Source: Agarivorans sp. Alg241-V36 (GTDB taxonomy: Bacteria > Pseudomonadota > Gammaproteobacteria > Enterobacterales > Celerinatantimonadaceae). From it: a stretch of 64,000 nt of DNA. The first letter of the stretch is position 1, and each line of letters starts with the position of its first letter. The stretch covers positions 372,289 to 436,288 of the forward strand of contig NZ_UNRE01000002.1 of the NCBI RefSeq assembly GCF_900537085.1, in the 5' to 3' direction. A program made the translations under genes and the position numbers. Of this stretch, positions 1 through 64,000 are shown piece by piece. The notes under the pieces are model-generated. The model saw only the letters and a list, made by a program, of their open reading frames with translations, was not told the DNA's origin and made no database searches.

Positions 1-373
1 TTCGGAGGGGAGCAATAGTTTTAAAAACAGCAATGAGCGGATTCAGTCGATGCTGTCGAACATTAGTGCTTTGTTAGAGTTGGTATTTCAAGAAATTGGT
101 TTGTTAATGCCTAAAGATGTAGGCCAAGACCATGCAGAGGATGATAGCCAGCAGAAAAGCAATTTAGCGCAGCTTAAAACTGAGCTTGTCACGCTTGAAG
201 AGCAACTAGAAGAGTGCGACGTAGATGCCGTTGAACGGATCGATGAGCTGTCAGAGATGGCCTTCCCCGCAGAGGTGAAAAAGCAACTATTAGGCATTAA
301 TAAGGCTGCTGCAGAGTATGACTTTGAAGCTGCTAGTGCCAAGCTGCAAAGCTTAAAAGCCATGCTGAGTTGA
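1..373 (+). CDS. C-terminal end of a larger protein, probably a hybrid sensor kinase (5' truncated)
   Basis: The frame is open from base 2 to the TGA at 371-373, so this is the tail of a gene that starts outside the window; the internal ATG at 50 is not a convincing start. The visible ~123 residues are acidic and alpha-helical. Two segments repeat the pattern (L/I)-x-x-x-(D/Y)-(V/F)-(D/E)-A, ending in a YDFEAA-type motif. That pattern is common at the extreme C-terminus of bacterial hybrid histidine kinases, in an Hpt-like helical region. The family is inferred from this tail alone; no kinase or receiver motif is visible here. Confidence 0.5.
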   Translation, partial: SEGSNSFKNSNERIQSMLSNISALLELVFQEIGLLMPKDVGQDHAEDDSQQKSNLAQLKTELVTLEEQLEECDVDAVERIDELSEMAFPAEVKKQLLGINKAAAEYDFEAASAKLQSLKAMLS

Positions 374-465
374 TGCATATCATGAGAACTCGCGTTTCTG
401 CTGCAAAAATCAGCCCGAAAGATAAACTGCCCCTAGATGAATCGCATTTGGAAAAGGACAAGCCA

Positions 466-867
466 ATGATTAAGCCATTTTGCCTCGGTCTAGCTGCAAC
501 ACTTAGCCTACTGGTGAGTTTGTCTGCGGCAGCATTTCCGCAAGCCTCGGTGTCTTCTAATCAGCAACTGTTTGCTCAATCGATTATTTATCATTCACTT
601 AGTGGGTTTTGTGCAGCAAAGTCCGGCAATAAAACACTAACAAATGACTTTCAAGCCTGGCGCTTAGCCAATCAACAAGCGATTAAACAAGGGCGTGAAG
701 AAGTCGCGGTGATGGCCAAAGAGCAAGACAAACCGATGGATTCGGTAGTGTCTAATTTAGTTCACGTTGCCGAACAAGAGTGGGGACAACTTAGCAGTGA
801 GCAGCGCCAACAAAAGTGCCAAACTTTGCAGGCTTTTCTTACTCAAGCAGAGCCTACAGTTCACTAA
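466..867 (+). CDS. Small secreted protein of unknown function
   Basis: About 133 residues. The frame is open further upstream (an ATG at 370 overlaps the previous stop), but the ATG at 466 is preferred: it has an AAGGA ribosome site about 9 bases upstream and starts a clean signal peptide (positively charged start, Leu/Ala-rich core, AAA before the mature FPQAS). The mature part is helical, with two cysteines (one near the middle in GFCAAK, one near the end in QQKCQT) that could form a disulfide. No family is recognised; a periplasmic location is likely from the signal peptide. Confidence 0.6.
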   Translation: MIKPFCLGLAATLSLLVSLSAAAFPQASVSSNQQLFAQSIIYHSLSGFCAAKSGNKTLTNDFQAWRLANQQAIKQGREEVAVMAKEQDKPMDSVVSNLVHVAEQEWGQLSSEQRQQKCQTLQAFLTQAEPTVH

Positions 868-880
868 GTTGAGAGCGTAA

Positions 881-911
881 TGCCCGCGTAGCCAATTAGC
901 TGAAGCGGGCA
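881..911. terminator. Candidate terminator hairpin
   Basis: TGCCCGC (881-887) pairs with GCGGGCA (905-911) between the convergent secreted-protein gene and the HAD gene. The loop is long and there is no strong T-run, so it is a weak call. Confidence 0.35.
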
Positions 912-918
912 GTAAAAC

Positions 919-1818
919 TTAGATAGAGGCTAACTGATAATGAGGGGTGATTTGGCTTTTAGCGATATGCTCGGCTACATCTAAGCCACGCAAAAAACCG
1001 TGTTGTGTCACCAGTACTGTTTTAAACCCCATCGCGTTGCCACCCAGTATATCGGTATGCAGGGTATCGCCAATCATGGCAATACGCTGTGGATCTAGGT
1101 CTCCGTAGCTTCGCTTTATTCTACTAAGAGCTTCTTCAAAAATGGGCGCATAGGGTTTACCAAAACAGCGAACATTGTTGTAAAGCTCTGCAGGCAGCGT
1201 AAGGGTATAGCTGCCGGGTTCTTGTGATACGCCATCTTCCAATGGGGCAATTAAGTCTGAGTTACCCACCCAAACCGTGCGTGGTTTACGCCTTAGTTCA
1301 GTGATAAAGCGCTGATGCAGGGTTTCATTCCACGCTTGCCCGCTTAAAAAGAGAAATTCGTCGGCTTGCCAAAAGTCGCTATCTTCGGGGTATAAACACG
1401 GTCGCTGTATATCTAAGCGAAATTCCGGCAGGGTGATTACCCCTAAGCGAGAATCGCTCTCTAAATCCATATATTGCAACAATACCTCTCGACTGTTTAC
1501 GATTTCTTGGTCGCTAAAATCAAAACCCAGTCGAGCAAACTTGTCGAACAGCTGCTGTTTGTTTTGGGTAGCAGCATTAGTGACTACCATAACCAGCTTC
1601 CCGGCTTGCCTTAGTTTATCTATTTGCTGTTTAGCCCCTTCTATGGCGGTGCCGCCCACATTTAGCACGCCGTAAGCATCAAATAAAAACACATCAACAT
1701 CGCTTAGAATATCGGTGATGCTGTTGATGGTTTGGCAACTGTCCGCAGGCAGGTTTTCTGGCATACGTTCAGGAATGCTTAAATAGGCGTTAAATGCCTC
1801 TGTAGGGCTGTAAAACAT
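919..1818 (-). CDS. HAD-superfamily class IIA hydrolase
   Basis: 299 residues, the usual size for NagD-like IIA HAD proteins. Motif I is FLFDAYGVL with the nucleophile Asp47. Motif II is the TNAA around Thr80. The Lys motif is GKPYAPIF (Lys221) and motif III is MIGDTLHTD (Asp251, Asp255). The cap lies between residues ~85 and 215. The general acid normally found two residues after the nucleophile is Tyr49 instead of Asp. This recalls the DxWG motif that I associate with the TIGR01459-type IIA subgroup and the DAYG motif of haloacid dehalogenases. A substrate cannot be given; a sugar-phosphatase-like role is possible only if another residue supplies the acid. The start has a GAGG ribosome site upstream. 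Confidence 0.8.
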   Translation of the reverse strand: MFYSPTEAFNAYLSIPERMPENLPADSCQTINSITDILSDVDVFLFDAYGVLNVGGTAIEGAKQQIDKLRQAGKLVMVVTNAATQNKQQLFDKFARLGFDFSDQEIVNSREVLLQYMDLESDSRLGVITLPEFRLDIQRPCLYPEDSDFWQADEFLFLSGQAWNETLHQRFITELRRKPRTVWVGNSDLIAPLEDGVSQEPGSYTLTLPAELYNNVRCFGKPYAPIFEEALSRIKRSYGDLDPQRIAMIGDTLHTDILGGNAMGFKTVLVTQHGFLRGLDVAEHIAKSQITPHYQLASI

Positions 1819-1947
1819 GGTGAAACCTCAGCAAAAAATACAGCGCTACTGTGGCAGGTTTTAGTTAAAAGTTAAATACTAAACTTAGCTGTTATATGTT
1901 TAAGATAAAGCGAAATAGGCAAGGTCAGTCAGTATTGGGAGTTAGCA

Positions 1948-2313
1948 GTGGATTACCAACAATTTAACCAGTGTTGTAAAGCGCTAACGGCTACCCGTTA
2001 TGTGGTGCAATGGGGTAATTCTCACGTGTGGAAGGTAGGTGGTAAAGTGTTCGCTATCGGCGGCTGGGAAAAGCTTAATCAACCTGCTTTCACTTTTAAA
2101 ACCTCTGAGCTTAACTTCGAGTTCTTAAAAGATGAACCGGGTTATCGACCAGCACCATATATGGCTTCGCGGGGCATGAAGTGGATTCAACTGTATCAAA
2201 GTGAACCCGCTTCAGATGAGCAGTTAAGCTACTACCTTAGCGAGTCTCATCGCATCGTTTCTCTAGGCTTAAGCAAAAAAATGCAAAAAGAGTTGGGCTT
2301 AAACCAAGCTTAA
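1948..2313 (+). CDS. MmcQ/YjbR family protein
   Basis: 121 residues with the single YjbR (CyaY-like double-wing) domain. Typical features are the HVWKVGGKVFA strand pair, the FKTSELNFEFL segment, and the GMKWIQLY stretch near residue 75 before a C-terminal helix. Start is GTG at 1948 with GGGAG about 7 bases upstream. Members are often annotated as DNA-binding because of their fold, but a biochemical role is not established here. It stands alone between the HAD gene and the transporter. Confidence 0.8.
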   Translation: MDYQQFNQCCKALTATRYVVQWGNSHVWKVGGKVFAIGGWEKLNQPAFTFKTSELNFEFLKDEPGYRPAPYMASRGMKWIQLYQSEPASDEQLSYYLSESHRIVSLGLSKKMQKELGLNQA

Positions 2314-2389
2314 TCATCTCAATCTTTTATTTAGCTAAAAACCAATAGCCATTACACTCTAGCCTTTGCTCCTTACATAAAGAACATCT

Positions 2390-3256
2390 ATGCCGTATTT
2401 ATTGTCGATAACCCTGTTGTGGGCTTTTTCTTTTAGTTTAATTGGTGTGTATTTAGCGGGCCAAGTAGATGCGTGGTTTTCGGTATTAATGCGGGTCGCC
2501 CTAGCAACTTTGGTGTTTCTGCCTTTTCTAAAACCTAAGCAGGTTAGCCGAGCCTTGGCGCTTAAGCTGATGTTGGTAGGCGCAATTCAATTAGGCTGTA
2601 TGTATGGTTTTTATTATCAGTCCTTTTTGTTTTTATCGGTGCCCGAAGTGCTGCTTTTTACCGTGATGACGCCTATTTACGTCACCTTGGTGAATGATGC
2701 TTTTGAACGACGTTTCAATTGGCAATTTTTGCTCAGTGCTTTTATCGCAACTTTAGGCGCGGTGGCTATACGCTATGAAGGCATCGACCGGGGCTTTATA
2801 ACCGGCTTTTTATTGGTGCAAGGGGCCAATCTTTGTTTTGCTACCGGGCAGGTGGCGTATAAACGCATAATGGCCCAGCAGTCTAAACAATTGGCTCAGC
2901 AAACAGTATTTGCATGGTTTTTTGTTGGTGCTTTAGTGGTTGCAGTAATTGCTTATCTAACGATGGGCAATCCTGAACGTTTGCCGACTACCGTAACCCA
3001 GTGGGGCGTATTGGTATACCTAGGCACTATAGCTTCTAGCTTGGGATATTTCGCCTGGAATAAAGGCGCTACACTGGTCAACATTGGTGCGTTGGCGGTG
3101 GCTAATAACTTACTTATTCCGGCCGGCATTGCAGTAAACTTGCTGATTTGGAACCATGATGCCGACATTATGCGTTTAAGCATTGGCGCTGCGATTATTT
3201 TGGCTGCACTGGCGATTAATGAGCGTTGGACATGCACAAGGTCTAAAAGCGGCTAG
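2390..3256 (+). CDS. EamA/DMT-superfamily membrane transporter
   Basis: 288 residues with about ten hydrophobic segments arranged as two EamA halves (roughly residues 1-130 and 140-280), the standard size of drug/metabolite transporters of the inner membrane. The first helix contains the usual LWAFSFSLIG start. The second half contains the LGTIASSLGYFAWNKGA stretch typical of the C-terminal EamA repeat. The substrate cannot be read from sequence; relatives export amino acids, metabolites or drugs. It is not in an obvious operon: the next gene starts 54 bases later. Confidence 0.85.
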   Translation: MPYLLSITLLWAFSFSLIGVYLAGQVDAWFSVLMRVALATLVFLPFLKPKQVSRALALKLMLVGAIQLGCMYGFYYQSFLFLSVPEVLLFTVMTPIYVTLVNDAFERRFNWQFLLSAFIATLGAVAIRYEGIDRGFITGFLLVQGANLCFATGQVAYKRIMAQQSKQLAQQTVFAWFFVGALVVAVIAYLTMGNPERLPTTVTQWGVLVYLGTIASSLGYFAWNKGATLVNIGALAVANNLLIPAGIAVNLLIWNHDADIMRLSIGAAIILAALAINERWTCTRSKSG

Positions 3257-3310
3257 CATGACTTTGCTACAATCACCGTTTAATTCAAGCGCTTGATATT
3301 GGATAACTTG

Positions 3311-3766
3311 ATGAAAGACTTACAACAAAATAACCCCTTGCACGGCTTAAAGCTGGAAGTGCTGCTTGATGAAATTGTTGAGCATTACGGCTGGGAAACC
3401 TTAGCGTTTGCCTTAAATATGAACTGCTTTCGCAATAACCCCAATACTAAGTCTTGCCTTAAGTTTCTTCGCAAAACCGATTGGGCGCGTGAAAAAGTAG
3501 AGAGCTTTTACCTTTATCGCTTTAAGCATTTACCGCGCCCCGATGATGTTCAATATGCCTTGCCTCCACGTGATCGCCTAGTGCCTTTAGAGCAAAAGCC
3601 CCGCGCGCCAGTAGTCATAGACATTACTGCCAAGCCTCAAGTGCAAAATAAACCTAAGCCAAAGGCTAGGCCTAGCCGCCCGCCTAAAGCTCGTAGCGCA
3701 AAACCTAAGGCTGAGGATTCTAACAAAAGTGATAGCTCAGACCCTTGGGCTGACTCGCCTAAATAA
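3311..3766 (+). CDS. VF530-family DNA-binding protein with a basic Pro/Lys tail
   Basis: About 151 residues from the ATG at 3311, which has GGA 7 bases upstream; an in-frame TTG at 3293 is a less likely start. Residues ~1-70 form a VF530 (DUF2132) domain: [18 protein letters not shown], a [14 protein letters not shown] core and WAREKVE. The rest, ~80 residues, is a low-complexity Pro/Lys/Ala tail absent from the second copy at 22796-23014. Pfam describes VF530 as a small double-stranded-DNA-binding fold; the cellular role is unknown. The basic tail could add nonspecific nucleic-acid binding (inference). Confidence 0.8.
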
Positions 3767-3886
3767 CCTTAGCTCGAGTTCAGCTTAAATAGTTTGTTTT
3801 AGCGAGTAGGGCGAGGCAGTAAATTCAGGTACAATTTCGCCTCGTTAATTTTGCTGCAATCAATACAGCGTTCTTTATAGGTTTTT

Positions 3887-4393
3887 ATGTCTCAAAAGTC
3901 TGTTCAAATTGGATTAGTTAACCCTAAAAGCCCAAGTAACGTTGGGTCGGTAATGCGCGCCGCTGGCTGTTTTGGCGCTTCTTCGGTTTACTATACCGGC
4001 CAGCGCTATGCTCGCGCTGCCCGCTTTAATACTGATACTAAAAACCAAAGTTTGAATATTCCACTAACCGGGGTTGATGAACTCGCTGAACAAGTTGGCG
4101 AAGAGGTAAAACTGGTGTGTATCGAGCTGGCTGAAGGGGCTACGCCGTTACCAGAGTTTGTTCACCCAGAGCAGGCCTTATATGTTTTTGGCCCCGAAGA
4201 TGGCTCAATTAGCCAAGCTTTAGTCGATAAGGCTGATGAGGTGGTTTATGTTCCCACCAAGGGATGCTTGAATTTAGCTGCCACAGTGAATGTGGTGCTT
4301 TACGATCGCCTAGCTAAATCAGAGAATGCCAGTGGCGGCGAAGCGCTTATTCGCAGTAGTCGCGATGTGAATAATCGCTTAAAGGCTAAGTGA
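3887..4393 (+). CDS. TrmH/SpoU-family RNA 2'-O-methyltransferase
   Basis: 168 residues with the three SPOUT motifs in order: NPKSPSNVGSVMRA (motif 1, residues ~12-25), YVFGPEDGSI (motif 2, ~106-115) and CLNLAATVNVVLYD (motif 3, ~127-140). It lacks the N-terminal substrate domain of TrmH or RlmB, so it is a minimal catalytic unit that should dimerise through the trefoil knot and use SAM to methylate tRNA or rRNA. The exact target nucleotide cannot be assigned. It is convergent with trhO, with a shared hairpin in between. Confidence 0.85.
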   Translation: MSQKSVQIGLVNPKSPSNVGSVMRAAGCFGASSVYYTGQRYARAARFNTDTKNQSLNIPLTGVDELAEQVGEEVKLVCIELAEGATPLPEFVHPEQALYVFGPEDGSISQALVDKADEVVYVPTKGCLNLAATVNVVLYDRLAKSENASGGEALIRSSRDVNNRLKAK

Positions 4394-4399
4394 TTGAGT

Positions 4400-4430
4400 A
4401 AGGCTTGTTAGTGACAAACTAACAAGCCTT
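4400..4430. terminator. Hairpin between convergent RNA methylase gene and trhO
   Basis: AAGGCTTGTTAG (4400-4411) and CTAACAAGCCTT (4419-4430) form a perfect 12-bp stem with a 7-base loop. No long T-run follows on either strand, but its position between two convergent stops supports a shared terminator. Confidence 0.55.
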
Positions 4431-4438
4431 AAGTTGTT

Positions 4439-5422
4439 CTACTTTTTGTCGGCTCTTTGCGCTTGGCGAAGTTGCTGCTTCTGTTTCCGGCGCTGTTGGC
4501 TGTGCTCTGCCGCTTCCATTCCCACATGTTGTTCACCGCGCTGCTTAGCTAAGCGAACTTGTTTTTCACGCTCTCTAAAACGCATTTTTTGCTCGTCGCT
4601 TAGCGTGTCATGGCAATGTGGGCAGCTAACGCCTTGCTCAAACTTGTCGCTTTGCTTGTCACTAGGCGAGATCGGCATTCTACAACCGCTGCATAGTTCA
4701 TAGTCGCCGGGCTGTAATTGGTGGTCTACGGTTACCCGCTCATCAAATACAAAACAGTCGCCTTGCCACAAGGAGTTCTCTTCAGGCACGTCTTCTAAGT
4801 ATTTAAGAATGCCGCCTTCTAAATGATAAACCTCTTCAAAGCCTTGCTCTTTTAAGTAAGCGGTAGATTTTTCACAGCGAATGCCGCCAGTGCAAAACAT
4901 AGCAACCTTTTTGTGTTTCGCTGGGTCGAGTTCTTCAGCTACATAGTCTGGAAATTCACGAAAGGTATCGGTTTGGGGATTAACCGCATGCTTGAAGCTA
5001 CCTAGTTGAATTTCGTAGTCGTTACGGGTATCAACTACCATTACTTCAGGATCCGCTATTAAAGCGTTCCAATCTTTAGGTTTAACGTAAGAGCCAACCA
5101 CGTGGTTTGGGTCAATTCCTTCCACACCCATGGTTACAATTTCTTTTTTCAGCTTAACCCGAGAGCGGTTAAAGGGTTGGTGCTCGCTGTATGAGCGCTT
5201 GTCGGTAAGTTGGCTTAATCGACTATCGCTTTTAAGCCAAGTTAACACTGCACTTATACCAGCGTCTGGGCCAGCAATAGTGCCATTAATGCCTTCTTCG
5301 GCCAGTAATAAAGTGCCGCGTACCTGTTGTTGTTTCATTAAGGCTAATAGCGGTTCCTGCAGTTCTTTATAGTTGTCTAAACGAACAAATTTATAAAGCG
5401 CGCAAATAGTTATTGAATTCAT
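4439..5422 (-). CDS. trhO: tRNA uridine(34) hydroxylase TrhO (rhodanese-domain)
   Basis: 327 residues, the length of the YceA/TrhO family. It has an N-terminal ferredoxin-like domain with the [11 protein letters not shown] signature (~41-51), a rhodanese domain (~120-220) with [10 protein letters not shown], and the active loop [11 protein letters not shown] with Cys177 and Cys183. A C-terminal extension contains two CxxC-like pairs (CSGCRMP, CPHCHD) likely to bind zinc, followed by a basic helix. The family carries out oxygen-dependent hydroxylation of U34 in tRNAs, leading to 5-hydroxyuridine and then cmo5U-type modifications. Neighbouring another RNA-modifying gene is probably coincidence, as the two are convergent. 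Confidence 0.9.
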
Positions 5423-5613
5423 AATGTTAGCTTCCTGCCTGCTGGGGCGTAATCCCAGAGCATTGATAAAAAGAAAGCTATTGTAATGAAAATGCTAAAA
5501 TATGCAGCAATCTTGTGGTGCTTTGTTGAGTCTTTGTTGTGATTCTTTACCAAGAAAAGGCGTAGAATTGTGTTCTAAGCCGCTAAATCAAGCCTCTACA
5601 GCTACTTGCGTTT

Positions 5614-5641
5614 TTGCTCAGTGGTGTGTGATGGCTATAAT
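5614..5641 (+). promoter_or_regulatory. Candidate sigma-70 promoter of cheV
   Basis: TTGCTC (5614-5619) and TATAAT (5636-5641) are separated by 16 bases and lie 36 bases upstream of the cheV ATG. The -10 is a perfect consensus; the -35 is partial. Confidence 0.5.
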
Positions 5642-5676
5642 GAAGTAATTATCTAACATGGAATAGGTTGAGTAGT

Positions 5677-6630
5677 ATGTCTAGTGTTTTAGCCACAGTG
5701 GATCAACGAACCAAACTCGTCGGCGAAAACCGCTTAGAACTGTTGATTTTTAAACTCAACTCTATGCAGTTGTTTGCGATTAATGTATTCAAGGTAAAAG
5801 AGGTGGTTAAGCTACCTCGAATGAATAGGTTGCCGGGTTCTCATCCACATATTAGTGGCGTGGTTACCATTCGTGGGCATTCTATTCCGGTTATTGATTT
5901 GCGTGCTGCGGTAAAAATGCCGCCTGCCAAAGAAGAAGCGAAAGTCGACTGCAACCTCATCATCACCGAATATAATCGCAGCGTTCAAGGTTTTATGGTG
6001 GGTGAGGTAATGCACATAGTAAATACCTCTTGGAAAGATATTTTACCTCCGCCAACTTCGGTAGGGCGCAGTAACTACTTAACTGCGATCACCCGTATCG
6101 AGCATGAAGAGACTAATCGTATTGTCGAGATTATTGATGTAGAGAAAGTGCTAGCAGAAATCGTTAGTTACAACATTGCTATTTCAGATGAAGCCCTCGA
6201 CCAGAAAGTGTCACACCTACTTAACGGTAAACGGGTATTGGTGGTGGATGATTCTTCTACCGCTCGAGGTCAAGTAAAGGCAACATTAGGTCAACTTGGC
6301 ATGGAGATTATAGAGGCCGAAAATGGCCTGCAAGCATTGAACATGCTTAAGGGCTGGGCCGATGAAGGTAAATCAGTTTACGATGAAATCCTGCTCATGA
6401 TTACCGATGCCGAGATGCCAGAAATGGATGGTTATCGCCTTACTGCCGAGGTGCGCGGTGATGAGCGAATGGGCGAACTGTTTATTGCATTGAATACCTC
6501 TTTAAGTGGTAGCTTTAATGAGGCAATGGTGGAGAAAGTAGGCTGTAATCGCTTTATCTCTAAGTTCCAACCGGATTTATTGGTAGACGTGGTTCAGCAA
6601 CGAATGCGTGAATTGCTAGAGTCTCAATAG
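5677..6630 (+). CDS. cheV: Chemotaxis coupling protein CheV (CheW-receiver)
   Basis: 317 residues from the ATG at 5677 (an in-frame TTG nine bases earlier is less likely). Residues ~15-165 are a CheW domain that couples receptors to CheA. Residues ~184-315 are a receiver: acidic pair in LVVDDSST (Asp191-Asp192), phospho-acceptor Asp244 in MITDAEMPEMDG, the Thr/Ser of LNTSLSG and Lys296 in ISKFQP. In the family, phosphorylation by CheA damps signalling (adaptation). The gene stands alone, with a good promoter upstream and a strong terminator downstream. Confidence 0.95.
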   Translation: MSSVLATVDQRTKLVGENRLELLIFKLNSMQLFAINVFKVKEVVKLPRMNRLPGSHPHISGVVTIRGHSIPVIDLRAAVKMPPAKEEAKVDCNLIITEYNRSVQGFMVGEVMHIVNTSWKDILPPPTSVGRSNYLTAITRIEHEETNRIVEIIDVEKVLAEIVSYNIAISDEALDQKVSHLLNGKRVLVVDDSSTARGQVKATLGQLGMEIIEAENGLQALNMLKGWADEGKSVYDEILLMITDAEMPEMDGYRLTAEVRGDERMGELFIALNTSLSGSFNEAMVEKVGCNRFISKFQPDLLVDVVQQRMRELLESQ

Positions 6631-6645
6631 TTAGCAATAGATATA

Positions 6646-6673
6646 AAAAAACCAGCCAATTGGCTGGTTTTTT
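6646..6673. terminator. Bidirectional terminator between cheV and chrR
   Basis: The 16-base perfect palindrome CCAGCCAATTGGCTGG (6652-6667) is flanked by A6 and T6, giving a U-run on both strands between two convergent genes. Confidence 0.9.
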
Positions 6674-6687
6674 AGTTTAGCGGCTAG

Positions 6688-7365
6688 TTACTTAAAGAAT
6701 AGCTGGCTAAATGGATTAAGTAGCGATGCTAAGCCTGAAGTGAAATGCAGAGGTGCATCCAACAGGGTTAAACATAAGCAGTCTTGGTTAGCGGCTGTTC
6801 GCGGCGTATGTTTGTTTTGCGCATCTTGAATGATGAAGTCGCCCGGTACATAGGTGCCTGCATCGTCTATAAAAGTGCCAGCCAGTACTAGGGTTATTTC
6901 TTGTCCCTGATGGGTATGCTCTGGCAGGGCGCTGTCTTGATCCATGTAAATGAAGTTCATTTTGCTGTCACTTACTGCATCAACACGAGCACGTTGAATT
7001 TTACCTGGTAAACGCCCCCAAGGACCAATGTGCTGCGGGTGAGCTTGTAAGGCTCGGGGCAGCGGGAAGCGCTTATTGCCAAGGGTGATTTCTTGCTGCA
7101 AGGCTGGCTGAGAGCTTTCAATTACGCTGTCAGGGCTTTGTTGCATAATCATCGCTAACATCGAATCCAGTTCGTTGTTCATGGTCTCGGGCTGGGCTTG
7201 CTCAAGTTGAGTAGCCAACTTGAGTTCAGCAGCTTCAACGCGGCGGCGACATTCTGGGCAGTATTCCAAGTGAGCACTCACCATAATGCTCATTGCTGGG
7301 TCCAGTTGACCGGCAGCGTACAGTTCAAGGCTTTCTTCAGCCGGATGAAATTGAATGCTAGTCAT
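6688..7365 (-). CDS. chrR: ChrR-type zinc anti-sigma factor (cupin)
   Basis: 225 residues. The N-terminal anti-sigma domain has the zinc signature His7 ... HLEYCPECR (ligand set H-x3-C-x2-C). The C-terminal half (~110-215) is a cupin-like domain with EHTHQGQEITLVLAGTF and a following PGDFI strand. In Rhodobacter, ChrR holds the ECF sigma factor RpoE inactive and releases it on singlet oxygen or organic hydroperoxide. The start has a strong AAGGAGG site inside the 3' end of the sigma gene, and the two genes overlap by 8 bases, so translation is coupled and keeps sigma and anti-sigma in balance. Confidence 0.9.
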   Translation of the reverse strand: MTSIQFHPAEESLELYAAGQLDPAMSIMVSAHLEYCPECRRRVEAAELKLATQLEQAQPETMNNELDSMLAMIMQQSPDSVIESSQPALQQEITLGNKRFPLPRALQAHPQHIGPWGRLPGKIQRARVDAVSDSKMNFIYMDQDSALPEHTHQGQEITLVLAGTFIDDAGTYVPGDFIIQDAQNKHTPRTAANQDCLCLTLLDAPLHFTSGLASLLNPFSQLFFK

Positions 7366-7984
7366 CCAATACCTCCTTCATTTTCTTCAGCGCTAATCTA
7401 AGGCGACTTTTCACAGTGCCAAGCGGTAAGTTTAATATTTCAGACACTTGTTGTTGCGATTCACCGTGCAGGTAAACACGCCTTACGATATCTGCTTGTT
7501 CTTCTGGCAACTTGTCAATCAAATGTTTTAGCTCGTTGCTCACTAATTCTTGGTCTTCGGTCGACACTTTATCAGCGTCTTCTTCTTCACTTAGAATGGG
7601 CCACAAGTCATCGCCTTGAATCCAACTTTGCTGATGTTTACCTTTTCGCATCAAATCAAACTTTACGTTTCTTGATACCGAAAAAATCCAAGTCATCGCA
7701 TTGCCTTTGCTTGAATCGTAAAGCCCTGCTTTAAGCCATAGCTTGAGCATAGTTTCTTGCACCATCTCTAAGGCAAGAGATTCATCAACAAATTGTTTTC
7801 GAGCCAAGTTTAATAAGCGTGGCGCTACTTGGCGGAACAATAAGTCATAACTTTTGCGGCATTGCTCGCTGGCAATGTTTGCCAACAGCAGGGCGATGTC
7901 ATCGTCACTATTGGACTGAGCTACTTGACTAGCCATAGGTGTTTTCGGTCCACCGATTTTTGATACTGAACTGTGTATTTCCAT
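7358..7984 (-). CDS. rpoE: ECF sigma factor, ECF11 (RpoE/ChrR) type
   Basis: 208 residues with region 2 (~45-115: FRQVAPRLLNLARK, then the ALEMVQETMLKLW helix and MTWIFSVSRN) and region 4 (~145-205: LPEEQADIVRRVYL plus the GTVKSRLRLALKKM recognition helix). Partnered with ChrR, it belongs to the ECF11 group that answers photo-oxidative stress. It is not the envelope-stress RpoE of E. coli, so the symbol is used in the Rhodobacter sense. An in-frame ATG 48 bases downstream is an alternative start. A candidate self-recognised promoter lies at 8017-8044. Confidence 0.9.
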   Translation of the reverse strand: MEIHSSVSKIGGPKTPMASQVAQSNSDDDIALLLANIASEQCRKSYDLLFRQVAPRLLNLARKQFVDESLALEMVQETMLKLWLKAGLYDSSKGNAMTWIFSVSRNVKFDLMRKGKHQQSWIQGDDLWPILSEEEDADKVSTEDQELVSNELKHLIDKLPEEQADIVRRVYLHGESQQQVSEILNLPLGTVKSRLRLALKKMKEVLDD

Positions 7985-8016
7985 ATTGCCAAAATCGTTT
8001 GCGGATTGATAACAAG

Positions 8017-8044
8017 TTAACGAGCAAGGTGTGTAAAACGATCA
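8017..8044 (-). promoter_or_regulatory. Candidate ECF11 promoter of the sigma-chrR operon
   Basis: On the minus strand TGATCG (8044-8039), a 16-base spacer and CGTTAA (8022-8017) lie just upstream of the sigma ATG at 7984 and overlap the end of the LON-domain gene. The same TGATCK-N16-CGT arrangement precedes the divergent lipid operon, which suggests autoregulation. Confidence 0.6.
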
Positions 8045-8685
8045 CTTTGTCGCAAAATAAATCCTAAATAACGAATACATAAAGAAGCAGAGGGTGATTT
8101 AAGCAAGCGTTGCTTGGTACAAATGGGCAGTGGCAGTAGCTCTAGCCAACGCCAGCAGAGGGTTTTAACTTGGTCGCTTTGTACAGATTGCTCAAAGTTA
8201 GCTGTTTGCAATTCTGGATACTGTAAATTGATGTTAGCTAGGGCATTTTGCAGCGCAGCGGTATTTTTTTGTTTAGAGCAATCTGGCCATAGGTCAATTT
8301 TGTTCGCGCTCAGGGTAGGCGATACCCAGTTGGAGCAAAATCCTGGCTCATTCGAGGTGACCTTACCCCAATGAAGTATTTTAAACTCTACTTCAATTTG
8401 TGCCTTGCTAAGCCAATCTATATGGCTTACTTGAGCAAAGCTCACTAAGTCATTAGCCTGTACCGCACTATTTCCATCACTATCTTGAAAAGCTAGCCAC
8501 ACGCCGCCAGCTTTTTCTGCAGCGCGCAAACTGGCGATAAAAACCATGCCTTCACCCTTGATCCGCGCGAAGCGCTGCGGCATAAAGTGTTCGCGAGATA
8601 TCATTAGCGGAAAACAACTGTTACTGCTCAAGTAAACATTCCTAAATATGGGTGGTTTGTCATATATAACGTTAATAGTCGCCAA
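8017..8685 (-). CDS. LON substrate-binding-domain-like protein
   Basis: About 222 residues from a TTG start. The N-terminal part (PPIF...FPLMISREHFM) and the C-terminal helical stretch LCWRWLELLPLPICTKQRLL resemble stand-alone LON peptidase N-terminal (substrate-binding) domain proteins; there is no AAA or protease domain. I recall such proteins accompanying ECF11/ChrR loci in Vibrio and Shewanella, where their role is undefined. The sigma promoter overlaps its stop codon. The start is uncertain: a TTG at 8631 with AGGA upstream is an alternative but would cut the first strand of the domain. Confidence 0.55.
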   Translation of the reverse strand: MATINVIYDKPPIFRNVYLSSNSCFPLMISREHFMPQRFARIKGEGMVFIASLRAAEKAGGVWLAFQDSDGNSAVQANDLVSFAQVSHIDWLSKAQIEVEFKILHWGKVTSNEPGFCSNWVSPTLSANKIDLWPDCSKQKNTAALQNALANINLQYPELQTANFEQSVQSDQVKTLCWRWLELLPLPICTKQRLLKSPSASLCIRYLGFILRQSDRFTHLAR

Positions 8686-8694
8686 AAGGATGAA

Positions 8695-8722
8695 TGATCT
8701 TTCTTAATTTATTTGACGTACT
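8695..8722 (+). promoter_or_regulatory. Candidate ECF11 promoter of the lipid operon
   Basis: TGATCT (8695-8700), a 16-base spacer and CGTACT (8717-8722) precede the NTF2-like gene start at 8778. It matches the TGATC/CGT pattern and spacing of the site upstream of the sigma gene. Confidence 0.6.
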
Positions 8723-8777
8723 ATGATTAACGACAATAGAAACAAATGCTTATATTTGTTTGGTAAAGGGAAATTGA

Positions 8778-9218
8778 ATGAGTATCACGGCATCTTCACC
8801 GCATATCGTTCAGCAGCTAGAGCAGTTTTACACCGAGCTAGGTATGGCGCAGGTAGAGAGCCTGTCAGATATATATGCCGACGATATCGAGTTTATCGAC
8901 CCACTGCATCATCTTCACGGTTTGCAAGATTTACGCAGCTATTTCGAACATTTATTACAGAATACCACTCAATGCCATTTCGAATTTTACTCCCGGTTAA
9001 TAGCAGAAGGGGAGTTTAGTCTTACCTGGAAAATGCAGTTTGCTCACCCCAAGTTGGGCAATGGACGAATTCTTTCGCTCGATGGTATTAGTCACATCAA
9101 GTTTAACGACAAAATCTATTACCACCGCGATTACTACGACGTAAGTGCTATGTTGCACGACCACATTCCAGTAATTGGTTGGCTCTCTAAAAAACTTAAA
9201 AATGGACTAGCCCAATGA
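8778..9218 (+). CDS. NTF2-like (SnoaL-type) protein, first gene of the ECF operon
   Basis: 146 residues with the cone-shaped NTF2-like fold pattern: an N-terminal helix (EQFYTELGM), the LSDIYADDIEFIDPLHHLHG segment typical of SnoaL-like proteins at ~30-50, then a curved sheet ending in HIKFNDKIYYHRDYYD. Such proteins bind or isomerise small hydrophobic molecules. Here the gene leads a stress-lipid operon and overlaps the next gene by the four bases ATGA, so it is probably co-translated. A carrier or isomerase role on a fatty-acid intermediate is inference. Confidence 0.8.
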   Translation: MSITASSPHIVQQLEQFYTELGMAQVESLSDIYADDIEFIDPLHHLHGLQDLRSYFEHLLQNTTQCHFEFYSRLIAEGEFSLTWKMQFAHPKLGNGRILSLDGISHIKFNDKIYYHRDYYDVSAMLHDHIPVIGWLSKKLKNGLAQ

Positions 9219-9937
9219 ATATTCTCATCACCGGAGCTAGCTCAGGCATTGGTAAACAGCTCGCGCTAGATTATCAAAAGCTCGGACACAAAGTGTGGGG
9301 ACAAGGGCGTAATCAACAGCGTTTACAAGCCCTCACCGACCAAGGCATTACGCCGCTGCAAGTTGAGCTTAGCGATCTAGAACAAGTGCGTAGCAGCTTT
9401 GCCAGCCTACCCGCGATGGACTTAATTGTGTTGTGTGCCGGTAATTGTGAATACCTAGACCCACAGCGATTTGACGCTAAATTGTTCGAACGGGTGTGGC
9501 AAAGCAATGTGCTTACCATCGCTAACTGCTTAGATGCCCTGTGGGAAAACTTAAAGCCTGGTTCGCAATTGGCTTTAGTGGGCAGCCTTGCTCATTTATT
9601 ACCTTTTAGCCAAGCGGGTGCTTACGGCAGTAGCAAAGCGGCGGTGCATTACTTAGCTCAAGCCCTTGGTACCGATTTAGGCGACAAACAAGTTAGCGTT
9701 CATTGTATTCAACCGGGCTTTGTTAGAACTCCGCTTACCGACAAAAACAGCTTCGCTATGCCCAGTATTATTAGCCCCGAACAAGCCAGTCAATCAATCA
9801 TAAAAGGCCTAACTAAAGGTAAGGCGGTGATTAATTTCCCTAGCTTATTCAGTGGCTTTCTGCACATACTCAGTTGCTTGCCACATCGCTGGCAACAAAA
9901 TATCTGTCGCCGTTTAGCTCACAAGGAAGGAGCATAG
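9215..9937 (+). CDS. Short-chain dehydrogenase/reductase (SDR)
   Basis: 240 residues. The cofactor motif is TGASSGIGKQ at residues ~6-15, the NAG-equivalent is LCAGN near 74, and the catalytic residues are Ser of VGSLAH and YGSSKAA (Tyr-x3-Lys), followed by IQPGFVRTPL. It should be an NAD(P)H-dependent oxidoreductase. It overlaps the NTF2-like gene by four bases. SDRs of this type recur in ECF11 lipid operons, where the substrate is unknown; a hydroxylated or keto acyl chain is a reasonable guess. Confidence 0.9.
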   Translation: MNILITGASSGIGKQLALDYQKLGHKVWGQGRNQQRLQALTDQGITPLQVELSDLEQVRSSFASLPAMDLIVLCAGNCEYLDPQRFDAKLFERVWQSNVLTIANCLDALWENLKPGSQLALVGSLAHLLPFSQAGAYGSSKAAVHYLAQALGTDLGDKQVSVHCIQPGFVRTPLTDKNSFAMPSIISPEQASQSIIKGLTKGKAVINFPSLFSGFLHILSCLPHRWQQNICRRLAHKEGA

Positions 9938-9942
9938 ATAGA

Positions 9943-11196
9943 ATGAAAATAGCCATAATTGGAGCCGGCGTTTCCGGCATGACTTGTGCGCACTTATTAA
10001 AAGAGCAGCACGAAGTAACCCTACTCGAACAAAACGATTATTTAGGTGGCCACACTGCTACCAATAAAGTCACTATAGAGGGCAAAGAACACGCGGTTGA
10101 TACTGGCTTTATCGTGTTTAATGACCGCACCTACCCCTTATTTAACAAGCTATTGGCCAAGTTGGGCATCAAGGCTCAAGAAACCGAAATGAGCTTTAGT
10201 GTGGTAAACCCAGAGCTCAACTTGCAATACAATGGCCACGATTTAAATACCCTGTTTGCCCAGCGCAGTAATTTGCTCAAACCTAGTTTCTATAAGTTTA
10301 TAAATGAAATTCTGCGTTTTAATAAGCTAGCCAAAGAAGCCGTAGACATTGATACCGCAGTAAGCCTCGGCCAGTTTTTAGAGCAGCATCGCTTCTCGAG
10401 AATGTTCCAAGAGAACTATTTGCTGCCAATGGGCGCGGCTATTTGGTCATCTTCGCTAAATGGCATTATGCAGTTTCCGATGCAGTTTTTTGCCCGCTTC
10501 TTTGTCAACCATGGCTTGTTAGATGTAGCCAACCGTCCACAATGGTATGTGATTCCTGGCGGCTCAAAACAATACATCAAGCCCTTACTAGAAGGCTTAG
10601 ATGAGCAAATCCGCTTGAACAGCCAAGTGAGCAGCATTCAACGAGACGAGAACGGCGTAAGCATAGAGTGTAGCGACGGCTGGAAATGGCAGGGCGATGC
10701 AGTAATATTTGCCTGCCACAGTGACCAAGCCTTATCGGCACTTGGTGCACAAGCCAGTGACGACGAGCGCTCGGTATTAGGTAAACTCAAGTATCAGAAT
10801 AATGAAGTGATACTGCATACTGATGAGCGCTTGCTACCTAGCATTCATCGCGCTAGAGCCAGTTGGAATTACCTATTGCCTCCTAGTGGAGATAGAGGCG
10901 ACCGCTTAGCCAGCGTTACCTATGATATGAATCGTTTGCAGGGCTTAAGCGACGCGCCACAGTTTTGTGTAACCCTTAATCCTTTAGAGCCAATCGCCGA
11001 GGATAAAGTGATTAAACGTTTTAACTACATGCATCCGGTATTTTCCGTAGAAGGCCACCAAGCTCAACAACAACGCGACAGCATTTGTGGCCACAATCAA
11101 AGTTACTTTTGCGGGGCCTATTGGCACAACGGTTTTCATGAAGACGGAGTGCGCTCGGCGGTGGAGGTATGTCGTAAGTTTGGAGTGGACTTATGA
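9943..11196 (+). CDS. FAD-dependent amine-oxidase-like oxidoreductase (COG2907 type)
   Basis: 417 residues from the ATG at 9943, chosen for the AAGGAAGGAG site about 10 bases upstream. The N-terminus has the dinucleotide motif [15 protein letters not shown], the ribose-binding Glu in [11 protein letters not shown], and a [11 protein letters not shown] segment usual in this family. The C-terminus ([17 protein letters not shown]) matches the second FAD-contacting motif of the amine oxidase fold. Related proteins sit beside CFA-like methyltransferases in ECF11 regulons, and flavoprotein desaturation or oxidation of methylated acyl chains has been proposed. By context it is a candidate desaturase (inference). 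It overlaps the next gene by four bases. Confidence 0.85.
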
Positions 11197-11924
11197 ATAT
11201 AAAGCATTCGGCGATTGCCTTTGGTGATACTTTTCATCAACGTTTTGTGCCGCGCAAGCATGGCTTTAGTTATCGGCTTTATTACGCTTGGATAGATTTG
11301 GCCGAAGAACAAGCTGTGCAGCAAACGCTGCGCGGCTTTGGTCGCTTTTTACCTTGGTTTCGCTTAAAGGCGGGTGATTATTTGGGAAGCGAAAAAGGCA
11401 CAATTCGAGATAAAGCCTTACGCGCCCAGCAGCGCTTTCAAGCCGACTATCAAGCCAAGCAAGTGGTATTACTTGGTCAGCTGCGTTGTTTAGGTTGGTA
11501 CTTTAGCCCGGTTAATTTCGTGCTTTATGGCGACGGTGAAAAGTTCGATTACATGTTGGCAGAAGTGACCAACACCCCATGGAAGGAAAAACATCAATAT
11601 TGGCTCGATTTAAATGAGCTTAAAGATCACGATAAAACCTTTCATGTTTCCCCGTTCAACCCCATGGATATGCGCTATAACTGGCAAGTTAAATTAGTAC
11701 AGCAGCAAGTTAATATTGTGATTAACTGCTGGCGCCAGCAAAAGGAATTTAGTGCTGGCATAAATTTAATTAAGCAGCCATTAAACTCTTCTAGCCTTCG
11801 CCGCGTAATAAGTTCATACCCTTTAATGACTCTCAAAGTTGTTACTGGAATTTACTGGCAAGCATTGAAGCTTTGGATGAAAAAAGTCCCGTTTTATGGT
11901 CATCCAGCCAGTGCTAAAAAATAA
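11193..11924 (+). CDS. DUF1365 family protein
   Basis: 243 residues, typical for DUF1365 (COG3496). Recognisable features are the early [21 protein letters not shown] segment, the [12 protein letters not shown]-like stretch (here [16 protein letters not shown] near residue 110), the [15 protein letters not shown] motif and [12 protein letters not shown] near 155. The function is unknown. It almost always lies between the FAD oxidoreductase and the CFA-type methyltransferase, as here, implying a shared pathway on membrane lipids. Start overlaps the upstream stop by four bases. Confidence 0.9.
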
Positions 11925-11948
11925 TTAAAATTGCCCTAAGGAAAAACT

Positions 11949-13169
11949 ATGGCTACTGCAAAATCGCTTTCCTCTGCTTCAGTTTCCAGTGGTTTAGATT
12001 GGACCCGTCACCTTGTGTTAAAAACCTTTGATGGTTTAAAAGGCGGCGCTATCTTAATGAGTCAAACAGGCTACGAATCAGTTCATCTCGGTGAAGTTGA
12101 TCACCCCGACACGGTAGAGGTACATATTCTCGACTCTCAAGTTTTTTCGCGAATTTTGAAAGGTGGAAGCATCGCCGCCGGCGAAACCTACATGGAAGGT
12201 TTATGGCGCTGTTCTAATCTACACCAATTACTGCAACTCTTGGCCGACAACCAAGATCACCTAGACAGCCTAGACAGAAAGCTACACTGGTTTACCGACG
12301 CATGGTTTAAAGTGCAGCACTTCTTTCGCCGCAATAACAAACGCCAAGCCAAAAAGAACATTCTGGCTCATTACGACTTAGGTAATGACTTTTACCAGTC
12401 CTTCCTCGACCCACAAATGCAGTATTCTTCAGCCATTTTTGGCGGACAAGATATCACTTTAGCCGAGGCCCAAGACAATAAACTTAAACGTATTTGTGAG
12501 CAGTTGAAGCTCGAATCGGGTGACCACCTTTTGGAGATTGGAACCGGCTGGGGCGGCTTAGCCATGTACGCCGCTAGCCACTATGGCTGCAAAGTTACCA
12601 CTACAACTATCTCCGACAAGCAACACGCCCATGTGCTAGAAAAAGTCGCGGAGCGCAATCTCAGCCACTTAGTCACTGTGCTCAATAAAGACTACCGAGA
12701 CTTAGAAGGCCAATACGACAAGCTAGTGTCTATTGAGATGATCGAAGCCGTAGGAGAGAAGTTTTTGCCCGGCTTTGCCCAGGTGTGTGCCAACAGACTA
12801 AAGGCTGGTGGCATTATGCTGCTGCAAGCCATTACCATTGATGACCGCCGTTTTTCGGCCTACCGCAAAAGCGTCGACTTTATTCAGCAATATGTATTCC
12901 CTGGTGGCTTTTTACCGTCGCCCTCGTTGCTCAAGCAGTTATTCTCAAAGCAGGGATTACAATCATTACAACGTTTAGAAATCGGCATCGACTACGCCGA
13001 AACTCTACAGCACTGGCATCAACGGGTGCAGCAACAACACAACAATAACCAACACTTTGGTTTCGACGAACAGTTCTACCGCCTGTGGCATTTCTACTTC
13101 GCCTACTGCGAAGCAGGCTTTAGAAGCCACAACATCGGCACCGAACAACTCACCATGGTTAAGGCTTAA
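11949..13169 (+). CDS. CFA-synthase-like SAM methyltransferase (probably not a classic cyclopropanase)
   Basis: 406 residues: an N-terminal lipid-binding region (~1-110) and a Rossmann methyltransferase domain with AHYDLGNDFYQ and the SAM loop LEIGTGWGGLA, then EMIEAVGEKFLPG, PGGFLPSPS and YCEAGFRSHNIG. Compared from memory with E. coli Cfa, the bicarbonate ligands Cys139 and His266 are replaced: the QYSCxY site reads QYSSAIF and the LLHTI site reads LLQAI. The Glu239 equivalent is kept. The general base is therefore altered, and the enzyme may stop at a methylated olefin, as reported for UfaM-type enzymes of furan fatty acid synthesis. It has 24 bases of spacing after DUF1365. Confidence 0.85.
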   Translation: MATAKSLSSASVSSGLDWTRHLVLKTFDGLKGGAILMSQTGYESVHLGEVDHPDTVEVHILDSQVFSRILKGGSIAAGETYMEGLWRCSNLHQLLQLLADNQDHLDSLDRKLHWFTDAWFKVQHFFRRNNKRQAKKNILAHYDLGNDFYQSFLDPQMQYSSAIFGGQDITLAEAQDNKLKRICEQLKLESGDHLLEIGTGWGGLAMYAASHYGCKVTTTTISDKQHAHVLEKVAERNLSHLVTVLNKDYRDLEGQYDKLVSIEMIEAVGEKFLPGFAQVCANRLKAGGIMLLQAITIDDRRFSAYRKSVDFIQQYVFPGGFLPSPSLLKQLFSKQGLQSLQRLEIGIDYAETLQHWHQRVQQQHNNNQHFGFDEQFYRLWHFYFAYCEAGFRSHNIGTEQLTMVKA

Positions 13170-13172
13170 GTC

Positions 13173-13646
13173 ATGCAATGGCCAGTGTTAGTGCTGTTTA
13201 AGCTTAACTGGCTTGCTGCCTTTTTTTGGGGGCAGCAAGCAGTGGTATTTATGGCGCTTGGCGTACTGGGCTTAGTGGCTTTGCAAGTTCGCCGCTACCA
13301 GTGGGCAGTGCTTGTTCCTTGCGCCATGTTAAGCGTGGTGGGGGTTATTTTAGATTTTAGCCTGGTCAAAATGGGTGTGCTCAGTTTTGCTTCACAAGGT
13401 TTACCACTGTTTATGATGCTGCTGTGGGCCAGTTTTGCCTTGTTATTGCCAAGTTTAGCCAGCTTCTCTAAACCTTTTATGCCCTTGTTTGTGGCGGTAA
13501 TGGGGCCGGTTTCTTACTACCTTGCCAGCTTAGCGCAGGTATTCGCGATACAGCCCGATGCAATATTAGGCCTACTTATTTTGTTTCCTTTGTGGGCCGG
13601 TTTTGCTTACTTGGCCAATTCGCTATTGGAGAAACGTTATGTTTAA
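13173..13646 (+). CDS. DUF2878 membrane protein
   Basis: 157 residues, nearly all hydrophobic, with about five membrane segments and few charges beyond the RRYQW loop. Size and composition fit DUF2878 (a short inner-membrane family seen with CFA-like genes and ECF sigma loci). It starts three bases after the methyltransferase stop. Function unknown; the membrane setting suits a protein acting on phospholipid acyl chains. Confidence 0.75.
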   Translation: MQWPVLVLFKLNWLAAFFWGQQAVVFMALGVLGLVALQVRRYQWAVLVPCAMLSVVGVILDFSLVKMGVLSFASQGLPLFMMLLWASFALLLPSLASFSKPFMPLFVAVMGPVSYYLASLAQVFAIQPDAILGLLILFPLWAGFAYLANSLLEKRYV

Positions 13647-14160
13647 AGCCAGATTGTTCAACGCTTTATCATTCAAATCTTTGCTGTTAGCGAGCCTGTT
13701 ATTGAGCTTTGCTAGCCAAGCAGAAACCCAAATGCAGTTGGTGGGTGACGCAAAATTACAGGTATTGTTTTGGCCCATTTATAAAGTGAGTTTGCATAGC
13801 CCCGATGGGCTTTACCAGCAAAACCGCTACCCCATGACCCTTACCATTGATTACTTAAGAAAAATTAAACGTAACAAGCTATTAGATGCCACTCAAGATG
13901 AATGGCAGCGCCTTGGCGTATGTGAGCAAGCGCCTTGCGAGCAATGGTTAGCAGAGCTATCGGTATTGTGGCCAGATCTAAAAAAAGGTGACCAACTTAA
14001 ACTGGTGGCCGATTCCGCCGACCAAGGGCGTTTTTACCTTAATGGCCAGTTGCTTGGCTCGTTGCAAGACAAGCTTTTTAGTCAGCATTTCTTAGGCATC
14101 TGGCTATCTGAAGATAGCCGTTTTCCTAAACAGCAGCGTAAATTAGTGGGTGCAAACTAA
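13639..14160 (+). CDS. Secreted chalcone-isomerase-like protein
   Basis: 173 residues from the ATG at 13639, which overlaps the DUF2878 gene by 8 bases. The N-terminus is a signal peptide (basic start, Leu-rich core, FASQAE cleavage). The mature part has the chalcone_3-type pattern: LVGDAKLQVLFWPIYKVSLHSPDG, LTIDYLRKIKRNKLL and a C-terminal FSQHFLGIWLSEDSR strand-helix. This fold binds fatty acids in some members. A periplasmic lipid-binding or lipid-processing role as the last gene of the ECF lipid operon is likely but inferred. Confidence 0.8.
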   Translation: MFKARLFNALSFKSLLLASLLLSFASQAETQMQLVGDAKLQVLFWPIYKVSLHSPDGLYQQNRYPMTLTIDYLRKIKRNKLLDATQDEWQRLGVCEQAPCEQWLAELSVLWPDLKKGDQLKLVADSADQGRFYLNGQLLGSLQDKLFSQHFLGIWLSEDSRFPKQQRKLVGAN

Positions 14161-14162
14161 GC

Positions 14163-14819
14163 CTAGCTAGCTTGTTCAACACATTCATTAATCACTTGCA
14201 GCAAGGTTTCAACCGGTTGTGCGCCAGATAATAAATAGCGATTATTGAAGATAAAAGCTGGCACCGCTCTAATGTTTTGATTCTGCCATTGCTGCTTGCT
14301 ATCTCTTACCGCCTCAACATACATTTCATCTACTAATACTCGCTCGGCCAGCTCTCGGCCTAGGCCAATGCTTTCAACAATATCCAGCAAAGTATTTCTA
14401 TCGGAGGGATCTTTAGCCTGGCTAAAGTAAGCGTCAAACAAGGCCAGTTTTAGCTCGGTTTGTTTACCATAGGGCTGAGCCCAATGCAGCAGCTGGTGGG
14501 CTTCAAAGGTATTGTAAATACGCGACTCGGGGCTAAAGTGGAAACTAAAACCGAGTTCTTCACCCAAGCTTTTTAATTGGTCTCTTACCGCTTCACTTTG
14601 CTCAACGGTGCTGCCGTATTTTTCTTGAATATGTTCGCGCAGGTTTTGTCCTTCGCTTGGCATGTTGGGGTTTAACTCAAAGGGGTGCCATTCAATATGT
14701 GGGCGAATATCCTCGCTTAATTGACTAAGTGCTTGCTGCAAACGCAAATAACCCACAATGCACCAAGGGCACACCACATCAGACACAATATCTATGCGCA
14801 AAGAAATACCAGCAGACAT
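14163..14819 (-). CDS. FrnE-like DsbA-family oxidoreductase
   Basis: 218 residues of the FrnE/2-hydroxychromene-isomerase branch of the DsbA superfamily. The active motif is Cys17-Pro-Trp-Cys20 at the end of the first strand. Then come the helical insert with FELNPNMPSEGQNL, the RIYNTFEAHQLLHWA segment and the cis-Pro loop in IRAVPAFIFNN. There is no signal peptide, so it is cytoplasmic; relatives contribute to oxidative-stress tolerance. It is convergent with the ECF lipid operon and may belong to the same stress response, but no ECF-type promoter was seen upstream. Confidence 0.85.
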   Translation of the reverse strand: MSAGISLRIDIVSDVVCPWCIVGYLRLQQALSQLSEDIRPHIEWHPFELNPNMPSEGQNLREHIQEKYGSTVEQSEAVRDQLKSLGEELGFSFHFSPESRIYNTFEAHQLLHWAQPYGKQTELKLALFDAYFSQAKDPSDRNTLLDIVESIGLGRELAERVLVDEMYVEAVRDSKQQWQNQNIRAVPAFIFNNRYLLSGAQPVETLLQVINECVEQAS

Positions 14820-15002
14820 AACTTACCCCTCGACTAAACCAGCTTAGAGTATGCGGAGTTGCCGGTAAATTGGCAACCACCGCACTAAATCAGGCGTAGG
14901 CTTATTTGTCGCTGGTGCAATAATGATTTGTTGTTTTTGATCTAAATAGATAGCTGGCGAGTTGCTATTATGCTGGCAGTTAAATTTAGAGGAATCTCTA
15001 CC

Positions 15003-16100
15003 ATGAGCACTTCATTGTTCGACACTATCAAGCTTGGCACTCACACCCTAAACAATCGCGTGGTTATGCCACCAATGACTCGCTCGCGTGCCAGTCAGCC
15101 GGGGGATGTTGCCAACCAAATGATGGCAAGCTACTACGCACAACGTGCCAGCGCAGGTTTAATCGTAGCCGAGGGCACTCAAATCTCGCCTATGGGTAAA
15201 GGCTACGCATGGACACCGGGCATTTATAGTGACGAGCAAATCGCCGGCTGGAAGCAGGTTACAGAGGCAGTACATGCCAAAGGCGGCACCATATTTGCCC
15301 AACTGTGGCACGTAGGACGAGTGACTCACCCAGACAACATTAACGGCGAACAGCCTATCTCATCGTCTGCCATTAAAGCCGAAAACGTAAAAGTATTTAT
15401 TGATAACGGCAGCGACGAGCCGGGCTTTGTTGATGTAGTTACTCCACGCGAAATGAGCCAACAAGACATTGATGAAGTGATTCAACAGTTCCGCCAAGCA
15501 GCACTTAATGCCATTGCGGCAGGCTTCGACGGCATTGAGCTACACGCCGCCAACGGTTATTTGATCAACCAGTTTATTGATTCAGAATCGAATCAGCGTA
15601 GCGACCAATACGGTGGCAGTTTAGCCAACCGCCTGCGCTTTTTAGATGAAGTAGTTGCCGCCATGGTCGACGCCATTGGTGCCGAGCGAGTAGGCGTACG
15701 CTTAGCTCCGCTCACTACCTTAAATGGCACTGTAGACGCTAAGCCAGAAGAAACCTACACCGCCGCGGCAGCGCTGCTAAATAAACACAATATCGTTTAT
15801 TTGCACATTGCCGAAGTAGACTGGGACGACGCGCCAGAAACACCAAAAGCCTTTAAACAAGCATTACGAGAAGCCTTTAAAGGCGTGCTTATTTACGCAG
15901 GCCGTTATAAAGCCGACAGCGCTAAACAAGCCATAGAGGAAGGCCTTGCCGACATGATTGGCTTTGGTCGCCCCTTTGTCGCCAACCCCGATCTACCGGC
16001 GCGACTAGAGCACGGCTACCCATTGGCCGAACATGATCCAAACAGCTTGTTTGGCGGTGGAGAAAAAGGCCTAACGGACTACCCAAGTTATAAGGCCTAG
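15003..16100 (+). CDS. Old yellow enzyme family alkene reductase (NemA-like)
   Basis: 365 residues from the ATG at 15003 with GAGGA upstream. A single FMN-binding TIM barrel: VMPPMTRSRAS near residue 22, LWHVGRVTHP near 101, substrate-binding His181 and Asn184 with Tyr186 as proton donor (ELHAANGYLINQF), and the phosphate-binding end GFGRPFVANPDLP. It should reduce activated C=C bonds of enones, nitroesters or maleimides with NAD(P)H. Such enzymes are often induced by electrophiles. A TGATCT box lies at 14938 but without the CGT partner at the right distance. Confidence 0.92.
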   Translation: MSTSLFDTIKLGTHTLNNRVVMPPMTRSRASQPGDVANQMMASYYAQRASAGLIVAEGTQISPMGKGYAWTPGIYSDEQIAGWKQVTEAVHAKGGTIFAQLWHVGRVTHPDNINGEQPISSSAIKAENVKVFIDNGSDEPGFVDVVTPREMSQQDIDEVIQQFRQAALNAIAAGFDGIELHAANGYLINQFIDSESNQRSDQYGGSLANRLRFLDEVVAAMVDAIGAERVGVRLAPLTTLNGTVDAKPEETYTAAAALLNKHNIVYLHIAEVDWDDAPETPKAFKQALREAFKGVLIYAGRYKADSAKQAIEEGLADMIGFGRPFVANPDLPARLEHGYPLAEHDPNSLFGGGEKGLTDYPSYKA

Positions 16101-16121
16101 TTAGTAGGTTTTAGTTGTGAG

Positions 16122-16158
16122 AGCCAGTGAGCAAGGTAATTGCTCACTGGCTTTTTTA
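16122..16158 (+). terminator. Rho-independent terminator after the alkene reductase gene
   Basis: AGCCAGTGAGCAA (16122-16134) and TTGCTCACTGGCT (16140-16152) form a perfect 13-bp stem with a five-base loop followed by a T-run. Confidence 0.9.
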
Positions 16159-16449
16159 TTGCGCTCTTGATGGGGAACTTACAGCTTTCCTATCAATGCA
16201 CCTGCGTCTAATGTTCTAGCTTCTAGCTGTCCCGCTTAGTCACTTAACATTAGTGAGCTAACTCAAGTAAAGGGTATCTTGTTGAGTTAATGGTTATTTG
16301 CAGTGGTGTTGTTACTGTATGATTAAATGACGTTTTTCTAAAGCTCGTAATTACTTGGGGGCTTTGCAGATTACTACCTTGTAAGGTAGAGCAAGCTGCA
16401 AGGTCGCAGTAATCAAATGTTAGCTATTTAGTTGAATTTTCGGAGCATA
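16159..16449. other. AT-rich intergenic stretch upstream of the Abi_C-type gene
   Basis: No coding ORF with a ribosome site is visible. The only structure seen is an interrupted inverted repeat at 16369-16414: GATTACT-ACCTTG pairs with CAAGGT-(cgc)-AGTAATC, giving 13 paired bases with a 3-base bulge. It is followed by GTTAGC at 16419, a possible cassette boundary. Confidence 0.4.
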
Positions 16450-17277
16450 ATGAAAAAAGAAATCCCTGCACCAGTTATCGCAGTTATATCTCAAAACCTT
16501 CCAGAGATAGAAACTCATGCGAGCCTTGATAACTTGTTCTTGTATGCCGATGCTCCCGGAGAACCGCCAGAAGGCTCTAAACCTGTAAAAGTACAGGCAT
16601 GGCTCAGAAGAATAAATAAAGAGTCTGATTACCCATTGAAGGTGCTGGGTAAACTAATAGAAACTCACATGGAATTACCTGAACAAGATGAGAAAGAGCA
16701 GGTCCTGTGGGGGCACAATGTTACTAATCATAAAAAAGAGTTTAAAGAAAAACTCGTGTCAATTTTTGCACAATGCCATTTCACTTATACATCTGGTGGT
16801 AACATCTCTGACGGAAGCGCAGCTCCAAGCAAAGCTTTATCAGAACTTATTCAAGGTCGAGATATTCCCTCAATAGAAGCAGAATTTAATAGAGCATTGG
16901 AAAATGTCAATTCTGAACCGCGAGAAGCAGTATCTGCTGCTTGCAATATCCTTGAATCAATTTTCAAAGTTTATATTGCCGATGAAGGGCTAAGTAAACC
17001 ACAAAAGCAAGACCTTCAAAACGTTTGGAAGATTGTTAGAGGTGATTTAGGGTTCGATCCTAAGCTAGTTCAAGATGATGATCTAAAGCGAGTGCTCAGT
17101 GGAATCATTTCTATAGTCGATGGAATTGGAGCATTTAGAACGCACGCTAGTTCAGCTCATGGTGAAGGTCGAAAACTATATAACCTTAAGCCAAGGCACG
17201 CGCGCTTAGCCATCAATTCAGCTCATACAATTGCTCTTTTTGTCCTTGAAACTTGGGATGAACGGCGCAAAAAGTAG
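16450..17277 (+). CDS. Abortive-infection C-terminal-domain (Abi_C-like) protein
   Basis: 275 residues from the ATG at 16450 with GGAG upstream (a TTG at 16432 is less likely). The C-terminal ~120 residues resemble the Abi_C domain: EPREAVSAACNILESIFKVYI, then a variable loop, then FRTHASSAHGEGRKLYNLKPRHARLAINSAHTIALFVLETW with the conserved R-T-x-x-S-x-A-H-G pattern. The N-terminal half is helical and unrecognised. Abi_C proteins are linked to phage exclusion, but activity here is untested. Codon use is AT-richer than in neighbours, and the gene is followed at once by an attC-like hairpin, so it looks like an integron gene cassette. Confidence 0.7.
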   Translation: MKKEIPAPVIAVISQNLPEIETHASLDNLFLYADAPGEPPEGSKPVKVQAWLRRINKESDYPLKVLGKLIETHMELPEQDEKEQVLWGHNVTNHKKEFKEKLVSIFAQCHFTYTSGGNISDGSAAPSKALSELIQGRDIPSIEAEFNRALENVNSEPREAVSAACNILESIFKVYIADEGLSKPQKQDLQNVWKIVRGDLGFDPKLVQDDDLKRVLSGIISIVDGIGAFRTHASSAHGEGRKLYNLKPRHARLAINSAHTIALFVLETWDERRKK

Positions 17278-17380
17278 ATAACAAGGCCATCAAGAAAGGC
17301 CGCAAAAAGCTTGGCTTGCGCTCATTCTTCGCTAATTATGGCCAAGCATTTTTCGCCTCTGTATGGCGGCGTTGTAATCT
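17278..17380 (+). repeat. Integron attC-like recombination site
   Basis: About 100 bases, starting one base after the Abi_C stop codon. The outer arms GATAACAAGGCC and GGCGTTGTAATC are nearly complementary. The inner arms near 17300-17313 (ending GCTTGGC) and 17340-17356 (GCCAAGC, T-run, CGCC) are complementary with an extra base. A central variable loop (TTGCGCTC...AATTATG) lies between. This imperfect, bulged long palindrome with an AAC/GTT core at its ends is the layout of attC sites, and its wording resembles attC sites of marine gammaproteobacteria I have seen. The right core GTTGTAA departs from GTTRRRY, so the site may be degenerate. Confidence 0.65.
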
Positions 17381-17389
17381 AAGGAAGGA

Positions 17390-17695
17390 ATGGAAGCGTT
17401 AAGTAAAGCCAGAGCATCAGCATACATAATTGGGCTATTCATTTTACCGGTTGTCATTTCAGCGAGCTTCAAGTTAGCGAACTTCGGTTCAATTGGGCCA
17501 ATTGTATTTTGGTATTCGTTGCTCTCATTTCCAGTACTGGCTTTTCTGTTTTTTTTCATATTTGGGGAGCGACTTGACGGTCGTGTTGCAGTTTTACTGA
17601 GCGTTGTATCAGGTCTGGTATTCTCAGCATTGCTGCTGAACTTCTTCATGTGGATAACTTGGTTGTTTGGGGTCAATAGCTATCAGGCTATGTAA
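17390..17695 (+). CDS. Small three-helix membrane protein, unknown
   Basis: 101 residues with three hydrophobic segments (~11-32, 39-58, 67-92) and a short basic loop (GERLDGRVA). ATG at 17390 has AAGGAAGG just upstream. It starts right after the attC-like site, as a second cassette gene would, but no attC follows it. No family recognised. The opposite-strand ORF over the same bases is a shadow. Confidence 0.55.
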   Translation: MEALSKARASAYIIGLFILPVVISASFKLANFGSIGPIVFWYSLLSFPVLAFLFFFIFGERLDGRVAVLLSVVSGLVFSALLLNFFMWITWLFGVNSYQAM

Positions 17696-17725
17696 TTTGG
17701 GATATATCAAGTTGCTCAACGAGAA

Positions 17726-17752
17726 TAAATGGGGTCAGAGTCAAATTAAATC
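17726..17752. repeat. REP-like element containing TGGGGTCAGAGTCAAATTAA
   Basis: The 20-mer at 17730-17749 matches, from memory, a sequence that recurs around REP-associated (Y1) transposases in many gammaproteobacteria. No transposase is present here, so it is a stand-alone repeat or scar at the right edge of the accessory insert. Confidence 0.45.
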
Positions 17753-17887
17753 AATTATTGGCTCCGTTCCCATATCGTTGAAAGTGTTCAAATAAACCAC
17801 AAATAAAATATCAACACATTTTCTCTTTACCTCAAGCATGCTTGAGGTTTTATGCTGGTGGCCACTGAACAAGTTTGGAGCCTTTTA

Positions 17888-18670
17888 ATGAATACTCGCG
17901 CTTTTTTACAACGCATCGATTTTAAGCAATCAGTAACTATAGACCTTGCCACTTTAAGCCAACTACAGCAGCAGTTTTTGTTTAATGTGCCTTTTGAAAA
18001 TCTCAGTATTCAGCAGCAAAAGCCGCTAGATTATCGCCCTTCGGCAGTATTCAACAAGGTGGTTGAGCGCAAGCAGGGCGGGGTGTGTTACGAGCTAAAC
18101 AGTTTGTTTTGTGACGCTTTGCAAGCGCTGGGTTTTAAGGCGCGAATCATTGCAGCGCAAATGTGGCCAGATAAAAAAGCCCGTGCCGATTGGGATTACA
18201 ACCACATGGCGGTAATTGTAAAACTGGCGGGCAAAGAGTACTTAGTGGATGTGGGCAATGGCATTTATTTAGGCAAACCCTTAGCGATTGCGGGTGGTGA
18301 TTATGCTGAGTGTGAGGGCCTGCGTTTTCATTGTGAGGCTTATGACGATGAACATCTAGTCTTGTTAACTGAGCCGTTAGCTTCTATACAAGACCGCTCG
18401 GAACAACAAGTGCTTGTTCAGCGCTATGTATTTAAGCCAAAAGGCGCTATGCGTGAAGACTTTAAACCTGCCTGTCATTATGTAGAAACTTCGCCAGACT
18501 CTGTATTTGTGCAAAAGCTAGTTGTAACCCGCTGGACCGAACAGGGGCGAATCACCCTAAGCGACAATACCTTTATCGAGACTGATTTAGCGCAAAACCG
18601 AACGGAAACAGCTGTGGCTGATACTGAGCGAAACACTCTATTAAAAGATAAGTTTGCGCTTGAGCTTTAG
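17888..18670 (+). CDS. nat: Arylamine N-acetyltransferase
   Basis: 260 residues from the ATG at 17888, with GGAG about 8 bases upstream (the frame is open from 17852). The catalytic triad is visible: Cys67 in KQGGVCYELN, His106 in DYNHMAV and Asp121 in YLVDVGNG. The enzyme transfers acetyl from acetyl-CoA to arylamines, arylhydrazines or hydroxylamines. The N-terminal VPFENLSI segment is also characteristic. Convergent with kefB; the two share a strong hairpin. Confidence 0.93.
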   Translation: MNTRAFLQRIDFKQSVTIDLATLSQLQQQFLFNVPFENLSIQQQKPLDYRPSAVFNKVVERKQGGVCYELNSLFCDALQALGFKARIIAAQMWPDKKARADWDYNHMAVIVKLAGKEYLVDVGNGIYLGKPLAIAGGDYAECEGLRFHCEAYDDEHLVLLTEPLASIQDRSEQQVLVQRYVFKPKGAMREDFKPACHYVETSPDSVFVQKLVVTRWTEQGRITLSDNTFIETDLAQNRTETAVADTERNTLLKDKFALEL

Positions 18671-18687
18671 CCTTACGCGCTGGTAAC

Positions 18688-18723
18688 GCAAAACAACAGC
18701 AGCCAAGGCTGCTGTTGTTTTGC
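18688..18723. terminator. Shared hairpin between nat and kefB
   Basis: A perfect 17-bp inverted repeat, GCAAAACAACAGCAGCC (18688-18704) and its complement (18707-18723), separated by only AA. It ends four bases before the kefB stop. T-rich arms allow termination on both strands. Confidence 0.85.
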
Positions 18724-18726
18724 AAG

Positions 18727-20643
18727 CTACGACTTAAAGTCGTCTTGGTAGTTTTTAGGTGGTGGCGTCCAGCCTCGCTCGGTGAGTGAGTGACCGTCGC
18801 TGCGATCTTTACTCATGGCTTTGCCTAGCAGCTCTTCCAATTGCAAAAACAGGTCGCGGTAATCGTTACTAAAGCGGTTATCTTCGTGACCAGCTAACCA
18901 AGCTTGATAAAGCTTTTCTTTGTTATCTTTTTCTAGTTGGTCAAAAGCACTTTTAAGCTGCTCTGACTTAAAGGGATGAAAGCCTAATTCGTTAAGTGCT
19001 CGACCACCCATTTCTAAGGCCGAGTAGTAGGCTTCGGTGATGATGTGGTCGGCACCCAAACTGCGCAGTTCGTAGGCGTGGCCACGGTCAAATGCCCGCA
19101 CCATTAAACGTACATGAGGGTGAGCGTGTTTTACGTATTTAACAATGTCGCGCACCTTCTCTTTATCATCAATGGTGACCACCATTAGTTTGGCTTCTTC
19201 AATGCCAGCGGTATGCAATAAGTCTGGTTGAGTGGCATCGCCATAGTAGCTTTTAATGTTAATTTTACGCATTAATTCTACTTGGCCAGCTTGATGATCG
19301 AGCACCACGGTTTTTATCCCATTGGCTACCAAGAAACGGTTTACGATTTGGCCAAAACGACCAATGCCCGCCACAATCACGGTGCCTTGTTCGTCTATAT
19401 CATCGGGCTCTTGAGTATTCTCGGAGCGCTCGTAACGCGGCAAAATAACTTTGTCGTAAAGAATGAACAAGCTCGGTGTTAAGAACATTGAGAAGGCCAC
19501 TACTAACGACAATATTTGCGATAGGTCTTGGGGGATTACATGGTTTTGCACGGTGTAGTTAAGCAATACAAAACCAAATTCACCGGCTTGAGCCAGGCTT
19601 AAGGCAAATAGCCAACGGTCGCTGTTTCTAATCTTAAAGGTAATCGCCAGCGCAAACAAAATGGTGGCTTTAATTAGCATGATGCCTAAGGCCATGGCGA
19701 TAACTTTGCCCCAATGCAGCTGCAATACGCCAAAGTCGACACCCGCACCCACGGTGATAAAGAACAAGCCTAGTAGTAAACCTTTAAAGGGTTCGATGGT
19801 GGATTCTAACTCGTGCCTAAATTCACTGTTGGCGAGTACCACACCCGCAAGGAATGCACCTAGAGCCGGAGATAAACCCACCAAGCCCATTAAGGCGGCA
19901 ATACCAATAACCAGCATTAAGGTGGCTGCGGTAAAAATCTCGCGTAGCCCAGAGCTGGCCACATAGCGGAAAAGTGGCCGACTAAGGTAATGGCCGCCAA
20001 CAACTAAGGCCACAATAGCTACCACCACCACAATGCCATACGCCCAGCCGGGTAGGTGAGCCACTAAGTTTAGGCTGTCGCCGTGTTCGGCCGCCGCTTC
20101 ACCCAGCTTTTCTGATAGGGCTATTAGCTCGGGTAATGCTAATAGCGGAATTAGCGCCAGCATCGGGATTACCGCAATATCTTGAAACAGCAATACCGAG
20201 AAGGAGGAGCGCCCACCGTCGGTTTTGGCTAGGCCTTTTTCGTTAAAGGTTTGCAATACAATGGCGGTCGAAGACAGCGAAAAGATTAAGCCAACGGCCA
20301 AGGCCACCGACCACTGCAGGCCAAAGGCTAAGCAAAGCAACATCACTACCACAGTGGTAATGCTTACCTGCAGGCCACCTAAACCTATTAGCTTGTGGCG
20401 CATGTTCCATAGCATGCGCGGCTCTAACTCTAAGCCAACAACAAACAGCATCATCACCACGCCAAACTCGGCAAAGTGTTGAATAGTGGCGGTTTCACTG
20501 CCCACTAAACCAATCACTGGGCCAATAATTACCCCCGCAATTAAGTAGCCTAATACCGAACCTAAACCTAGGCGCTTAGCCAGCGGCACAGCCAGTACGG
20601 CGGCAATTAAGTATACAAACGCTTGTAAGAAGTAACCTGTCAT
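18727..20643 (-). CDS. kefB: KefB-type potassium:proton antiporter (CPA2) with RCK domain
   Basis: 638 residues. Residues ~1-385 form the CPA2 membrane domain with about 12-13 helices, including the LGSVLGYLIAGVIIGP start, the LFQDIAVIPML motif and SPALGAFLAGVVLA. Residues ~405-545 form an RCK/TrkA-N domain with the nucleotide-binding VAGIGRFGQIV motif and YYGDATQPDLL. In E. coli, KefB and KefC are kept shut by glutathione and opened by glutathione adducts, acidifying the cell against electrophiles. The upstream gene encodes the ancillary subunit, and the two overlap by four bases. Confidence 0.92.
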   Translation of the reverse strand: MTGYFLQAFVYLIAAVLAVPLAKRLGLGSVLGYLIAGVIIGPVIGLVGSETATIQHFAEFGVVMMLFVVGLELEPRMLWNMRHKLIGLGGLQVSITTVVVMLLCLAFGLQWSVALAVGLIFSLSSTAIVLQTFNEKGLAKTDGGRSSFSVLLFQDIAVIPMLALIPLLALPELIALSEKLGEAAAEHGDSLNLVAHLPGWAYGIVVVVAIVALVVGGHYLSRPLFRYVASSGLREIFTAATLMLVIGIAALMGLVGLSPALGAFLAGVVLANSEFRHELESTIEPFKGLLLGLFFITVGAGVDFGVLQLHWGKVIAMALGIMLIKATILFALAITFKIRNSDRWLFALSLAQAGEFGFVLLNYTVQNHVIPQDLSQILSLVVAFSMFLTPSLFILYDKVILPRYERSENTQEPDDIDEQGTVIVAGIGRFGQIVNRFLVANGIKTVVLDHQAGQVELMRKINIKSYYGDATQPDLLHTAGIEEAKLMVVTIDDKEKVRDIVKYVKHAHPHVRLMVRAFDRGHAYELRSLGADHIITEAYYSALEMGGRALNELGFHPFKSEQLKSAFDQLEKDNKEKLYQAWLAGHEDNRFSNDYRDLFLQLEELLGKAMSKDRSDGHSLTERGWTPPPKNYQDDFKS

Positions 20644-21263
20644 AGCAAGCCCCTTATAAGGTCTATGTTTTGTACATCTAACTTGGCTAAGCCAGAAGCA
20701 AGTTCTAGATCTAGCTTGTTGTTTACTAAAGAGTTAAGTAGTTGGCTCCAATCATCTAGATGTTTTTTGTCGCGCTGTTCTTCGGCGGCAGTTCGCGAGC
20801 TAAACAAGGCAAAAGGCGCTAGGTAGCGCATGCCAATCAGTGAGGCGGTTTGCTCTATTGGGTGCAGTAATTCGCGAATGGTGAAATGGTTATAACCTTC
20901 TTTGCGATAAGCCGCCTCTGCGCCGCCTGCGGTAATGGCGCATAGCAAGGTTTTACCATGCAACATGGTGCCACCGAGTCCATAAGCAAAGCCGTATTCC
21001 AGCACTAAATCTTGCCATTCTTTTAAGATGGCGGGCGTGGAATACCAGTACAGTGGAAATTGCATAATCACAATGTCGTGTGCTAGTAAACGCTGCTGTT
21101 CTTTATCTACGTCTATTCGAAAACTGGGGTACTCGCGATATAAATCAACGGCGGTTACGCCATCGGTTTTACTGGCGAGTTTGAACATAGGGCTGTTTAT
21201 TTCTGAGCGATCTTGCGACGGGTGCGCAAATAGCAGCAATACTTTATTTTTCTGCTTCGGCAT
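20640..21263 (-). CDS. kefG: KefG/KefF-type NAD(P)H oxidoreductase, ancillary subunit of KefB
   Basis: 207 residues from the ATG at 21263, which has AAGGA 8 bases upstream; an in-frame TTG six bases earlier is too close to that site. Flavodoxin-like fold: LLLFAHPSQDRSEIN at the start (FMN phosphate loop), MQFPLYWYSTPAILKEW and the GYNHFTIRELLHPIEQTA segment, all hallmarks of the KefF/KefG/MdaB group. It activates the antiporter and is probably a quinone reductase. The kefG-kefB order and four-base overlap match the enterobacterial arrangement. Confidence 0.9.
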   Translation of the reverse strand: MPKQKNKVLLLFAHPSQDRSEINSPMFKLASKTDGVTAVDLYREYPSFRIDVDKEQQRLLAHDIVIMQFPLYWYSTPAILKEWQDLVLEYGFAYGLGGTMLHGKTLLCAITAGGAEAAYRKEGYNHFTIRELLHPIEQTASLIGMRYLAPFALFSSRTAAEEQRDKKHLDDWSQLLNSLVNNKLDLELASGLAKLDVQNIDLIRGLL

Positions 21264-21390
21264 TAGCAATTCCTTTTAGCCTTGCATAACAAGCTACGAT
21301 AAAAATTAGTTTCAATATAGGTAGTTTTGGCAACTAGGTTCAAGTAAAAAGCGAATAAAATTAGCTTATTAGGCTTATCTGGAGGCTTAA

Positions 21391-21648
21391 CTATTCTACC
21401 GTTGCTGAAGCGGGCTGCGACAAAATACCAAATATTTGTTGTTTGAGTTGAACACGCTGTAGTTTCATTTGCATGAAGTATTGATCTTCTGCAGGGACTT
21501 GAGTGGCTTCTAAGCCGCGTATTTTATGGTCTAGTTGATGATAGCGCTTGGCGAGGGCATTAAAATCACTGTCTGCTACTTTAAGCTGATGAATTTTATC
21601 CCGATGTTCTGGAAACTCAAAAATAAGCGCGTGGTTCTCACCTAACAT
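21391..21648 (-). CDS. YdcH family protein (DUF465)
   Basis: 85 residues, a helical hairpin: FPEHRDKIHQLKVADSDFNALAKRYHQLDHKIRGLE followed by a second helix with KLQRVQLKQQIFGIL. This pattern (FPE-x-K/R-x2-I-x2-L at the start) is diagnostic of the small YdcH family. Function unknown. Stand-alone gene. Confidence 0.85.
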   Translation of the reverse strand: MLGENHALIFEFPEHRDKIHQLKVADSDFNALAKRYHQLDHKIRGLEATQVPAEDQYFMQMKLQRVQLKQQIFGILSQPASATVE

Positions 21649-21756
21649 ATTTGCCTCGTTAGCTTGCTGGCCTAGCTTTTAGCTTAGTCGAAATTGGCTA
21701 AACTAGGCCACTTAGCTCTTGGTTTAAGGCAAAAGTTTACGCGCTGATTTTAGTGG

Positions 21757-22695
21757 TTAAGGCTTTAAGCAAGGGCAAGAGTCGGCCACGATTAGCGCTA
21801 AGGCATTGGCTAACACGTCAAAACGGGCATGGTTAAACTTATGCGGTTCGCCATCTAAGTTGGTTGGAATGAATTGCTCGGATTTGGTTTCTAACCAAGG
21901 GGTTTGCCAAGAGATTACGTACTCAGCTTCAATTTGTTCGCCATTGCCAAAGGCTGTAGCTTCTTGTAGTACTTGGCTTAGCGCAGTAGCGGGAAAATCA
22001 CGTACTAAACAAATGTCCATTAGGCCATCGTTAAGGTAGGCATTGGGCCCCAATATTTGGCCGCCGCCAGCTTGCTTACCATTGCACAATGCACCAATGA
22101 TGATGCCGCCAGAGATTTGCTTGTTTGGGCTGCTAAGCTCGCCAATATAAGGCTTAAAGTTTAAAGCCTGCACAATGCCAGATAGGGTATAAGCACCACC
22201 GCCTAAAAAGTTTTTAAGCTCTACTGGGGTCTCGGCGGTGATCTGTGCACCAAAACCGGCAGTGAGTACATTCATAAAATAGAAGTGTTGCTGAGTCTCT
22301 AAATCGGTAGCTTGCATTACATCAACCGGTTTGGCGCTGTTGGCTAAGGCAAACTCTAAAGCTGCTAATGGCGTGTTAGGGATTTGGCAGGCTGTGGCAA
22401 AGTCGTTGGCTGTGCCCAGTGGCAATACACCCAGGCTAGGGCGTTGTTCGGCTGGATAGTGCATAAGGGCTGATACCACCTCTTGCACCGAACCATCACC
22501 ACCGCCAATCACTAATTTTTTCTCTGGCTTGTTCCAACCTTGTTGGTGGGCTTCTGCGACTAAACGTTCAACATCACCGCCTTCCCAGGTCACTCTTACC
22601 TGAATGTCGTGACCTTGCTTGCGCAACTGTTGCACGGCTTCACGTATTTCCGGCAGGTGGGCTTTCTTTCCGTTTAGTATTATTCGAAGTTCCAC
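21757..22695 (-). CDS. yegS: YegS-like lipid kinase (diacylglycerol kinase catalytic domain)
   Basis: 312 residues. The N-terminal ATP-binding domain has the LVIGGGDGSVQEVV glycine motif (~82-95) and the LPLGTANDFA signature (~115-124). The C-terminal beta-sandwich holds the NDGLMDICLV and LDGE-like (NLDGEPHKF) motifs. The family phosphorylates lipids such as phosphatidylglycerol or diacylglycerol at the membrane; the physiological substrate of YegS is not settled. It is monocistronic by position. Confidence 0.88.
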   Translation of the reverse strand: MELRIILNGKKAHLPEIREAVQQLRKQGHDIQVRVTWEGGDVERLVAEAHQQGWNKPEKKLVIGGGDGSVQEVVSALMHYPAEQRPSLGVLPLGTANDFATACQIPNTPLAALEFALANSAKPVDVMQATDLETQQHFYFMNVLTAGFGAQITAETPVELKNFLGGGAYTLSGIVQALNFKPYIGELSSPNKQISGGIIIGALCNGKQAGGGQILGPNAYLNDGLMDICLVRDFPATALSQVLQEATAFGNGEQIEAEYVISWQTPWLETKSEQFIPTNLDGEPHKFNHARFDVLANALALIVADSCPCLKP

Positions 22696-22795
22696 AATTA
22701 ACCTCTATTTAGTTATCAGCAACTTAACTGCCTTATTACTATATGCACGATTGAATTAGCTGGCTAGCAAGCAGCTATATAATGGCTAGTGTTGC

Positions 22796-23014
22796 TTAGG
22801 CTAAACCTTTCATTCTTAGGTATAAAGCTTCTACTTTATCGCGCGCCCATTGGGTTTTACGTAAAAACTTCAGGCTAGATTTAACACTTGGGTCATGGGT
22901 AAAACAGCGAATATTGATGCGAGCGCCTAGCTCGTCCCAGCCATAAAATTCAACGAGTTCTTCAACAATGCTTTGAAGGGTTTTGCCGTGCAGGGGGTTG
23001 TTTGCTTGGGTCAT
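22796..23014 (-). CDS. VF530-family DNA-binding protein (short paralogue)
   Basis: 72 residues, essentially only the VF530 domain: [34 protein letters not shown] and WARDKVE. It is clearly paralogous to the longer protein at 3311-3766 but lacks its Pro/Lys tail. Function unknown beyond reported DNA binding of the family. Confidence 0.85.
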
Positions 23015-23186
23015 TTTTAAACCTATTGTTCTTGCTCCGCTTCAGTGTATCAGCTTCAAATAGAGGCAGCTAAAGCAAATCTGGATTAATTGGCTTATTG
23101 CTTCATATCTCTTATGGTTTGCGCAGACTCTGCAGCGCAGATAGGTTATGGTTAAACGGAATGTAATTAACGGGAAAATGGCTTAA

Positions 23187-24113
23187 ATGGAAGGTTTTTT
23201 ACGCATGGTTCGAGTGCTTACCGCCTTGGGTTTGTTTGCATTAACGGCTGCAATTGTATTTTTTACCCTAGAGCTTCGCCAAGTGCGACTACAGCTGCCC
23301 AGCATGTTAGAGCAAGTGGATAGCACGGCGCAGCGTGTTGACCCTATTGTGGCGCAAGTTGCTGAGCTGCAAACCTTTATCCCGCAAATTATTGAGCAAA
23401 GCGAGGGCTATCAAGAACTGATCCCCGAGGTATTAAGCCGAGTAGATGATATTAACGCTCAGCTTCCTTTGATCATGGATGAAGTCGCTTCAGTTCGCCA
23501 AGCCATTGAGCCGGTATTAGAGCAAACCGAGGCCTGGCGTGAAGAGTTACCGTCTATCCTCAAGCGAGTGGATGAAACCAACACCACCGTGCGCGGAACC
23601 AATCAAGAGATTGCCAAGGTGGTGCCGCAAGTGCCGCTTATTTTGGCTGAAAGCGAAGCCATTCGTGGTGAAAGTGAAGCACTTAGAGCCGAGATCCCCG
23701 AGATTATTGCCAGCGCCGATGATTTAGTGAGTAAAGCTGAAGATGCCGGTAAAGAGGCCAGTAAAGGCCTAGTGACCGGTTTTGTGGGAGGCATTTTAAC
23801 CTCACCGTTCAATCTTATCGGCAGGATTGGCGACAACACTACCGAGCGACTAGGCCTTAAGAGCTCAGACAGCATTACCGACGATGACCGGGACGAATAC
23901 GAACAAGCCATGAAGAAGCTGATGGAAAAGCCAAAACAAGGGGCTAAAGAGCAGTGGAGTAATCGCAGCTCGGGTAACAGCGGGGTAATTACCATAAAAA
24001 CATTGGCGATGCAGGGCGATGTGCAATGCTATCAATTTGTCAGTGATTTTGTGATTGCCAAGGGTGAGGATAAAGGTGAGCACCAACTCATTACCGAAGC
24101 TTGTGAAAATTAG
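23187..24113 (+). CDS. Membrane-anchored proline-phased repeat protein, unknown function
   Basis: 308 residues. One N-terminal membrane helix (~7-27), then from residue 34 a run of about six units of 13-15 residues, each starting with Pro and reading P-x-(I/V)-(I/L/M)-x-(E/Q/R)-V/S, to about residue 118, followed by more irregular copies to ~185. A Gly-rich segment (SKGLVTGFVGGILTSPFNLIG) comes next. A C-terminal domain (~260-308) with two cysteines (QGDVQCYQF, TEACEN) resembles the end of 17-kDa-surface-antigen-type proteins. Topology would put the repeats in the periplasm. No function can be assigned; a structural or spacer role is a guess. Confidence 0.6.
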   Translation: MEGFLRMVRVLTALGLFALTAAIVFFTLELRQVRLQLPSMLEQVDSTAQRVDPIVAQVAELQTFIPQIIEQSEGYQELIPEVLSRVDDINAQLPLIMDEVASVRQAIEPVLEQTEAWREELPSILKRVDETNTTVRGTNQEIAKVVPQVPLILAESEAIRGESEALRAEIPEIIASADDLVSKAEDAGKEASKGLVTGFVGGILTSPFNLIGRIGDNTTERLGLKSSDSITDDDRDEYEQAMKKLMEKPKQGAKEQWSNRSSGNSGVITIKTLAMQGDVQCYQFVSDFVIAKGEDKGEHQLITEACEN

Positions 24114-24285
24114 TCAGCTCAACTTAGTGTAAGCAATCTAAAGTAGCGTTAAGGACTAAGTAAGACAATAGGTAATATTTTGATAAATAGGCTTATTATC
24201 TCGAGTTGAGATTAAATAACAAAATTTGCTAAAGGAAATCTCTGTATTGCCGCTATAAATTTGATATCCAGGAATAGGAGGTAGA

Positions 24286-24465
24286 ATGGAAATCAGTGGA
24301 GCAAGCACTTCGCAGTCTATGGAAGTGATTTCAGCCAAACTGGCGAAAAGCCAGCAAGAGCAAGACGGTAAGGCGGTGCAAGAATTAGTGGCCGCAGCTG
24401 ATGTACCAGAAGCCGCACCTGCGACTAGAGCTGGTCTTGGCGAAAATATAAATATAAAAGTGTAA
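24286..24465 (+). CDS. Small YjfB-like putative motility protein
   Basis: 59 residues starting at an ATG with a strong AGGAGG about 5 bases upstream. It begins MEISGASTSQSMEV and ends with GLGENINIKV. An MxIS start, a Gln/Lys-rich helix and a (G/N)-x-x-I-(D/N)-(V/I) ending is the layout of the small YjfB-type putative motility proteins. The match is by pattern only. It ends 8 bases before a clear terminator, supporting a real monocistronic gene. Confidence 0.5.
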   Translation: MEISGASTSQSMEVISAKLAKSQQEQDGKAVQELVAAADVPEAAPATRAGLGENINIKV

Positions 24466-24472
24466 ATAGACT

Positions 24473-24497
24473 AAGCCGCATCAGCGGCTTATTTTTT
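24473..24497 (+). terminator. Terminator after the YjfB-like gene
   Basis: AAGCCGC (24473-24479) and GCGGCTT (24484-24490) pair around ATCA, and a T6 run follows. Confidence 0.85.
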
Positions 24498-25036
24498 GTC
24501 TGACTATTCAATGCTCAAGCCGACAGGATTAAGCCACTTAATCAGCTTAGATCAGCCAATATCGAACGCTGAAAACAGCTTGGCTTCTTGTTTATTTAAG
24601 TGCATAGCACATTTAAATGACTGGTCATCATAGTGCCTCACAAAGTGAAATAGAGCGTAATTGTTCGACGAATTCGCCGCTAACGACTAGCTTAAATTAG
24701 CCGAGTGCCTAACAGGAACTAAGCGCAGGCTTTTAGCTAAAGTAGATGTTTGAACGCTTTGGGCAAAGCCTTAATTTGTACGCCTAATTTTTGTGAACAC
24801 AGATCACTTTTCGAGCTGCAGTATTAGATCTCAATCTCATTTATTAACATTCTTTCACATTTGTATTATTAAATTATATATCTTTGTGGTTCATTAGATT
24901 TGAAAACGCTCTCGTATAGAGTTTCAGACAATGTGGAAACGGAGATAGCTGTTATTTCCACGTCAACACACAGCACTGAGTCGACTATGTACCAAAACTA
25001 TATGGTTGATTTATACAACATTAGGTGAATGGATAA
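24498..25036. other. Long leader region of the alginate lyase gene
   Basis: About 540 AT-rich bases with no ORF that has a ribosome site. It contains TTGAAAACGCTCTCG at 24899-24913, whose GAAAACGCT core recurs upstream of the DUF898 gene and after the M48 gene and resembles half of a LacI-family operator. A long, non-coding, regulated leader is usual for polysaccharide lyases. No promoter stands out enough to mark. Confidence 0.4.
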
Positions 25037-26611
25037 ATGAAACATATCTATCTAAAAAGCTTGCTAGCAACTTCTGTTTTTCTTGCCGTTGGTTGTACAT
25101 CAACTTCTGGCTCTGATTCTGTTGAAAAGTTTACCAACAACAAAGAAACCGGTGAAGCTCTATTAACGCCAGTAGCAGTTACAGCAAGTAGCCACGATGG
25201 TAACGGCCCTGACCGTTTAATCGATCAAGACATTACAACGCGTTGGTCAGCAGCCGGTGACGGCGAGTGGGCGACGCTGGACTACGGTTCAGTTCAAGAG
25301 TTTGATGCTGTTCAAGCTGCTTTTAGTAAAGGTAACCAGCGTCAGTCTAAGTTTGATATCCAAATGAGTGTTGACGGTGAAAATTGGACAACAGTACTAG
25401 AGGGCCAAGAGAGCTCTGGTAAAGCCCTAGGTTTAGAACGTTTCCAGTTTGAGCCTGCAGTAAATGCCCGCTACGTAAGATACGTTGGCCACGGCAATAC
25501 CAAAAATGGTTGGAACAGTGTTACTGAATTAGCTGCAGTAAACTGTGGCATTAACGCTTGTCCATCAAGCCACATCATTACCAGTGCAGTTGTTGCTGCT
25601 GAAGCGTCAATGATTGCAGAAATGAAAGCGGCCGAGAAAGCACGTAAAGCAGCGCGTAAAGACCTTCGCTCAGGTGATTTTGGTGCGCCAGCAGTATACC
25701 CTTGTGAAACCACGGTAAGCTGTTCGCGTTCTGAGCTTCCTCCAACGCCACCTCTACCAGAAACGCCGTTAGCGGGTAACGCGCCAAGTGAGAACTTTGA
25801 CTTGTCTTACTGGTACTTATCTCAACCTTTCGACCACGACAAAAATGAACGTCCAGATGACGTAAATGAGTGGAACTTGGCAAATGGTTATTCACACCCT
25901 GAAATCTTCTATACAGCAGATGATGGTGGTTTAGTATTTAAGTCTTACGTGAAAGGTGTTCGTACTTCTAAAAACACAAAATATGCGCGTACCGAGCTTC
26001 GTGAAATGCTACGCCGCGGTAACATGTCACACAAAACCAAAGGTGTGAACAAAAACAACTGGGTATTCTCAAGTGCTCCTGAGTCAGATCTAAAAGCTGC
26101 CGGCGGTATTGATGGCGTGCTAAACGCTACCCTTAAGATTGATCACGCCACTACTACTGGTGCCGCTAACGAAGTAGGTCGCTTTATCATTGGCCAGATT
26201 CACGACCAAAACGATGAGCCAATTCGTTTGTACTACCGTAAGCTACCAAACCAAGCAACGGGTGCGGTTTACTTTGCCCACGAAAGCCAAGACGCTACAA
26301 AAGAGGATTTCTATCCGCTAGTAGGTGATTTAACTGCTGAAGTTGGCGAAGACGGTATCGCGCTAGGTGAGGTATTTAGCTACCGCATCGAAGTAGTTGG
26401 TAACACCATGACCGTTAGCGTTATGCGAGAAGGCAAAGAAGACGCAGTTCAAGTAGTAGACATGAGCGACAGCGGCTACGATGTTGGCGGTAAGTACATG
26501 TACTTTAAAGCGGGTGTATACAACCAAAATATCTCTGGCGACTTAGATGACTACTCTCAAGCAACCTTCTACAAGCTTGAAGCATCTCATGATTCTTACA
26601 CTGAGAAATAA
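25037..26611 (+). CDS. Alginate lyase, CBM32-PL7, lipoprotein
   Basis: 524 residues. A lipoprotein signal ends in LAVGC (Cys20). Residues ~45-170 form an F5/8 type C (CBM32-like) carbohydrate-binding domain. A charged, Ala/Lys-rich helical linker and a Pro-rich stretch (~185-250) lead to the PL7 catalytic domain (~253-520). The three PL7 signatures are present: RTELR (318-322), QIH (387-389) and YFKAGVYNQ (489-497). They supply the Arg, Gln, His and Tyr residues of beta-elimination. It should depolymerise alginate at the outer membrane surface. No other alginate genes lie near, so uptake genes must be elsewhere. Confidence 0.95.
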   Translation: MKHIYLKSLLATSVFLAVGCTSTSGSDSVEKFTNNKETGEALLTPVAVTASSHDGNGPDRLIDQDITTRWSAAGDGEWATLDYGSVQEFDAVQAAFSKGNQRQSKFDIQMSVDGENWTTVLEGQESSGKALGLERFQFEPAVNARYVRYVGHGNTKNGWNSVTELAAVNCGINACPSSHIITSAVVAAEASMIAEMKAAEKARKAARKDLRSGDFGAPAVYPCETTVSCSRSELPPTPPLPETPLAGNAPSENFDLSYWYLSQPFDHDKNERPDDVNEWNLANGYSHPEIFYTADDGGLVFKSYVKGVRTSKNTKYARTELREMLRRGNMSHKTKGVNKNNWVFSSAPESDLKAAGGIDGVLNATLKIDHATTTGAANEVGRFIIGQIHDQNDEPIRLYYRKLPNQATGAVYFAHESQDATKEDFYPLVGDLTAEVGEDGIALGEVFSYRIEVVGNTMTVSVMREGKEDAVQVVDMSDSGYDVGGKYMYFKAGVYNQNISGDLDDYSQATFYKLEASHDSYTEK

Positions 26612-26639
26612 GCCTTAGCTATCAATTTGTTTATACTAA

Positions 26640-26669
26640 ATACCCCGCTTTAGAGCGGGGTATTTTTTT
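26640..26669 (+). terminator. Terminator after the alginate lyase gene
   Basis: ATACCCCGCT (26640-26649) and AGCGGGGTAT (26654-26663) with a TTAG loop and a T7 run. Confidence 0.92.
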
Positions 26670-26690
26670 ATCTGCCGTAAGCTTTGCGGC

Positions 26691-27182
26691 TTATTTGTTT
26701 TGATAATCTAGACCAAGATAATCGAATACAAAACCCATCAACCACAATGGACCTATTAACAGGTACTGAATATCTTCAAAGAAGGAAGGTTTAGCTCCTT
26801 CTATTTTGTGGCCGATAAATTGGCCAACCCAAGCTACCACAAAGATAAATACGCTTACTTTCCAAAGAGCCAGCGGGCTAAACTGAGTAATCAAATCACA
26901 GACTAAAAAGCAACTTAAGGTAAACAGAGCCATGGCTAAGGTGAGCGGTTTAGACAAGCGGAAGTAAAAGCCATGAACCGGTATGGCTAGCAAGCTGGCA
27001 AGATTGAGCCAACATAGCGCATTGCTGTTGCCTGTATTAGTTCCCGGTAAGGGTACTGACCACAGCAAGCCAACAATACTGAAATAGATGGCAGGCACCA
27101 TAAACCAGTGGATGGCTTTGTTAGTAGGGTGTTGATGGCTACGTGCATATTCCTTAAACCACTGTTGAACTGGCTTGGACAC
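26691..27182 (-). CDS. Mpo1-like (DUF962) membrane protein
   Basis: 163 residues with four or five membrane segments. The DUF962/Mpo1 marks are HPTNKAIHWFMVP near the start (conserved His and Asn) and VGQFIGHKIEGAKPSFFEDIQYLLIGP near residues 115-140. Yeast Mpo1 is an Fe-dependent dioxygenase acting on 2-hydroxy fatty acids. Bacterial homologues keep the His residues but have no proven substrate. It is the last of a leftward series of small genes. Confidence 0.85.
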   Translation of the reverse strand: MSKPVQQWFKEYARSHQHPTNKAIHWFMVPAIYFSIVGLLWSVPLPGTNTGNSNALCWLNLASLLAIPVHGFYFRLSKPLTLAMALFTLSCFLVCDLITQFSPLALWKVSVFIFVVAWVGQFIGHKIEGAKPSFFEDIQYLLIGPLWLMGFVFDYLGLDYQNK

Positions 27183-27283
27183 AATAAGCTTCCTGCTTAC
27201 TTGTTAAAAAAATGTTACTTTAGCAGTTAGAGCTCTGACCAGTAGGCTTAGGCTTTAAGTTTGAGAGCTGGATCTCGCGACCT

Positions 27284-27538
27284 TTAGTTTTCGTCAATAA
27301 ATTTGAGTTGTTTGATAAAGCGCTCGATGGCCTTATCGTCGTGGCTGGAAAACTGATATTTGTTGTGAAAGAAAACGCTAAGCTCTAGCTGGGCATTGCT
27401 TACAACAATGGTGTAGCCGTCCCAGTCGGAGCTGGCACTTAGGCCTTCATACAAGTAGTTATCTTGCTGCTTGGTGCCTAAGCGGCAGATCTTTTCGTAA
27501 ACCCGCAGTACTAAATTAACGTCAATCAGTCTTTGCAT
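27284..27538 (-). CDS. DUF3081-like small protein
   Basis: 84 residues. The sequence VLRVYEKICRLGTKQQDNYLYEGLSASSDWDGYTIVVSN, followed by LSVFFHNKY, fits the DUF3081 family known from Vibrio and Alteromonadales. No function is known and there are no catalytic motifs. It lies 20 bases downstream of the DCC-family gene and may be co-transcribed. Confidence 0.65.
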   Translation of the reverse strand: MQRLIDVNLVLRVYEKICRLGTKQQDNYLYEGLSASSDWDGYTIVVSNAQLELSVFFHNKYQFSSHDDKAIERFIKQLKFIDEN

Positions 27539-27558
27539 GCTAGTTTAGTCCTAGTTGT

Positions 27559-27960
27559 TTAATCAAACTGCTTACCTACGCCACAGCTTTGCTCGTCACA
27601 ACGTTCTTTGCCAGTTAACAGGCGTGAAATTTTGAAGCGATTTTTAGCAAAGATTAAATAGGCTTTATCCGATGCTTTACGCAGCAATGGAGTGCGCAAT
27701 AGCTGTATCCACGGTTTTTGATTGACTAAGCCCCAAGCCTGAGCGGTGACATCCAAGCCTAGCAGCAAGGTGCCCTCGTTGGTTTCTGCGTGCAGCATGT
27801 CGCTGGCTTCGCTACGGTCAATGTGTGGGTACTTGCTAGTGAAGTCTGCTTGATTGATATCTTGCAGCTCGATGAGCTGGCGATGATCAAAAAACTTAAG
27901 TTGACGCATTTCTTCAGCGCAAAGCGGACATTGTGCATCGTAGAATATTCGTAATTGCAT
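27559..27960 (-). CDS. DCC-family thiol-disulfide oxidoreductase (DUF393)
   Basis: 133 residues. It starts with the family motif FYDAQCPLCAEEM (CxxC at residues ~11-14), followed by HRQLIELQDI and the EGTLLLGLDVTAQAW segment. This is the thioredoxin-like DCC family, small proteins presumed to do thiol redox chemistry. It forms an apparent operon with the DUF3429 gene 12 bases upstream and the DUF3081-like gene downstream. Confidence 0.8.
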   Translation of the reverse strand: MQLRIFYDAQCPLCAEEMRQLKFFDHRQLIELQDINQADFTSKYPHIDRSEASDMLHAETNEGTLLLGLDVTAQAWGLVNQKPWIQLLRTPLLRKASDKAYLIFAKNRFKISRLLTGKERCDEQSCGVGKQFD

Positions 27961-27972
27961 AATTAATTCCTA

Positions 27973-28404
27973 TTACTGATAGCCCAGAATCACTAGGTGG
28001 CTTAGTACTACTACTGTGGTTAATTTTAAGCGCATGGCCTGGTAGCTTTTGCCTAAGCGGCTGGGATTGCTACTGTGCCATTCGCGGTAGTAAAGGTAGA
28101 TAAAGGCACAGGCGAGTATCACTAATGCGCTGCTGCGGGAATTAAGCAATAAACAAGCAACACCAAGTAATGTGAGGCCGTTACTTAGGTACAACTGCGC
28201 TGGGCTAGAGGCTTCGCTGTTTAAGGTTTGTGCCCATAAGCTGCCCGACAAAAAACACAAAATTGCCACGCTGTAGTATAAAAATACTTGAGTAGCAGGC
28301 AAGCCCAGTAGCGGAAGTTTCACTGCAACCGCCAGCGCTAGTGCGATAAAAGCGCTTAAGCCGGCATAACCCAGTAGCTTGTAGCTTCGCTGTAATTTAT
28401 CCAA
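27973..28404 (-). CDS. DUF3429 membrane protein
   Basis: 143 residues with about five membrane helices. LLGYAGLSAFIALA at the start and YYSVAILCFLSGSLW near residue 45 are the usual DUF3429 features. Function unknown. It is the first gene of a short leftward operon with the DCC-family protein. DUF3429 and DCC genes are often neighbours in gammaproteobacteria as far as I recall. Confidence 0.75.
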   Translation of the reverse strand: MDKLQRSYKLLGYAGLSAFIALALAVAVKLPLLGLPATQVFLYYSVAILCFLSGSLWAQTLNSEASSPAQLYLSNGLTLLGVACLLLNSRSSALVILACAFIYLYYREWHSSNPSRLGKSYQAMRLKLTTVVVLSHLVILGYQ

Positions 28405-28465
28405 TCTGTCACCTCAATAATTGCTTGCTATTAAAACGCATCAAGGTGGCAAATAGATCGCTTAG

Positions 28466-28780
28466 CTAATTGTTACTGGCAGACTTATCTAGCGGCAATA
28501 CATTGCAGAATAGGTCTTTTTCGTACTGTTTTTCTAAATGCTCTCGCCAGTTTCGTTGGCTTATTGGAACTAAATAAAAGGTTTCGCGGTTGGTGTCGGT
28601 CACAAAGGCCATGCCGTGGGGCATTAGTTCGTAATGAATATCGTGTACAAAGCTTAGAGAGAAGCTTTGCCTGCCAGTTAAATGATTGATGTCTTCACGT
28701 GATAAACACACGCCTTTTTTGTCTTCACCAAAACGGTCTTGTAACCATGATGAAAACTGTTTAGCGCTAATCATTGTCAT
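28466..28780 (-). CDS. Unknown small cytoplasmic protein
   Basis: 104 residues from the ATG at 28780, chosen because AAGGGGG lies about 9 bases upstream. The longer frame from 28864 would add a segment without a ribosome site. No membrane segment or signal peptide. The sequence SREDINHLTGRQSFSLSFVHDIHYELMPHGMAFVTD suggests a small alpha/beta protein. No family recognised. Confidence 0.55.
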   Translation of the reverse strand: MTMISAKQFSSWLQDRFGEDKKGVCLSREDINHLTGRQSFSLSFVHDIHYELMPHGMAFVTDTNRETFYLVPISQRNWREHLEKQYEKDLFCNVLPLDKSASNN

Positions 28781-28925
28781 AGTGAGCGCCCCCTTAGGGT
28801 GGGTGAATTTTGTACAGTTGAACAGTAAAGTTATAGCAGAATGAGCAGTGAAAGGAATTGACAACTTACGCAGAAATGGTTGATTTTGCTGTAAATAGCC
28901 TTAGGAAACAAACGCTTAAATTTTT

Positions 28926-28957
28926 TTGAGGGCAAGGCTTAATAACCTTGCCCTCAA
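28926..28957. terminator. Hairpin downstream of gltS
   Basis: TTGAGGGCAAGG (28926-28937) and CCTTGCCCTCAA (28946-28957) form a 12-bp stem just after the gltS stop. On the gltS strand the tail is A-rich, not T-rich, so it may act only as a 3' stabilising hairpin or terminate rho-dependently. Confidence 0.55.
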
Positions 28958-28962
28958 TGACG

Positions 28963-30192
28963 CTAGAAATTAGCCAGGAAGAATGGAATTAGCAGTGCGT
29001 TCACTAAGTCGATAAAGAATGCACATACTAACGGCACAATGATGAAGGCTAGGTGAGAATTACCATAGCGCTGCGAAACCGCTGACATGTTGGCCATCGC
29101 CGTCGGTGTTGAGCCTAAAGAAATACCACCAAAGCCTGAACAAATTACCGCTGCATCATAGGATTTACCCATAGCTGGGAATACCACAAAAATGTTCACC
29201 AATATGGCAATCATAAACTGTGCTGCAAGAATCGCTAAAATAGGGCCGGCTAAATCAATTAAGGTCCACAGCTGCATGCTCATCAGTGACATTGCCAAGA
29301 AGGTACCTAAAGATACGTCGGCGATTAAGGCAATGGCCGGTTTGCGTGATGGCCACTGTGTACCGGTTAAGCGCGGTAGCGAATTTGGCACTAAGTTGGT
29401 CATTACAATACCGGCAAACAAACAGGTCACAAATAGCGGCAGTTGCAGGCCAGCCTGTGAAATAGCTTCGTTTAGCAAGAAGCCAAGAATCACACAGACA
29501 TGAATGGCTAAAATGGCGTCTAAGAAGTCAAAACCGGTAATGCTGTTGTCTTTATTTTTTTCGGCTACCCCAACATCTAAAGGCTCTTCTTTTTTAGGCT
29601 TTAAGTTGTGTCGATTAACCAAGAACTGGGCAATTGGGCCACCCATTAAGCTGGCTAGAATTAGACCAAAGGTCGCACTGGCAATACCAATCTCCATGGC
29701 ATTACTAATGCCAAAGTCTTCAGCAATTCTAGGTGCCCAAGCAATAGCAGTACCATGGCCGCCAATTAGCGACACACTGCCGCCCAGCATACCTACGGCA
29801 GATTCCAAACCGAATATTTTGGCAACAGTGATACCGGTTAAGTTTTGCAGGATCATGTAACCAATAGTGATGCCTAACAAAATCACTAGCGGCATTCCGC
29901 CTTTTAGCAAGTCTTTAAGGCTGGAGTTAATACCGATGGTGGTGAAGAAATACACCAGCAAGATATCTCGAGCAACTAGGGTAAATTCAATTTCAACTGA
30001 GGTAAGCGCGTAAATCAAACCAATCATTACCGAGAATAAAATCCCTCCGGTAACCGGTTCTGGAATACTAAACTCACGAAGAAAACCTACCGCTGCATTT
30101 ATTCGTCTACCGATAAATAGCACCAAAATACCAATGGTGGCGGTGAAGAAGGAGTCAAATAGTAGAACTCCATTGTCAAACTCAATACCCAT
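28963..30192 (-). CDS. gltS: Sodium/glutamate symporter GltS
   Basis: 409 residues, typical length for GltS, with two inverted halves of about five helices each around a central charged loop (~205-225: KKEEPLDVGVAEKNKDN). The reentrant-loop signatures are GGHGTAIAW in the first half and GFGGISLGSTPTAMANM in the second. It takes up glutamate with sodium, which suits a marine cell. A perfect TetR-type palindrome lies 29 bases upstream of its start, suggesting repression. Confidence 0.93.
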   Translation of the reverse strand: MGIEFDNGVLLFDSFFTATIGILVLFIGRRINAAVGFLREFSIPEPVTGGILFSVMIGLIYALTSVEIEFTLVARDILLVYFFTTIGINSSLKDLLKGGMPLVILLGITIGYMILQNLTGITVAKIFGLESAVGMLGGSVSLIGGHGTAIAWAPRIAEDFGISNAMEIGIASATFGLILASLMGGPIAQFLVNRHNLKPKKEEPLDVGVAEKNKDNSITGFDFLDAILAIHVCVILGFLLNEAISQAGLQLPLFVTCLFAGIVMTNLVPNSLPRLTGTQWPSRKPAIALIADVSLGTFLAMSLMSMQLWTLIDLAGPILAILAAQFMIAILVNIFVVFPAMGKSYDAAVICSGFGGISLGSTPTAMANMSAVSQRYGNSHLAFIIVPLVCAFFIDLVNALLIPFFLANF

Positions 30193-30588
30193 AAAACTTC
30201 CTATAACAATAATTATTTATACATACCGATGGTATGTCGAGCAGGATCCATCCTACTTAGGTGTATAAGTGGCGGAATAGTTGCAAATTTCGGCAAATAT
30301 TTCGACATTTAGTGTAGAGAGAGATTGCTATTGAGTAAACGTAATTTAGTCATTACTTCGCTCGGAGCCTTGCTCTGAGGCTGTTAGTTGTCTGTAGAGT
30401 AATTGAGGAATGTTCGATTAAAAATTTTATTTTGCTTGACTATTTTTTGCTATTATTCGTTTTTTATTGTCTTTTGTAGTTCATGATGCTGTTAGCTTCG
30501 CATTTATGCCCTTTGTCATGAACTAAAGATAGACCGGCAACCTTAGCTTGCGCTAGAGTCTGCTCTCAGTTTGAAAAGGTAAAGAGTA
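30193..30588. other. Divergent intergenic region between gltS and the RND operon
   Basis: About 395 AT-rich bases. Apart from the palindrome at 30221-30237, no coding ORF is seen. A T/A-rich stretch at 30420-30465 (GCTTGACT..., CTATTATTCG) could hold the RND promoter, but the spacing is not convincing. Confidence 0.35.
30221..30237. promoter_or_regulatory. TetR-type operator palindrome ACATACC-GAT-GGTATGT
   Basis: A perfect 7-3-7 inverted repeat upstream of gltS. The ATACCnnnGGTAT wording is usual for TetR-family operators; no TetR gene occurs in the window. Confidence 0.5.
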
Positions 30589-31620
30589 ATGCGACGCATC
30601 ATTTTAGCTGTGGTGGCGCTTCTTACTGTTGTTACATGGATGTTTTACAGTGACGACGTGGCTGAAACAGAGCTTAGTCCAAGCAAACCGGTTACCGTAG
30701 AAGTGGTAACCGTTGAAAAGGGCAAACTACGTGAACAGGTTCATTTATTAGGCAATGTTTTTTCTGCCCACTCGGTAAATGTGAAAGCTGAGGTCGATGG
30801 CCGAATAGACACCATTGCTGTTCGCTCCAGCCAAGCCGTTCGCCAAGGTCAATTACTGGTGCAACTCGATGATCGCCATCAACGTGCAGTATTACAGCGT
30901 GAGCAGGCTCGTCTCGACGATATTCTTCGCCAACATCAAAACCTATTACAGCTACTGCCCAAAGGCGCTACCACTCAAGCCGAGGTAGACCGTTACGAAT
31001 CGCAAGTGGCCATGCAGCAAGCTGAATTAGCTCTAGCAGAAGCCGCCTTGCAAGACCGCGCTATTCGCGCGCCATTTAGCGGCAAGTTGGGTCTAGTGGA
31101 TTTAAGCCCCGGCCAACTGGTTAACTCCGATACCGTGCTCACTACCTTGGATGATGCCGATACCTTACGCCTAAACGTGCCGGTCGCAGCCCGTCATTTA
31201 GGCCGCATTGAAGTGGGCCAACAAGCCTATTTGCATCAAGCTGGCTTAAGCTCGCGGGTATTTGATGCATCGGTAAGTAGCATCGACAGCCGAGTGCGTG
31301 GCGAAAGCCTTAATGTGTATATCCAGTTATCTATCGATAATCAACAAGCTGGGCTAGCACCGGGCACCTTGGTAAGCGGTGAGCTGGATTTAAATGCCAA
31401 CCCGCGGGTATTGATTCCGCTGCAAGCTATTGCCTATAACGGCGATCGCCGCTTTGCTTATCGGGTAAATCAACAAGTGGCTGAAAAAGTAGAGTTAGAA
31501 TTAGGCCAGCGTGGTGACAACTTAGTTGAAGTGTTAAGTGGCTTAAATGCCGGCGACCAAGTGGTTAACAAAGGCTTGGTGAAGTTACACGACGGTATTG
31601 AGATTGAAGTACTTAACTAA
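30589..31620 (+). CDS. RND efflux membrane-fusion (periplasmic adaptor) protein
   Basis: 343 residues with an N-terminal membrane anchor (~1-20). The barrel-sandwich is split around a helical hairpin: NVKAEVDGRIDTIAVRSSQAVRQGQLLVQLDD (~62-93) and LQDRAIRAPFSGKLGLVDLSPGQLV (~155-180). A beta-barrel and a membrane-proximal domain with GLNAGDQVVNKGLV follow. It links the inner-membrane pump to an outer-membrane channel. Stop and next start overlap (TAATG), so it is coupled to the pump gene. No tolC-like gene is in the operon. Confidence 0.92.
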   Translation: MRRIILAVVALLTVVTWMFYSDDVAETELSPSKPVTVEVVTVEKGKLREQVHLLGNVFSAHSVNVKAEVDGRIDTIAVRSSQAVRQGQLLVQLDDRHQRAVLQREQARLDDILRQHQNLLQLLPKGATTQAEVDRYESQVAMQQAELALAEAALQDRAIRAPFSGKLGLVDLSPGQLVNSDTVLTTLDDADTLRLNVPVAARHLGRIEVGQQAYLHQAGLSSRVFDASVSSIDSRVRGESLNVYIQLSIDNQQAGLAPGTLVSGELDLNANPRVLIPLQAIAYNGDRRFAYRVNQQVAEKVELELGQRGDNLVEVLSGLNAGDQVVNKGLVKLHDGIEIEVLN

Positions 31621-34600
31621 TGAAAATATCTGATCTGTCGATGTATCGCCCGGTAGCGGCGATTGTACTCAGCTTGCTACTGATGTTGTTTGGTGTGGTT
31701 GGGTACAACGAACTCGCAGTGCGCGAAATGCCCGATATAGAAAGCCCGGTGGTCTCTATTGGTACGCCCTATCGTGGCAGCGCATCCTCAATTGTAGAGT
31801 CGCAAATCACCAAACCCATTGAAGACGAACTCAGTGGTATTGATGGCATAGACTACATTTGGTCATCTTCTTGGGATGGCTGGTCGGGCATTACCATTAC
31901 CTTTAAACAAGGCTCCGACATGCTGGCTGCGGTTAGCGACGTGCGCGATGCGGTAAGCCGAGCGCGTAATCGCTTACCCGATGACGTTGATGAGCCGGTG
32001 GTGCGTAAAAACGACAGTGAAGAAGCCCCCTTTATGTGGCTTAACCTCACCGCTACCTTGCAAGATAGATTAGAGCTTAGTGACTTTGCCCAACGGATCT
32101 TAATTGAACGCCTTAGCTTATTGCCGGGGGTAAGTGCTGTTAATACCTCGGGTTTAGTAGAGCGGGTTATGTATGTGGAGCTAGACCCCACTGCCATGGC
32201 TGGGCGCGGCTTAACCACCAATGATGTGATTGATGCGCTAAATCGCGAGAACCTGCAGCTCCCCGCCGGCTATGTACGTAATGACAGCCTAAATATTGTG
32301 GTGCGCATGGAGCGCATGTATCAGCAGGCTGACGATTTCGCCAAGCTGCAAATTGCCAATTTCTCTGGTGACCACGTCACTTTGTCAGACATTGCACACA
32401 TCTATGTTGGCGCCAAAAAAGACACCACCACCTTTAAAAGTAATGGTGTAGACAGTATGGGGCTAGGCATTGTGGCTATGTCTCAGGCTAACCCGCTAGA
32501 AGTAGCCGATATGGTAAAAGCCGAGCTAGTAGAGCTAAAGCGCTTTTTGCCTGCTGGCGCGGAGCTTACTGTTGATTACGACAGCACCGTATTTATTCGC
32601 CAGGCGATTAGCGAGGTGTATTCCACCTTGCTGATTTGTGCGCTGTTGGTGGTGGCGGTGTTATACCTATTTTTAGGCCGCTTAAGTGCCACCATTATTC
32701 CTGCAGTAACCGTTCCTGTATCTTTGATTGCGGCCTTTTCTGTGGCTTATTTATTTGGTTACAGCATTAACCTGGTCACTCTGATGGCGCTGATTTTAGC
32801 CATTGGCTTAGTGGTGGATGATGCCATTGTGGTGGTGGAAAACATTATTCGCCATCGCGCAGCGGGTGAGCCGCCATTAGTCGCTGCATTTAGAGGGGCT
32901 AAAGAGCTAAACTTTGCGGTAATTGCCACCACTGTAGTGTTGGTGATGGTGTTTTTGCCACTGGTATTCATGCAAGGAAAAATAGGTGATTTGTTCACCG
33001 AATTTGCGGTGCTGTTGTCTGCGGCAGTGATCTTTTCATCGCTGGTGGCACTGACTCTTGCGCCAGTGATGGCCGGCAAGTTATTTGAAAAAAATCCTAA
33101 TCAAGCCACCTGGATGAGCCGCTCGGTTGGGCGTGCTATGACAGCCCTGCAGCAGGCTTATGCCAAGTTACTAACTCGTATAATTAACTACAAGTTTTCT
33201 GCTGTTGCAGTTGTAGTCCTGTGTATGGGGCTACTGGTTTGGGCTTATCAACAGCAACAGCCAGCGTTTGCGCCTAAAGAAGACCGCGGCGTAGTAAACG
33301 TATATGTGGGCGGAGTAGAAGCGACCAGTTATCAGCGCATGGTAAAAAGCATGGCTGAGATTGAACAACGCTTGTTACCAATGATGGCGGATGAGGGGCC
33401 GATAGAAACCCTGAACTACTCGGCGCCTGCTTTTGGTAGTTGGGCAGATCACCAAGGCTTTTTTATTGTACGTTTAAAAGATTGGAGTGAGCGCAGCCAA
33501 GATGCCGCCGAAGTGGTAGAAATGATCCGCGAGGCCGCCCACGATGTACCAGACGTGAAAGTTTATCCTTACCAACCTAGCTTTGGTGGCAGCATGGGCG
33601 AGCCGGTGCAGTTTGTATTGCAGGGGGATGATTACACCCAGCTATACCAATATGCTCTAGAGCTAGAACAACAGGCTAAAGACAGCGGCTTAATGCATGG
33701 TGTGCAGCTTGATTACAATCCCACTACGCCAGAAATTTTGTTGCAGGTTAATCGCTTAGCCGCGCGTGAGCTGGGTATTAGTGTCAATGATATCGCCAGT
33801 ACCTTAGAAGTATTGTTAGGTGGCCGCGCGCAAACCCGTTTTGAGGAATTTGGTGAAGAGTACGATGTTTACTTAAAAGCTGACGAGAGCCAGTTCCAAT
33901 CGCCTAGCGACTTAAGCAAGGTGTATTTGCGCAGCGATACCGGTGCTTTAGTGTCTTTAGATACTTTGGTGGAGGCCAGAGATGTCGCCTCGGCACGCGG
34001 CTTATTCCATTACCAGCGTAAAAAGTCGATCAACCTAAAAGCCAACCTGAGCGATAACATCAGCTTGGGCGAAGCGCTAACTTTTTTAAACCAAGCATCT
34101 AGCGAGATTTTGCCAAGTGGTTACACCGTTGATTATGCCGGTGAATCAAAAGAGTTCTACGATAACCAGCGTGAGATCTGGCTGTTATTCGCCTTAGCCT
34201 TGCTGGTGTGTTACTTGGTATTAGCTGCCCAGTTTGAAAGCTTTATTAGCCCTGCCATTGTGATGCTTACGGTGCCCTTAGGTTTACTAGGAGGCTTACT
34301 GGGTTTGTTGATTACCGGAGAGAGTTTTAATATCTACAGTCAATTAGGCTTGTTAATGCTGATAGGCATGGCCACCAAAAACGGCATTTTAATTGTCGAG
34401 TTTGCCAACCAACTACGTGACCAAGGTTTAGCGGTTAAAGAAGCCATAATTAAAGCTTCTACTAATCGCCTACGCCCGATAATTATGACCGCCATGACCA
34501 CCTTGCTGGGAGCTGTTCCAATGTTGTTGGCCACTGGTGCAGGTTCTGAAACACGCTTTGCCATTGGTATTGTTATCTTTAGTGGTATGTTGCTTGCCAC

Positions 34601-34733
34601 CTTTGTCACCTTATTTGTGGTACCGTGTTTGTATCATTTATTAGGGGCATTAAGCGGCTCGCCCGAAGCGCGTGCAGAGCAGCTAAAGCAGCAATTACAA
34701 GCCCCTAGCGTACTGAGTAATAGTGACAACTAA
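31620..34733 (+). CDS. RND multidrug efflux pump, AcrB/HAE1 type
   Basis: 1037 residues: twelve membrane helices and two large periplasmic loops. It begins at MKISDLSMYRPVAA with the typical VREMPDIESPVVSI follow-on. The proton-relay Asp pair is visible in helix 4 (LAIGLVVDDAIVVVENIIRH, ~residues 393-412) with the matching Lys region later (GMATKNGILIVEF). The pump exports hydrophobic compounds with proton antiport. Substrates cannot be read from sequence. Its stop overlaps the ATG of the next gene by one base. Confidence 0.95.
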   Translation: MKISDLSMYRPVAAIVLSLLLMLFGVVGYNELAVREMPDIESPVVSIGTPYRGSASSIVESQITKPIEDELSGIDGIDYIWSSSWDGWSGITITFKQGSDMLAAVSDVRDAVSRARNRLPDDVDEPVVRKNDSEEAPFMWLNLTATLQDRLELSDFAQRILIERLSLLPGVSAVNTSGLVERVMYVELDPTAMAGRGLTTNDVIDALNRENLQLPAGYVRNDSLNIVVRMERMYQQADDFAKLQIANFSGDHVTLSDIAHIYVGAKKDTTTFKSNGVDSMGLGIVAMSQANPLEVADMVKAELVELKRFLPAGAELTVDYDSTVFIRQAISEVYSTLLICALLVVAVLYLFLGRLSATIIPAVTVPVSLIAAFSVAYLFGYSINLVTLMALILAIGLVVDDAIVVVENIIRHRAAGEPPLVAAFRGAKELNFAVIATTVVLVMVFLPLVFMQGKIGDLFTEFAVLLSAAVIFSSLVALTLAPVMAGKLFEKNPNQATWMSRSVGRAMTALQQAYAKLLTRIINYKFSAVAVVVLCMGLLVWAYQQQQPAFAPKEDRGVVNVYVGGVEATSYQRMVKSMAEIEQRLLPMMADEGPIETLNYSAPAFGSWADHQGFFIVRLKDWSERSQDAAEVVEMIREAAHDVPDVKVYPYQPSFGGSMGEPVQFVLQGDDYTQLYQYALELEQQAKDSGLMHGVQLDYNPTTPEILLQVNRLAARELGISVNDIASTLEVLLGGRAQTRFEEFGEEYDVYLKADESQFQSPSDLSKVYLRSDTGALVSLDTLVEARDVASARGLFHYQRKKSINLKANLSDNISLGEALTFLNQASSEILPSGYTVDYAGESKEFYDNQREIWLLFALALLVCYLVLAAQFESFISPAIVMLTVPLGLLGGLLGLLITGESFNIYSQLGLLMLIGMATKNGILIVEFANQLRDQGLAVKEAIIKASTNRLRPIIMTAMTTLLGAVPMLLATGAGSETRFAIGIVIFSGMLLATFVTLFVVPCLYHLLGALSGSPEARAEQLKQQLQAPSVLSNSDN

Positions 34734-35026
34734 TGCGAAAAATGGATAAAAAACGCGATAAGGATATCGTAGCGGCACTAACCGAAGTGTGCGAAGCCGC
34801 TAAACTAGAGAGTGAGGGTTTTGCATGGATAAGTCATCGGGTTAACTTTCAGCGGTTTCCCGAGAGCCTGCAAGTTAGTTGTGCTTATAGCAGCGCTTCA
34901 CAACTTAATCTGGCTAAGCAAAATGGTGAACAACAAGGGCTGGTTAAACAAATAGTAGATGGCTTGGCGAACAAAGGCATAGTGCTGGCTAAACCGCAGC
35001 GACAAATTGAATTTATTAGCGAGTAA
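34733..35026 (+). CDS. Small conserved protein co-translated with the RND pump
   Basis: 97 residues. The pattern KDIVAALTEVCEAAKLESEGFAWISHRVNFQRFPESLQV matches a small Alteromonadales/Shewanella family that is often labelled a Fis-family regulator, but I see no helix-turn-helix. ATG overlaps the pump stop (TAATG), so it is translationally coupled, which implies a functional link with efflux or with the membrane complex. Function unknown. Confidence 0.7.
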   Translation: MRKMDKKRDKDIVAALTEVCEAAKLESEGFAWISHRVNFQRFPESLQVSCAYSSASQLNLAKQNGEQQGLVKQIVDGLANKGIVLAKPQRQIEFISE

Positions 35027-35043
35027 GTCCTTTACTCGCTAAT
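35015..35043. terminator. Hairpin at the end of the RND operon
   Basis: ATTAGCGAGTAA (35015-35026, including the stop codon) and TTACTCGCTAAT (35032-35043) form a 12-bp stem with a five-base loop between convergent genes. No long T-run. Confidence 0.6.
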
Positions 35044-35051
35044 GGCTGTAA

Positions 35052-35333
35052 CTATTCCGATTCTGGCCAAATAGCTTGATCGTCTGATTCGGCTTTCTCT
35101 TCAGCAAATTTTACGCGTATTTTATTACCGGCTTGCTTAGTGCTGTTTAGCGCGGCAATGGCTGCTTGCGCTTCTGATTCATCAAGCATGCTTACAAAGC
35201 CAAATCCTTTGGATTTACCGGTTTCATTATCCAGTACCAAATCGCAGCTTTCGACAGCACCATGGCTTTCGAACAAGGCGAGTAAATCGGCTTCTGTAAT
35301 GCTGCGAGCGAGGTTACGGACAAGTATTTTCAT
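35052..35333 (-). CDS. RNA-recognition-motif (RRM) protein
   Basis: 93 residues forming one RRM: RNP2 is KILVRNLA at the start and RNP1 is GKSKGFGFVSM near residue 42, with the aromatic residues kept. A short acidic tail follows. Bacterial RRM proteins bind single-stranded RNA and some respond to cold, but the target here is unknown. Single-gene unit. Confidence 0.9.
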   Translation of the reverse strand: MKILVRNLARSITEADLLALFESHGAVESCDLVLDNETGKSKGFGFVSMLDESEAQAAIAALNSTKQAGNKIRVKFAEEKAESDDQAIWPESE

Positions 35334-35447
35334 GGAACACCTTTAATTGCGGGTGAAGTTATCTGAGTGAGCAAGGCTCTTAGCGAAGGTTAAGCGATTA
35401 TGCTTTGGCTAGCTAGATGCTCAAGCTTTGTTTTATCTCACATATTG

Positions 35448-36134
35448 TTACGCAATTTTGTGCAAAAAGCTCGCGACATTTGCCTTGCTCTTACGACTAA
35501 TTTGCTGCATTAGCGCAAAGCTTGGATTTATTAACGAATAGTGTTGCTCTAATTGCTCGAGTAAACAAAGCCAAAGCTTGGCTGTCATTTCTGAATCGGC
35601 TAAAGCTCTATGGAATACACCGTCATTGTCGATGTTGTTGTAAGCCACTAAGCTGCCTAGTTTGTGGTTAGGCGCGTCTTGAAACAAGCGTCTTGATAAC
35701 AACATTGAACAGGCAAAGTCGCCTATAAGCCGTCGGCCTATTTGGGCAAACTCAGCTTCCAAGAAGCGCTGATCAAAGGAGGCGTTATGCGCCACCATAT
35801 TATGCTGGCCGACAAACTGATAAAAGCGATTCATTACCTCATCGCAAGGCGCGGCCTCTTGCAGCATGGCATTGCTGATACCAGTGTAATCTTCAATAAA
35901 GGAAGAGATGCGAAACCCTGGGTTCATTAACTCTTGAAAGCGCGCTGTAGCTTGGCCATCTTCTAGCAGTACTGCGCCAATTTCTATGGCTCTATCACCT
36001 TGAGTAGGCGATAAACCCGTGGTTTCAAAATCGAGAACAACAACAGTATTAGCGGGGGCTTGAGCGGTCAATGGTGCGAGCTTCTTGTCAGTAGTTTGAG
36101 CCAACAATGGTAACGCCGCGCCGCTAAAAGGCAA
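35448..36134 (-). CDS. DEDDh 3'-5' exonuclease (DnaQ-like)
   Basis: 228 residues. The exonuclease core shows ExoI VVLDFETTGLSP (Asp and Glu), ExoII HNMVAHNASFDQRFLE, and ExoIII HRALADSEMTAKL with the catalytic His and Asp. That gives the full DEDDh set. A ~30-residue N-terminal extension precedes it. It resembles stand-alone PolC-type/epsilon-like exonucleases that trim DNA or RNA 3' ends. The gene lies 22 bases downstream of the sensor kinase on the same strand and could be read through from it. Confidence 0.88.
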   Translation of the reverse strand: MPFSGAALPLLAQTTDKKLAPLTAQAPANTVVVLDFETTGLSPTQGDRAIEIGAVLLEDGQATARFQELMNPGFRISSFIEDYTGISNAMLQEAAPCDEVMNRFYQFVGQHNMVAHNASFDQRFLEAEFAQIGRRLIGDFACSMLLSRRLFQDAPNHKLGSLVAYNNIDNDGVFHRALADSEMTAKLWLCLLEQLEQHYSLINPSFALMQQISRKSKANVASFLHKIA

Positions 36135-36156
36135 TGGCTATGCTTGCGAATCCTTA

Positions 36157-37470
36157 TTAATCTTTGCTGTCTTCGCTATTTTGGAATAATGGTAGCTCTA
36201 GGGTAAATAAAGCGCCCCCGAGTTGGCTATCACTAACACTGGCTTTGCCGCAGTGGTTGGTGACAATTCGCTCTACAATTGACAAGCCTAAGCCGTGCCC
36301 ACCACTTTGGCGGCTGCGGCTGTCATCCACCCGTGCAAAGGGCAGAAAAATCGATTCACGGTATTTTTCTGGAACGCCGCTACCGTCATCATGTACTTCA
36401 AAAATCACCGATTTATTCACCACATACGCACGGATGAGAATCAGTTTTTCAGCATACTTTTGCGCGTTAACGATCAAGTTATTTAAGGCGCGGCGGACTA
36501 GCTTTTCATCGGCCATTAAACTTAAACCCACCGGGCACTCAATTTGAATCTTTAGCTTGGGACTTAACTTAGAAAGCCGCTCACACATGTTGTACAGCAG
36601 AGGGTAGGGATTAATTGATTGTGGGTTTATTTCTCGCGCTTTGGTTAGCTGGGAAAAGCTAATTAACTCGTGAGTAAGGTCTTCCAAACTATCTAAGTCT
36701 TCATCCATCTCTTGAATATGCTCGTGCATGGTTTTCATGTCGGTAATTGAGCGAGTCATATCCAAGGCAAAACGTAAATTATTGATGGGGGTTTTTAGCT
36801 CGTGCGAAGCCGCCATGGTCATCGAGTCTTGCTCTTGAATCAGCGACTTAAGCTTTGCAGCCATGCTATTTAAGCTGCGCGCCATGTGATTAATAGGCGA
36901 GGGCGCTTTTTCGTTGGCGCTAACATCAAAGTCACCGTCACCTAAGGCTTTGGTAACTTTTGCTAGGCGATAAGTATGGCGAGTAATGGAGAAGGAGAAC
37001 CACATTACGGTAGCAGCTAAACAGCCGCCCATAAGCGCCACCATGTACCAAAATAGCCAATCACCGTAATCAACAAATTCTTCGTCTAAATCTAATTCGA
37101 GAACCTGTTGGTCTGGCCATTGGTAATAAAGAACGATGTCATCGTCATCTAAAAAATTACTTTTAACCGATACATACTCGCCGTTGCGCATTAGCTTTAA
37201 ACGCGCTTCAGCTTCTAGTTCTGTAATTGGAAAAATGCGGATAAAGAATGGAAATTCTTCTTGGTAGCGAGTGAGAACTTTGTCTACGTCTGGGTTTTCT
37301 GCTTGCAGTAGATCTCGGTCTAGTAGGTAATAAATAGGCAGCACAATTTTACGTATTTGTTCACGCTCAATGTGCTGCACTTTCTCTTCAATGATCACGC
37401 CGTAAATAAAGGTGGCGGCGATAATAGATAATACCGAAGACAGAAACAGCTTTAGGAATAAAGTAATCAA
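36157..37470 (-). CDS. RstB-like sensor histidine kinase
   Basis: 437 residues. Two membrane helices (~5-25 and ~140-160) bracket a ~115-residue periplasmic sensor domain rich in acidic residues. A HAMP linker (~161-215) follows, then the HisKA box ASHELKTP with His223, and the ATPase with N-box NLIVNAQKYAEK and G-boxes DDGSGVP and GGHGLGLSIV. It pairs with the response regulator 14 bases upstream. Overall layout resembles RstB; the signal is not known. The gene beyond the pair, on the other strand, is an outer-membrane protein that may be a target. Confidence 0.88.
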   Translation of the reverse strand: MITLFLKLFLSSVLSIIAATFIYGVIIEEKVQHIEREQIRKIVLPIYYLLDRDLLQAENPDVDKVLTRYQEEFPFFIRIFPITELEAEARLKLMRNGEYVSVKSNFLDDDDIVLYYQWPDQQVLELDLDEEFVDYGDWLFWYMVALMGGCLAATVMWFSFSITRHTYRLAKVTKALGDGDFDVSANEKAPSPINHMARSLNSMAAKLKSLIQEQDSMTMAASHELKTPINNLRFALDMTRSITDMKTMHEHIQEMDEDLDSLEDLTHELISFSQLTKAREINPQSINPYPLLYNMCERLSKLSPKLKIQIECPVGLSLMADEKLVRRALNNLIVNAQKYAEKLILIRAYVVNKSVIFEVHDDGSGVPEKYRESIFLPFARVDDSRSRQSGGHGLGLSIVERIVTNHCGKASVSDSQLGGALFTLELPLFQNSEDSKD

Positions 37471-37484
37471 GCTGGCTTAGCTCG

Positions 37485-38234
37485 CTATGCTGCTTTTACA
37501 AACAAATAGCCTTTACCACGCACCGACTTAATGTAGCGATAAGGTGGCGTATTGTCGTTTAGCTTTTTACGTATCGTGGATACTCGCATATCTAGTGAAC
37601 GGTCGAGGCCGTCGTAATCAATGCCGCGCATTTCTTTGAATAGCACATCACGCGGTAGTACGTGGCCTGCGTTGTCCATAAGAAAATAGAGTAAGTCGAA
37701 CTCGGCGTCGGTAAGCTCTAACAGTTGCTCACTTAACCAAATTCGGCGTTGAGTTTTGTCGGCAGTGAGCTCTTGGCAGATAATGCGATTAGGGTGGCGC
37801 ACCGGTTCGCTATTGCTCATTTGCAAGGCATCAATGGTGCTGGCGCGTTCACTGCGGCGCAACGCAGAACGAAGTCTGGCGAGCAATACATGTGGGCGTA
37901 ATGGTTTACTTAAGAAATCATCTACGCCTAAGTTTAGCGCAGACACTTCGGTGACATCATCACCCTGTGCGGTAACCATTAAGATCGGGCCTGAATAAAA
38001 GTCACGAACAACTTGGCACACTTGAATGCCGTCCATGCCTGGTAGCATTAAATCTAGCAGCACTGCGTCTGGAGAGTGTTTGGCAATCAGCTCTGGTGCT
38101 TGGTCGCCACGCTCTGAAGAAATAACTTCAAAACCTTCGCTGCGCAAGAACGTAGCCACCAACTGTTGTTGGCGTGAATCATCTTCAATTAATACGATTT
38201 TTTTTTGTTCTTGGCTCAACTTATTTCCCTGCAT
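37485..38234 (-). CDS. RstA-like OmpR-family response regulator
   Basis: 249 residues from the ATG at 38234, which has GAGGGAG six bases upstream; the longer frame from 38258 has none. Receiver: acidic pair in VLIEDDS, phospho-acceptor Asp61 in LLDLMLPGMDG and Lys in FLSKPLRP. The winged-helix output domain (~145-245) ends in SVRGKGYLF. The wording of the receiver (ERGDQAPELI, YSGPILMVTA) resembles RstA. It probably autoregulates and controls the divergent DUF2860 gene (inference from position). Confidence 0.9.
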   Translation of the reverse strand: MQGNKLSQEQKKIVLIEDDSRQQQLVATFLRSEGFEVISSERGDQAPELIAKHSPDAVLLDLMLPGMDGIQVCQVVRDFYSGPILMVTAQGDDVTEVSALNLGVDDFLSKPLRPHVLLARLRSALRRSERASTIDALQMSNSEPVRHPNRIICQELTADKTQRRIWLSEQLLELTDAEFDLLYFLMDNAGHVLPRDVLFKEMRGIDYDGLDRSLDMRVSTIRKKLNDNTPPYRYIKSVRGKGYLFVKAA

Positions 38235-38486
38235 AGACAACTCCCTCAGCTGGCTCATTTTAGTGAGCCCTTAGGTCGATGCAATTACCACTTACAAAAC
38301 TACGACAAATATCATTTAAATGTAAACTAATTCTCAATATCTAGTTTGGAATATCGGAAAACTGTGACTATCCCTGACATAAGACTGACTGAGTGAGAAT
38401 TTGTCGCATTTTACAATGTGCTCAACAAGTGCTTAAACGGCGTGCATAAAGCAGCGTTGAACATGTTTAAAAGGATAGGGAACAGG

Positions 38487-39503
38487 ATGAAAAAATTTCA
38501 CACTAAGCGTCTAGTAACAAGCAGCGTACTTGCTACGTTAGCATCTATTGGAGCAGCCAATGCTACCGGTTATGTAGACGATGAGCCTGGTTTTGGCTTT
38601 GAGTTATTGTTAGGAGGCATGGTTGGCCAAGAGCAATCTCAATTCAATACTGATGACGACAATGCCATAACACAAGATTTAAACAATTCAGGAAATAAGA
38701 ATAGCGGTGTGAGTCCAGCTGTTTTAGCCGAGTTAAATTACACCTTCGCAAATAAGAAAACCCAAATTTTCTTGGGTCAGCAAGAAGAGAATATTGTGCG
38801 CGGCCAAGACCAATTTGAGCTGGGCATTACCCAAATGGTGGGGGAATATTCGCAGTTAGAACTGGCTTATTTTCCTAAACTCCCGGGCTTTAGTGAGACT
38901 TGGCAAGATCCCTACTTAACGGGCAGTGCTCGCCAAAAAACCGATGCCGATAGCAGCGGTTTTAGGCTAGCGTGGCGTTATCTGTTCGATACACCGCTAA
39001 CGCTGCGTTATGGTTTTGCAACCGCAGATATAGAAAACGAGCGCAGTGGTGAGGCTTTTGGTCTAGATGCCAGTGAGCAAAAGTTGATGCAACGTGATGG
39101 TAAGTATCACCGACTCTCTGCTGAGGTATTGGTTTATGATGAAGGCGGTTTTACCGTAACACCTCAGCTTACCTATACCAAGGCGGATACCGATGGCGAT
39201 GCAATGGCCTTTGATGCCTACGCCCTTGGCTTAGAAACCACCTATAGCTTTGCCGAGCGCCACTTTACTAGCTTGTATATTAATTATGCCAAGCGTGATT
39301 ACAAAGGCCGTAACCCGATATTCAATGAAACTCAGGGCGATGACGATTTTGGCATAAACGCTATTTATGGTTACGCCCAGCCTTTTGATTTTGAGAATAC
39401 CTCGGTGTATTTGATGGCCTCTTATGACAAGGGTGACAGTAATATCGAGTTTTATCAGAGTAAGTCTTTGGGCTTATTGCTGGGTGTTGCATACGAGTTT
39501 TAG
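38487..39503 (+). CDS. DUF2860 outer-membrane beta-barrel-like protein
   Basis: 338 residues from the ATG at 38487 with a signal peptide (MKKFHTKR, hydrophobic core, ANA). The mature part alternates polar and hydrophobic residues in ~12 strands and ends in a C-terminal aromatic (VAYEF), as outer-membrane barrels do. Segments such as ITQDLNNSG, TWQDPYLTGSARQKTD and the final SNIEFYQSKSLGL match the DUF2860 family of Vibrio and relatives. Function unknown; possibly a porin. It is divergent from the RstAB-like pair and followed by a secreted-protein gene 27 bases on. Confidence 0.82.
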   Translation: MKKFHTKRLVTSSVLATLASIGAANATGYVDDEPGFGFELLLGGMVGQEQSQFNTDDDNAITQDLNNSGNKNSGVSPAVLAELNYTFANKKTQIFLGQQEENIVRGQDQFELGITQMVGEYSQLELAYFPKLPGFSETWQDPYLTGSARQKTDADSSGFRLAWRYLFDTPLTLRYGFATADIENERSGEAFGLDASEQKLMQRDGKYHRLSAEVLVYDEGGFTVTPQLTYTKADTDGDAMAFDAYALGLETTYSFAERHFTSLYINYAKRDYKGRNPIFNETQGDDDFGINAIYGYAQPFDFENTSVYLMASYDKGDSNIEFYQSKSLGLLLGVAYEF

Positions 39504-39530
39504 TCGTTAGCTTATTAAGGAGTCATTGTT

Positions 39531-40349
39531 ATGTGGATAGCGCAACTTTCTAGGCTTGTTTTAATATCACTATTGCTTGTTATATTTGGCGCTGGCATTG
39601 CAAATGCCGCTCACGAATCTAGAACTATTATTTACCAAATTGCTGTGGAAGGTGATGTGGTGGGTGTTTATCAGCGGAACCGGATTATTGATAACCAATT
39701 TCCTAATAGCTTAGTTATTGAAGAAGAGGTGGAATTAGATTTTAGCTTTTTGTGGTTTAAAGAGGCCTACCAGCGCAGCGGAAAAGTGATGTTGGATAAT
39801 GGTGCTTTAAAACAATTTGCTTTTAAGGTAGATGAAAATCAAGAAAGCTATTTAATTTTTGGCAATGATAAATTAGAGCAAGGTATCCATATTAATGCGC
39901 TAGAGAATCAAGCGAGCAGTAACTCTATGTGGACTAATAAGCTGTTGCAGCTGATTGAAAATGAGCATAGTACCAATGGCATGGATCTATTGCTAAATCG
40001 TTTTGAGCAAGCTCCTGATGCTATTTTACAACGCGGTGATTTTGATTCTGATTCCTTGAGTTTTCCTGATTACTTGATGGCGTCGATTGATCATCAAAAC
40101 ACCCAAGAGTTCAAAGTATTAGATCTAGATGAATTTGACATTATTCAGTATCAAGTTAAGTACTTAGGAGAAAAGCCATTAAGTGCCGCAAACCGCGTGT
40201 ATGTTAGCCATGGCTTTGCCTTAGCCACCGAAGGAGAGAGCAGCGAGCTGTGGTTAAGCAAAGATAAGTTAGGAGCATTTATTGTGCAGCAAAGTGGTGT
40301 AGATGATGGAGACCATTACACGGTGAACATGCAGCAATATCTTTTCTAA
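39531..40349 (+). CDS. Secreted protein of unknown function
   Basis: 272 residues with an N-terminal signal peptide (about residues 1-27, ANA-AH). The mature part is beta-rich and begins with ESRTIIYQIAVEGDVVGVYQRNRI, a pattern like periplasmic proteins of the DUF6134/DUF3108 kind, though the match is weak. Probably co-transcribed with the DUF2860 barrel gene, so it may be its periplasmic partner (inference). Confidence 0.6.
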   Translation: MWIAQLSRLVLISLLLVIFGAGIANAAHESRTIIYQIAVEGDVVGVYQRNRIIDNQFPNSLVIEEEVELDFSFLWFKEAYQRSGKVMLDNGALKQFAFKVDENQESYLIFGNDKLEQGIHINALENQASSNSMWTNKLLQLIENEHSTNGMDLLLNRFEQAPDAILQRGDFDSDSLSFPDYLMASIDHQNTQEFKVLDLDEFDIIQYQVKYLGEKPLSAANRVYVSHGFALATEGESSELWLSKDKLGAFIVQQSGVDDGDHYTVNMQQYLF

Positions 40350-40373
40350 ATTTGTCAAGCTTTAGCTACTTAA

Positions 40374-40408
40374 AAATGAAGTATCCACTTAGGTTGCTTC
40401 ATTTTTTT
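40374..40408 (+). terminator. Terminator after the DUF2860 operon
   Basis: AAATGAAG (40374-40381) and CTTCATTT (40397-40404) around a 15-base loop, followed by a T-run. Confidence 0.65.
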
Positions 40409-40418
40409 CTAAATGAAA

Positions 40419-40443
40419 TGTGATTGAAAACGCTTTAATCACA
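40419..40443. promoter_or_regulatory. Inverted repeat with LacI-like core upstream of the DUF898 gene
   Basis: TGTGATT (40419-40425) and AATCACA (40437-40443) flank GAAAACGCTTT. The outer arms are perfect; the inner GAAAACGCT recurs at 24901 and 42859. The outer spacing is too long for CRP. A regulator-binding site is a guess. Confidence 0.4.
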
Positions 40444-40570
40444 CTAATTAAACTGAAATTCCCCCGCCTTTGATTTTTAATAACAAAAAACAGTTTTATT
40501 TAGATACTATTATCATTAAAGTCTTTTGACTTATTAATTTTCAATTAGTTAAACATCAGGGATTCTTGGC

Positions 40571-41767
40571 ATGGATAGTCAGCACTTGGACGAAAATCGT
40601 TTTAAGTTTCATGGAAAAACCGACGAGTATTTTGGAATTTGGATCGTTAACGTATTGCTCAGCATTGCTACCTTGGGTATTTACTCAGCCTGGGCAAAAG
40701 TGCGCAATAAACAGTATTTTTACGGCAATAGCGAGTTAGCTGGCGAGCGCTTCGAGTATTTAGCAAAACCCTTACAAATCTTATTGGGGCGAATAATTGC
40801 TGTGGTAATGGTAGTTATTTGGGCGGTTTCTCCAATGGTAAGCGAAATACTGCAAGCCGTTTTGATGCTGATGTTTGTGGCGGTAATGCCGGTTTTAGTA
40901 GTAAAGAACCTGCGCTTTGACTCGCGAGTAACACGCTACCGAAATGTTCGATTTGATTTTGTTGGTAGCTATGGCAGTGCTTATATGGCGTTAATGGTAA
41001 TGCCGTTTTTAGCCACCATCATTTTTGCTTTAGCTGCTGGCTTAGTTATTGGACTTGGTAGTGTTATTTCGCCTGTTGTGTCAGGTATTTTAGGTGTACT
41101 GGTTTTTGCTATTGGTGGTACTTACTTGTATGCCTTTATGGCCACTTACATGAGCCGCTATGTACTGAACAACTACCAATGGGGCAGTATGAAATTTACT
41201 GCAGATATAGAGTCTGCGGCCATGTTCAAAATTTTCCTGAAAGCCGCAGCGCTAGGTTTAGGCGGTGTAATCGCCTTAAGCTTGTTGGGAGCCTTGGTGG
41301 CATTTGCACTGTTTAGCGCAGACTTTAGCCAACTAGGCGCTATGTTTGCCTCATTAGAGCAAGGCGGCGGTGAAAACTTAGCAGCCGGTGGCGCGCTGGT
41401 TGGGATCTTCGCTTTAATTTATATCAGCTTCTTTTTGCTGGGCTGGTTTGTTACGGCTTACTTAAAAGCTTGTTTGCGAAATTATCAGTTTGGACAAACG
41501 GATATAGAAGGCCAGTTGTACATGGTTTCGACCGTAAAACCTTTGGCATTTATGGGCGTAATGCTTAGCAATATGCTGATTATTGTATTCTCATTTGGTT
41601 TGGCTATCCCTGTCGCAAAAGTACGTATGGCGAAGTTTATGGCGCAGGCCACGGCCGTGCAGGGTGATATTGAAAGCATTGCAATTAATAACCAAGTGAG
41701 TGATAGCAAAACCGCCATTGCTGATGAAGTTGCCGATGCCTTTGGCGTAGAAATTGGTGTGATTTAA
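40571..41767 (+). CDS. YjgN family (DUF898) membrane protein
   Basis: 398 residues. The cytoplasmic start FKFHGKTDEYFGIWIVN and the segment IYSAWAKVRNKQYFYGNSEL are the DUF898 signatures, repeated in part later (LRNYQFGQTDIEGQL). About eight membrane helices. Function unknown. It is followed four bases later by an M48 metalloprotease gene. The two form a conserved-looking pair, suggesting that the membrane protein assembles with or is processed by the protease (inference). Confidence 0.88.
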   Translation: MDSQHLDENRFKFHGKTDEYFGIWIVNVLLSIATLGIYSAWAKVRNKQYFYGNSELAGERFEYLAKPLQILLGRIIAVVMVVIWAVSPMVSEILQAVLMLMFVAVMPVLVVKNLRFDSRVTRYRNVRFDFVGSYGSAYMALMVMPFLATIIFALAAGLVIGLGSVISPVVSGILGVLVFAIGGTYLYAFMATYMSRYVLNNYQWGSMKFTADIESAAMFKIFLKAAALGLGGVIALSLLGALVAFALFSADFSQLGAMFASLEQGGGENLAAGGALVGIFALIYISFFLLGWFVTAYLKACLRNYQFGQTDIEGQLYMVSTVKPLAFMGVMLSNMLIIVFSFGLAIPVAKVRMAKFMAQATAVQGDIESIAINNQVSDSKTAIADEVADAFGVEIGVI

Positions 41768-41771
41768 GCCC

Positions 41772-42779
41772 ATGGTCATCACCGGAAAGGTTTTTGTCGA
41801 AAATAGCTCTGTGTCTAGAGCGGCTAAATTGCACTGCTCCGATGAAGGCTGGATTGAGCTAAGCGATGAGTTTGGCGCTATTCGGGCGCCAGTTGCCGAG
41901 CTAGATATTGCGATGTCGATTGGCTCGCAAGCTCGTACCATTGGTTTTAGTAATGGCAGCCGCTTTGTTGCCGATGAGTCCTCATCACTAAACAGTTGGT
42001 TAGATAAGCAAGGCCAAGGCTCTTTGGTTAAAAGCTTAGAACGAAATGCCTTGATGATCATTGTGGCCTTTGTTGTAAGCGCAGCTGTTATATACGCCGC
42101 AGCTAGCCAAGGACTTCCTTTGGTAAGCCATTACTTGGCTGGCAAAGTGCCGCTCTCCATTAGCCAAGAGTTGGGTGAAAGAACGCTGCAGCAGTTTGAA
42201 ACTTTAGGTTTTAGTGAAAGTGAGATTAGCCCAGAGCAACAACAAGCTATAGGCCAAAATTTTAACCGCTTGGTAGAGCAAATCGATGGCCTACCCATGC
42301 AGCCTAAGTTGTACTTCTACCGTATGGGCGATGAAGCAAATGCCTTTGCTTTAGCCGATGGCAGCATTGTGGTGACCGACCAATTAGTAGAACTGCTAGA
42401 TAGCCCTGAACAACTTAATGGCATTTTATTACACGAGTTAGCCCATGTGGCTCATAACGATGTAATGGCAAGCCTAGTGCGCTCGGCCTTGATCAGTACC
42501 GCTGTGGTGCTAGTTGTTGGCGATAGCAGTTTGCTGGTAGATGGCCTAGTTAGTGCCGCAGTGCTTGGAGTAAGCCTTGGCTACTCCCGCGAAGCTGAAC
42601 AACAAGCCGATTTGTTCGCCTGTCATTGGAGCAAACAGCTAAACCTACCTCAAGAACAACTTCTCGCCGGTTACCAGCAACTATTCGAAGACCACGAGTC
42701 ACACATTCCTACTTGGATAAGCAGTCACCCAGGAGATGAAGAGCGTTTAGAGCACTTGCTTACCTGCTTTAATAATTAG
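41772..42779 (+). CDS. M48-family metalloprotease, membrane-bound
   Basis: 335 residues. An N-terminal ~85-residue cytoplasmic domain, one membrane helix (~92-112), then a periplasmic M48 domain. The zinc motif is HELAH at residues 221-225 (catalytic Glu222), with a third ligand Glu in YSREAEQQAD about 45 residues on. The placement differs from HtpX (four helices) and from BepA (signal peptide, TPR). Its place directly after DUF898 suggests a dedicated membrane-protein quality-control or processing role. Confidence 0.85.
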   Translation: MVITGKVFVENSSVSRAAKLHCSDEGWIELSDEFGAIRAPVAELDIAMSIGSQARTIGFSNGSRFVADESSSLNSWLDKQGQGSLVKSLERNALMIIVAFVVSAAVIYAAASQGLPLVSHYLAGKVPLSISQELGERTLQQFETLGFSESEISPEQQQAIGQNFNRLVEQIDGLPMQPKLYFYRMGDEANAFALADGSIVVTDQLVELLDSPEQLNGILLHELAHVAHNDVMASLVRSALISTAVVLVVGDSSLLVDGLVSAAVLGVSLGYSREAEQQADLFACHWSKQLNLPQEQLLAGYQQLFEDHESHIPTWISSHPGDEERLEHLLTCFNN

Positions 42780-42816
42780 TTCTTTTAGGCAGTAAGTTTC
42801 ATTTTGGGAGAATTGG

Positions 42817-42853
42817 AAATGGCGTCTCAATTAAGTTTGAGCGCCATTTTTTT
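42817..42853 (+). terminator. Terminator of the DUF898-M48 operon
   Basis: AAATGGCG (42817-42824) plus CTCA pair with TGAG plus CGCCATTT (42838-42849), and a T-run follows on the plus strand. Confidence 0.75.
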
Positions 42854-42871
42854 AGACTGAAAACGCTTAGC

Positions 42872-44050
42872 CTATCGAGTAATCCGTTTAGCCGCGGCAT
42901 TAAGGGCTTTATCCACTGCTTGTCTGCCGGTGGTGATGTTGGTGAGGCTGGTGGCCATGGCGGCCCAAAACTTACCCATTGCTGCAGCGTTTGGCATCGG
43001 TTCGCCTTGCGCTGCACTGGCATAAACTGCCTGCACTTTTGGGTCGTTAGTTAGCTCTTTTTGTAATTGTAAGTTTGCCATTGCGCCAATGTCGCCGCTG
43101 CTAAACAGTAAGCGTTGATTGTCTACATTCATTAGGTAGTAGTTTAGAAACTCGTCAACCAGTGCTGGTTGGCTAGTTGCGCTGTTCACCATGGCGCTCC
43201 AAATGCCAACAAAGGCTTTGGCGGGCTTGCCATTGATATTGGGTAAGGGCGCAACTCCAAAATCCATACCCACACTTTCCAATTCATCCCAGTACCAGGG
43301 GCCATTAATTACCATGGCAACTTTGCCCTTTACAAACTGCATATCCATGATTGAGTAATCAGCATTACGCGGCATTATTTGTTGGTCCAGCATGTCTTTG
43401 AGTAGCTTACCTGCGTACATTGCACTGGGGTGATTAACCCCAGTGTCTTTTACATTGTATTGCTCACCTTGTTTACCAAACACGTAAGCTCCGTCGGCCG
43501 CAAACAATGGCCATGTGTAGTAGGTATTGTTGTAGTCCCACAAAATAGCTTTGGTTTGTTGCCGCTCTTGAAGTTGCTTGTCTAGCTCGAAAATCTCTTC
43601 AAAACTAGCTGGAACTTCTTTGATGAGCGCTTTGTTATAAATAAGGCTTATTGCTTCTACGCCTATTGGGTAACCGTATACTTTGCCTTCAACTTTTACT
43701 GCGTCCCAGGCGTAGTCTACTGCTGAATCCTGCAGCGCTTGGCTGGGTTTTAGTTGTTTAATGAGTCCTGCATTTGCCCAGTCGCCTATTCTGTCATGAG
43801 GCCAGAATACGATGTCGGGACCTTCACCATTACGGGCTTGAATCTCAAAGTTTCCAGTGATGTCGACGGGTTGTTTCACCTCAACGATAATGCCGGTATC
43901 GTCGCTAAATTGTTTTGCAATAAGCTGCATTTGTTGGTGGCTTTTGCCAGTCCATATGGTTAGCTCTGGCTGTTGATTGTCGGCCAAAGCTAAGTTTGAA
44001 AAGGCCGCTAAAATACAGCTTAGCGTTATGCTGGTAATCCCTATTTTCAT
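42872..44050 (-). CDS. malE: MalE-like maltose/maltodextrin-binding protein (orphan)
   Basis: 392 residues from the ATG at 44050, which begins a signal peptide (MKIGITSI ... ALAD); the frame extends to 44107 without a better start. ABC-type periplasmic binding fold close to MalE: LTIWTGKSHQQMQLIAKQF at the mature start, GPDIVFWPHDRIGDWANAGL, and GPWYWDELESVGMDFGVAPLP. It should bind maltodextrins or a similar alpha-glucan oligomer. No malF, malG or malK genes lie beside it, so it either serves a transporter encoded elsewhere or acts in sensing. Confidence 0.87.
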   Translation of the reverse strand: MKIGITSITLSCILAAFSNLALADNQQPELTIWTGKSHQQMQLIAKQFSDDTGIIVEVKQPVDITGNFEIQARNGEGPDIVFWPHDRIGDWANAGLIKQLKPSQALQDSAVDYAWDAVKVEGKVYGYPIGVEAISLIYNKALIKEVPASFEEIFELDKQLQERQQTKAILWDYNNTYYTWPLFAADGAYVFGKQGEQYNVKDTGVNHPSAMYAGKLLKDMLDQQIMPRNADYSIMDMQFVKGKVAMVINGPWYWDELESVGMDFGVAPLPNINGKPAKAFVGIWSAMVNSATSQPALVDEFLNYYLMNVDNQRLLFSSGDIGAMANLQLQKELTNDPKVQAVYASAAQGEPMPNAAAMGKFWAAMATSLTNITTGRQAVDKALNAAAKRITR

Positions 44051-44343
44051 TATATTTTTCCCGATAGCTTGCCGACTTAGCATTGAGAAAACATGAGTGA
44101 CTTGCAAGGAAAAACAAAGTGGCTATAGAGCGAGCTCACACTCAAGATTAAGTTGTTGATAGATTTGCGAACTTAGGCTGCTTATTCAGCTTTTGTTAAC
44201 AATTGTGTCACATTTCTTTACACAAGTTGAATTGTGATTATTTGTTCAAAAAATAAACATATTGATTTGGTTAACAATGTTGGTCTAGGTACTAAATATG
44301 CATCAAGTCATTAGATAAAGTTATCATCAGTTTAAGAATTCAC

Positions 44344-45387
44344 ATGAGTGATAAGAGTCTTTCATCTGTTAAGCGGTTCTTTCGTTGGGTTGATTTACAT
44401 CACGGAGTGCTAGGGTTTATCGCTACAGTTGTCACAGTGATTGTTACGGTGGGTGTTGCATACAAATCTATTCAAACGTCAGCAGACCTTTTTTCTGAGG
44501 AACTGAAGGCGCAAAAAGAAGCTGCCCAAGTGGCAAATGTTGCAAATTATGTTTCCGCAATTAGCGAAGCGCTGTTGATGTTTAAAGAGGCTGATGAGGA
44601 AGCCTTAGATAGATTCGTAGTATCTCGTTCTGAGCTGCTTTTGGAAAGCTTAAGCACATCCACTTTATTAGCTCAGGTCATTCAGTTCATTTCAGATAAT
44701 GATTTTGCCAAGTTGTTTGATACCACTAGGTATTTTCAAGAGAAGAAGTTTCTGTCTTTAGCGGGCAAGGATCTTTCTTATATCAAGTTAAACGACATCA
44801 CATTTACAACAACCAGTTTGTATTGCGTGAACCTGACTGGATCCTATTTATCTAGGACGACCTTTGACTTCCCAGATTTTAGTTATGTAAATATGGAGAA
44901 CTTAAATTTTAACGAAACTAAGCTTAATGGCGCTCGGGTCTATTGGAGCAATTTAAAAGATGTATCCATAGAACTTTCAGGTAAAGAAGAGAATCTGCCA
45001 CTAACATTTTCTCAAACCAGTTTTATATTTTCCAATTTACAAGGCTTACGTTTAGGTAAGTCTAATACACAATCTAAATCGCTTGACCCTGACAAACTAA
45101 ATAAACAACAGCAGAAAGATTTAGAAGTACTGGCTGAGATGCTATTTAACACTAAGTCTCTTTATGGCTCTCTTTTAGATAATGATTTAAAGCAGTTAAT
45201 GCTAGACCTCAACCCCAAAAAGTATGAAGAGCTAGTGAGTTTGGAGTACTTTCTCAAAGTTGACTCTGTACCCAACGCTAGCCTAGAGGCTAGTCGAAAG
45301 ACCTACAGCACTGAAGCGACTTTGGTTGCGCACCAAGAGGCGTGGAGACAACGATGGCAAGATAAGATAGATAGGTGGTGTAAATAA
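44344..45387 (+). CDS. Membrane protein with pentapeptide-like repeats, unknown
   Basis: 347 residues. One membrane helix (~20-42), a helical, coiled-coil-prone stretch (~48-135), then degenerate pentapeptide-type repeats (~138-212: LSYIKLNDITFTTTSLYCVNLTG, then YVNMENLNFNETKLNGARV) followed by a helical C-terminal domain. Such repeats form a right-handed beta helix. AT-rich codon use and small odd neighbours suggest acquired DNA. Function unknown. Its stop overlaps the start of the next gene (TAATG). Confidence 0.6.
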   Translation: MSDKSLSSVKRFFRWVDLHHGVLGFIATVVTVIVTVGVAYKSIQTSADLFSEELKAQKEAAQVANVANYVSAISEALLMFKEADEEALDRFVVSRSELLLESLSTSTLLAQVIQFISDNDFAKLFDTTRYFQEKKFLSLAGKDLSYIKLNDITFTTTSLYCVNLTGSYLSRTTFDFPDFSYVNMENLNFNETKLNGARVYWSNLKDVSIELSGKEENLPLTFSQTSFIFSNLQGLRLGKSNTQSKSLDPDKLNKQQQKDLEVLAEMLFNTKSLYGSLLDNDLKQLMLDLNPKKYEELVSLEYFLKVDSVPNASLEASRKTYSTEATLVAHQEAWRQRWQDKIDRWCK

Positions 45388-45632
45388 TGATGAAAATGAT
45401 CTTTTGTCTACTTCCCTTGAGTTTTGCTGTTAGTGCCAATTGCACCTTGCAAGGAGATGTATATCAAGAGGGAGCTCAGCTAGGTAATCTGAAATGTTTA
45501 GATGGAAATTTTACTTTAATAAGTTCAGACCCCGAGCCTACATTAATTACAACGACGGATTTGACTGAACGTAATGGTATTCACGTTGAAGCTACTGAAC
45601 AGCAGCCAACGGATAATACCCAGGAGAAATAG
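45387..45632 (+). CDS. Tiny secreted Cys-pair protein (copy 1)
   Basis: 81 residues with a signal peptide (about 1-17). The mature core NCTLQGDVYQEGAQLGNLKCLDGNF has two cysteines 18 residues apart, followed by a Thr/Glu-rich tail. It is paralogous to the next gene, sharing C-x3-G-x-VY-x-EGA-x2-G-x2-KC-x2-G-x-(W/F). One-base overlap with the upstream membrane-protein gene. Confidence 0.6.
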   Translation: MMKMIFCLLPLSFAVSANCTLQGDVYQEGAQLGNLKCLDGNFTLISSDPEPTLITTTDLTERNGIHVEATEQQPTDNTQEK

Positions 45633-45634
45633 CC

Positions 45635-45784
45635 ATGAAAATGCTAAAAATAGGGTTTGTACTAGTGACACTATCGCTTAGTTTTCCAAGCTTTGCTGAT
45701 TGTGTACACGGCGGCAATGTGTACCCAGAAGGCGCAACTATCGGCAGTTATAAATGTGTCAACGGTTCGTGGGTGGGCAATTAG
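45635..45784 (+). CDS. Tiny secreted Cys-pair protein (copy 2)
   Basis: 49 residues, starting two bases after the previous stop with AGGAG upstream. A signal peptide (MKMLKIGFVLVTLSLSFPSFA) is followed by a 28-residue mature peptide, DCVHGGNVYPEGATIGSYKC then VNGSWVGN, whose two cysteines match those of copy 1. Too short for most gene callers. It is probably a periplasmic or secreted disulfide-bonded micro-protein; the function is unknown. Confidence 0.6.
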   Translation: MKMLKIGFVLVTLSLSFPSFADCVHGGNVYPEGATIGSYKCVNGSWVGN

Positions 45785-45786
45785 CC

Positions 45787-46062
45787 TTACCTACGTTCAC
45801 AGGAGGTACAACCGCGGCAAGCCGAACGAGTATGTTTGTCTAAACGCTCACGCTGAGTTTTGCAGTAGGCATTCTTTAAAGCTCGGCGTGCCGAAAACCA
45901 GTCATCTGCTTTGCTTAAGATGAGGTTACCGCCAAAACGTTTAACCAACAAGTCTCGGCTTTCATCAATAAAACTCTTATCAAAGTCGATTTCGAAGTAG
46001 CGCAAAGCTTCTTCAATGCAGGTGAAGTTTTCTATTGTTTTGTTGATCTTGGTATTAGTCAT
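45787..46062 (-). CDS. NifW-like small protein with C-terminal Cys cluster
   Basis: 91 residues. IEEALRYFEIDFDKSFIDESRDLLVKRFGG with a later ALKNAY resembles the core of NifW-family proteins (a YD-x-x-V and RLhILkRF type pattern). The basic C-terminus holds four cysteines (one near residue 69, then CRGCTSC), fit for metal or Fe-S binding. No nif genes are present, so a nitrogenase role is unlikely. The stop lies two bases from that of the converging micro-protein gene. Confidence 0.5.
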   Translation of the reverse strand: MTNTKINKTIENFTCIEEALRYFEIDFDKSFIDESRDLLVKRFGGNLILSKADDWFSARRALKNAYCKTQRERLDKHTRSACRGCTSCERR

Positions 46063-46094
46063 TGAAGAGTCCTAAGGCCTGCGAATAGGCTAGC

Positions 46095-46116
46095 AAAACC
46101 GTTAAGACGGTTTTTT
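46095..46116. terminator. Orphan bidirectional hairpin
   Basis: AAAACCGT (46095-46102), TAAG and ACGGTTTT (46107-46114), then TT. It lies upstream of the leftward NifW-like gene, where no rightward gene ends nearby, so it may act as an attenuator or insulator. Confidence 0.45.
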
Positions 46117-46221
46117 GATGTGACTTAATTAAGCGTCGAATTATCGCCTTTCGAGAAAAACAGCATGACTTTAAACAAAACTCAGACTAAATTGTTAATG
46201 AAATGTTGCATTGGGGCCTAA

Positions 46222-46446
46222 ATGATGAAACCAGCACTTCCCTTAATAATCTGCGTACTTATTTCAGCCTGTTCTAGCCAAGCTACCACGAGCAGTGGCG
46301 ATAATAAGGCAGAGGATAATCAAAACTATAATCAGGATTTGTTGGCATCTATTAAGCAATCACCTAATGCCAATCAAGCCTTTAGTCTTAGCGAAGAGCA
46401 AATTGATATGTGGCAGCACGCTGGTTGTGGCGGAGGGCATAGGTAA
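46222..46446 (+). CDS. Small lipoprotein
   Basis: 74 residues. Lipoprotein signal with lipobox LISAC (Cys17), then a Ser/Thr/Asn-rich stretch and a short helix ending in HAGCGGGHR. The Cys-Gly-Gly-Gly-His end could bind a metal. ATG codons at 46222 and 46225 are both possible starts. No family recognised. Confidence 0.55.
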   Translation: MMKPALPLIICVLISACSSQATTSSGDNKAEDNQNYNQDLLASIKQSPNANQAFSLSEEQIDMWQHAGCGGGHR

Positions 46447-46650
46447 TATCAGCTTATTTAAACAACTACCGTCTTATCTCTCTATAAAACTGCAGCAGTA
46501 AATAATTGTTGCCAGCTAATGAGCATGCAAGTGTTGAATAACTAATATTGATAGTGGGCTCTATAAGTACTTCTTTCTTAGACTTTATTTATCGGCATAG
46601 CTAAACCTGTTTTAGCTTGCGTGTTGGACTTGGTTTTTGTGGAGGTGTAG

Positions 46651-47616
46651 ATGCCCTTAAAGCCCGCTATTGATCCTGAACAATGGATTTTATCAAATCC
46701 AAACGACTTAATATCGCTTACCAAATGGCAGCGCACGGTAAACTTGCTGGCTAAGCTGTTCGATGCACCCGCTGGTTTTTTGGTTCAACACACCCCAAGT
46801 GGTTATCAGGTCACAATTGCTAGCGAACAGCAGTCTAACCCCTATCAAGCGGGAATGGTGGTGGAACCGCAAGCTAATATCTTTTGTCGAAAAATTGTAG
46901 AAACACGTAAAAGCTTGTATGTGGCCAATGCCATGATCGATCCCTGCTGGGACAGTAATCCCGAAGTGCATGGTGACGGGTTTCGCTCTTACCTTGGGGT
47001 TCCAGTATTTTGGCCAAACGGTAAAGCATTTGGCACTTTTTGTGTCATGGATTACCGCGAAATCAACTACGACGATACCTATTTTGAACTTATTGAGCAG
47101 CTAAAAGACATCCTCGAAGCCGATTTGTCCTTGCTTGAGTTATACACTCATATGCAGAAATTGGCGGTTACCGATCCCTTAACCGAGTTAAACAATCGCC
47201 GTGGATTTTGTTCCTTAGCCCAGCAGCGGATCCGCTTAGCTAAGCGCATGGGTTCTCGCTTGGGGGTGTTCTATTTAGATGTAGATAAGTTTAAGCAGAT
47301 TAATGATAGCTACGGACATGCTGTAGGGGATGAAGTGTTGATAGATGTGGCAAAAGCGATGCATAAGTGTGTGCGCAGTTCTGACGTGATTGGCCGAATG
47401 GGTGGCGACGAGTTTGTTGCTTTGGTCTTAATTGAGCAGGACTCTGACTTAGATGCCATTGCGCAACGCTTTACCGACCAATTTGCTCAATACTCCGAGC
47501 AAGATTTACCCTTGTATACGGTGGCTATCGGTTATATTGATGTTGACCTAAACATGGAGGTGGAAGGAATAATGGCCTTGGCAGATCAAGATATGTATCA
47601 ACATAAAGTAGAGTAA
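46651..47616 (+). CDS. Diguanylate cyclase with GAF sensor domain
   Basis: 321 residues. Residues ~20-160 form a GAF-type sensor (GDGFRSYLGVPVFWPNGKAFGTFCVMD). Residues ~168-320 form a GGDEF domain with VTDPLTELNNRRGF, DVDKFKQINDSYGH and the intact catalytic GGDEF at 251-255. The product-inhibition site RSSD (242-245) sits five residues before it, so the enzyme should make c-di-GMP and be feedback-inhibited. The cue sensed by the GAF domain is unknown. No phosphodiesterase neighbour. Confidence 0.93.
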   Translation: MPLKPAIDPEQWILSNPNDLISLTKWQRTVNLLAKLFDAPAGFLVQHTPSGYQVTIASEQQSNPYQAGMVVEPQANIFCRKIVETRKSLYVANAMIDPCWDSNPEVHGDGFRSYLGVPVFWPNGKAFGTFCVMDYREINYDDTYFELIEQLKDILEADLSLLELYTHMQKLAVTDPLTELNNRRGFCSLAQQRIRLAKRMGSRLGVFYLDVDKFKQINDSYGHAVGDEVLIDVAKAMHKCVRSSDVIGRMGGDEFVALVLIEQDSDLDAIAQRFTDQFAQYSEQDLPLYTVAIGYIDVDLNMEVEGIMALADQDMYQHKVE

Positions 47617-47764
47617 TAATTTGAGCAATAACTTGATGTTATTTTGACCACTTGGCTTGGCTGGTGTATCATCGCGCAGCTTTAGAATTACTCACTATTT
47701 TTTGCCTGCACTAATGGTATGACTGTTCGCCTCGGATGGCGCGTTTTGGCTATCGGAGATTTAC

Positions 47765-48070
47765 TTGGAACAGTTTATTCAATTTTTGTATCCCTTCAGT
47801 TGGATCATTTCTATATTGTCGTTTAGCCCGCAAATTATTCGCTTAATGCGGATAAAAGGCCCCGCTAAAGAGATCTCGTTTTTAAGTTGGATTATGTTCC
47901 AATGTAATGCGGTATTAGCGTGGTCTTATACGGTGTTTGTCGTGGGCGACCCACTGCTTTCGGTGACTACTAGCTTGGTATTAGCTGCCAACATCACAAT
48001 GGTTATGGTGCTAGTTTATAAACGTATTAAATATCGTGAAGTTGCTGTGGAAGATGCCTTAAGTGCTTGA
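47765..48070 (+). CDS. SemiSWEET/PQ-loop-like small membrane protein
   Basis: 101 residues with three membrane helices in one half-unit. The PQ dipeptide in SILSFSPQIIRLMRIKGPAKEIS (~18-40) and the N in the last helix (LAANITM) are SemiSWEET features. Such proteins dimerise and carry sugars. Start is TTG at 47765: GGAG lies 7 bases upstream, and no ATG is in frame between the preceding stop and this codon. Confidence 0.7.
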   Translation: MEQFIQFLYPFSWIISILSFSPQIIRLMRIKGPAKEISFLSWIMFQCNAVLAWSYTVFVVGDPLLSVTTSLVLAANITMVMVLVYKRIKYREVAVEDALSA

Positions 48071-48474
48071 TTTTATTTGCCTCTCTAAATAATTGCTGAA
48101 TTAAAAGTAACTTTTAAATACGAATGACGCTGGTCTTATCAGCCGTCATTCGCGACCTCGCGCACTATTTTGCCTGAAAAAAGCCTGACTTTTTCCCTTT
48201 CATTTCATCACAAAAATCTTTTCCTTGATTGATTTCATATTTGTCAATAAAGGCCTTGATAACTGTTTTTCGCTTGCTAATTTCATTATTGAGTAAAACC
48301 TCAAAGTAAGGTTTGCCAAAAAAGGTGTGAGGCCTAATGAGAGCGTTCATGAGTTAGCATGGCATGGTCAAGCTCTTCGTTTGCAGTGGTTTACACACCT
48401 GTGTGCTTCTTACCTTCACAAAGATGAAGGGGAAGAAAATAGCTAATTTTGCAAATATAGAGAGATACGCAATG
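48071..48474. other. Leader region of the first GH9 gene
   Basis: About 400 AT-rich bases. A bulged hairpin (CGAATGACG-CTG with CAG-c-CGTCATTCG, 48121-48152) follows the SemiSWEET-like gene, without a T-run. A 61-codon leftward frame at 48165-48350 has no ribosome site. No promoter could be fixed. Confidence 0.35.
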
Positions 48475-51294
48475 ATGTTAAGGAAAACACTTCTCGCTAC
48501 GGCGATAGTAACTAGTGCGATGTCGGCGCACGCAGCCAATTATGGTGAAGCGCTACAAAAATCCATTTATTTCTACGAAGCTCAGCAATCTGGTGTGTTA
48601 CCCGATTGGAACCGCAATGAATGGCGCGGTGACTCAGCGTTAGGCGATGGTAGCGATAATAACGTTGATTTAACCGGTGGTTGGTATGATGCCGGCGACC
48701 ACGTTAAATTCGGCTTTCCAATGGCCTCTACCGCCACCATGTTGGCCTGGGGTGTAGTGGAATACCCCGATGCTTATGCTCAAACCAACCAATTGGAACA
48801 CATTAAAAATAGCTTACGCTTTGTGGCTGACTATTTTGTTAAAGCGCATACCGCGCCAAATGAATTATGGGGCCAAGTAGGTAAAGGTAGCGTAGATCAC
48901 GCTTGGTGGGGATCTGCTGAAGTGATGCAAATGGAGCGTCCTTCTTACAAAATCGATGCTGCTAACCCAGGTTCTGACTTGGCGGGCGAAACCGCAGCTG
49001 CATTAGCGGCTATTTCCATGGTGTTTAAAGAGAGTGACCCTAGTTACTCGGCGATGTTGTTGGAGCACGCTAAGCAGCTTTATGCTTTTGCCGACAACTA
49101 CCGAGGTAAATACTCTGATGCAATTACCGATGCCAAAGCCTTTTATAACTCATGGAGTGGTTATCAAGACGAGTTGGTGTGGGGCGCAATTTGGCTGTAT
49201 CAAGCCACCAACGATGTTGCTTACTTAGATAAAGCCAAACTTGAATATCCTAATCTAGGCACCGAAGGACAAACGGAATATCGCGCTTACAAATGGGGCC
49301 AAGCATGGGATGATAAGTCTTATGGCTCTTATGTTTTGCTAGCCAAAATTACTGGCGAGCAAGTCTATCAAGATGATGCCGAACGTTGGTTAGATTATTG
49401 GACCACCGGTTTTAACGGCGAAAAAATCACTTACACGCCGGGTGGCTTAGCCTTTTTAGATGTTTGGGGCGCAGCGCGTTATACCTCGAATACTTCATTC
49501 TTAGCGCTGATTTATTCTGATTTTCTAAAAGAAAATAACCTCGCAGCAGGCAAGGCAGACACCTATTACAACTTCGCTAAAAGTCAGCTCGACTACATAT
49601 TGGGTGATAACCCGCTAAACATCTCTTACCAAATTGGTTATGGCGATTACCACCCAACTAAACCACACCACCGCACCGCTCATGGTGCTTGGGCCGATAG
49701 TTTATCAAGCCACCCAGAAGAGAACCGCCACCTGCTCGTGGGCGCTTTAGTAGGCGGACCTGGCGACGATGATTCTTACGCTGATGACCGTGGCGATTAC
49801 TACAAAAACGAAGTGGCCACCGATTACAACGCCGGTTTCACTTCAGCGCTAGCACGCCTTTGGTTAGACCATGGCGGAGCGCCAATTGCCGAAGCTGATT
49901 TCCCAGATAAAGAAGTGCGAGACACCGAGTTATTTGTGGATGCAAAAGTAAACTCAGAAGGGCCACGACATATCGAGATTAGTGCTCGCGTACACAACCA
50001 TACAGCGTGGCCATCGCGCGTGACCGACCAGCTTAGTATTCGCTACTGGGTAGACATTAGTGAAGTAGTTGCCGCTGGTTACACTGTAGACGATGTAACT
50101 ATTTCAACGGCTTACTCGCAAGGCACTGGTTACAGTGGTTTACACCCTTGGGGTAATGAAGGGGATAATATTTATTACGCCGATATTAGCTTTGATGGTG
50201 TAGATATATACCCTGGTGGTCAGTCACCGTCTAAGAAAGAAGTACAATTCCGCTTAGCCTTACCGACCAATACCAACGATCCAGATTGGGACAATGCTAA
50301 CGACCCATCATGGGATAACTACACCAATGCACATGAATTAGCACCGAAAATTGCTATGTACGATGCGGGTGTTTTAGTTTGGGGAACCGAGCCAAGCGCG
50401 GCCTGTGGCGGAGCAACCGGCATTAACTGTGCGCCTATTGCTCAAAGCCAATCAGTGGCTACTGACTTTGATACTCCTGCTTCGATTACCTTAAGCGCAA
50501 CCGATAGCGATGGCACTATCGCCAGCTTTGCTATTGCTAGCCAACCGACAAATGGTTCGGTAACGCTAGCGGGTAACGTGGCGAGCTATGTGCCTAACGC
50601 TGGTTTCTTTGGCAGTGATAGCTTTGAGTTTAGCGCTACCGATGATCAGGGTGAAGTATCGCAGCTTGCGAGTGTCACCGTTGAGGTGGCAGAGCCAATC
50701 ATTCCTGCTGTCACGATTAGCTCTCCTGCCAACGGCAGCGAAGTTAGCCCAAGTAGTGATGTAGTGCTGCAACTAGATGTTGCCAATGCTTATGGCGCAA
50801 ATGTTTATCTTGATGGTGCTTTAGCTGCCAATCGAGTAGGCAGTGGAGCCGTTACGCTAACGATGCCAGCAAGCGAAGGAGCAGTAGCGATTGTTGTTAT
50901 TGCCACCGACGAGCAAGGCAGTGAGCTAAGTGCTGAGGCCAGCTTAAGCTTAGTGGTTAAGCAAGGCGCAGAGCCACCAGTAGGTGATGGCTTAAGCTGT
51001 GAAGTAGGTAAAGCTGACACTTGGTCTACAGGCTTTGTGATTAATTCAATTACTGTAAGCAATGGCGGAAGTGAAGCGGTAAGCGGATGGAAGGTAAATC
51101 TTGTGTTTACCGACCCAGTGAGCTTAGCCAACGGTTGGAATGCTCAGCTTAATGCTTCAAGTGATGGCTTAGGTATTAGCGCCAGCAATGAAGTGTATAA
51201 CGGCCAACTTGCGCCAAATGCGAGCGCCTCATTCGGCTTGCAAGGTGAGCACTCTGGCACCTTTGTTGCCCCAACTTGTGAAATCTTACCTTAG
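48475..51294 (+). CDS. GH9 endoglucanase with CBM3-like, Ig-like and CBM2 modules (copy A)
   Basis: 939 residues from the ATG at 48475; the frame is open further upstream, but this ATG starts a signal peptide (cut after SAHA, residue 20) identical in plan to copy B. GH9 catalytic domain ~21-470 with WYDAGDH (Asp72, Asp75), [12 protein letters not shown] (His399) and [12 protein letters not shown] (Glu446, the acid). Then a CBM3c-like module (~482-640), a cadherin/Ig-like domain (~652-738), a second Ig-like domain (~742-829) and a CBM2 (~839-939) bounded by Cys842 and Cys935. It should be a secreted, processive-type cellulase. First of the GH9-GH5-GH9 array. Confidence 0.95.
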   Translation: MLRKTLLATAIVTSAMSAHAANYGEALQKSIYFYEAQQSGVLPDWNRNEWRGDSALGDGSDNNVDLTGGWYDAGDHVKFGFPMASTATMLAWGVVEYPDAYAQTNQLEHIKNSLRFVADYFVKAHTAPNELWGQVGKGSVDHAWWGSAEVMQMERPSYKIDAANPGSDLAGETAAALAAISMVFKESDPSYSAMLLEHAKQLYAFADNYRGKYSDAITDAKAFYNSWSGYQDELVWGAIWLYQATNDVAYLDKAKLEYPNLGTEGQTEYRAYKWGQAWDDKSYGSYVLLAKITGEQVYQDDAERWLDYWTTGFNGEKITYTPGGLAFLDVWGAARYTSNTSFLALIYSDFLKENNLAAGKADTYYNFAKSQLDYILGDNPLNISYQIGYGDYHPTKPHHRTAHGAWADSLSSHPEENRHLLVGALVGGPGDDDSYADDRGDYYKNEVATDYNAGFTSALARLWLDHGGAPIAEADFPDKEVRDTELFVDAKVNSEGPRHIEISARVHNHTAWPSRVTDQLSIRYWVDISEVVAAGYTVDDVTISTAYSQGTGYSGLHPWGNEGDNIYYADISFDGVDIYPGGQSPSKKEVQFRLALPTNTNDPDWDNANDPSWDNYTNAHELAPKIAMYDAGVLVWGTEPSAACGGATGINCAPIAQSQSVATDFDTPASITLSATDSDGTIASFAIASQPTNGSVTLAGNVASYVPNAGFFGSDSFEFSATDDQGEVSQLASVTVEVAEPIIPAVTISSPANGSEVSPSSDVVLQLDVANAYGANVYLDGALAANRVGSGAVTLTMPASEGAVAIVVIATDEQGSELSAEASLSLVVKQGAEPPVGDGLSCEVGKADTWSTGFVINSITVSNGGSEAVSGWKVNLVFTDPVSLANGWNAQLNASSDGLGISASNEVYNGQLAPNASASFGLQGEHSGTFVAPTCEILP

Positions 51295-51307
51295 GACTTA
51301 ACACCCC

Positions 51308-51335
51308 AAAGCGGCCTTAATCGGCCGCTTTTCTC
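51308..51335 (+). terminator. Terminator between GH9 copy A and GH5
   Basis: AAAGCGGCC (51308-51316) and GGCCGCTTT (51323-51331) with a six-base loop and a short T-run, so the two genes need not be one transcript. Confidence 0.75.
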
Positions 51336-51360
51336 ATTGGGGTTTGTTACGGAGAACAAC

Positions 51361-53520
51361 ATGAATACATCTAAAACACTACTCGCTAAATGCGCGGGTT
51401 TCGCGGCCGCTACCTTATGTAGCGCAAGCCTCATTGCATCTACATTACCGGGCGACGACTGGTTGCATGTAGAAGGTAACCAAATTAAAGACATGCAAGG
51501 CAATACCGTATGGTTAACCGGTGCCAACTGGTTTGGTTTTAATACTACCGAGCGGGTTTTGCATGGATTATGGTCGGTTAATCTAGAAGACACCATTCAA
51601 GATATTGCTACGCGTGGAGTAAATTTACTTCGGGTTCCTATCTCGACAGAGTTGCTTAAAGAATGGAAGAATGGCCAATTTGTTCCCATTCAAGTTAATG
51701 CATCGGCCAATCCGGCCTTAGCCACCGCCACTTCGCTAGAGGTATTTGATGCCCTAATTGCTGCCGCAAAAGCCAGTGGCATGAAAATCTTGCTAGATGT
51801 GCACGGCGCCGAAGCCGACAACATGGGACACATTGCGCCGCTATGGTACAAGGGCGACATCACCTCTGAGGATTTTTACTCTACCTGGGAGTGGGTAACC
51901 GAGCGCTACAAAAATGATGACACCATTATTGCTTATGACTTAGAGAATGAGCCACATGGTAATCCGAAGGAAAGCGCTGCCGGTGAGTTTGCTAAGTGGG
52001 ATAATTCCACCGATGAAAATAACTGGAAGCACGCCTGTGAAACGGTGTCTAACCGAGTTCTTGATATTAACCCCTATATTCTTGTTATGTGTGAAGGCAT
52101 TGAAGCCTACCCAGTGGAAGGTAAAAACTGGGAGAGCAAAGGTAAAGACGACTTTCACTTTAACTGGTGGGGCGGCAACTTACGTGGTGTGCGCGAATTC
52201 CCTATCGATTTAGGCGCGCGTCAACAGCAGTTTATGTATTCGCCGCATGATTATGGTCCTTTGGTATTTGAGCAGGAGTGGTTTTACCCCGGCTTTAACA
52301 AAGACACCTTGTACCAAGATGTGTGGAAAGATAACTGGATGTTCATTCACGAAGAAGGCATTGCACCGCTACTGATTGGCGAGTGGGGCGGCTTTATGGA
52401 TGGCGGGCCAAACGAGGCATGGATGGTGGCAATACGAGACTTAATTATTGAGCACCAACTTCACCATACCTTTTGGTGTATTAATCCAAACTCTGGAGAT
52501 ACTGGTGGTTTGCTTGGGCACGATTGGACAACCTGGGATGAAGATAAATACGCCTTGTTTAAGCCATCTTTATGGGTAAACGATGCCGGTAAATTTATTA
52601 GTTTGGATCATGAAGTTGCACTAGGCGGTGAGGGCAGTACTACCGGAGTAAGCTTAAATGACTATTACCAAGGCTTAACACCTTCGGTCACCATTAGCTC
52701 TCCTACGGCCAATAGTATAGTGCTTAGCGGTTCTCAAGTTGCCCTTAGCTATGCAGTGAACAAAGCGGCATCAGTCAACATATATGTAGATGGAAGCTTT
52801 GTGAAAAGCGCTCCTACATCGGGTAGTGCTAGCGTAACTGCACCGGTTTCAGAGGGTGACTTCACCATTGCTATTGTAGCGGTAGATAGTAATGGTAGGG
52901 AGCTGTCGGTAAGTGACAGCATTGTTTTAAGTGCACTTAACGAGGTGCCTTTACAGCCCGAAATTAGCTTAAGTGCTCCAGCAAACAATACCAGTGTTGA
53001 AGCTGGTAGTAGCTTTAGCGTAGCAGTAAGTCTGCAAGATGCGAGTGGTTTTGAAACACAGTTCGCTGGGCAACAAATGGCGTTTTCTGGTACTTCGGGT
53101 GAGCTTACTGCACCTAGTGTTGTTGGCGATTACAGCTTAACAGTGACAGCCCAAGATGAGCAGGGGCAAAACCTCAATGCGACTGACAGCGTCAATGTGA
53201 AGGTGATTGAACCAGCTGCCGCTAATTTAAGCTGTGAAGTGGGGCCCGCAGATTATTGGGCTAGCGGCTTTGTAATTAACAGTATCACCGTTACCAATAC
53301 TGGCAGCGAGACTATCTCGTCATGGAAAGCCGTGTTGGACTTCCCGCAGGCGGTTAGCTTAGTAGGCGGTTGGGGCGGCGTATTTGATGCCTCCGCACAA
53401 ACTATTGAAGTAACCAACGAAGCTTATAATGGCCAGTTAGCTCCTGGAGCTAGCATATCCTTTGGTTTACAAGGTGGACATTCAGGAAGCTTTGCCGCGC
53501 CAAGCTGTAGTATGCGTTAA
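51361..53520 (+). CDS. GH5 endoglucanase with Ig-like domains and CBM2
   Basis: 719 residues from the ATG at 51361 (GGAG upstream), with a signal peptide of ~27 residues. The GH5 catalytic domain (~30-430) has the acid/base Glu197 in YDLENEPHG, nucleophile Glu341 in LLIGEWGGF, and supporting His148 (DVHG) and His296 (SPHDYG). Two Ig-like domains (~452-535 and ~545-615) and a C-terminal CBM2 (~622-719) follow. The first Ig-like domain and the CBM2 are of the same type as those in the flanking GH9 enzymes. It should cut internal beta-1,4-glucan bonds outside the cell. Confidence 0.95.
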   Translation: MNTSKTLLAKCAGFAAATLCSASLIASTLPGDDWLHVEGNQIKDMQGNTVWLTGANWFGFNTTERVLHGLWSVNLEDTIQDIATRGVNLLRVPISTELLKEWKNGQFVPIQVNASANPALATATSLEVFDALIAAAKASGMKILLDVHGAEADNMGHIAPLWYKGDITSEDFYSTWEWVTERYKNDDTIIAYDLENEPHGNPKESAAGEFAKWDNSTDENNWKHACETVSNRVLDINPYILVMCEGIEAYPVEGKNWESKGKDDFHFNWWGGNLRGVREFPIDLGARQQQFMYSPHDYGPLVFEQEWFYPGFNKDTLYQDVWKDNWMFIHEEGIAPLLIGEWGGFMDGGPNEAWMVAIRDLIIEHQLHHTFWCINPNSGDTGGLLGHDWTTWDEDKYALFKPSLWVNDAGKFISLDHEVALGGEGSTTGVSLNDYYQGLTPSVTISSPTANSIVLSGSQVALSYAVNKAASVNIYVDGSFVKSAPTSGSASVTAPVSEGDFTIAIVAVDSNGRELSVSDSIVLSALNEVPLQPEISLSAPANNTSVEAGSSFSVAVSLQDASGFETQFAGQQMAFSGTSGELTAPSVVGDYSLTVTAQDEQGQNLNATDSVNVKVIEPAAANLSCEVGPADYWASGFVINSITVTNTGSETISSWKAVLDFPQAVSLVGGWGGVFDASAQTIEVTNEAYNGQLAPGASISFGLQGGHSGSFAAPSCSMR

Positions 53521-53561
53521 CAATAATTATTAATTATTGATTTAATTGACATTATAGCTGT

Positions 53562-53596
53562 AAAGCCCTCAATACAATTTGAGGGCTTTTTTATTG
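53562..53596 (+). terminator. Terminator after GH5
   Basis: AAAGCCCTCAA (53562-53572) and TTGAGGGCTTT (53579-53589) with a six-base loop and a T-run. Confidence 0.9.
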
Positions 53597-56783
<3,187 letters not shown>

Positions 56784-56798
56784 GTTTTAGCTAAGGTT

Positions 56799-56824
56799 AA
56801 AGGCGGCTTAGGCCGCCTTTTTTG
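56799..56824 (+). terminator. Terminator after GH9 copy B
   Basis: AAAGGCGGC (56799-56807) and GCCGCCTTT (56812-56820), loop TTAG, T-run. Confidence 0.92.
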
Positions 56825-56935
56825 TTAAGGTGTTAGGCAAATTTTGGGGCGCCCTATAGGGGAAACAGAGTGAAGCCCGAGGCGCAATCATGGCATAATC
56901 CTCAAACTCACTCTTTAGTTGGAATTCACTGTTTT

Positions 56936-58663
56936 ATGCTACAACTGCGCGACTACCAACAAGCCTCGGTAGATGCTGTACTTGGCCACTTTCGTAAAAG
57001 TGACGACGCAGCGGTATTAGTGCTACCAACCGGCGCGGGTAAAAGCATCGTGATTGCTGAGTTAGCGCGTTTAGCCCGCCACCCCATATTAGTGCTGGCT
57101 CATGTGAAAGAGTTGGTCGAGCAAAACCAAAGTAAGTTTAGCGCCTATGGCTTTGAATCTGGCGTATTTGCCGCAGGCCTTGGCTTAAAGCAAACTCAAT
57201 ACCCGGTTACCTTTGCCAGTGTGCAATCGCTTAGTCGCAATTTAGCAGCGTTTTCTGGCTACTATTCTTTATTGGTCATTGATGAATGCCACCGAGTGAG
57301 TGACGATACCGACAGCCAATATCAGCAAATTATTCAGCATCTAAAACAGCAAAACCCGCAACTTAAAGTATTAGGTTTAACCGCTACGCCTTATCGGCTA
57401 GATAAAGGCTGGATTTATCAGCAGCACTACCATGGCTATGTGCGTGGTAATGCCGAGGCATGGTTTAAAAAGTGCATTTATGAGCTGCCAATGCGCCATC
57501 TTATCAGTAAGGGCTATTTAACTAAGCCGCTAGTGGTTGATGCTCCCGCAGCCCGCTATCAATTTGATGAACTCCCTCAGCAATACAGCGAGGCGCAGCT
57601 GGACAAGTTTTTAGCTGGCTGCCCTAGAGTGACTCAAGCCATTTGCAAGCAGTTGGTAAAGCTTGCTGAACAGCGCAAGGGCGCAATGGTATTTGCCGCT
57701 TCTGTAAATCATGCCAAAGAAGTTGCGCACTATTTGCCCGAAGAGCAAACCGCGGTGATAACTGCTGAAACGCCGCATGCAGAACGAGACAGTTTAATTG
57801 AGCGATTTAAGCAACAGCAGCTTAAATTTTTGGTAAATGTATCGGTTCTTACTACGGGTTTTGACGCGCCACACGTAGACTTGATAGCTATACTAAGGCG
57901 CACTGCATCGGTAAGTTTATATCAGCAAATAGCTGGGCGTGGCCTACGTTTAAATCAAGGTAAAACCGATTGCTTAATTGTTGATTACGCAGGCAATAAT
58001 TACGATTTATATCAACCGGAAATTGGCGAAACGAAACCCAATCCTAATAGCACCCTAGTGCAAGTGAATTGCCCGCAATGTGAATTTGCCAATATGTTTT
58101 GGGGAATCACCGATAAAGACGGTGACGTTATTGAGCACTACGGGCGGCGCTGCCAAGGTTTAGTTGAAGACCCACTGGACGAAACGAAGCAACAACAATG
58201 TAGTTACCGCTATAAATACAAGCAATGCCCACAATGTAATGCCGAAAATGACATTGCTGCTAGGCAGTGCCAAAGCTGTGGCTTTCAGCTAATTGACCCA
58301 GACAAACAATTAAAAGATGCGCTGCAGCTAAAAGATCGCAAAGTGCTAAGGTGTAGCGGTATTTCTGCTAGCTGTGAGGGGAATAAACTTAAACTTGTCT
58401 ATCACGATGAAGATGGCGCAGAACTCAGCGAATCCTTCAATTTTGACTACGCCAAAGCCAAACAGCAATTTAATGCCTTATTTAGTCGTAGAGTCACCGA
58501 GCCAACAGCATCAATAAAAGATGCCAAACAAGCCGAAACACTAGTCACTAAGCTGGTGGCTCCCGATTTTGTTATTGCTAAAAAACAAAAACACTACTGG
58601 ATAATCGAACACCGAATATTTGATTATCAAGGCAATTATAGAAAGGCAAATCAACAGTATTAG
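56936..58663 (+). CDS. radD: RadD-type superfamily 2 helicase
   Basis: 575 residues from the ATG at 56936, which aligns with the start of E. coli RadD (LRDYQQ); a GTG at 56870 has a good GGGGA site but would add 22 residues absent from the family. Helicase motifs: I LPTGAGKS, II VIDECHR, III LTATP, V VLTTGFDAPHVD, VI QIAGRGLR. Three CxxC-rich segments follow (CPQCEF, CPQCNAENDIAARQCQSC), a zinc domain typical of RadD. The family assists RecA-dependent repair and replication recovery. Confidence 0.92.
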   Translation: MLQLRDYQQASVDAVLGHFRKSDDAAVLVLPTGAGKSIVIAELARLARHPILVLAHVKELVEQNQSKFSAYGFESGVFAAGLGLKQTQYPVTFASVQSLSRNLAAFSGYYSLLVIDECHRVSDDTDSQYQQIIQHLKQQNPQLKVLGLTATPYRLDKGWIYQQHYHGYVRGNAEAWFKKCIYELPMRHLISKGYLTKPLVVDAPAARYQFDELPQQYSEAQLDKFLAGCPRVTQAICKQLVKLAEQRKGAMVFAASVNHAKEVAHYLPEEQTAVITAETPHAERDSLIERFKQQQLKFLVNVSVLTTGFDAPHVDLIAILRRTASVSLYQQIAGRGLRLNQGKTDCLIVDYAGNNYDLYQPEIGETKPNPNSTLVQVNCPQCEFANMFWGITDKDGDVIEHYGRRCQGLVEDPLDETKQQQCSYRYKYKQCPQCNAENDIAARQCQSCGFQLIDPDKQLKDALQLKDRKVLRCSGISASCEGNKLKLVYHDEDGAELSESFNFDYAKAKQQFNALFSRRVTEPTASIKDAKQAETLVTKLVAPDFVIAKKQKHYWIIEHRIFDYQGNYRKANQQY

Positions 58664-58769
58664 CGCTAGATTTTTTAACGAGACTTCTTGTTATTTCTCT
58701 TGAAAACAATTATTTACAATATTACCAATAGATAGCTGATGTTTTTATTGATAAGGTTGCTTCTTTTTA

Positions 58770-59888
58770 ATGAAAGGATTCATTGTGAAACGCTATCGTT
58801 CAATAAACCCTAAGTTAACTTTGCTGTCTAGTGCTTTATTGTTAGCTGCATGTGCATCTACTCCCGTAGATGAAACACCTAAAGAGCAAACTGCTGTTGT
58901 TACCGCCAAAGTTGTATTAAACGGCTTGTATGTTCCAGATTCTCAAGGTGAGCAGGTTGTATATACTCGTGAAGACATGCGTACTATTCATAATCAGTTG
59001 AAGCCAGATAGCTTCTATATGAAATGGGCGGGTACTGATTCTAGCGGCATTTTTCGAATGGATAAAAACCTACTTTGGCAACTTGACCATAAAAACAAAA
59101 CCTACCAAGAATGTGCTCTATCGGGCTGTGTAAGTGGTTATGCTGAGATGCTTGCTAACGCTGACGAGTCAGAAGAAGGTTCAGAAGAGTATGAAAGCTA
59201 TGAAGATCTTGATTGTAAGGTCGAGCTTACTAAAAATGAATTTGAAGTATTGTCTACTGGTAATAAGCGCCAAATTGGCGGCCAAGCAAGCGAAGAATAC
59301 AAGGTAAAATGGTCAACAGAGTTTACCGATGAGAAAGGCAAAAAAGATCTAAACTTGCTTCAGTTTGTTTTTTGGACAGCTGATCCTAATGCGGAAATGA
59401 AAGAAGCTTGGCGGGTGCATGAAATTGCTACCAATAAGTATCTAGACTCGGTTGGTGAGAATAACCCTTTAGTCCGCCTGTTAGGGCGAGAAGGATTTAA
59501 AACCATTAGTGCATTCACCGGTGATACTGAGCAGGCAGACCACTTAGGCTTAAATGCGTTCCAGCAAGAGCTGGCAAAAATCAAAGGCTATCCTTTGTCG
59601 ATAAAGCTGGAATGGTTTCAAAATATGCAAGCTTGCGCAGACAACAAAAAGAAAGAGAAGCGTGATACCAACATCGACTTTTCTGGTGGATTAGAAGATG
59701 CTGCGACCAATTTATTGGGGAATATTGTTAAAAATGCTGCCGATGACATGGTTGAGAAAAAAGTAGATGCTTGGATGAAAGATGCCCGTATACGTTATAT
59801 CTACGAAGTGAAAACTGTAGAGAATAAGCTAGCACATAACAGCAATTTTGATGTTCCTAACGATTATCAATTATTTGACCGAAACTAA
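58770..59888 (+). CDS. Lipoprotein of unknown function
   Basis: 372 residues. The signal ends in a lipobox (LLLAACAS), with the lipidated Cys near residue 28; a start a few codons later (GTG at 58785) is possible and would suit the basic KRYRS start. The mature part is acidic, with a Glu-rich stretch (~131-146), two Cys (QECALSGCV), and a beta-rich middle (EEYKVKWSTEFTD, NLLQFVFWTAD). It ends with a helical C-terminus. No family recognised. Confidence 0.6.
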   Translation: MKGFIVKRYRSINPKLTLLSSALLLAACASTPVDETPKEQTAVVTAKVVLNGLYVPDSQGEQVVYTREDMRTIHNQLKPDSFYMKWAGTDSSGIFRMDKNLLWQLDHKNKTYQECALSGCVSGYAEMLANADESEEGSEEYESYEDLDCKVELTKNEFEVLSTGNKRQIGGQASEEYKVKWSTEFTDEKGKKDLNLLQFVFWTADPNAEMKEAWRVHEIATNKYLDSVGENNPLVRLLGREGFKTISAFTGDTEQADHLGLNAFQQELAKIKGYPLSIKLEWFQNMQACADNKKKEKRDTNIDFSGGLEDAATNLLGNIVKNAADDMVEKKVDAWMKDARIRYIYEVKTVENKLAHNSNFDVPNDYQLFDRN

Positions 59889-59911
59889 GTTGCGTTAGCA
59901 TATTAAACAAT

Positions 59912-59940
59912 AAAAGGTTTGTGCTTGGCACAAACCTTTT
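59912..59940. terminator. Bidirectional terminator between lipoprotein and PRTase genes
   Basis: AAAAGGTTTGTGC (59912-59924) and GCACAAACCTTTT (59928-59940) form a 13-bp stem with a TTG loop; A-run and T-run on both flanks. Confidence 0.9.
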
Positions 59941-59943
59941 CAA

Positions 59944-60561
59944 TTACTGCCTAAGTTTATCAGCTAACTCTGGCTTAATTAACGGACTCACAAAGCCCTT
60001 GTGTTGCTGTATTTCTTCCAAGCTTAAACCGGTTAACTCATAGGGGAAGACTAGCCATTGATCGGTTTGGTGTAGGCAAAAGTCCGGTTTTAGTGATGTT
60101 TGGTTGAACTTAGGTCGTTCCCATAAGGTGGCTATTTTTACTTGGCGCGGCATATTGAGTTTTAACTTGGATTTTAAACGCTTAATCACGGCTTCCACAT
60201 TGTGGCCACTGCTAAATACGTCATCCACTATCAACAAACTATCGTCAACGTTTAGGTTTTCCAGTAAGTACTGAATACCATGTACTCTTATTGACTCAGG
60301 TTCTTGGAGTATTTGATGATAATTGGCCTGCCCTTGGTAGGAGGTGCGTACCGAGATGTGGTCGGTTTTAACGCCTAAGGTTTGCAAACACTCTTGTACG
60401 TAAATCCCCACTGCACTGCCACCGCGCCACAGGCCAACGATAAAAGTAGGGCGAAAGCCACTTTCGAAAATATGCACGGCTAAACGAAAAGAATCTTGAA
60501 TTAAGCTATCTTCATCTAAGTAGTGCTTTTGTAATTGGGCTGTCGGCTGGCTCATTGGCAT
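59944..60561 (-). CDS. Phosphoribosyltransferase (paralogue 1)
   Basis: 205 residues; ATG at 60561 or 60555. Type I PRT fold with the PRPP loop DSLLIVDDVFSSGHNVEAV (~110-128) and an N-terminal FIVGLWRGGSAVGIYVQE segment that binds pyrophosphate. This resembles the COG2236-type hypoxanthine/xanthine-like PRTs of marine gammaproteobacteria. The base accepted cannot be told. It is divergent from a clear paralogue at 60649, and both could be controlled by the palindrome between them. Confidence 0.85.
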   Translation of the reverse strand: MPMSQPTAQLQKHYLDEDSLIQDSFRLAVHIFESGFRPTFIVGLWRGGSAVGIYVQECLQTLGVKTDHISVRTSYQGQANYHQILQEPESIRVHGIQYLLENLNVDDSLLIVDDVFSSGHNVEAVIKRLKSKLKLNMPRQVKIATLWERPKFNQTSLKPDFCLHQTDQWLVFPYELTGLSLEEIQQHKGFVSPLIKPELADKLRQ

Positions 60562-60615
60562 GAAAAGTGTCCTTGAGTTTACGAGTTCTATAATGATAGT
60601 TTTATACTACACCTT

Positions 60616-60629
60616 TGACCAAAAGGTCA
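60616..60629. promoter_or_regulatory. Palindrome TGACC-AAAA-GGTCA between divergent PRTase genes
   Basis: A perfect 5-4-5 inverted repeat 20 bases before the rightward ATG and 55 bases before the leftward ATG, placed to act on both genes. The repressor is unknown. Confidence 0.45.
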
Positions 60630-60648
60630 GTTTTAATCGTAGGTAATT

Positions 60649-61218
60649 ATGAGCGACAAACGTTACATCACCGGACAAGAGCTACTAGAAGACTCATTTC
60701 GCTTGGCCGAAAAGGTATTAGCGAGTGGCTTTAAACCTAGCTTTATTATTGCTGTGTGGCGTGGCGGTGCACCCATTGGTATCGCGGTTCAAGAGTTTTT
60801 GGCTTATCACGGTATTGCTAGCGATAACATTGCCATTCGCACCTCTTCGTACGCAGCAGCAATAGACAATCAAGCAAAGCAGGTTAAGGTATTTGGGCTT
60901 AACTATTTAGTGAAGCATGTACAGCAGCATGACCGTTTGCTGATTGTTGATGACGTATTCGATACTGGCCGGTCGATTGAAGCGATTATTAATGAACTAA
61001 GCCGCTTAGCCAGATTAAATACCCCCAGCGATATTCGAGTTGCGGTTCCCTATTTTAAGCCAGAGCGCAATAAAACCGACCGAGTGCCAGATTACTACCT
61101 GCACGAAACCAAGCAATGGTTAAAGTATCCACATTCACTTGAGGGCTTAAGCCCAGCAGAGATCGCCGAGCATAGACCTGAGCTGTATCAAATTATCAAG
61201 GCGCATTTGCCAAAGTAG
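60649..61218 (+). CDS. Phosphoribosyltransferase (paralogue 2)
   Basis: 189 residues. PRPP loop DRLLIVDDVFDTGRSIEAI (~97-115), pyrophosphate loop FIIAVWRGGAPIGIAVQEF (~35-53) and a C-terminal LHETKQWLKYPHSLEGLSPAEI that parallels paralogue 1 (LHQTDQWLVFPYELTGLSLEEI). It should transfer a phosphoribosyl group to a purine or similar base. Why two divergent copies are kept is not clear; different base preference is a reasonable idea. Confidence 0.87.
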   Translation: MSDKRYITGQELLEDSFRLAEKVLASGFKPSFIIAVWRGGAPIGIAVQEFLAYHGIASDNIAIRTSSYAAAIDNQAKQVKVFGLNYLVKHVQQHDRLLIVDDVFDTGRSIEAIINELSRLARLNTPSDIRVAVPYFKPERNKTDRVPDYYLHETKQWLKYPHSLEGLSPAEIAEHRPELYQIIKAHLPK

Positions 61219-61384
61219 CGGCTCATTCATAAACGCTAGGTTTTGTTGGTATAAGTTTTAGTCCAACCTCAAAGAGCTTCCTATAACTTTTACCGCAAAA
61301 CAAAATCATAAATCCGCAATAATAAAATGGCTAAATTGCACCATACTTGCTTAATGAGAGACTACTAATTAAGCGGAGCAAGCC

Positions 61385-62404
61385 ATGGCAGTCAAATTTT
61401 CAGTAGCAACAGCCAATACCCTAAACCTCAATCGACCTAGTTTGCCAATGTATCGTAACCGACAAGGTTGGCTGCCAAATGAGTATGACGATAAAGTGCG
61501 TTGGCTAGTCAATCAGCTACAAACCATTGGGGCCGATTTGTGGGCATTTCAGGAATTGTGGCATGCCGACGCCTTATTAGATTTGTTTCAAAATGCCGGC
61601 TTAGATTCTCAGTATCAGTTACTGGTGCCCGATGGTCATCAAGGTCGGATTACCTGTGCAGCGGCAGTACGGAATGAGTTATTTGAAGGTCCGGCTGAAT
61701 GGATTAGTCAGTTTCCCGCTAGCTTTAAACTGGCTAGCCAAGGAGATGATGCGCAAACAGGTGCCTTGGATTTAGACATTAATAGCTTCTCTCGGCCAGT
61801 GTTGCATTTTCAGATTAAGCCCCATGCCGATGAAGAAAATGTACACGTATATGTGTGTCACTTTAAATCGAAGCGCCCCACACGTATTGATCATGAAGAT
61901 TGGTTTGATGATGCACAGCATAAACCGCATCGTAATGCCTTGGGTTATGCCATCTCTACTTTACGCCGCACCGCAGAAGCGGTAGCGCTAAGAATGATTT
62001 TAACTGAGCAAATGAAACACACCGATACGCCGGTGATTGTATTGGGCGACCTGAATGATGGCCAAGCCAGCAATACCTTAAATATTCTTACTGAGCAGCC
62101 ACGTTTTTTATTAGACGGAGATGCGCGAGGGGGAGCCGACAACGCCTTGTATTCGGCGGGTACCATGCAGCAGTACCGCAGCCAGCGTGATGTGTACTAT
62201 ACCCACGTGCACAATAACCAGCTTGAATCATTGGACCATATACTACTGAGCGAACAGTTTTATGACAAAAGCCGCGATAGAATTTGGGCCTTCAAAGGCT
62301 TAGAGGTATTTAACGATCATTTAAATGATGAGCATTACGAGCAATTAGGCGCAACAGACCACGGTATAATAAAAGCAAACTTTGTTTATAAGCCCTTGGA
62401 CTAA
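61385..62404 (+). CDS. Endonuclease/exonuclease/phosphatase family protein
   Basis: 339 residues, no signal peptide. EEP fold marks: TANTLNLN near the start, metal-binding Glu in WAFQELWH (~residue 58), CHFKSKRP near 159, catalytic VLGDLNDGQ (~222-230), LDHILLS (~282) and the final GATDHGIIKANF with the catalytic His. All active residues are present, so it is probably an active phosphodiesterase or nuclease. Substrate unknown. ATG has GGAG upstream. Confidence 0.85.
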   Translation: MAVKFSVATANTLNLNRPSLPMYRNRQGWLPNEYDDKVRWLVNQLQTIGADLWAFQELWHADALLDLFQNAGLDSQYQLLVPDGHQGRITCAAAVRNELFEGPAEWISQFPASFKLASQGDDAQTGALDLDINSFSRPVLHFQIKPHADEENVHVYVCHFKSKRPTRIDHEDWFDDAQHKPHRNALGYAISTLRRTAEAVALRMILTEQMKHTDTPVIVLGDLNDGQASNTLNILTEQPRFLLDGDARGGADNALYSAGTMQQYRSQRDVYYTHVHNNQLESLDHILLSEQFYDKSRDRIWAFKGLEVFNDHLNDEHYEQLGATDHGIIKANFVYKPLD

Positions 62405-62466
62405 TTGAAGGGAAGGACTTAGGCATACTCCACTATAAACATGCCAAGCCCAAAGTGTTAGTGGGT

Positions 62467-64000
62467 TTACTCGCTTTGGTAAGCAAACTGCTCAATAAAC
62501 TCTGCCACCTTTGGAATGTGTGGCTGTAAGAAGGTTTGGTAGTTATGCCATTTGTAGCGTGATTCGGTATAAATAGGCCTAACCACTTGGTTGCTTGACG
62601 CAGACATAACTACCTTGCGTTGGGCATGTTTGTCAAAATCTAAATAGCTGTTGTTGGCGGTGATACCTAAGAAATCAAACACCTTGCTGGCCTCTTGCTC
62701 TAGGTTCTCGACCAGATCTTCATAACGTACAAAGAGGATGTTTAAGGGCAGCTCCGCTTGGTAGCGCTTAAATAAGGTAAATACTTGTTGGTAGCGCTTA
62801 AAACAATCACCTAGTTGGTTAAGCCAAGCTTGTTCTTGGTTATTAGCTGAGTTTTGCTGAAAGTTACTTAAACAGGTATCTATTGGGTGGCGCAAGCAAA
62901 ATATGATTTTGGCCTTGGGAAATAGCTGCAAAATGAATGGCAAGTCTATGGTGTAGAGTGGAAACTTATCAACAATTAAACTGTTCGCCGACTTCTCCAA
63001 ATTCAAGCTTTGAACGAAGCTAAAGTATTCTTCACGTAGTTGCTGTAACTCTTCAGCGCTTAGCATCGCTAAGTCTTGTGGATAGCGCTTGTTAAGTTTA
63101 TTGGTGATGCTTTGAGTTAAGTTATAAATAGAGCGCGTTTCACTTAAAGCCACAACCTCTTGCTGAGTGTCTAATATGTTCTCAAGTAAAGTAGTGCCAG
63201 AACGATTAAAGCCCATCATAAACACTGGTTGTTGCTGATTGGGTTCAAACTCAGCTTCATCTTGTTGCTGCTGGATAAACGATAAATCAAGCTTCTGAAA
63301 TTCTGCCACCTTATCTTTACGTGTTTGTCCTTGGGTACGTTGATGGTTCAAACTGGCCATGGCAGAAAAGTCGCTAAAGGCTGCCGAATAGTTTTTTTGC
63401 TTATCAAAGGCTTCTGCTCGCAGTTTAAATGCGGCCTTTTGGCGCATATAGTCGAGGCGGTCAATTAGCTCGTCACTCAGCAATTCTATAACTTGCTCAT
63501 GTTGGTTATTGCGCGCTTTTAACTCCGCTTGATAAAAGCCAATCCAAGCTTTGTTTACAAAATCAATTTGAGCTTGCTGCAACAATTGCTCGGCTTGTTG
63601 GTGCTCACGAATAAACATTAAGGTGTCTATGGAAAATTCTAGCTGCCACTCTTCAACAAACTTACTGTGACTTAGCAGTTCTTCAATTAGACTTAAAATA
63701 AGCGTTTTTTGATTTTGCCGCTTAGCACTGGAGATCAGTAATGCTTGAGCGGGTGCAAACTGCCCTGGCCAAGTTTTCATCTTTTCTGCCAAGGTGTTTA
63801 AGTCTTGGTAACGATCTTCTTCTAAGTAACATTCTCCAAGGGCTGGTGCTATGTCGGCGTTGTCTGCTTCGCCTGTTAAGGTTAAGCACTGCTCAAAGTG
63901 CTCTATTGCCGATGAAAACAAGCCCAATAGCTTTTCAGCCCTAGCCATATTTTTGTAGGTCGCGCTGCGTTGTTGCTGGTTTTCACATAGTGCCAGCAAG
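62467..64000 (-). CDS. TPR-sulfotransferase (5' end outside the window)
   Basis: About 510 residues are visible; the frame runs off the right edge, and the TTG there is not a believable start. The N-terminal ~240 residues are helical TPR-like repeats (AEKLLGLFSSAIEHFEQCL, ALGECYLEEDRYQDL). From ~255 comes a P-loop sulfotransferase domain: PAPS 5'-phosphate loop GFNRSGTTLLENIL, then KIIFCLRHPIDTCLSNFQQN, the 3'-phosphate motif. It should transfer sulfate from PAPS to an unknown acceptor, perhaps a surface glycan or lipid. Confidence 0.88.
   Translation of the reverse strand, partial: LLALCENQQQRSATYKNMARAEKLLGLFSSAIEHFEQCLTLTGEADNADIAPALGECYLEEDRYQDLNTLAEKMKTWPGQFAPAQALLISSAKRQNQKTLILSLIEELLSHSKFVEEWQLEFSIDTLMFIREHQQAEQLLQQAQIDFVNKAWIGFYQAELKARNNQHEQVIELLSDELIDRLDYMRQKAAFKLRAEAFDKQKNYSAAFSDFSAMASLNHQRTQGQTRKDKVAEFQKLDLSFIQQQQDEAEFEPNQQQPVFMMGFNRSGTTLLENILDTQQEVVALSETRSIYNLTQSITNKLNKRYPQDLAMLSAEELQQLREEYFSFVQSLNLEKSANSLIVDKFPLYTIDLPFILQLFPKAKIIFCLRHPIDTCLSNFQQNSANNQEQAWLNQLGDCFKRYQQVFTLFKRYQAELPLNILFVRYEDLVENLEQEASKVFDFLGITANNSYLDFDKHAQRKVVMSASSNQVVRPIYTESRYKWHNYQTFLQPHIPKVAEFIEQFAYQSE

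Follow-up and report, generated by a model that had tools for sequence, protein, structure and literature searches.

The window analyzed here, a stretch of 64,000 nucleotides from Agarivorans sp. Alg241-V36, contains seven genes on the forward strand between positions 8778 and 14160, all of them confirmed as ORFs and divergent from a gene pair encoding an ECF sigma factor and the anti-sigma factor ChrR. The first gene (8778-9218) encodes an NTF2/SnoaL-like protein and overlaps by 4 bases the second (9215-9937), which encodes a short-chain dehydrogenase/reductase (SDR). The third (9943-11196) encodes a UfaD-type flavin oxidase, predicted to be a methyl-fatty-acid desaturase, and has an ATG start, with an in-frame TTG also present 23 codons upstream. 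It overlaps by 4 bases the fourth (11193-11924), which encodes a UfaO-type DUF1365 protein predicted to be a furan-ring-forming oxygenase, and a gap of 24 bases leads to the fifth (11949-13169), encoding a predicted UfaM-type SAM-dependent acyl methyltransferase. The sixth gene (13173-13646) starts after a gap of 3 bases and encodes a hydrophobic DUF2878 protein, probably located in the membrane; it overlaps by 8 bases the last gene (13639-14160), whose chalcone-isomerase-like product is probably exported, as suggested by a signal-peptide-like N-terminus read by eye. According to Pfam, the seven products match SnoaL_2/NTF2-like, adh_short, Amino_oxidase, DUF1365, CMAS, DUF2878 and Chalcone_3, in this order and all above the curated cut-off.

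The regulatory genes lie on the reverse strand. ChrR (6688-7365) shows a zinc-finger-like N-terminal domain and a cupin domain (Pfam zf-HC2 and Cupin_7), and scores 194.8 bits with TIGR02451, whose cut-off is 124.5. Its gene overlaps by 8 bases the one encoding its partner sigma factor (7358-7984; Sigma70_r2 and r4_2), and this association of an ECF sigma factor with an adjacent zinc-finger/cupin-type chrR is that of the ECF11 sigma-ChrR systems. Co-oriented with them, positions 8017-8685 encode a protein without a Pfam match of its own, which is probably LON-substrate-binding-domain-like, given that four of its five relatives show sub-threshold LON_substr_bdg matches. In Aeromonas salmonicida, the six genes of the corresponding operon are described as changing in concert with those for ChrR and a LON-domain protein (PMC10012899), and the LON-domain gene of Shewanella oneidensis is reported to carry an RpoE2-type site (PMC4336711).

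Upstream of the operon, at 8695-8720 of the forward strand, there is an ECF11-type promoter, TGATC-N17-CGTA, whose two boxes and spacing are identical in the window and in seven relatives, and which agrees with the printed S. oneidensis RpoE2 sites. A site of this type is found upstream of 34 of 139 homologous operons, against 1.6 expected, and the other 105 upstream regions do not show the strict site. By itself, the pattern shows no enrichment, either in the window (two matches against 0.74 expected) or in the whole genome (30 matches against 83 for the reversed control), therefore genome-wide counting of promoters was dropped. A loose-pattern scan of the window gave five matches, one of which (TGATC-N17-CGT, 8020-8044, reverse strand) lies some 35 bases upstream of the sigma gene and is only suggestive of an autoregulatory site. 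A photolyase gene with a similar sigma site is located elsewhere in the genome. The conserved site and the divergent sigma-chrR pair back the ECF control proposed in the first-pass annotation.

Gene order was surveyed in 398 genomes. DUF1365 was found in 153 of them, and 139 of these supply the loci used throughout, in which UfaD and UfaO genes are within 7.5 kb in 139 of 139 and contiguous in 127. A CMAS methyltransferase gene is near UfaO in 123 loci, while 16 do not contain any CMAS; the order UfaD-UfaO-CMAS is contiguous in 103 and the order NTF2-SDR-UfaD-UfaO-CMAS is found in 54. An SDR of the window profile is near UfaO in 106 loci (102 at a stricter score), an NTF2-like gene in 70, a chalcone-isomerase-like gene in 35, and DUF2878 in 19 using a weak profile made from eight sequences. 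This recurrence is far beyond chance and the operon arrangement is real, which, together with the ORFs, confirms the tight seven-gene operon with overlaps of 4, 4, and 8 bases previously described.

The flavin oxidase is 36-40% identical to 16 homologues encoded in operons laid out like RSP1091-1087 of Rhodobacter sphaeroides. The DUF1365 protein scores 222 bits (cut-off 25) and is the only match in the genome; its identity to syntenic relatives is just 27-30% (26-33% in a further comparison), and the comparison with UfaM, UfaD and UfaO of R. sphaeroides and R. palustris runs via syntenic relatives, family and gene order. Three of the seven families had been considered to be without known function; this no longer applies to DUF1365, the domain of UfaO according to a 2020 publication (PMC7380195). 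An AlphaFold2 model of the UfaO-type protein, with a mean pLDDT of 75.8, is strand-rich and has a long C-terminal helix; residues 145-154 are below pLDDT 50, yet K148, S153, and P154 are invariant. With this model, no PDB entry reached E <= 0.001 in Foldseek; the strongest matches, all weak, included YwiB (3.7e-3) and the fatty-acid-binding-like Ycf58 (4.3e-3, TM 0.34). A phmmer search for solved relatives of DUF1365 gave nothing convincing (best E 0.87). No cofactor could be read from the predicted structure. Only one His, H15, is invariant among 139 UfaO sequences, which leaves no obvious classical iron-binding triad.

The methyltransferase scores 278 bits with Pfam CMAS. Its family membership, its 33% identity to Escherichia coli Cfa (b1661), the fact that it is the genome's only full-length CMAS match, and the annotation of such genes in papers on Vibrio cholerae, S. 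oneidensis and A. salmonicida would all fit an operon that makes ordinary cyclopropane fatty acids, with this protein as a stress-induced CFA synthase. However, the alignment shows E-A-Q-Y where cyclopropane synthases have E-H-H-Y: in relation to E. coli Cfa, Glu239 and Tyr317 are kept, but His240 is replaced by Ala and His266 by Gln. The bicarbonate ligands of Cfa are Glu239, His266, and Tyr317 (PMC11387697), so that the window protein has the Glu and the Tyr, and Gln in place of the ligand His266. Among 138 CMAS proteins, 118 show E-A-Q-Y and the other 20, E. coli Cfa included, E-H-H-Y; this provisional signature was derived in the present analysis. An exception is a UfaO-linked CMAS protein, 30% identical, which carries E-R-Q-Y. 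In a tree of 144 CMAS proteins, built with the diagnostic signature columns removed, the 118 E-A-Q-Y proteins form a single clade (support 0.995), separate from Cfa. This clade contains both the window protein and homologues whose genes are syntenic with R. sphaeroides ufaM. Furthermore, it is below the NCBIfam CFA cut-offs (best score 272 against 400 bits), and the CMAS gene is steadily coupled to UfaD and UfaO. By signature and clade, the methyltransferase appears to be UfaM-type rather than a cyclopropane synthase, and the cyclopropane explanation is very unlikely.

Ten UfaM-type genes lie outside a UfaO operon, in Rhodobacteraceae-type genomes; the neighbor was examined in six and is a photolyase gene in all six, matching the RSP2143-2144 pair of R. 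sphaeroides. Plain identity was dropped as a marker because it hardly separates the two types (35-38% to the nine solitary UfaM-type proteins against 33% to E. coli Cfa). Cys139 was also dropped: the 20 E-H-H-Y proteins show Cys in ten, Ser in eight, and Ala and Gly in one each, and one E-A-Q-Y protein has Cys. Most of the sequences behind the profile used for sorting CMAS proteins are UfaO-linked, so that score and signature are not independent. The distribution of the methyltransferase is patchy, with a match in 30 of 40 relatives and absence from one of five genomes of the same family.

Methyl transfer followed by flavoprotein reduction, as in the actinobacterial synthesis of 10-methyl branched saturated fatty acids by TmsA/TmsB, could also involve these families. 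DUF1365 is not known to take part in that pathway, and TmsA belongs to a different FAD family than the amine oxidases, whereas the window flavoprotein is an amine-oxidase relative of LkcE. PMC7791843 likewise describes CMAS-type methyltransferases paired with a FAD protein, but these enzymes were, by that account, chosen for a conserved Cfa bicarbonate site, which is altered here. With neither that conserved site nor a TmsA-type FAD protein found, this explanation is barely credible.

Characterized counterparts are found in R. sphaeroides and R. palustris, as reported in PMC7380195. The R. palustris genes ufaD-ufaO-ufaM (RPA2571-2570-2569), described as necessary and sufficient there, belong to the same three families and their numbers follow the window order, and the same methyl-alkene, diene and furan logic would be expected; this species has, in addition, FufM (RPA0924), leading to a dimethyl furan (PMC7380195). 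In R. sphaeroides, RSP1091-1087 resembles the window in that a single operon, under an RpoE promoter and adjoining rpoE-chrR, encodes UfaD, UfaO and an SDR, but ufaM (RSP2144) is outside the operon and next in number to the photolyase RSP2143 (PMC7380195, PMC3818230). Relatives syntenic with R. sphaeroides show MFS_2 and DUF3833 as other operon genes, in contrast to the NTF2-like, DUF2878 and chalcone-like genes of the window. The ufaM of Halomonas sp. YLGW01 is also consecutive with ufaD and ufaO, and is reported to yield 11-methyloctadec-12-enoate in E. coli, in a strain that also showed cyclic acids; the Halomonas strain itself has a separate cfa as well, unlike the window genome with its single full-length CMAS match (PMC12089945).

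Similar loci are printed for other gammaproteobacteria. A. salmonicida AXA69_RS13645-RS13670 shows NTF2, SDR, FAD oxidoreductase, DUF1365, cfa and DUF2878 genes in the identical order, although the available text of PMC10012899 does not name a chalcone-like gene, and its authors state that they had no experimental functional information for these genes. S. oneidensis SO_3386-SO_3374 shares with the window the ChrR-sigma pair, a cfa gene in an RpoE2-type operon and TGATC-N17-CGTA sites, but its photolyase gene is inside the cfa-phrB operon (PMC4336711). In Pseudomonas syringae, PSPTO_1121-1116 joins in one locus a photolyase, an SDR, an amine oxidase, an RSP_1090 homologue and cfa, with printed identities to R. 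sphaeroides genes of 34-39%; the published table, unlike the window, lists no DUF2878 or chalcone-like gene (PMC5507510). With UfaD, UfaO and UfaM in print (PMC7380195) and these loci published, the first view of the locus as the best candidate for an undescribed pathway is not supported: its core route has already been described in other bacteria, and only the four conserved accessory genes may have a role yet to be described.

Family and gene order, and for the methyltransferase also signature and tree, support the assignment of the FAD oxidase, the DUF1365 protein and the methyltransferase as putative UfaD, UfaO and UfaM, in agreement with the furan fatty acid reading first given to the operon. 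The locus is very probably a stress operon of the ECF11 (sigmaE-ChrR) type, responding to singlet oxygen or peroxide, whose products would build a methylated furan fatty acid from the chains of existing phospholipids and so help the membrane to withstand oxygen damage caused by light. The inducer, the feedback and the reactions of the three enzymes are inferred here from what is published on such enzymes and regulators. ChrR would keep the sigma factor bound until singlet oxygen or an organic peroxide frees it, and the freed sigma factor would transcribe the operon from the 8695-8720 site. The UfaM-type methyltransferase would convert a chain with a single cis double bond (in R. sphaeroides, cis-vaccenate) into a methyl-branched trans-alkene, possibly stopping at the alkene, with no cyclopropane, because the His266 ligand is Gln and the neighboring His240 is Ala. 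The UfaD-type oxidase would then convert the methyl alkene into a conjugated methyl diene, and the UfaO-type protein would form the furan from diene and O2. By the printed masses of 308.2 and 322.2, the reaction of diene and O2 to furan and H2O is redox-balanced, and UfaO would have no need of NAD(P)H. Finally, the furan would feed back on ChrR turnover; a review describes the furan fatty acid as an antioxidant and second messenger with such feedback.

The SDR retains the TGxxxGIG and YxxxK motifs of SDR proteins, read from its translation. Their integrity, and the ordering of the accessory genes with the trio in the 54 loci mentioned above, would also suit a product of the trio that is an intermediate, converted by the four accessory proteins into an oxygenated lipid different from the known 9M5 furan acid. 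Against this, single deletions of RSP1087, RSP1088, and RSP1089, the SDR gene among them, in a chrR deletion background are reported to leave the fatty acid profile unaltered (PMC7380195). This lipid is therefore improbable as the end product, and the part in the chemistry first assigned to the reductase and the lipid-binding folds is not backed; the R. sphaeroides test did not include the NTF2-like, DUF2878 and chalcone-like proteins. For the favored furan pathway, ring formation that by the published masses takes no outside reductant may mean that the SDR has another task, perhaps with oxidized furan lipids as substrates, and the NTF2-like, SDR, DUF2878 and chalcone-isomerase-like proteins are probably conserved accessories acting after or around furan formation. 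A more speculative and rather doubtful extension is that the accessory set, with DUF3833 or MFS_2 in relatives, constitutes a second half of the system that is yet to be described, acting as a service branch for furan lipids exposed to singlet oxygen: it might reduce ring-opened dioxo-ene chains and move lipids across the envelope. The furan would then be a recyclable membrane antioxidant, the alkene outcome of UfaM would follow from its lost His ligand, and UfaO would work with no external reductant or recognizable cofactor site.

An operon named by its cfa gene in papers on marine gammaproteobacteria is now tied to furan fatty acid synthesis. Ala240 and Gln266 (E. coli Cfa numbering) provide a short sequence test to distinguish UfaM-type enzymes from cyclopropane synthases and, if the signature holds for characterized UfaM proteins, annotations would be corrected and lipid predictions made testable. 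If the accessory genes handle oxidized furan lipids, furan fatty acids would be a renewable membrane antioxidant and not a one-shot scavenger.

The seven genes at 8778-14160 are on the forward strand and, in the ORF calls, overlap by 4, 4 and 8 bases as in the first-pass annotation. Their Pfam families are, in order, SnoaL_2/NTF2-like, short-chain dehydrogenase (SDR), flavin amine oxidoreductase, DUF1365, CMAS, DUF2878 and Chalcone_3. Divergent from the operon is an ECF sigma gene (7984-7358, reverse strand), which has an 8-base overlap with chrR (7365-6688, reverse strand; TIGR02451, 194.8 bits against a cut-off of 124.5) and is preceded by a LON-domain-like gene (8685-8017, reverse strand) named only on sub-threshold matches in four of five relatives. 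The pathway shown in Rhodobacter sphaeroides and Rhodopseudomonas palustris starts with methylation of cis-vaccenoyl chains by UfaM, continues with desaturation of the methyl alkene to 11-methyl-10t,12t-18:2 by UfaD, and leads to the furan, formed with O2 by UfaO, a DUF1365 protein (PMC7380195). In R. palustris, RPA2571, RPA2570 and RPA2569 are ufaD, ufaO and ufaM, the same order as in the window (PMC7380195). The annotation's furan fatty acid reading is supported, DUF1365 being the family of UfaO and the gene order matching, but its view of the operon as the best candidate for an undescribed pathway is not, since the core is published (PMC7380195); the operon is, with good support, a further example of a pathway and regulon already known.

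Matching operons and their control appear in print. According to a review, conservation across species is strongest for a core regulon of about eight genes that includes rpoE-chrR and the furan acid genes; the system is thought to be older than the divergence of alpha- and gammaproteobacteria, and the furan acid genes are required for ChrR to turn over when singlet oxygen is present (PMC6852236). A. salmonicida has NTF2, SDR, FAD oxidoreductase, DUF1365, cfa and DUF2878 genes in the order of the window, which change together with ChrR and a LON-domain gene and are described there as without experimental information on function (PMC10012899). PSPTO_1116-1121 of P. syringae match R. sphaeroides genes at 34-39% (PMC5507510). 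In V. cholerae, blue light induces the putative cfa VC1122, and 159 of 222 blue-light genes lose regulation without ChrR (PMC5241685). An RSP_1090 gene downstream of an RSP_1091 homologue is reported in 337 bacterial genomes (PMC3818230), and furan acids of Shewanella putrefaciens are the subject of a title cited in PMC7380195.

RpoE2 sites of S. oneidensis read TGATC-N17-CGTA and precede rpoE2, the LON-domain gene, and the phrB and cfa operon (PMC4336711). This pattern is found at 8695-8720; the window shares both boxes and the spacing with six congeners and one same-family member, although in the more distant of these the surrounding intergenic sequence has diverged. In 34 of 139 loci a site with spacing of 16-18 lies in the 250 bases that precede the operon, compared with an expectation of 1.6 derived from these loci; a looser pattern is present in 38 (5.6 expected). 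Taken alone, the pattern does not reach significance in the window, where 2 sites compare with 0.74 expected and 17 of 100 shuffles reach 2, nor is it enriched genome-wide, with 30 matches to the 83 of the reversed control. Two looser sites, each at a distance of about 35 bases, precede the sigma gene and the likely ATG of a photolyase encoded elsewhere in the source genome. Although 53 of 139 loci have DUF3833 near UfaO, the sole DUF3833 gene of that genome (C6:92722-93207) is outside the operon, and its locus contains no matching sigma site.

DUF1365 was found in 153 of 398 genomes sampled across the phylum, and 139 of these loci were analyzed, leaving out 11 loci, genome G067 and two weak matches. 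Within 7.5 kb of DUF1365, using gene profiles built partly from 39 of the same 139 loci, the window among them, we found UfaD in 139, CMAS in 123, SDR in 106, NTF2 in 70, ChrR in 69, sigma in 67, DUF3833 in 53, photolyase in 45, chalcone-like in 35, MFS_2 in 33, DUF2878 in 19 and LON-like in 8. With stricter scores and close same-strand runs only, UfaD-UfaO was contiguous in 127/139, UfaD-UfaO-CMAS in 103/139 and NTF2-SDR-UfaD-UfaO-CMAS in 54/139. Eleven of the 16 loci without CMAS are Rhodobacteraceae-type and have the methyltransferase elsewhere in the genome. ORF calls gave 16 operons with ChrR-sigma, UfaD, UfaO, two more genes (MFS_2 and DUF3833 in one of them) and SDR, separated by small gaps; layout and sizes equal those printed for RSP1091-1087 of R. 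sphaeroides, which supports orthology at the level of operon structure. The methyltransferase matched in 30 of 40 close relatives, and one of five same-family genomes had none, thus its presence among relatives is patchy. In one congener (G402, 6090-7342 of its locus) the UfaD homologue is divided between two ORFs that do not share a frame, which reflects either a broken gene or an error of assembly. DUF1365 genes are also on plasmid records (H8, H27-H31, H33, H34), one from Aeromonas (98 kb) and seven from Acinetobacter (about 166-302 kb), therefore the system may be mobile.

The bicarbonate ligands of E. coli Cfa are Glu239, His266 and Tyr317 (PMC11387697). At positions 239, 240, 266 and 317, a first set of 94 entries, with E. 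coli Cfa counted twice, showed E-A-Q-Y in 83, E-H-H-Y in 10 and a third signature, E-R-Q-Y, in the UfaO-linked CMAS of G067 (L116), 30% identical to the window protein. A wider set of 138 showed 118 E-A-Q-Y and 20 E-H-H-Y, E. coli Cfa included. With the CMAS profile built for this analysis, scores above 400 bits picked out exactly the 118 and the other 19 fell below; most of the proteins behind that profile are UfaO-linked, so the split is not independent of the signature. A FastTree phylogeny of 144 sequences (118 E-A-Q-Y, 26 E-H-H-Y), with signature columns removed, placed all 118 in one clade (support 0.995) and none of the 26 inside it. Among the members of the clade are nine methyltransferases that Rhodobacteraceae-type genomes encode away from the UfaO operon, a tenth being left off for its length; a photolyase adjoins the methyltransferase in all six of these ten loci where the neighbour was tested, the arrangement of RSP2143-2144. 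No second full-length CMAS was found in the window genome, the next match (36.6 bits) covering part of the profile. By sequence, the window methyltransferase is UfaM-like, not Cfa-like, and E-A-Q-Y is a candidate for a useful active-site signature. In four Rhodobacteraceae-type genomes (G115, G205, G235, G319) there are two E-A-Q-Y methyltransferases, of which one adjoins UfaO/UfaD and the other lies elsewhere; this suggests redundancy or a second substrate. At ten loci (L270, L272-L279, L294) the UfaD-UfaO-UfaM trio has near it an additional, low-scoring CMAS of the E-H-H-Y-bearing kind. In UfaM, loss of the His266-bicarbonate base, with a proton leaving the next chain carbon, would give the alkene; no statement of this was found in the limited literature searched.

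The annotation had suggested that a reductase and two lipid-binding folds could share in the chemistry, which is not backed. From the printed methyl ester masses of diene (308.2) and furan (322.2) (PMC7380195), the computed net change is +O -2H, therefore diene + O2 would give furan + H2O in balance and furan formation would need no outside reductant. In line with this, the authors note that the reaction did not call for an added reductant, although they assume that the wheat germ extract supplied one (PMC7380195). The remaining three R. sphaeroides operon genes, RSP1087-1089, are each singly dispensable (PMC7380195).

Two neighbouring genes were named by eye: a DsbA-like gene (14163-14819, reverse strand) converging on the operon and, just past it, an old-yellow-enzyme-like alkene reductase (14970-16100, forward strand), with ORFs of the same size and place in three close relatives (L248-L250) and absent in L252. 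Old-yellow-enzyme-type reductases take unsaturated carbonyls, so a link of this gene to oxidised furan lipids is conceivable. The SDR, NTF2-like, DUF2878 and probably exported chalcone-like proteins form an accessory set beside the known pathway, and that the set is conserved speaks for a real role. Furans exposed to singlet oxygen open to dioxo-enes, and we tentatively favour that these proteins may act on oxidised furan lipids or in envelope lipid movement.
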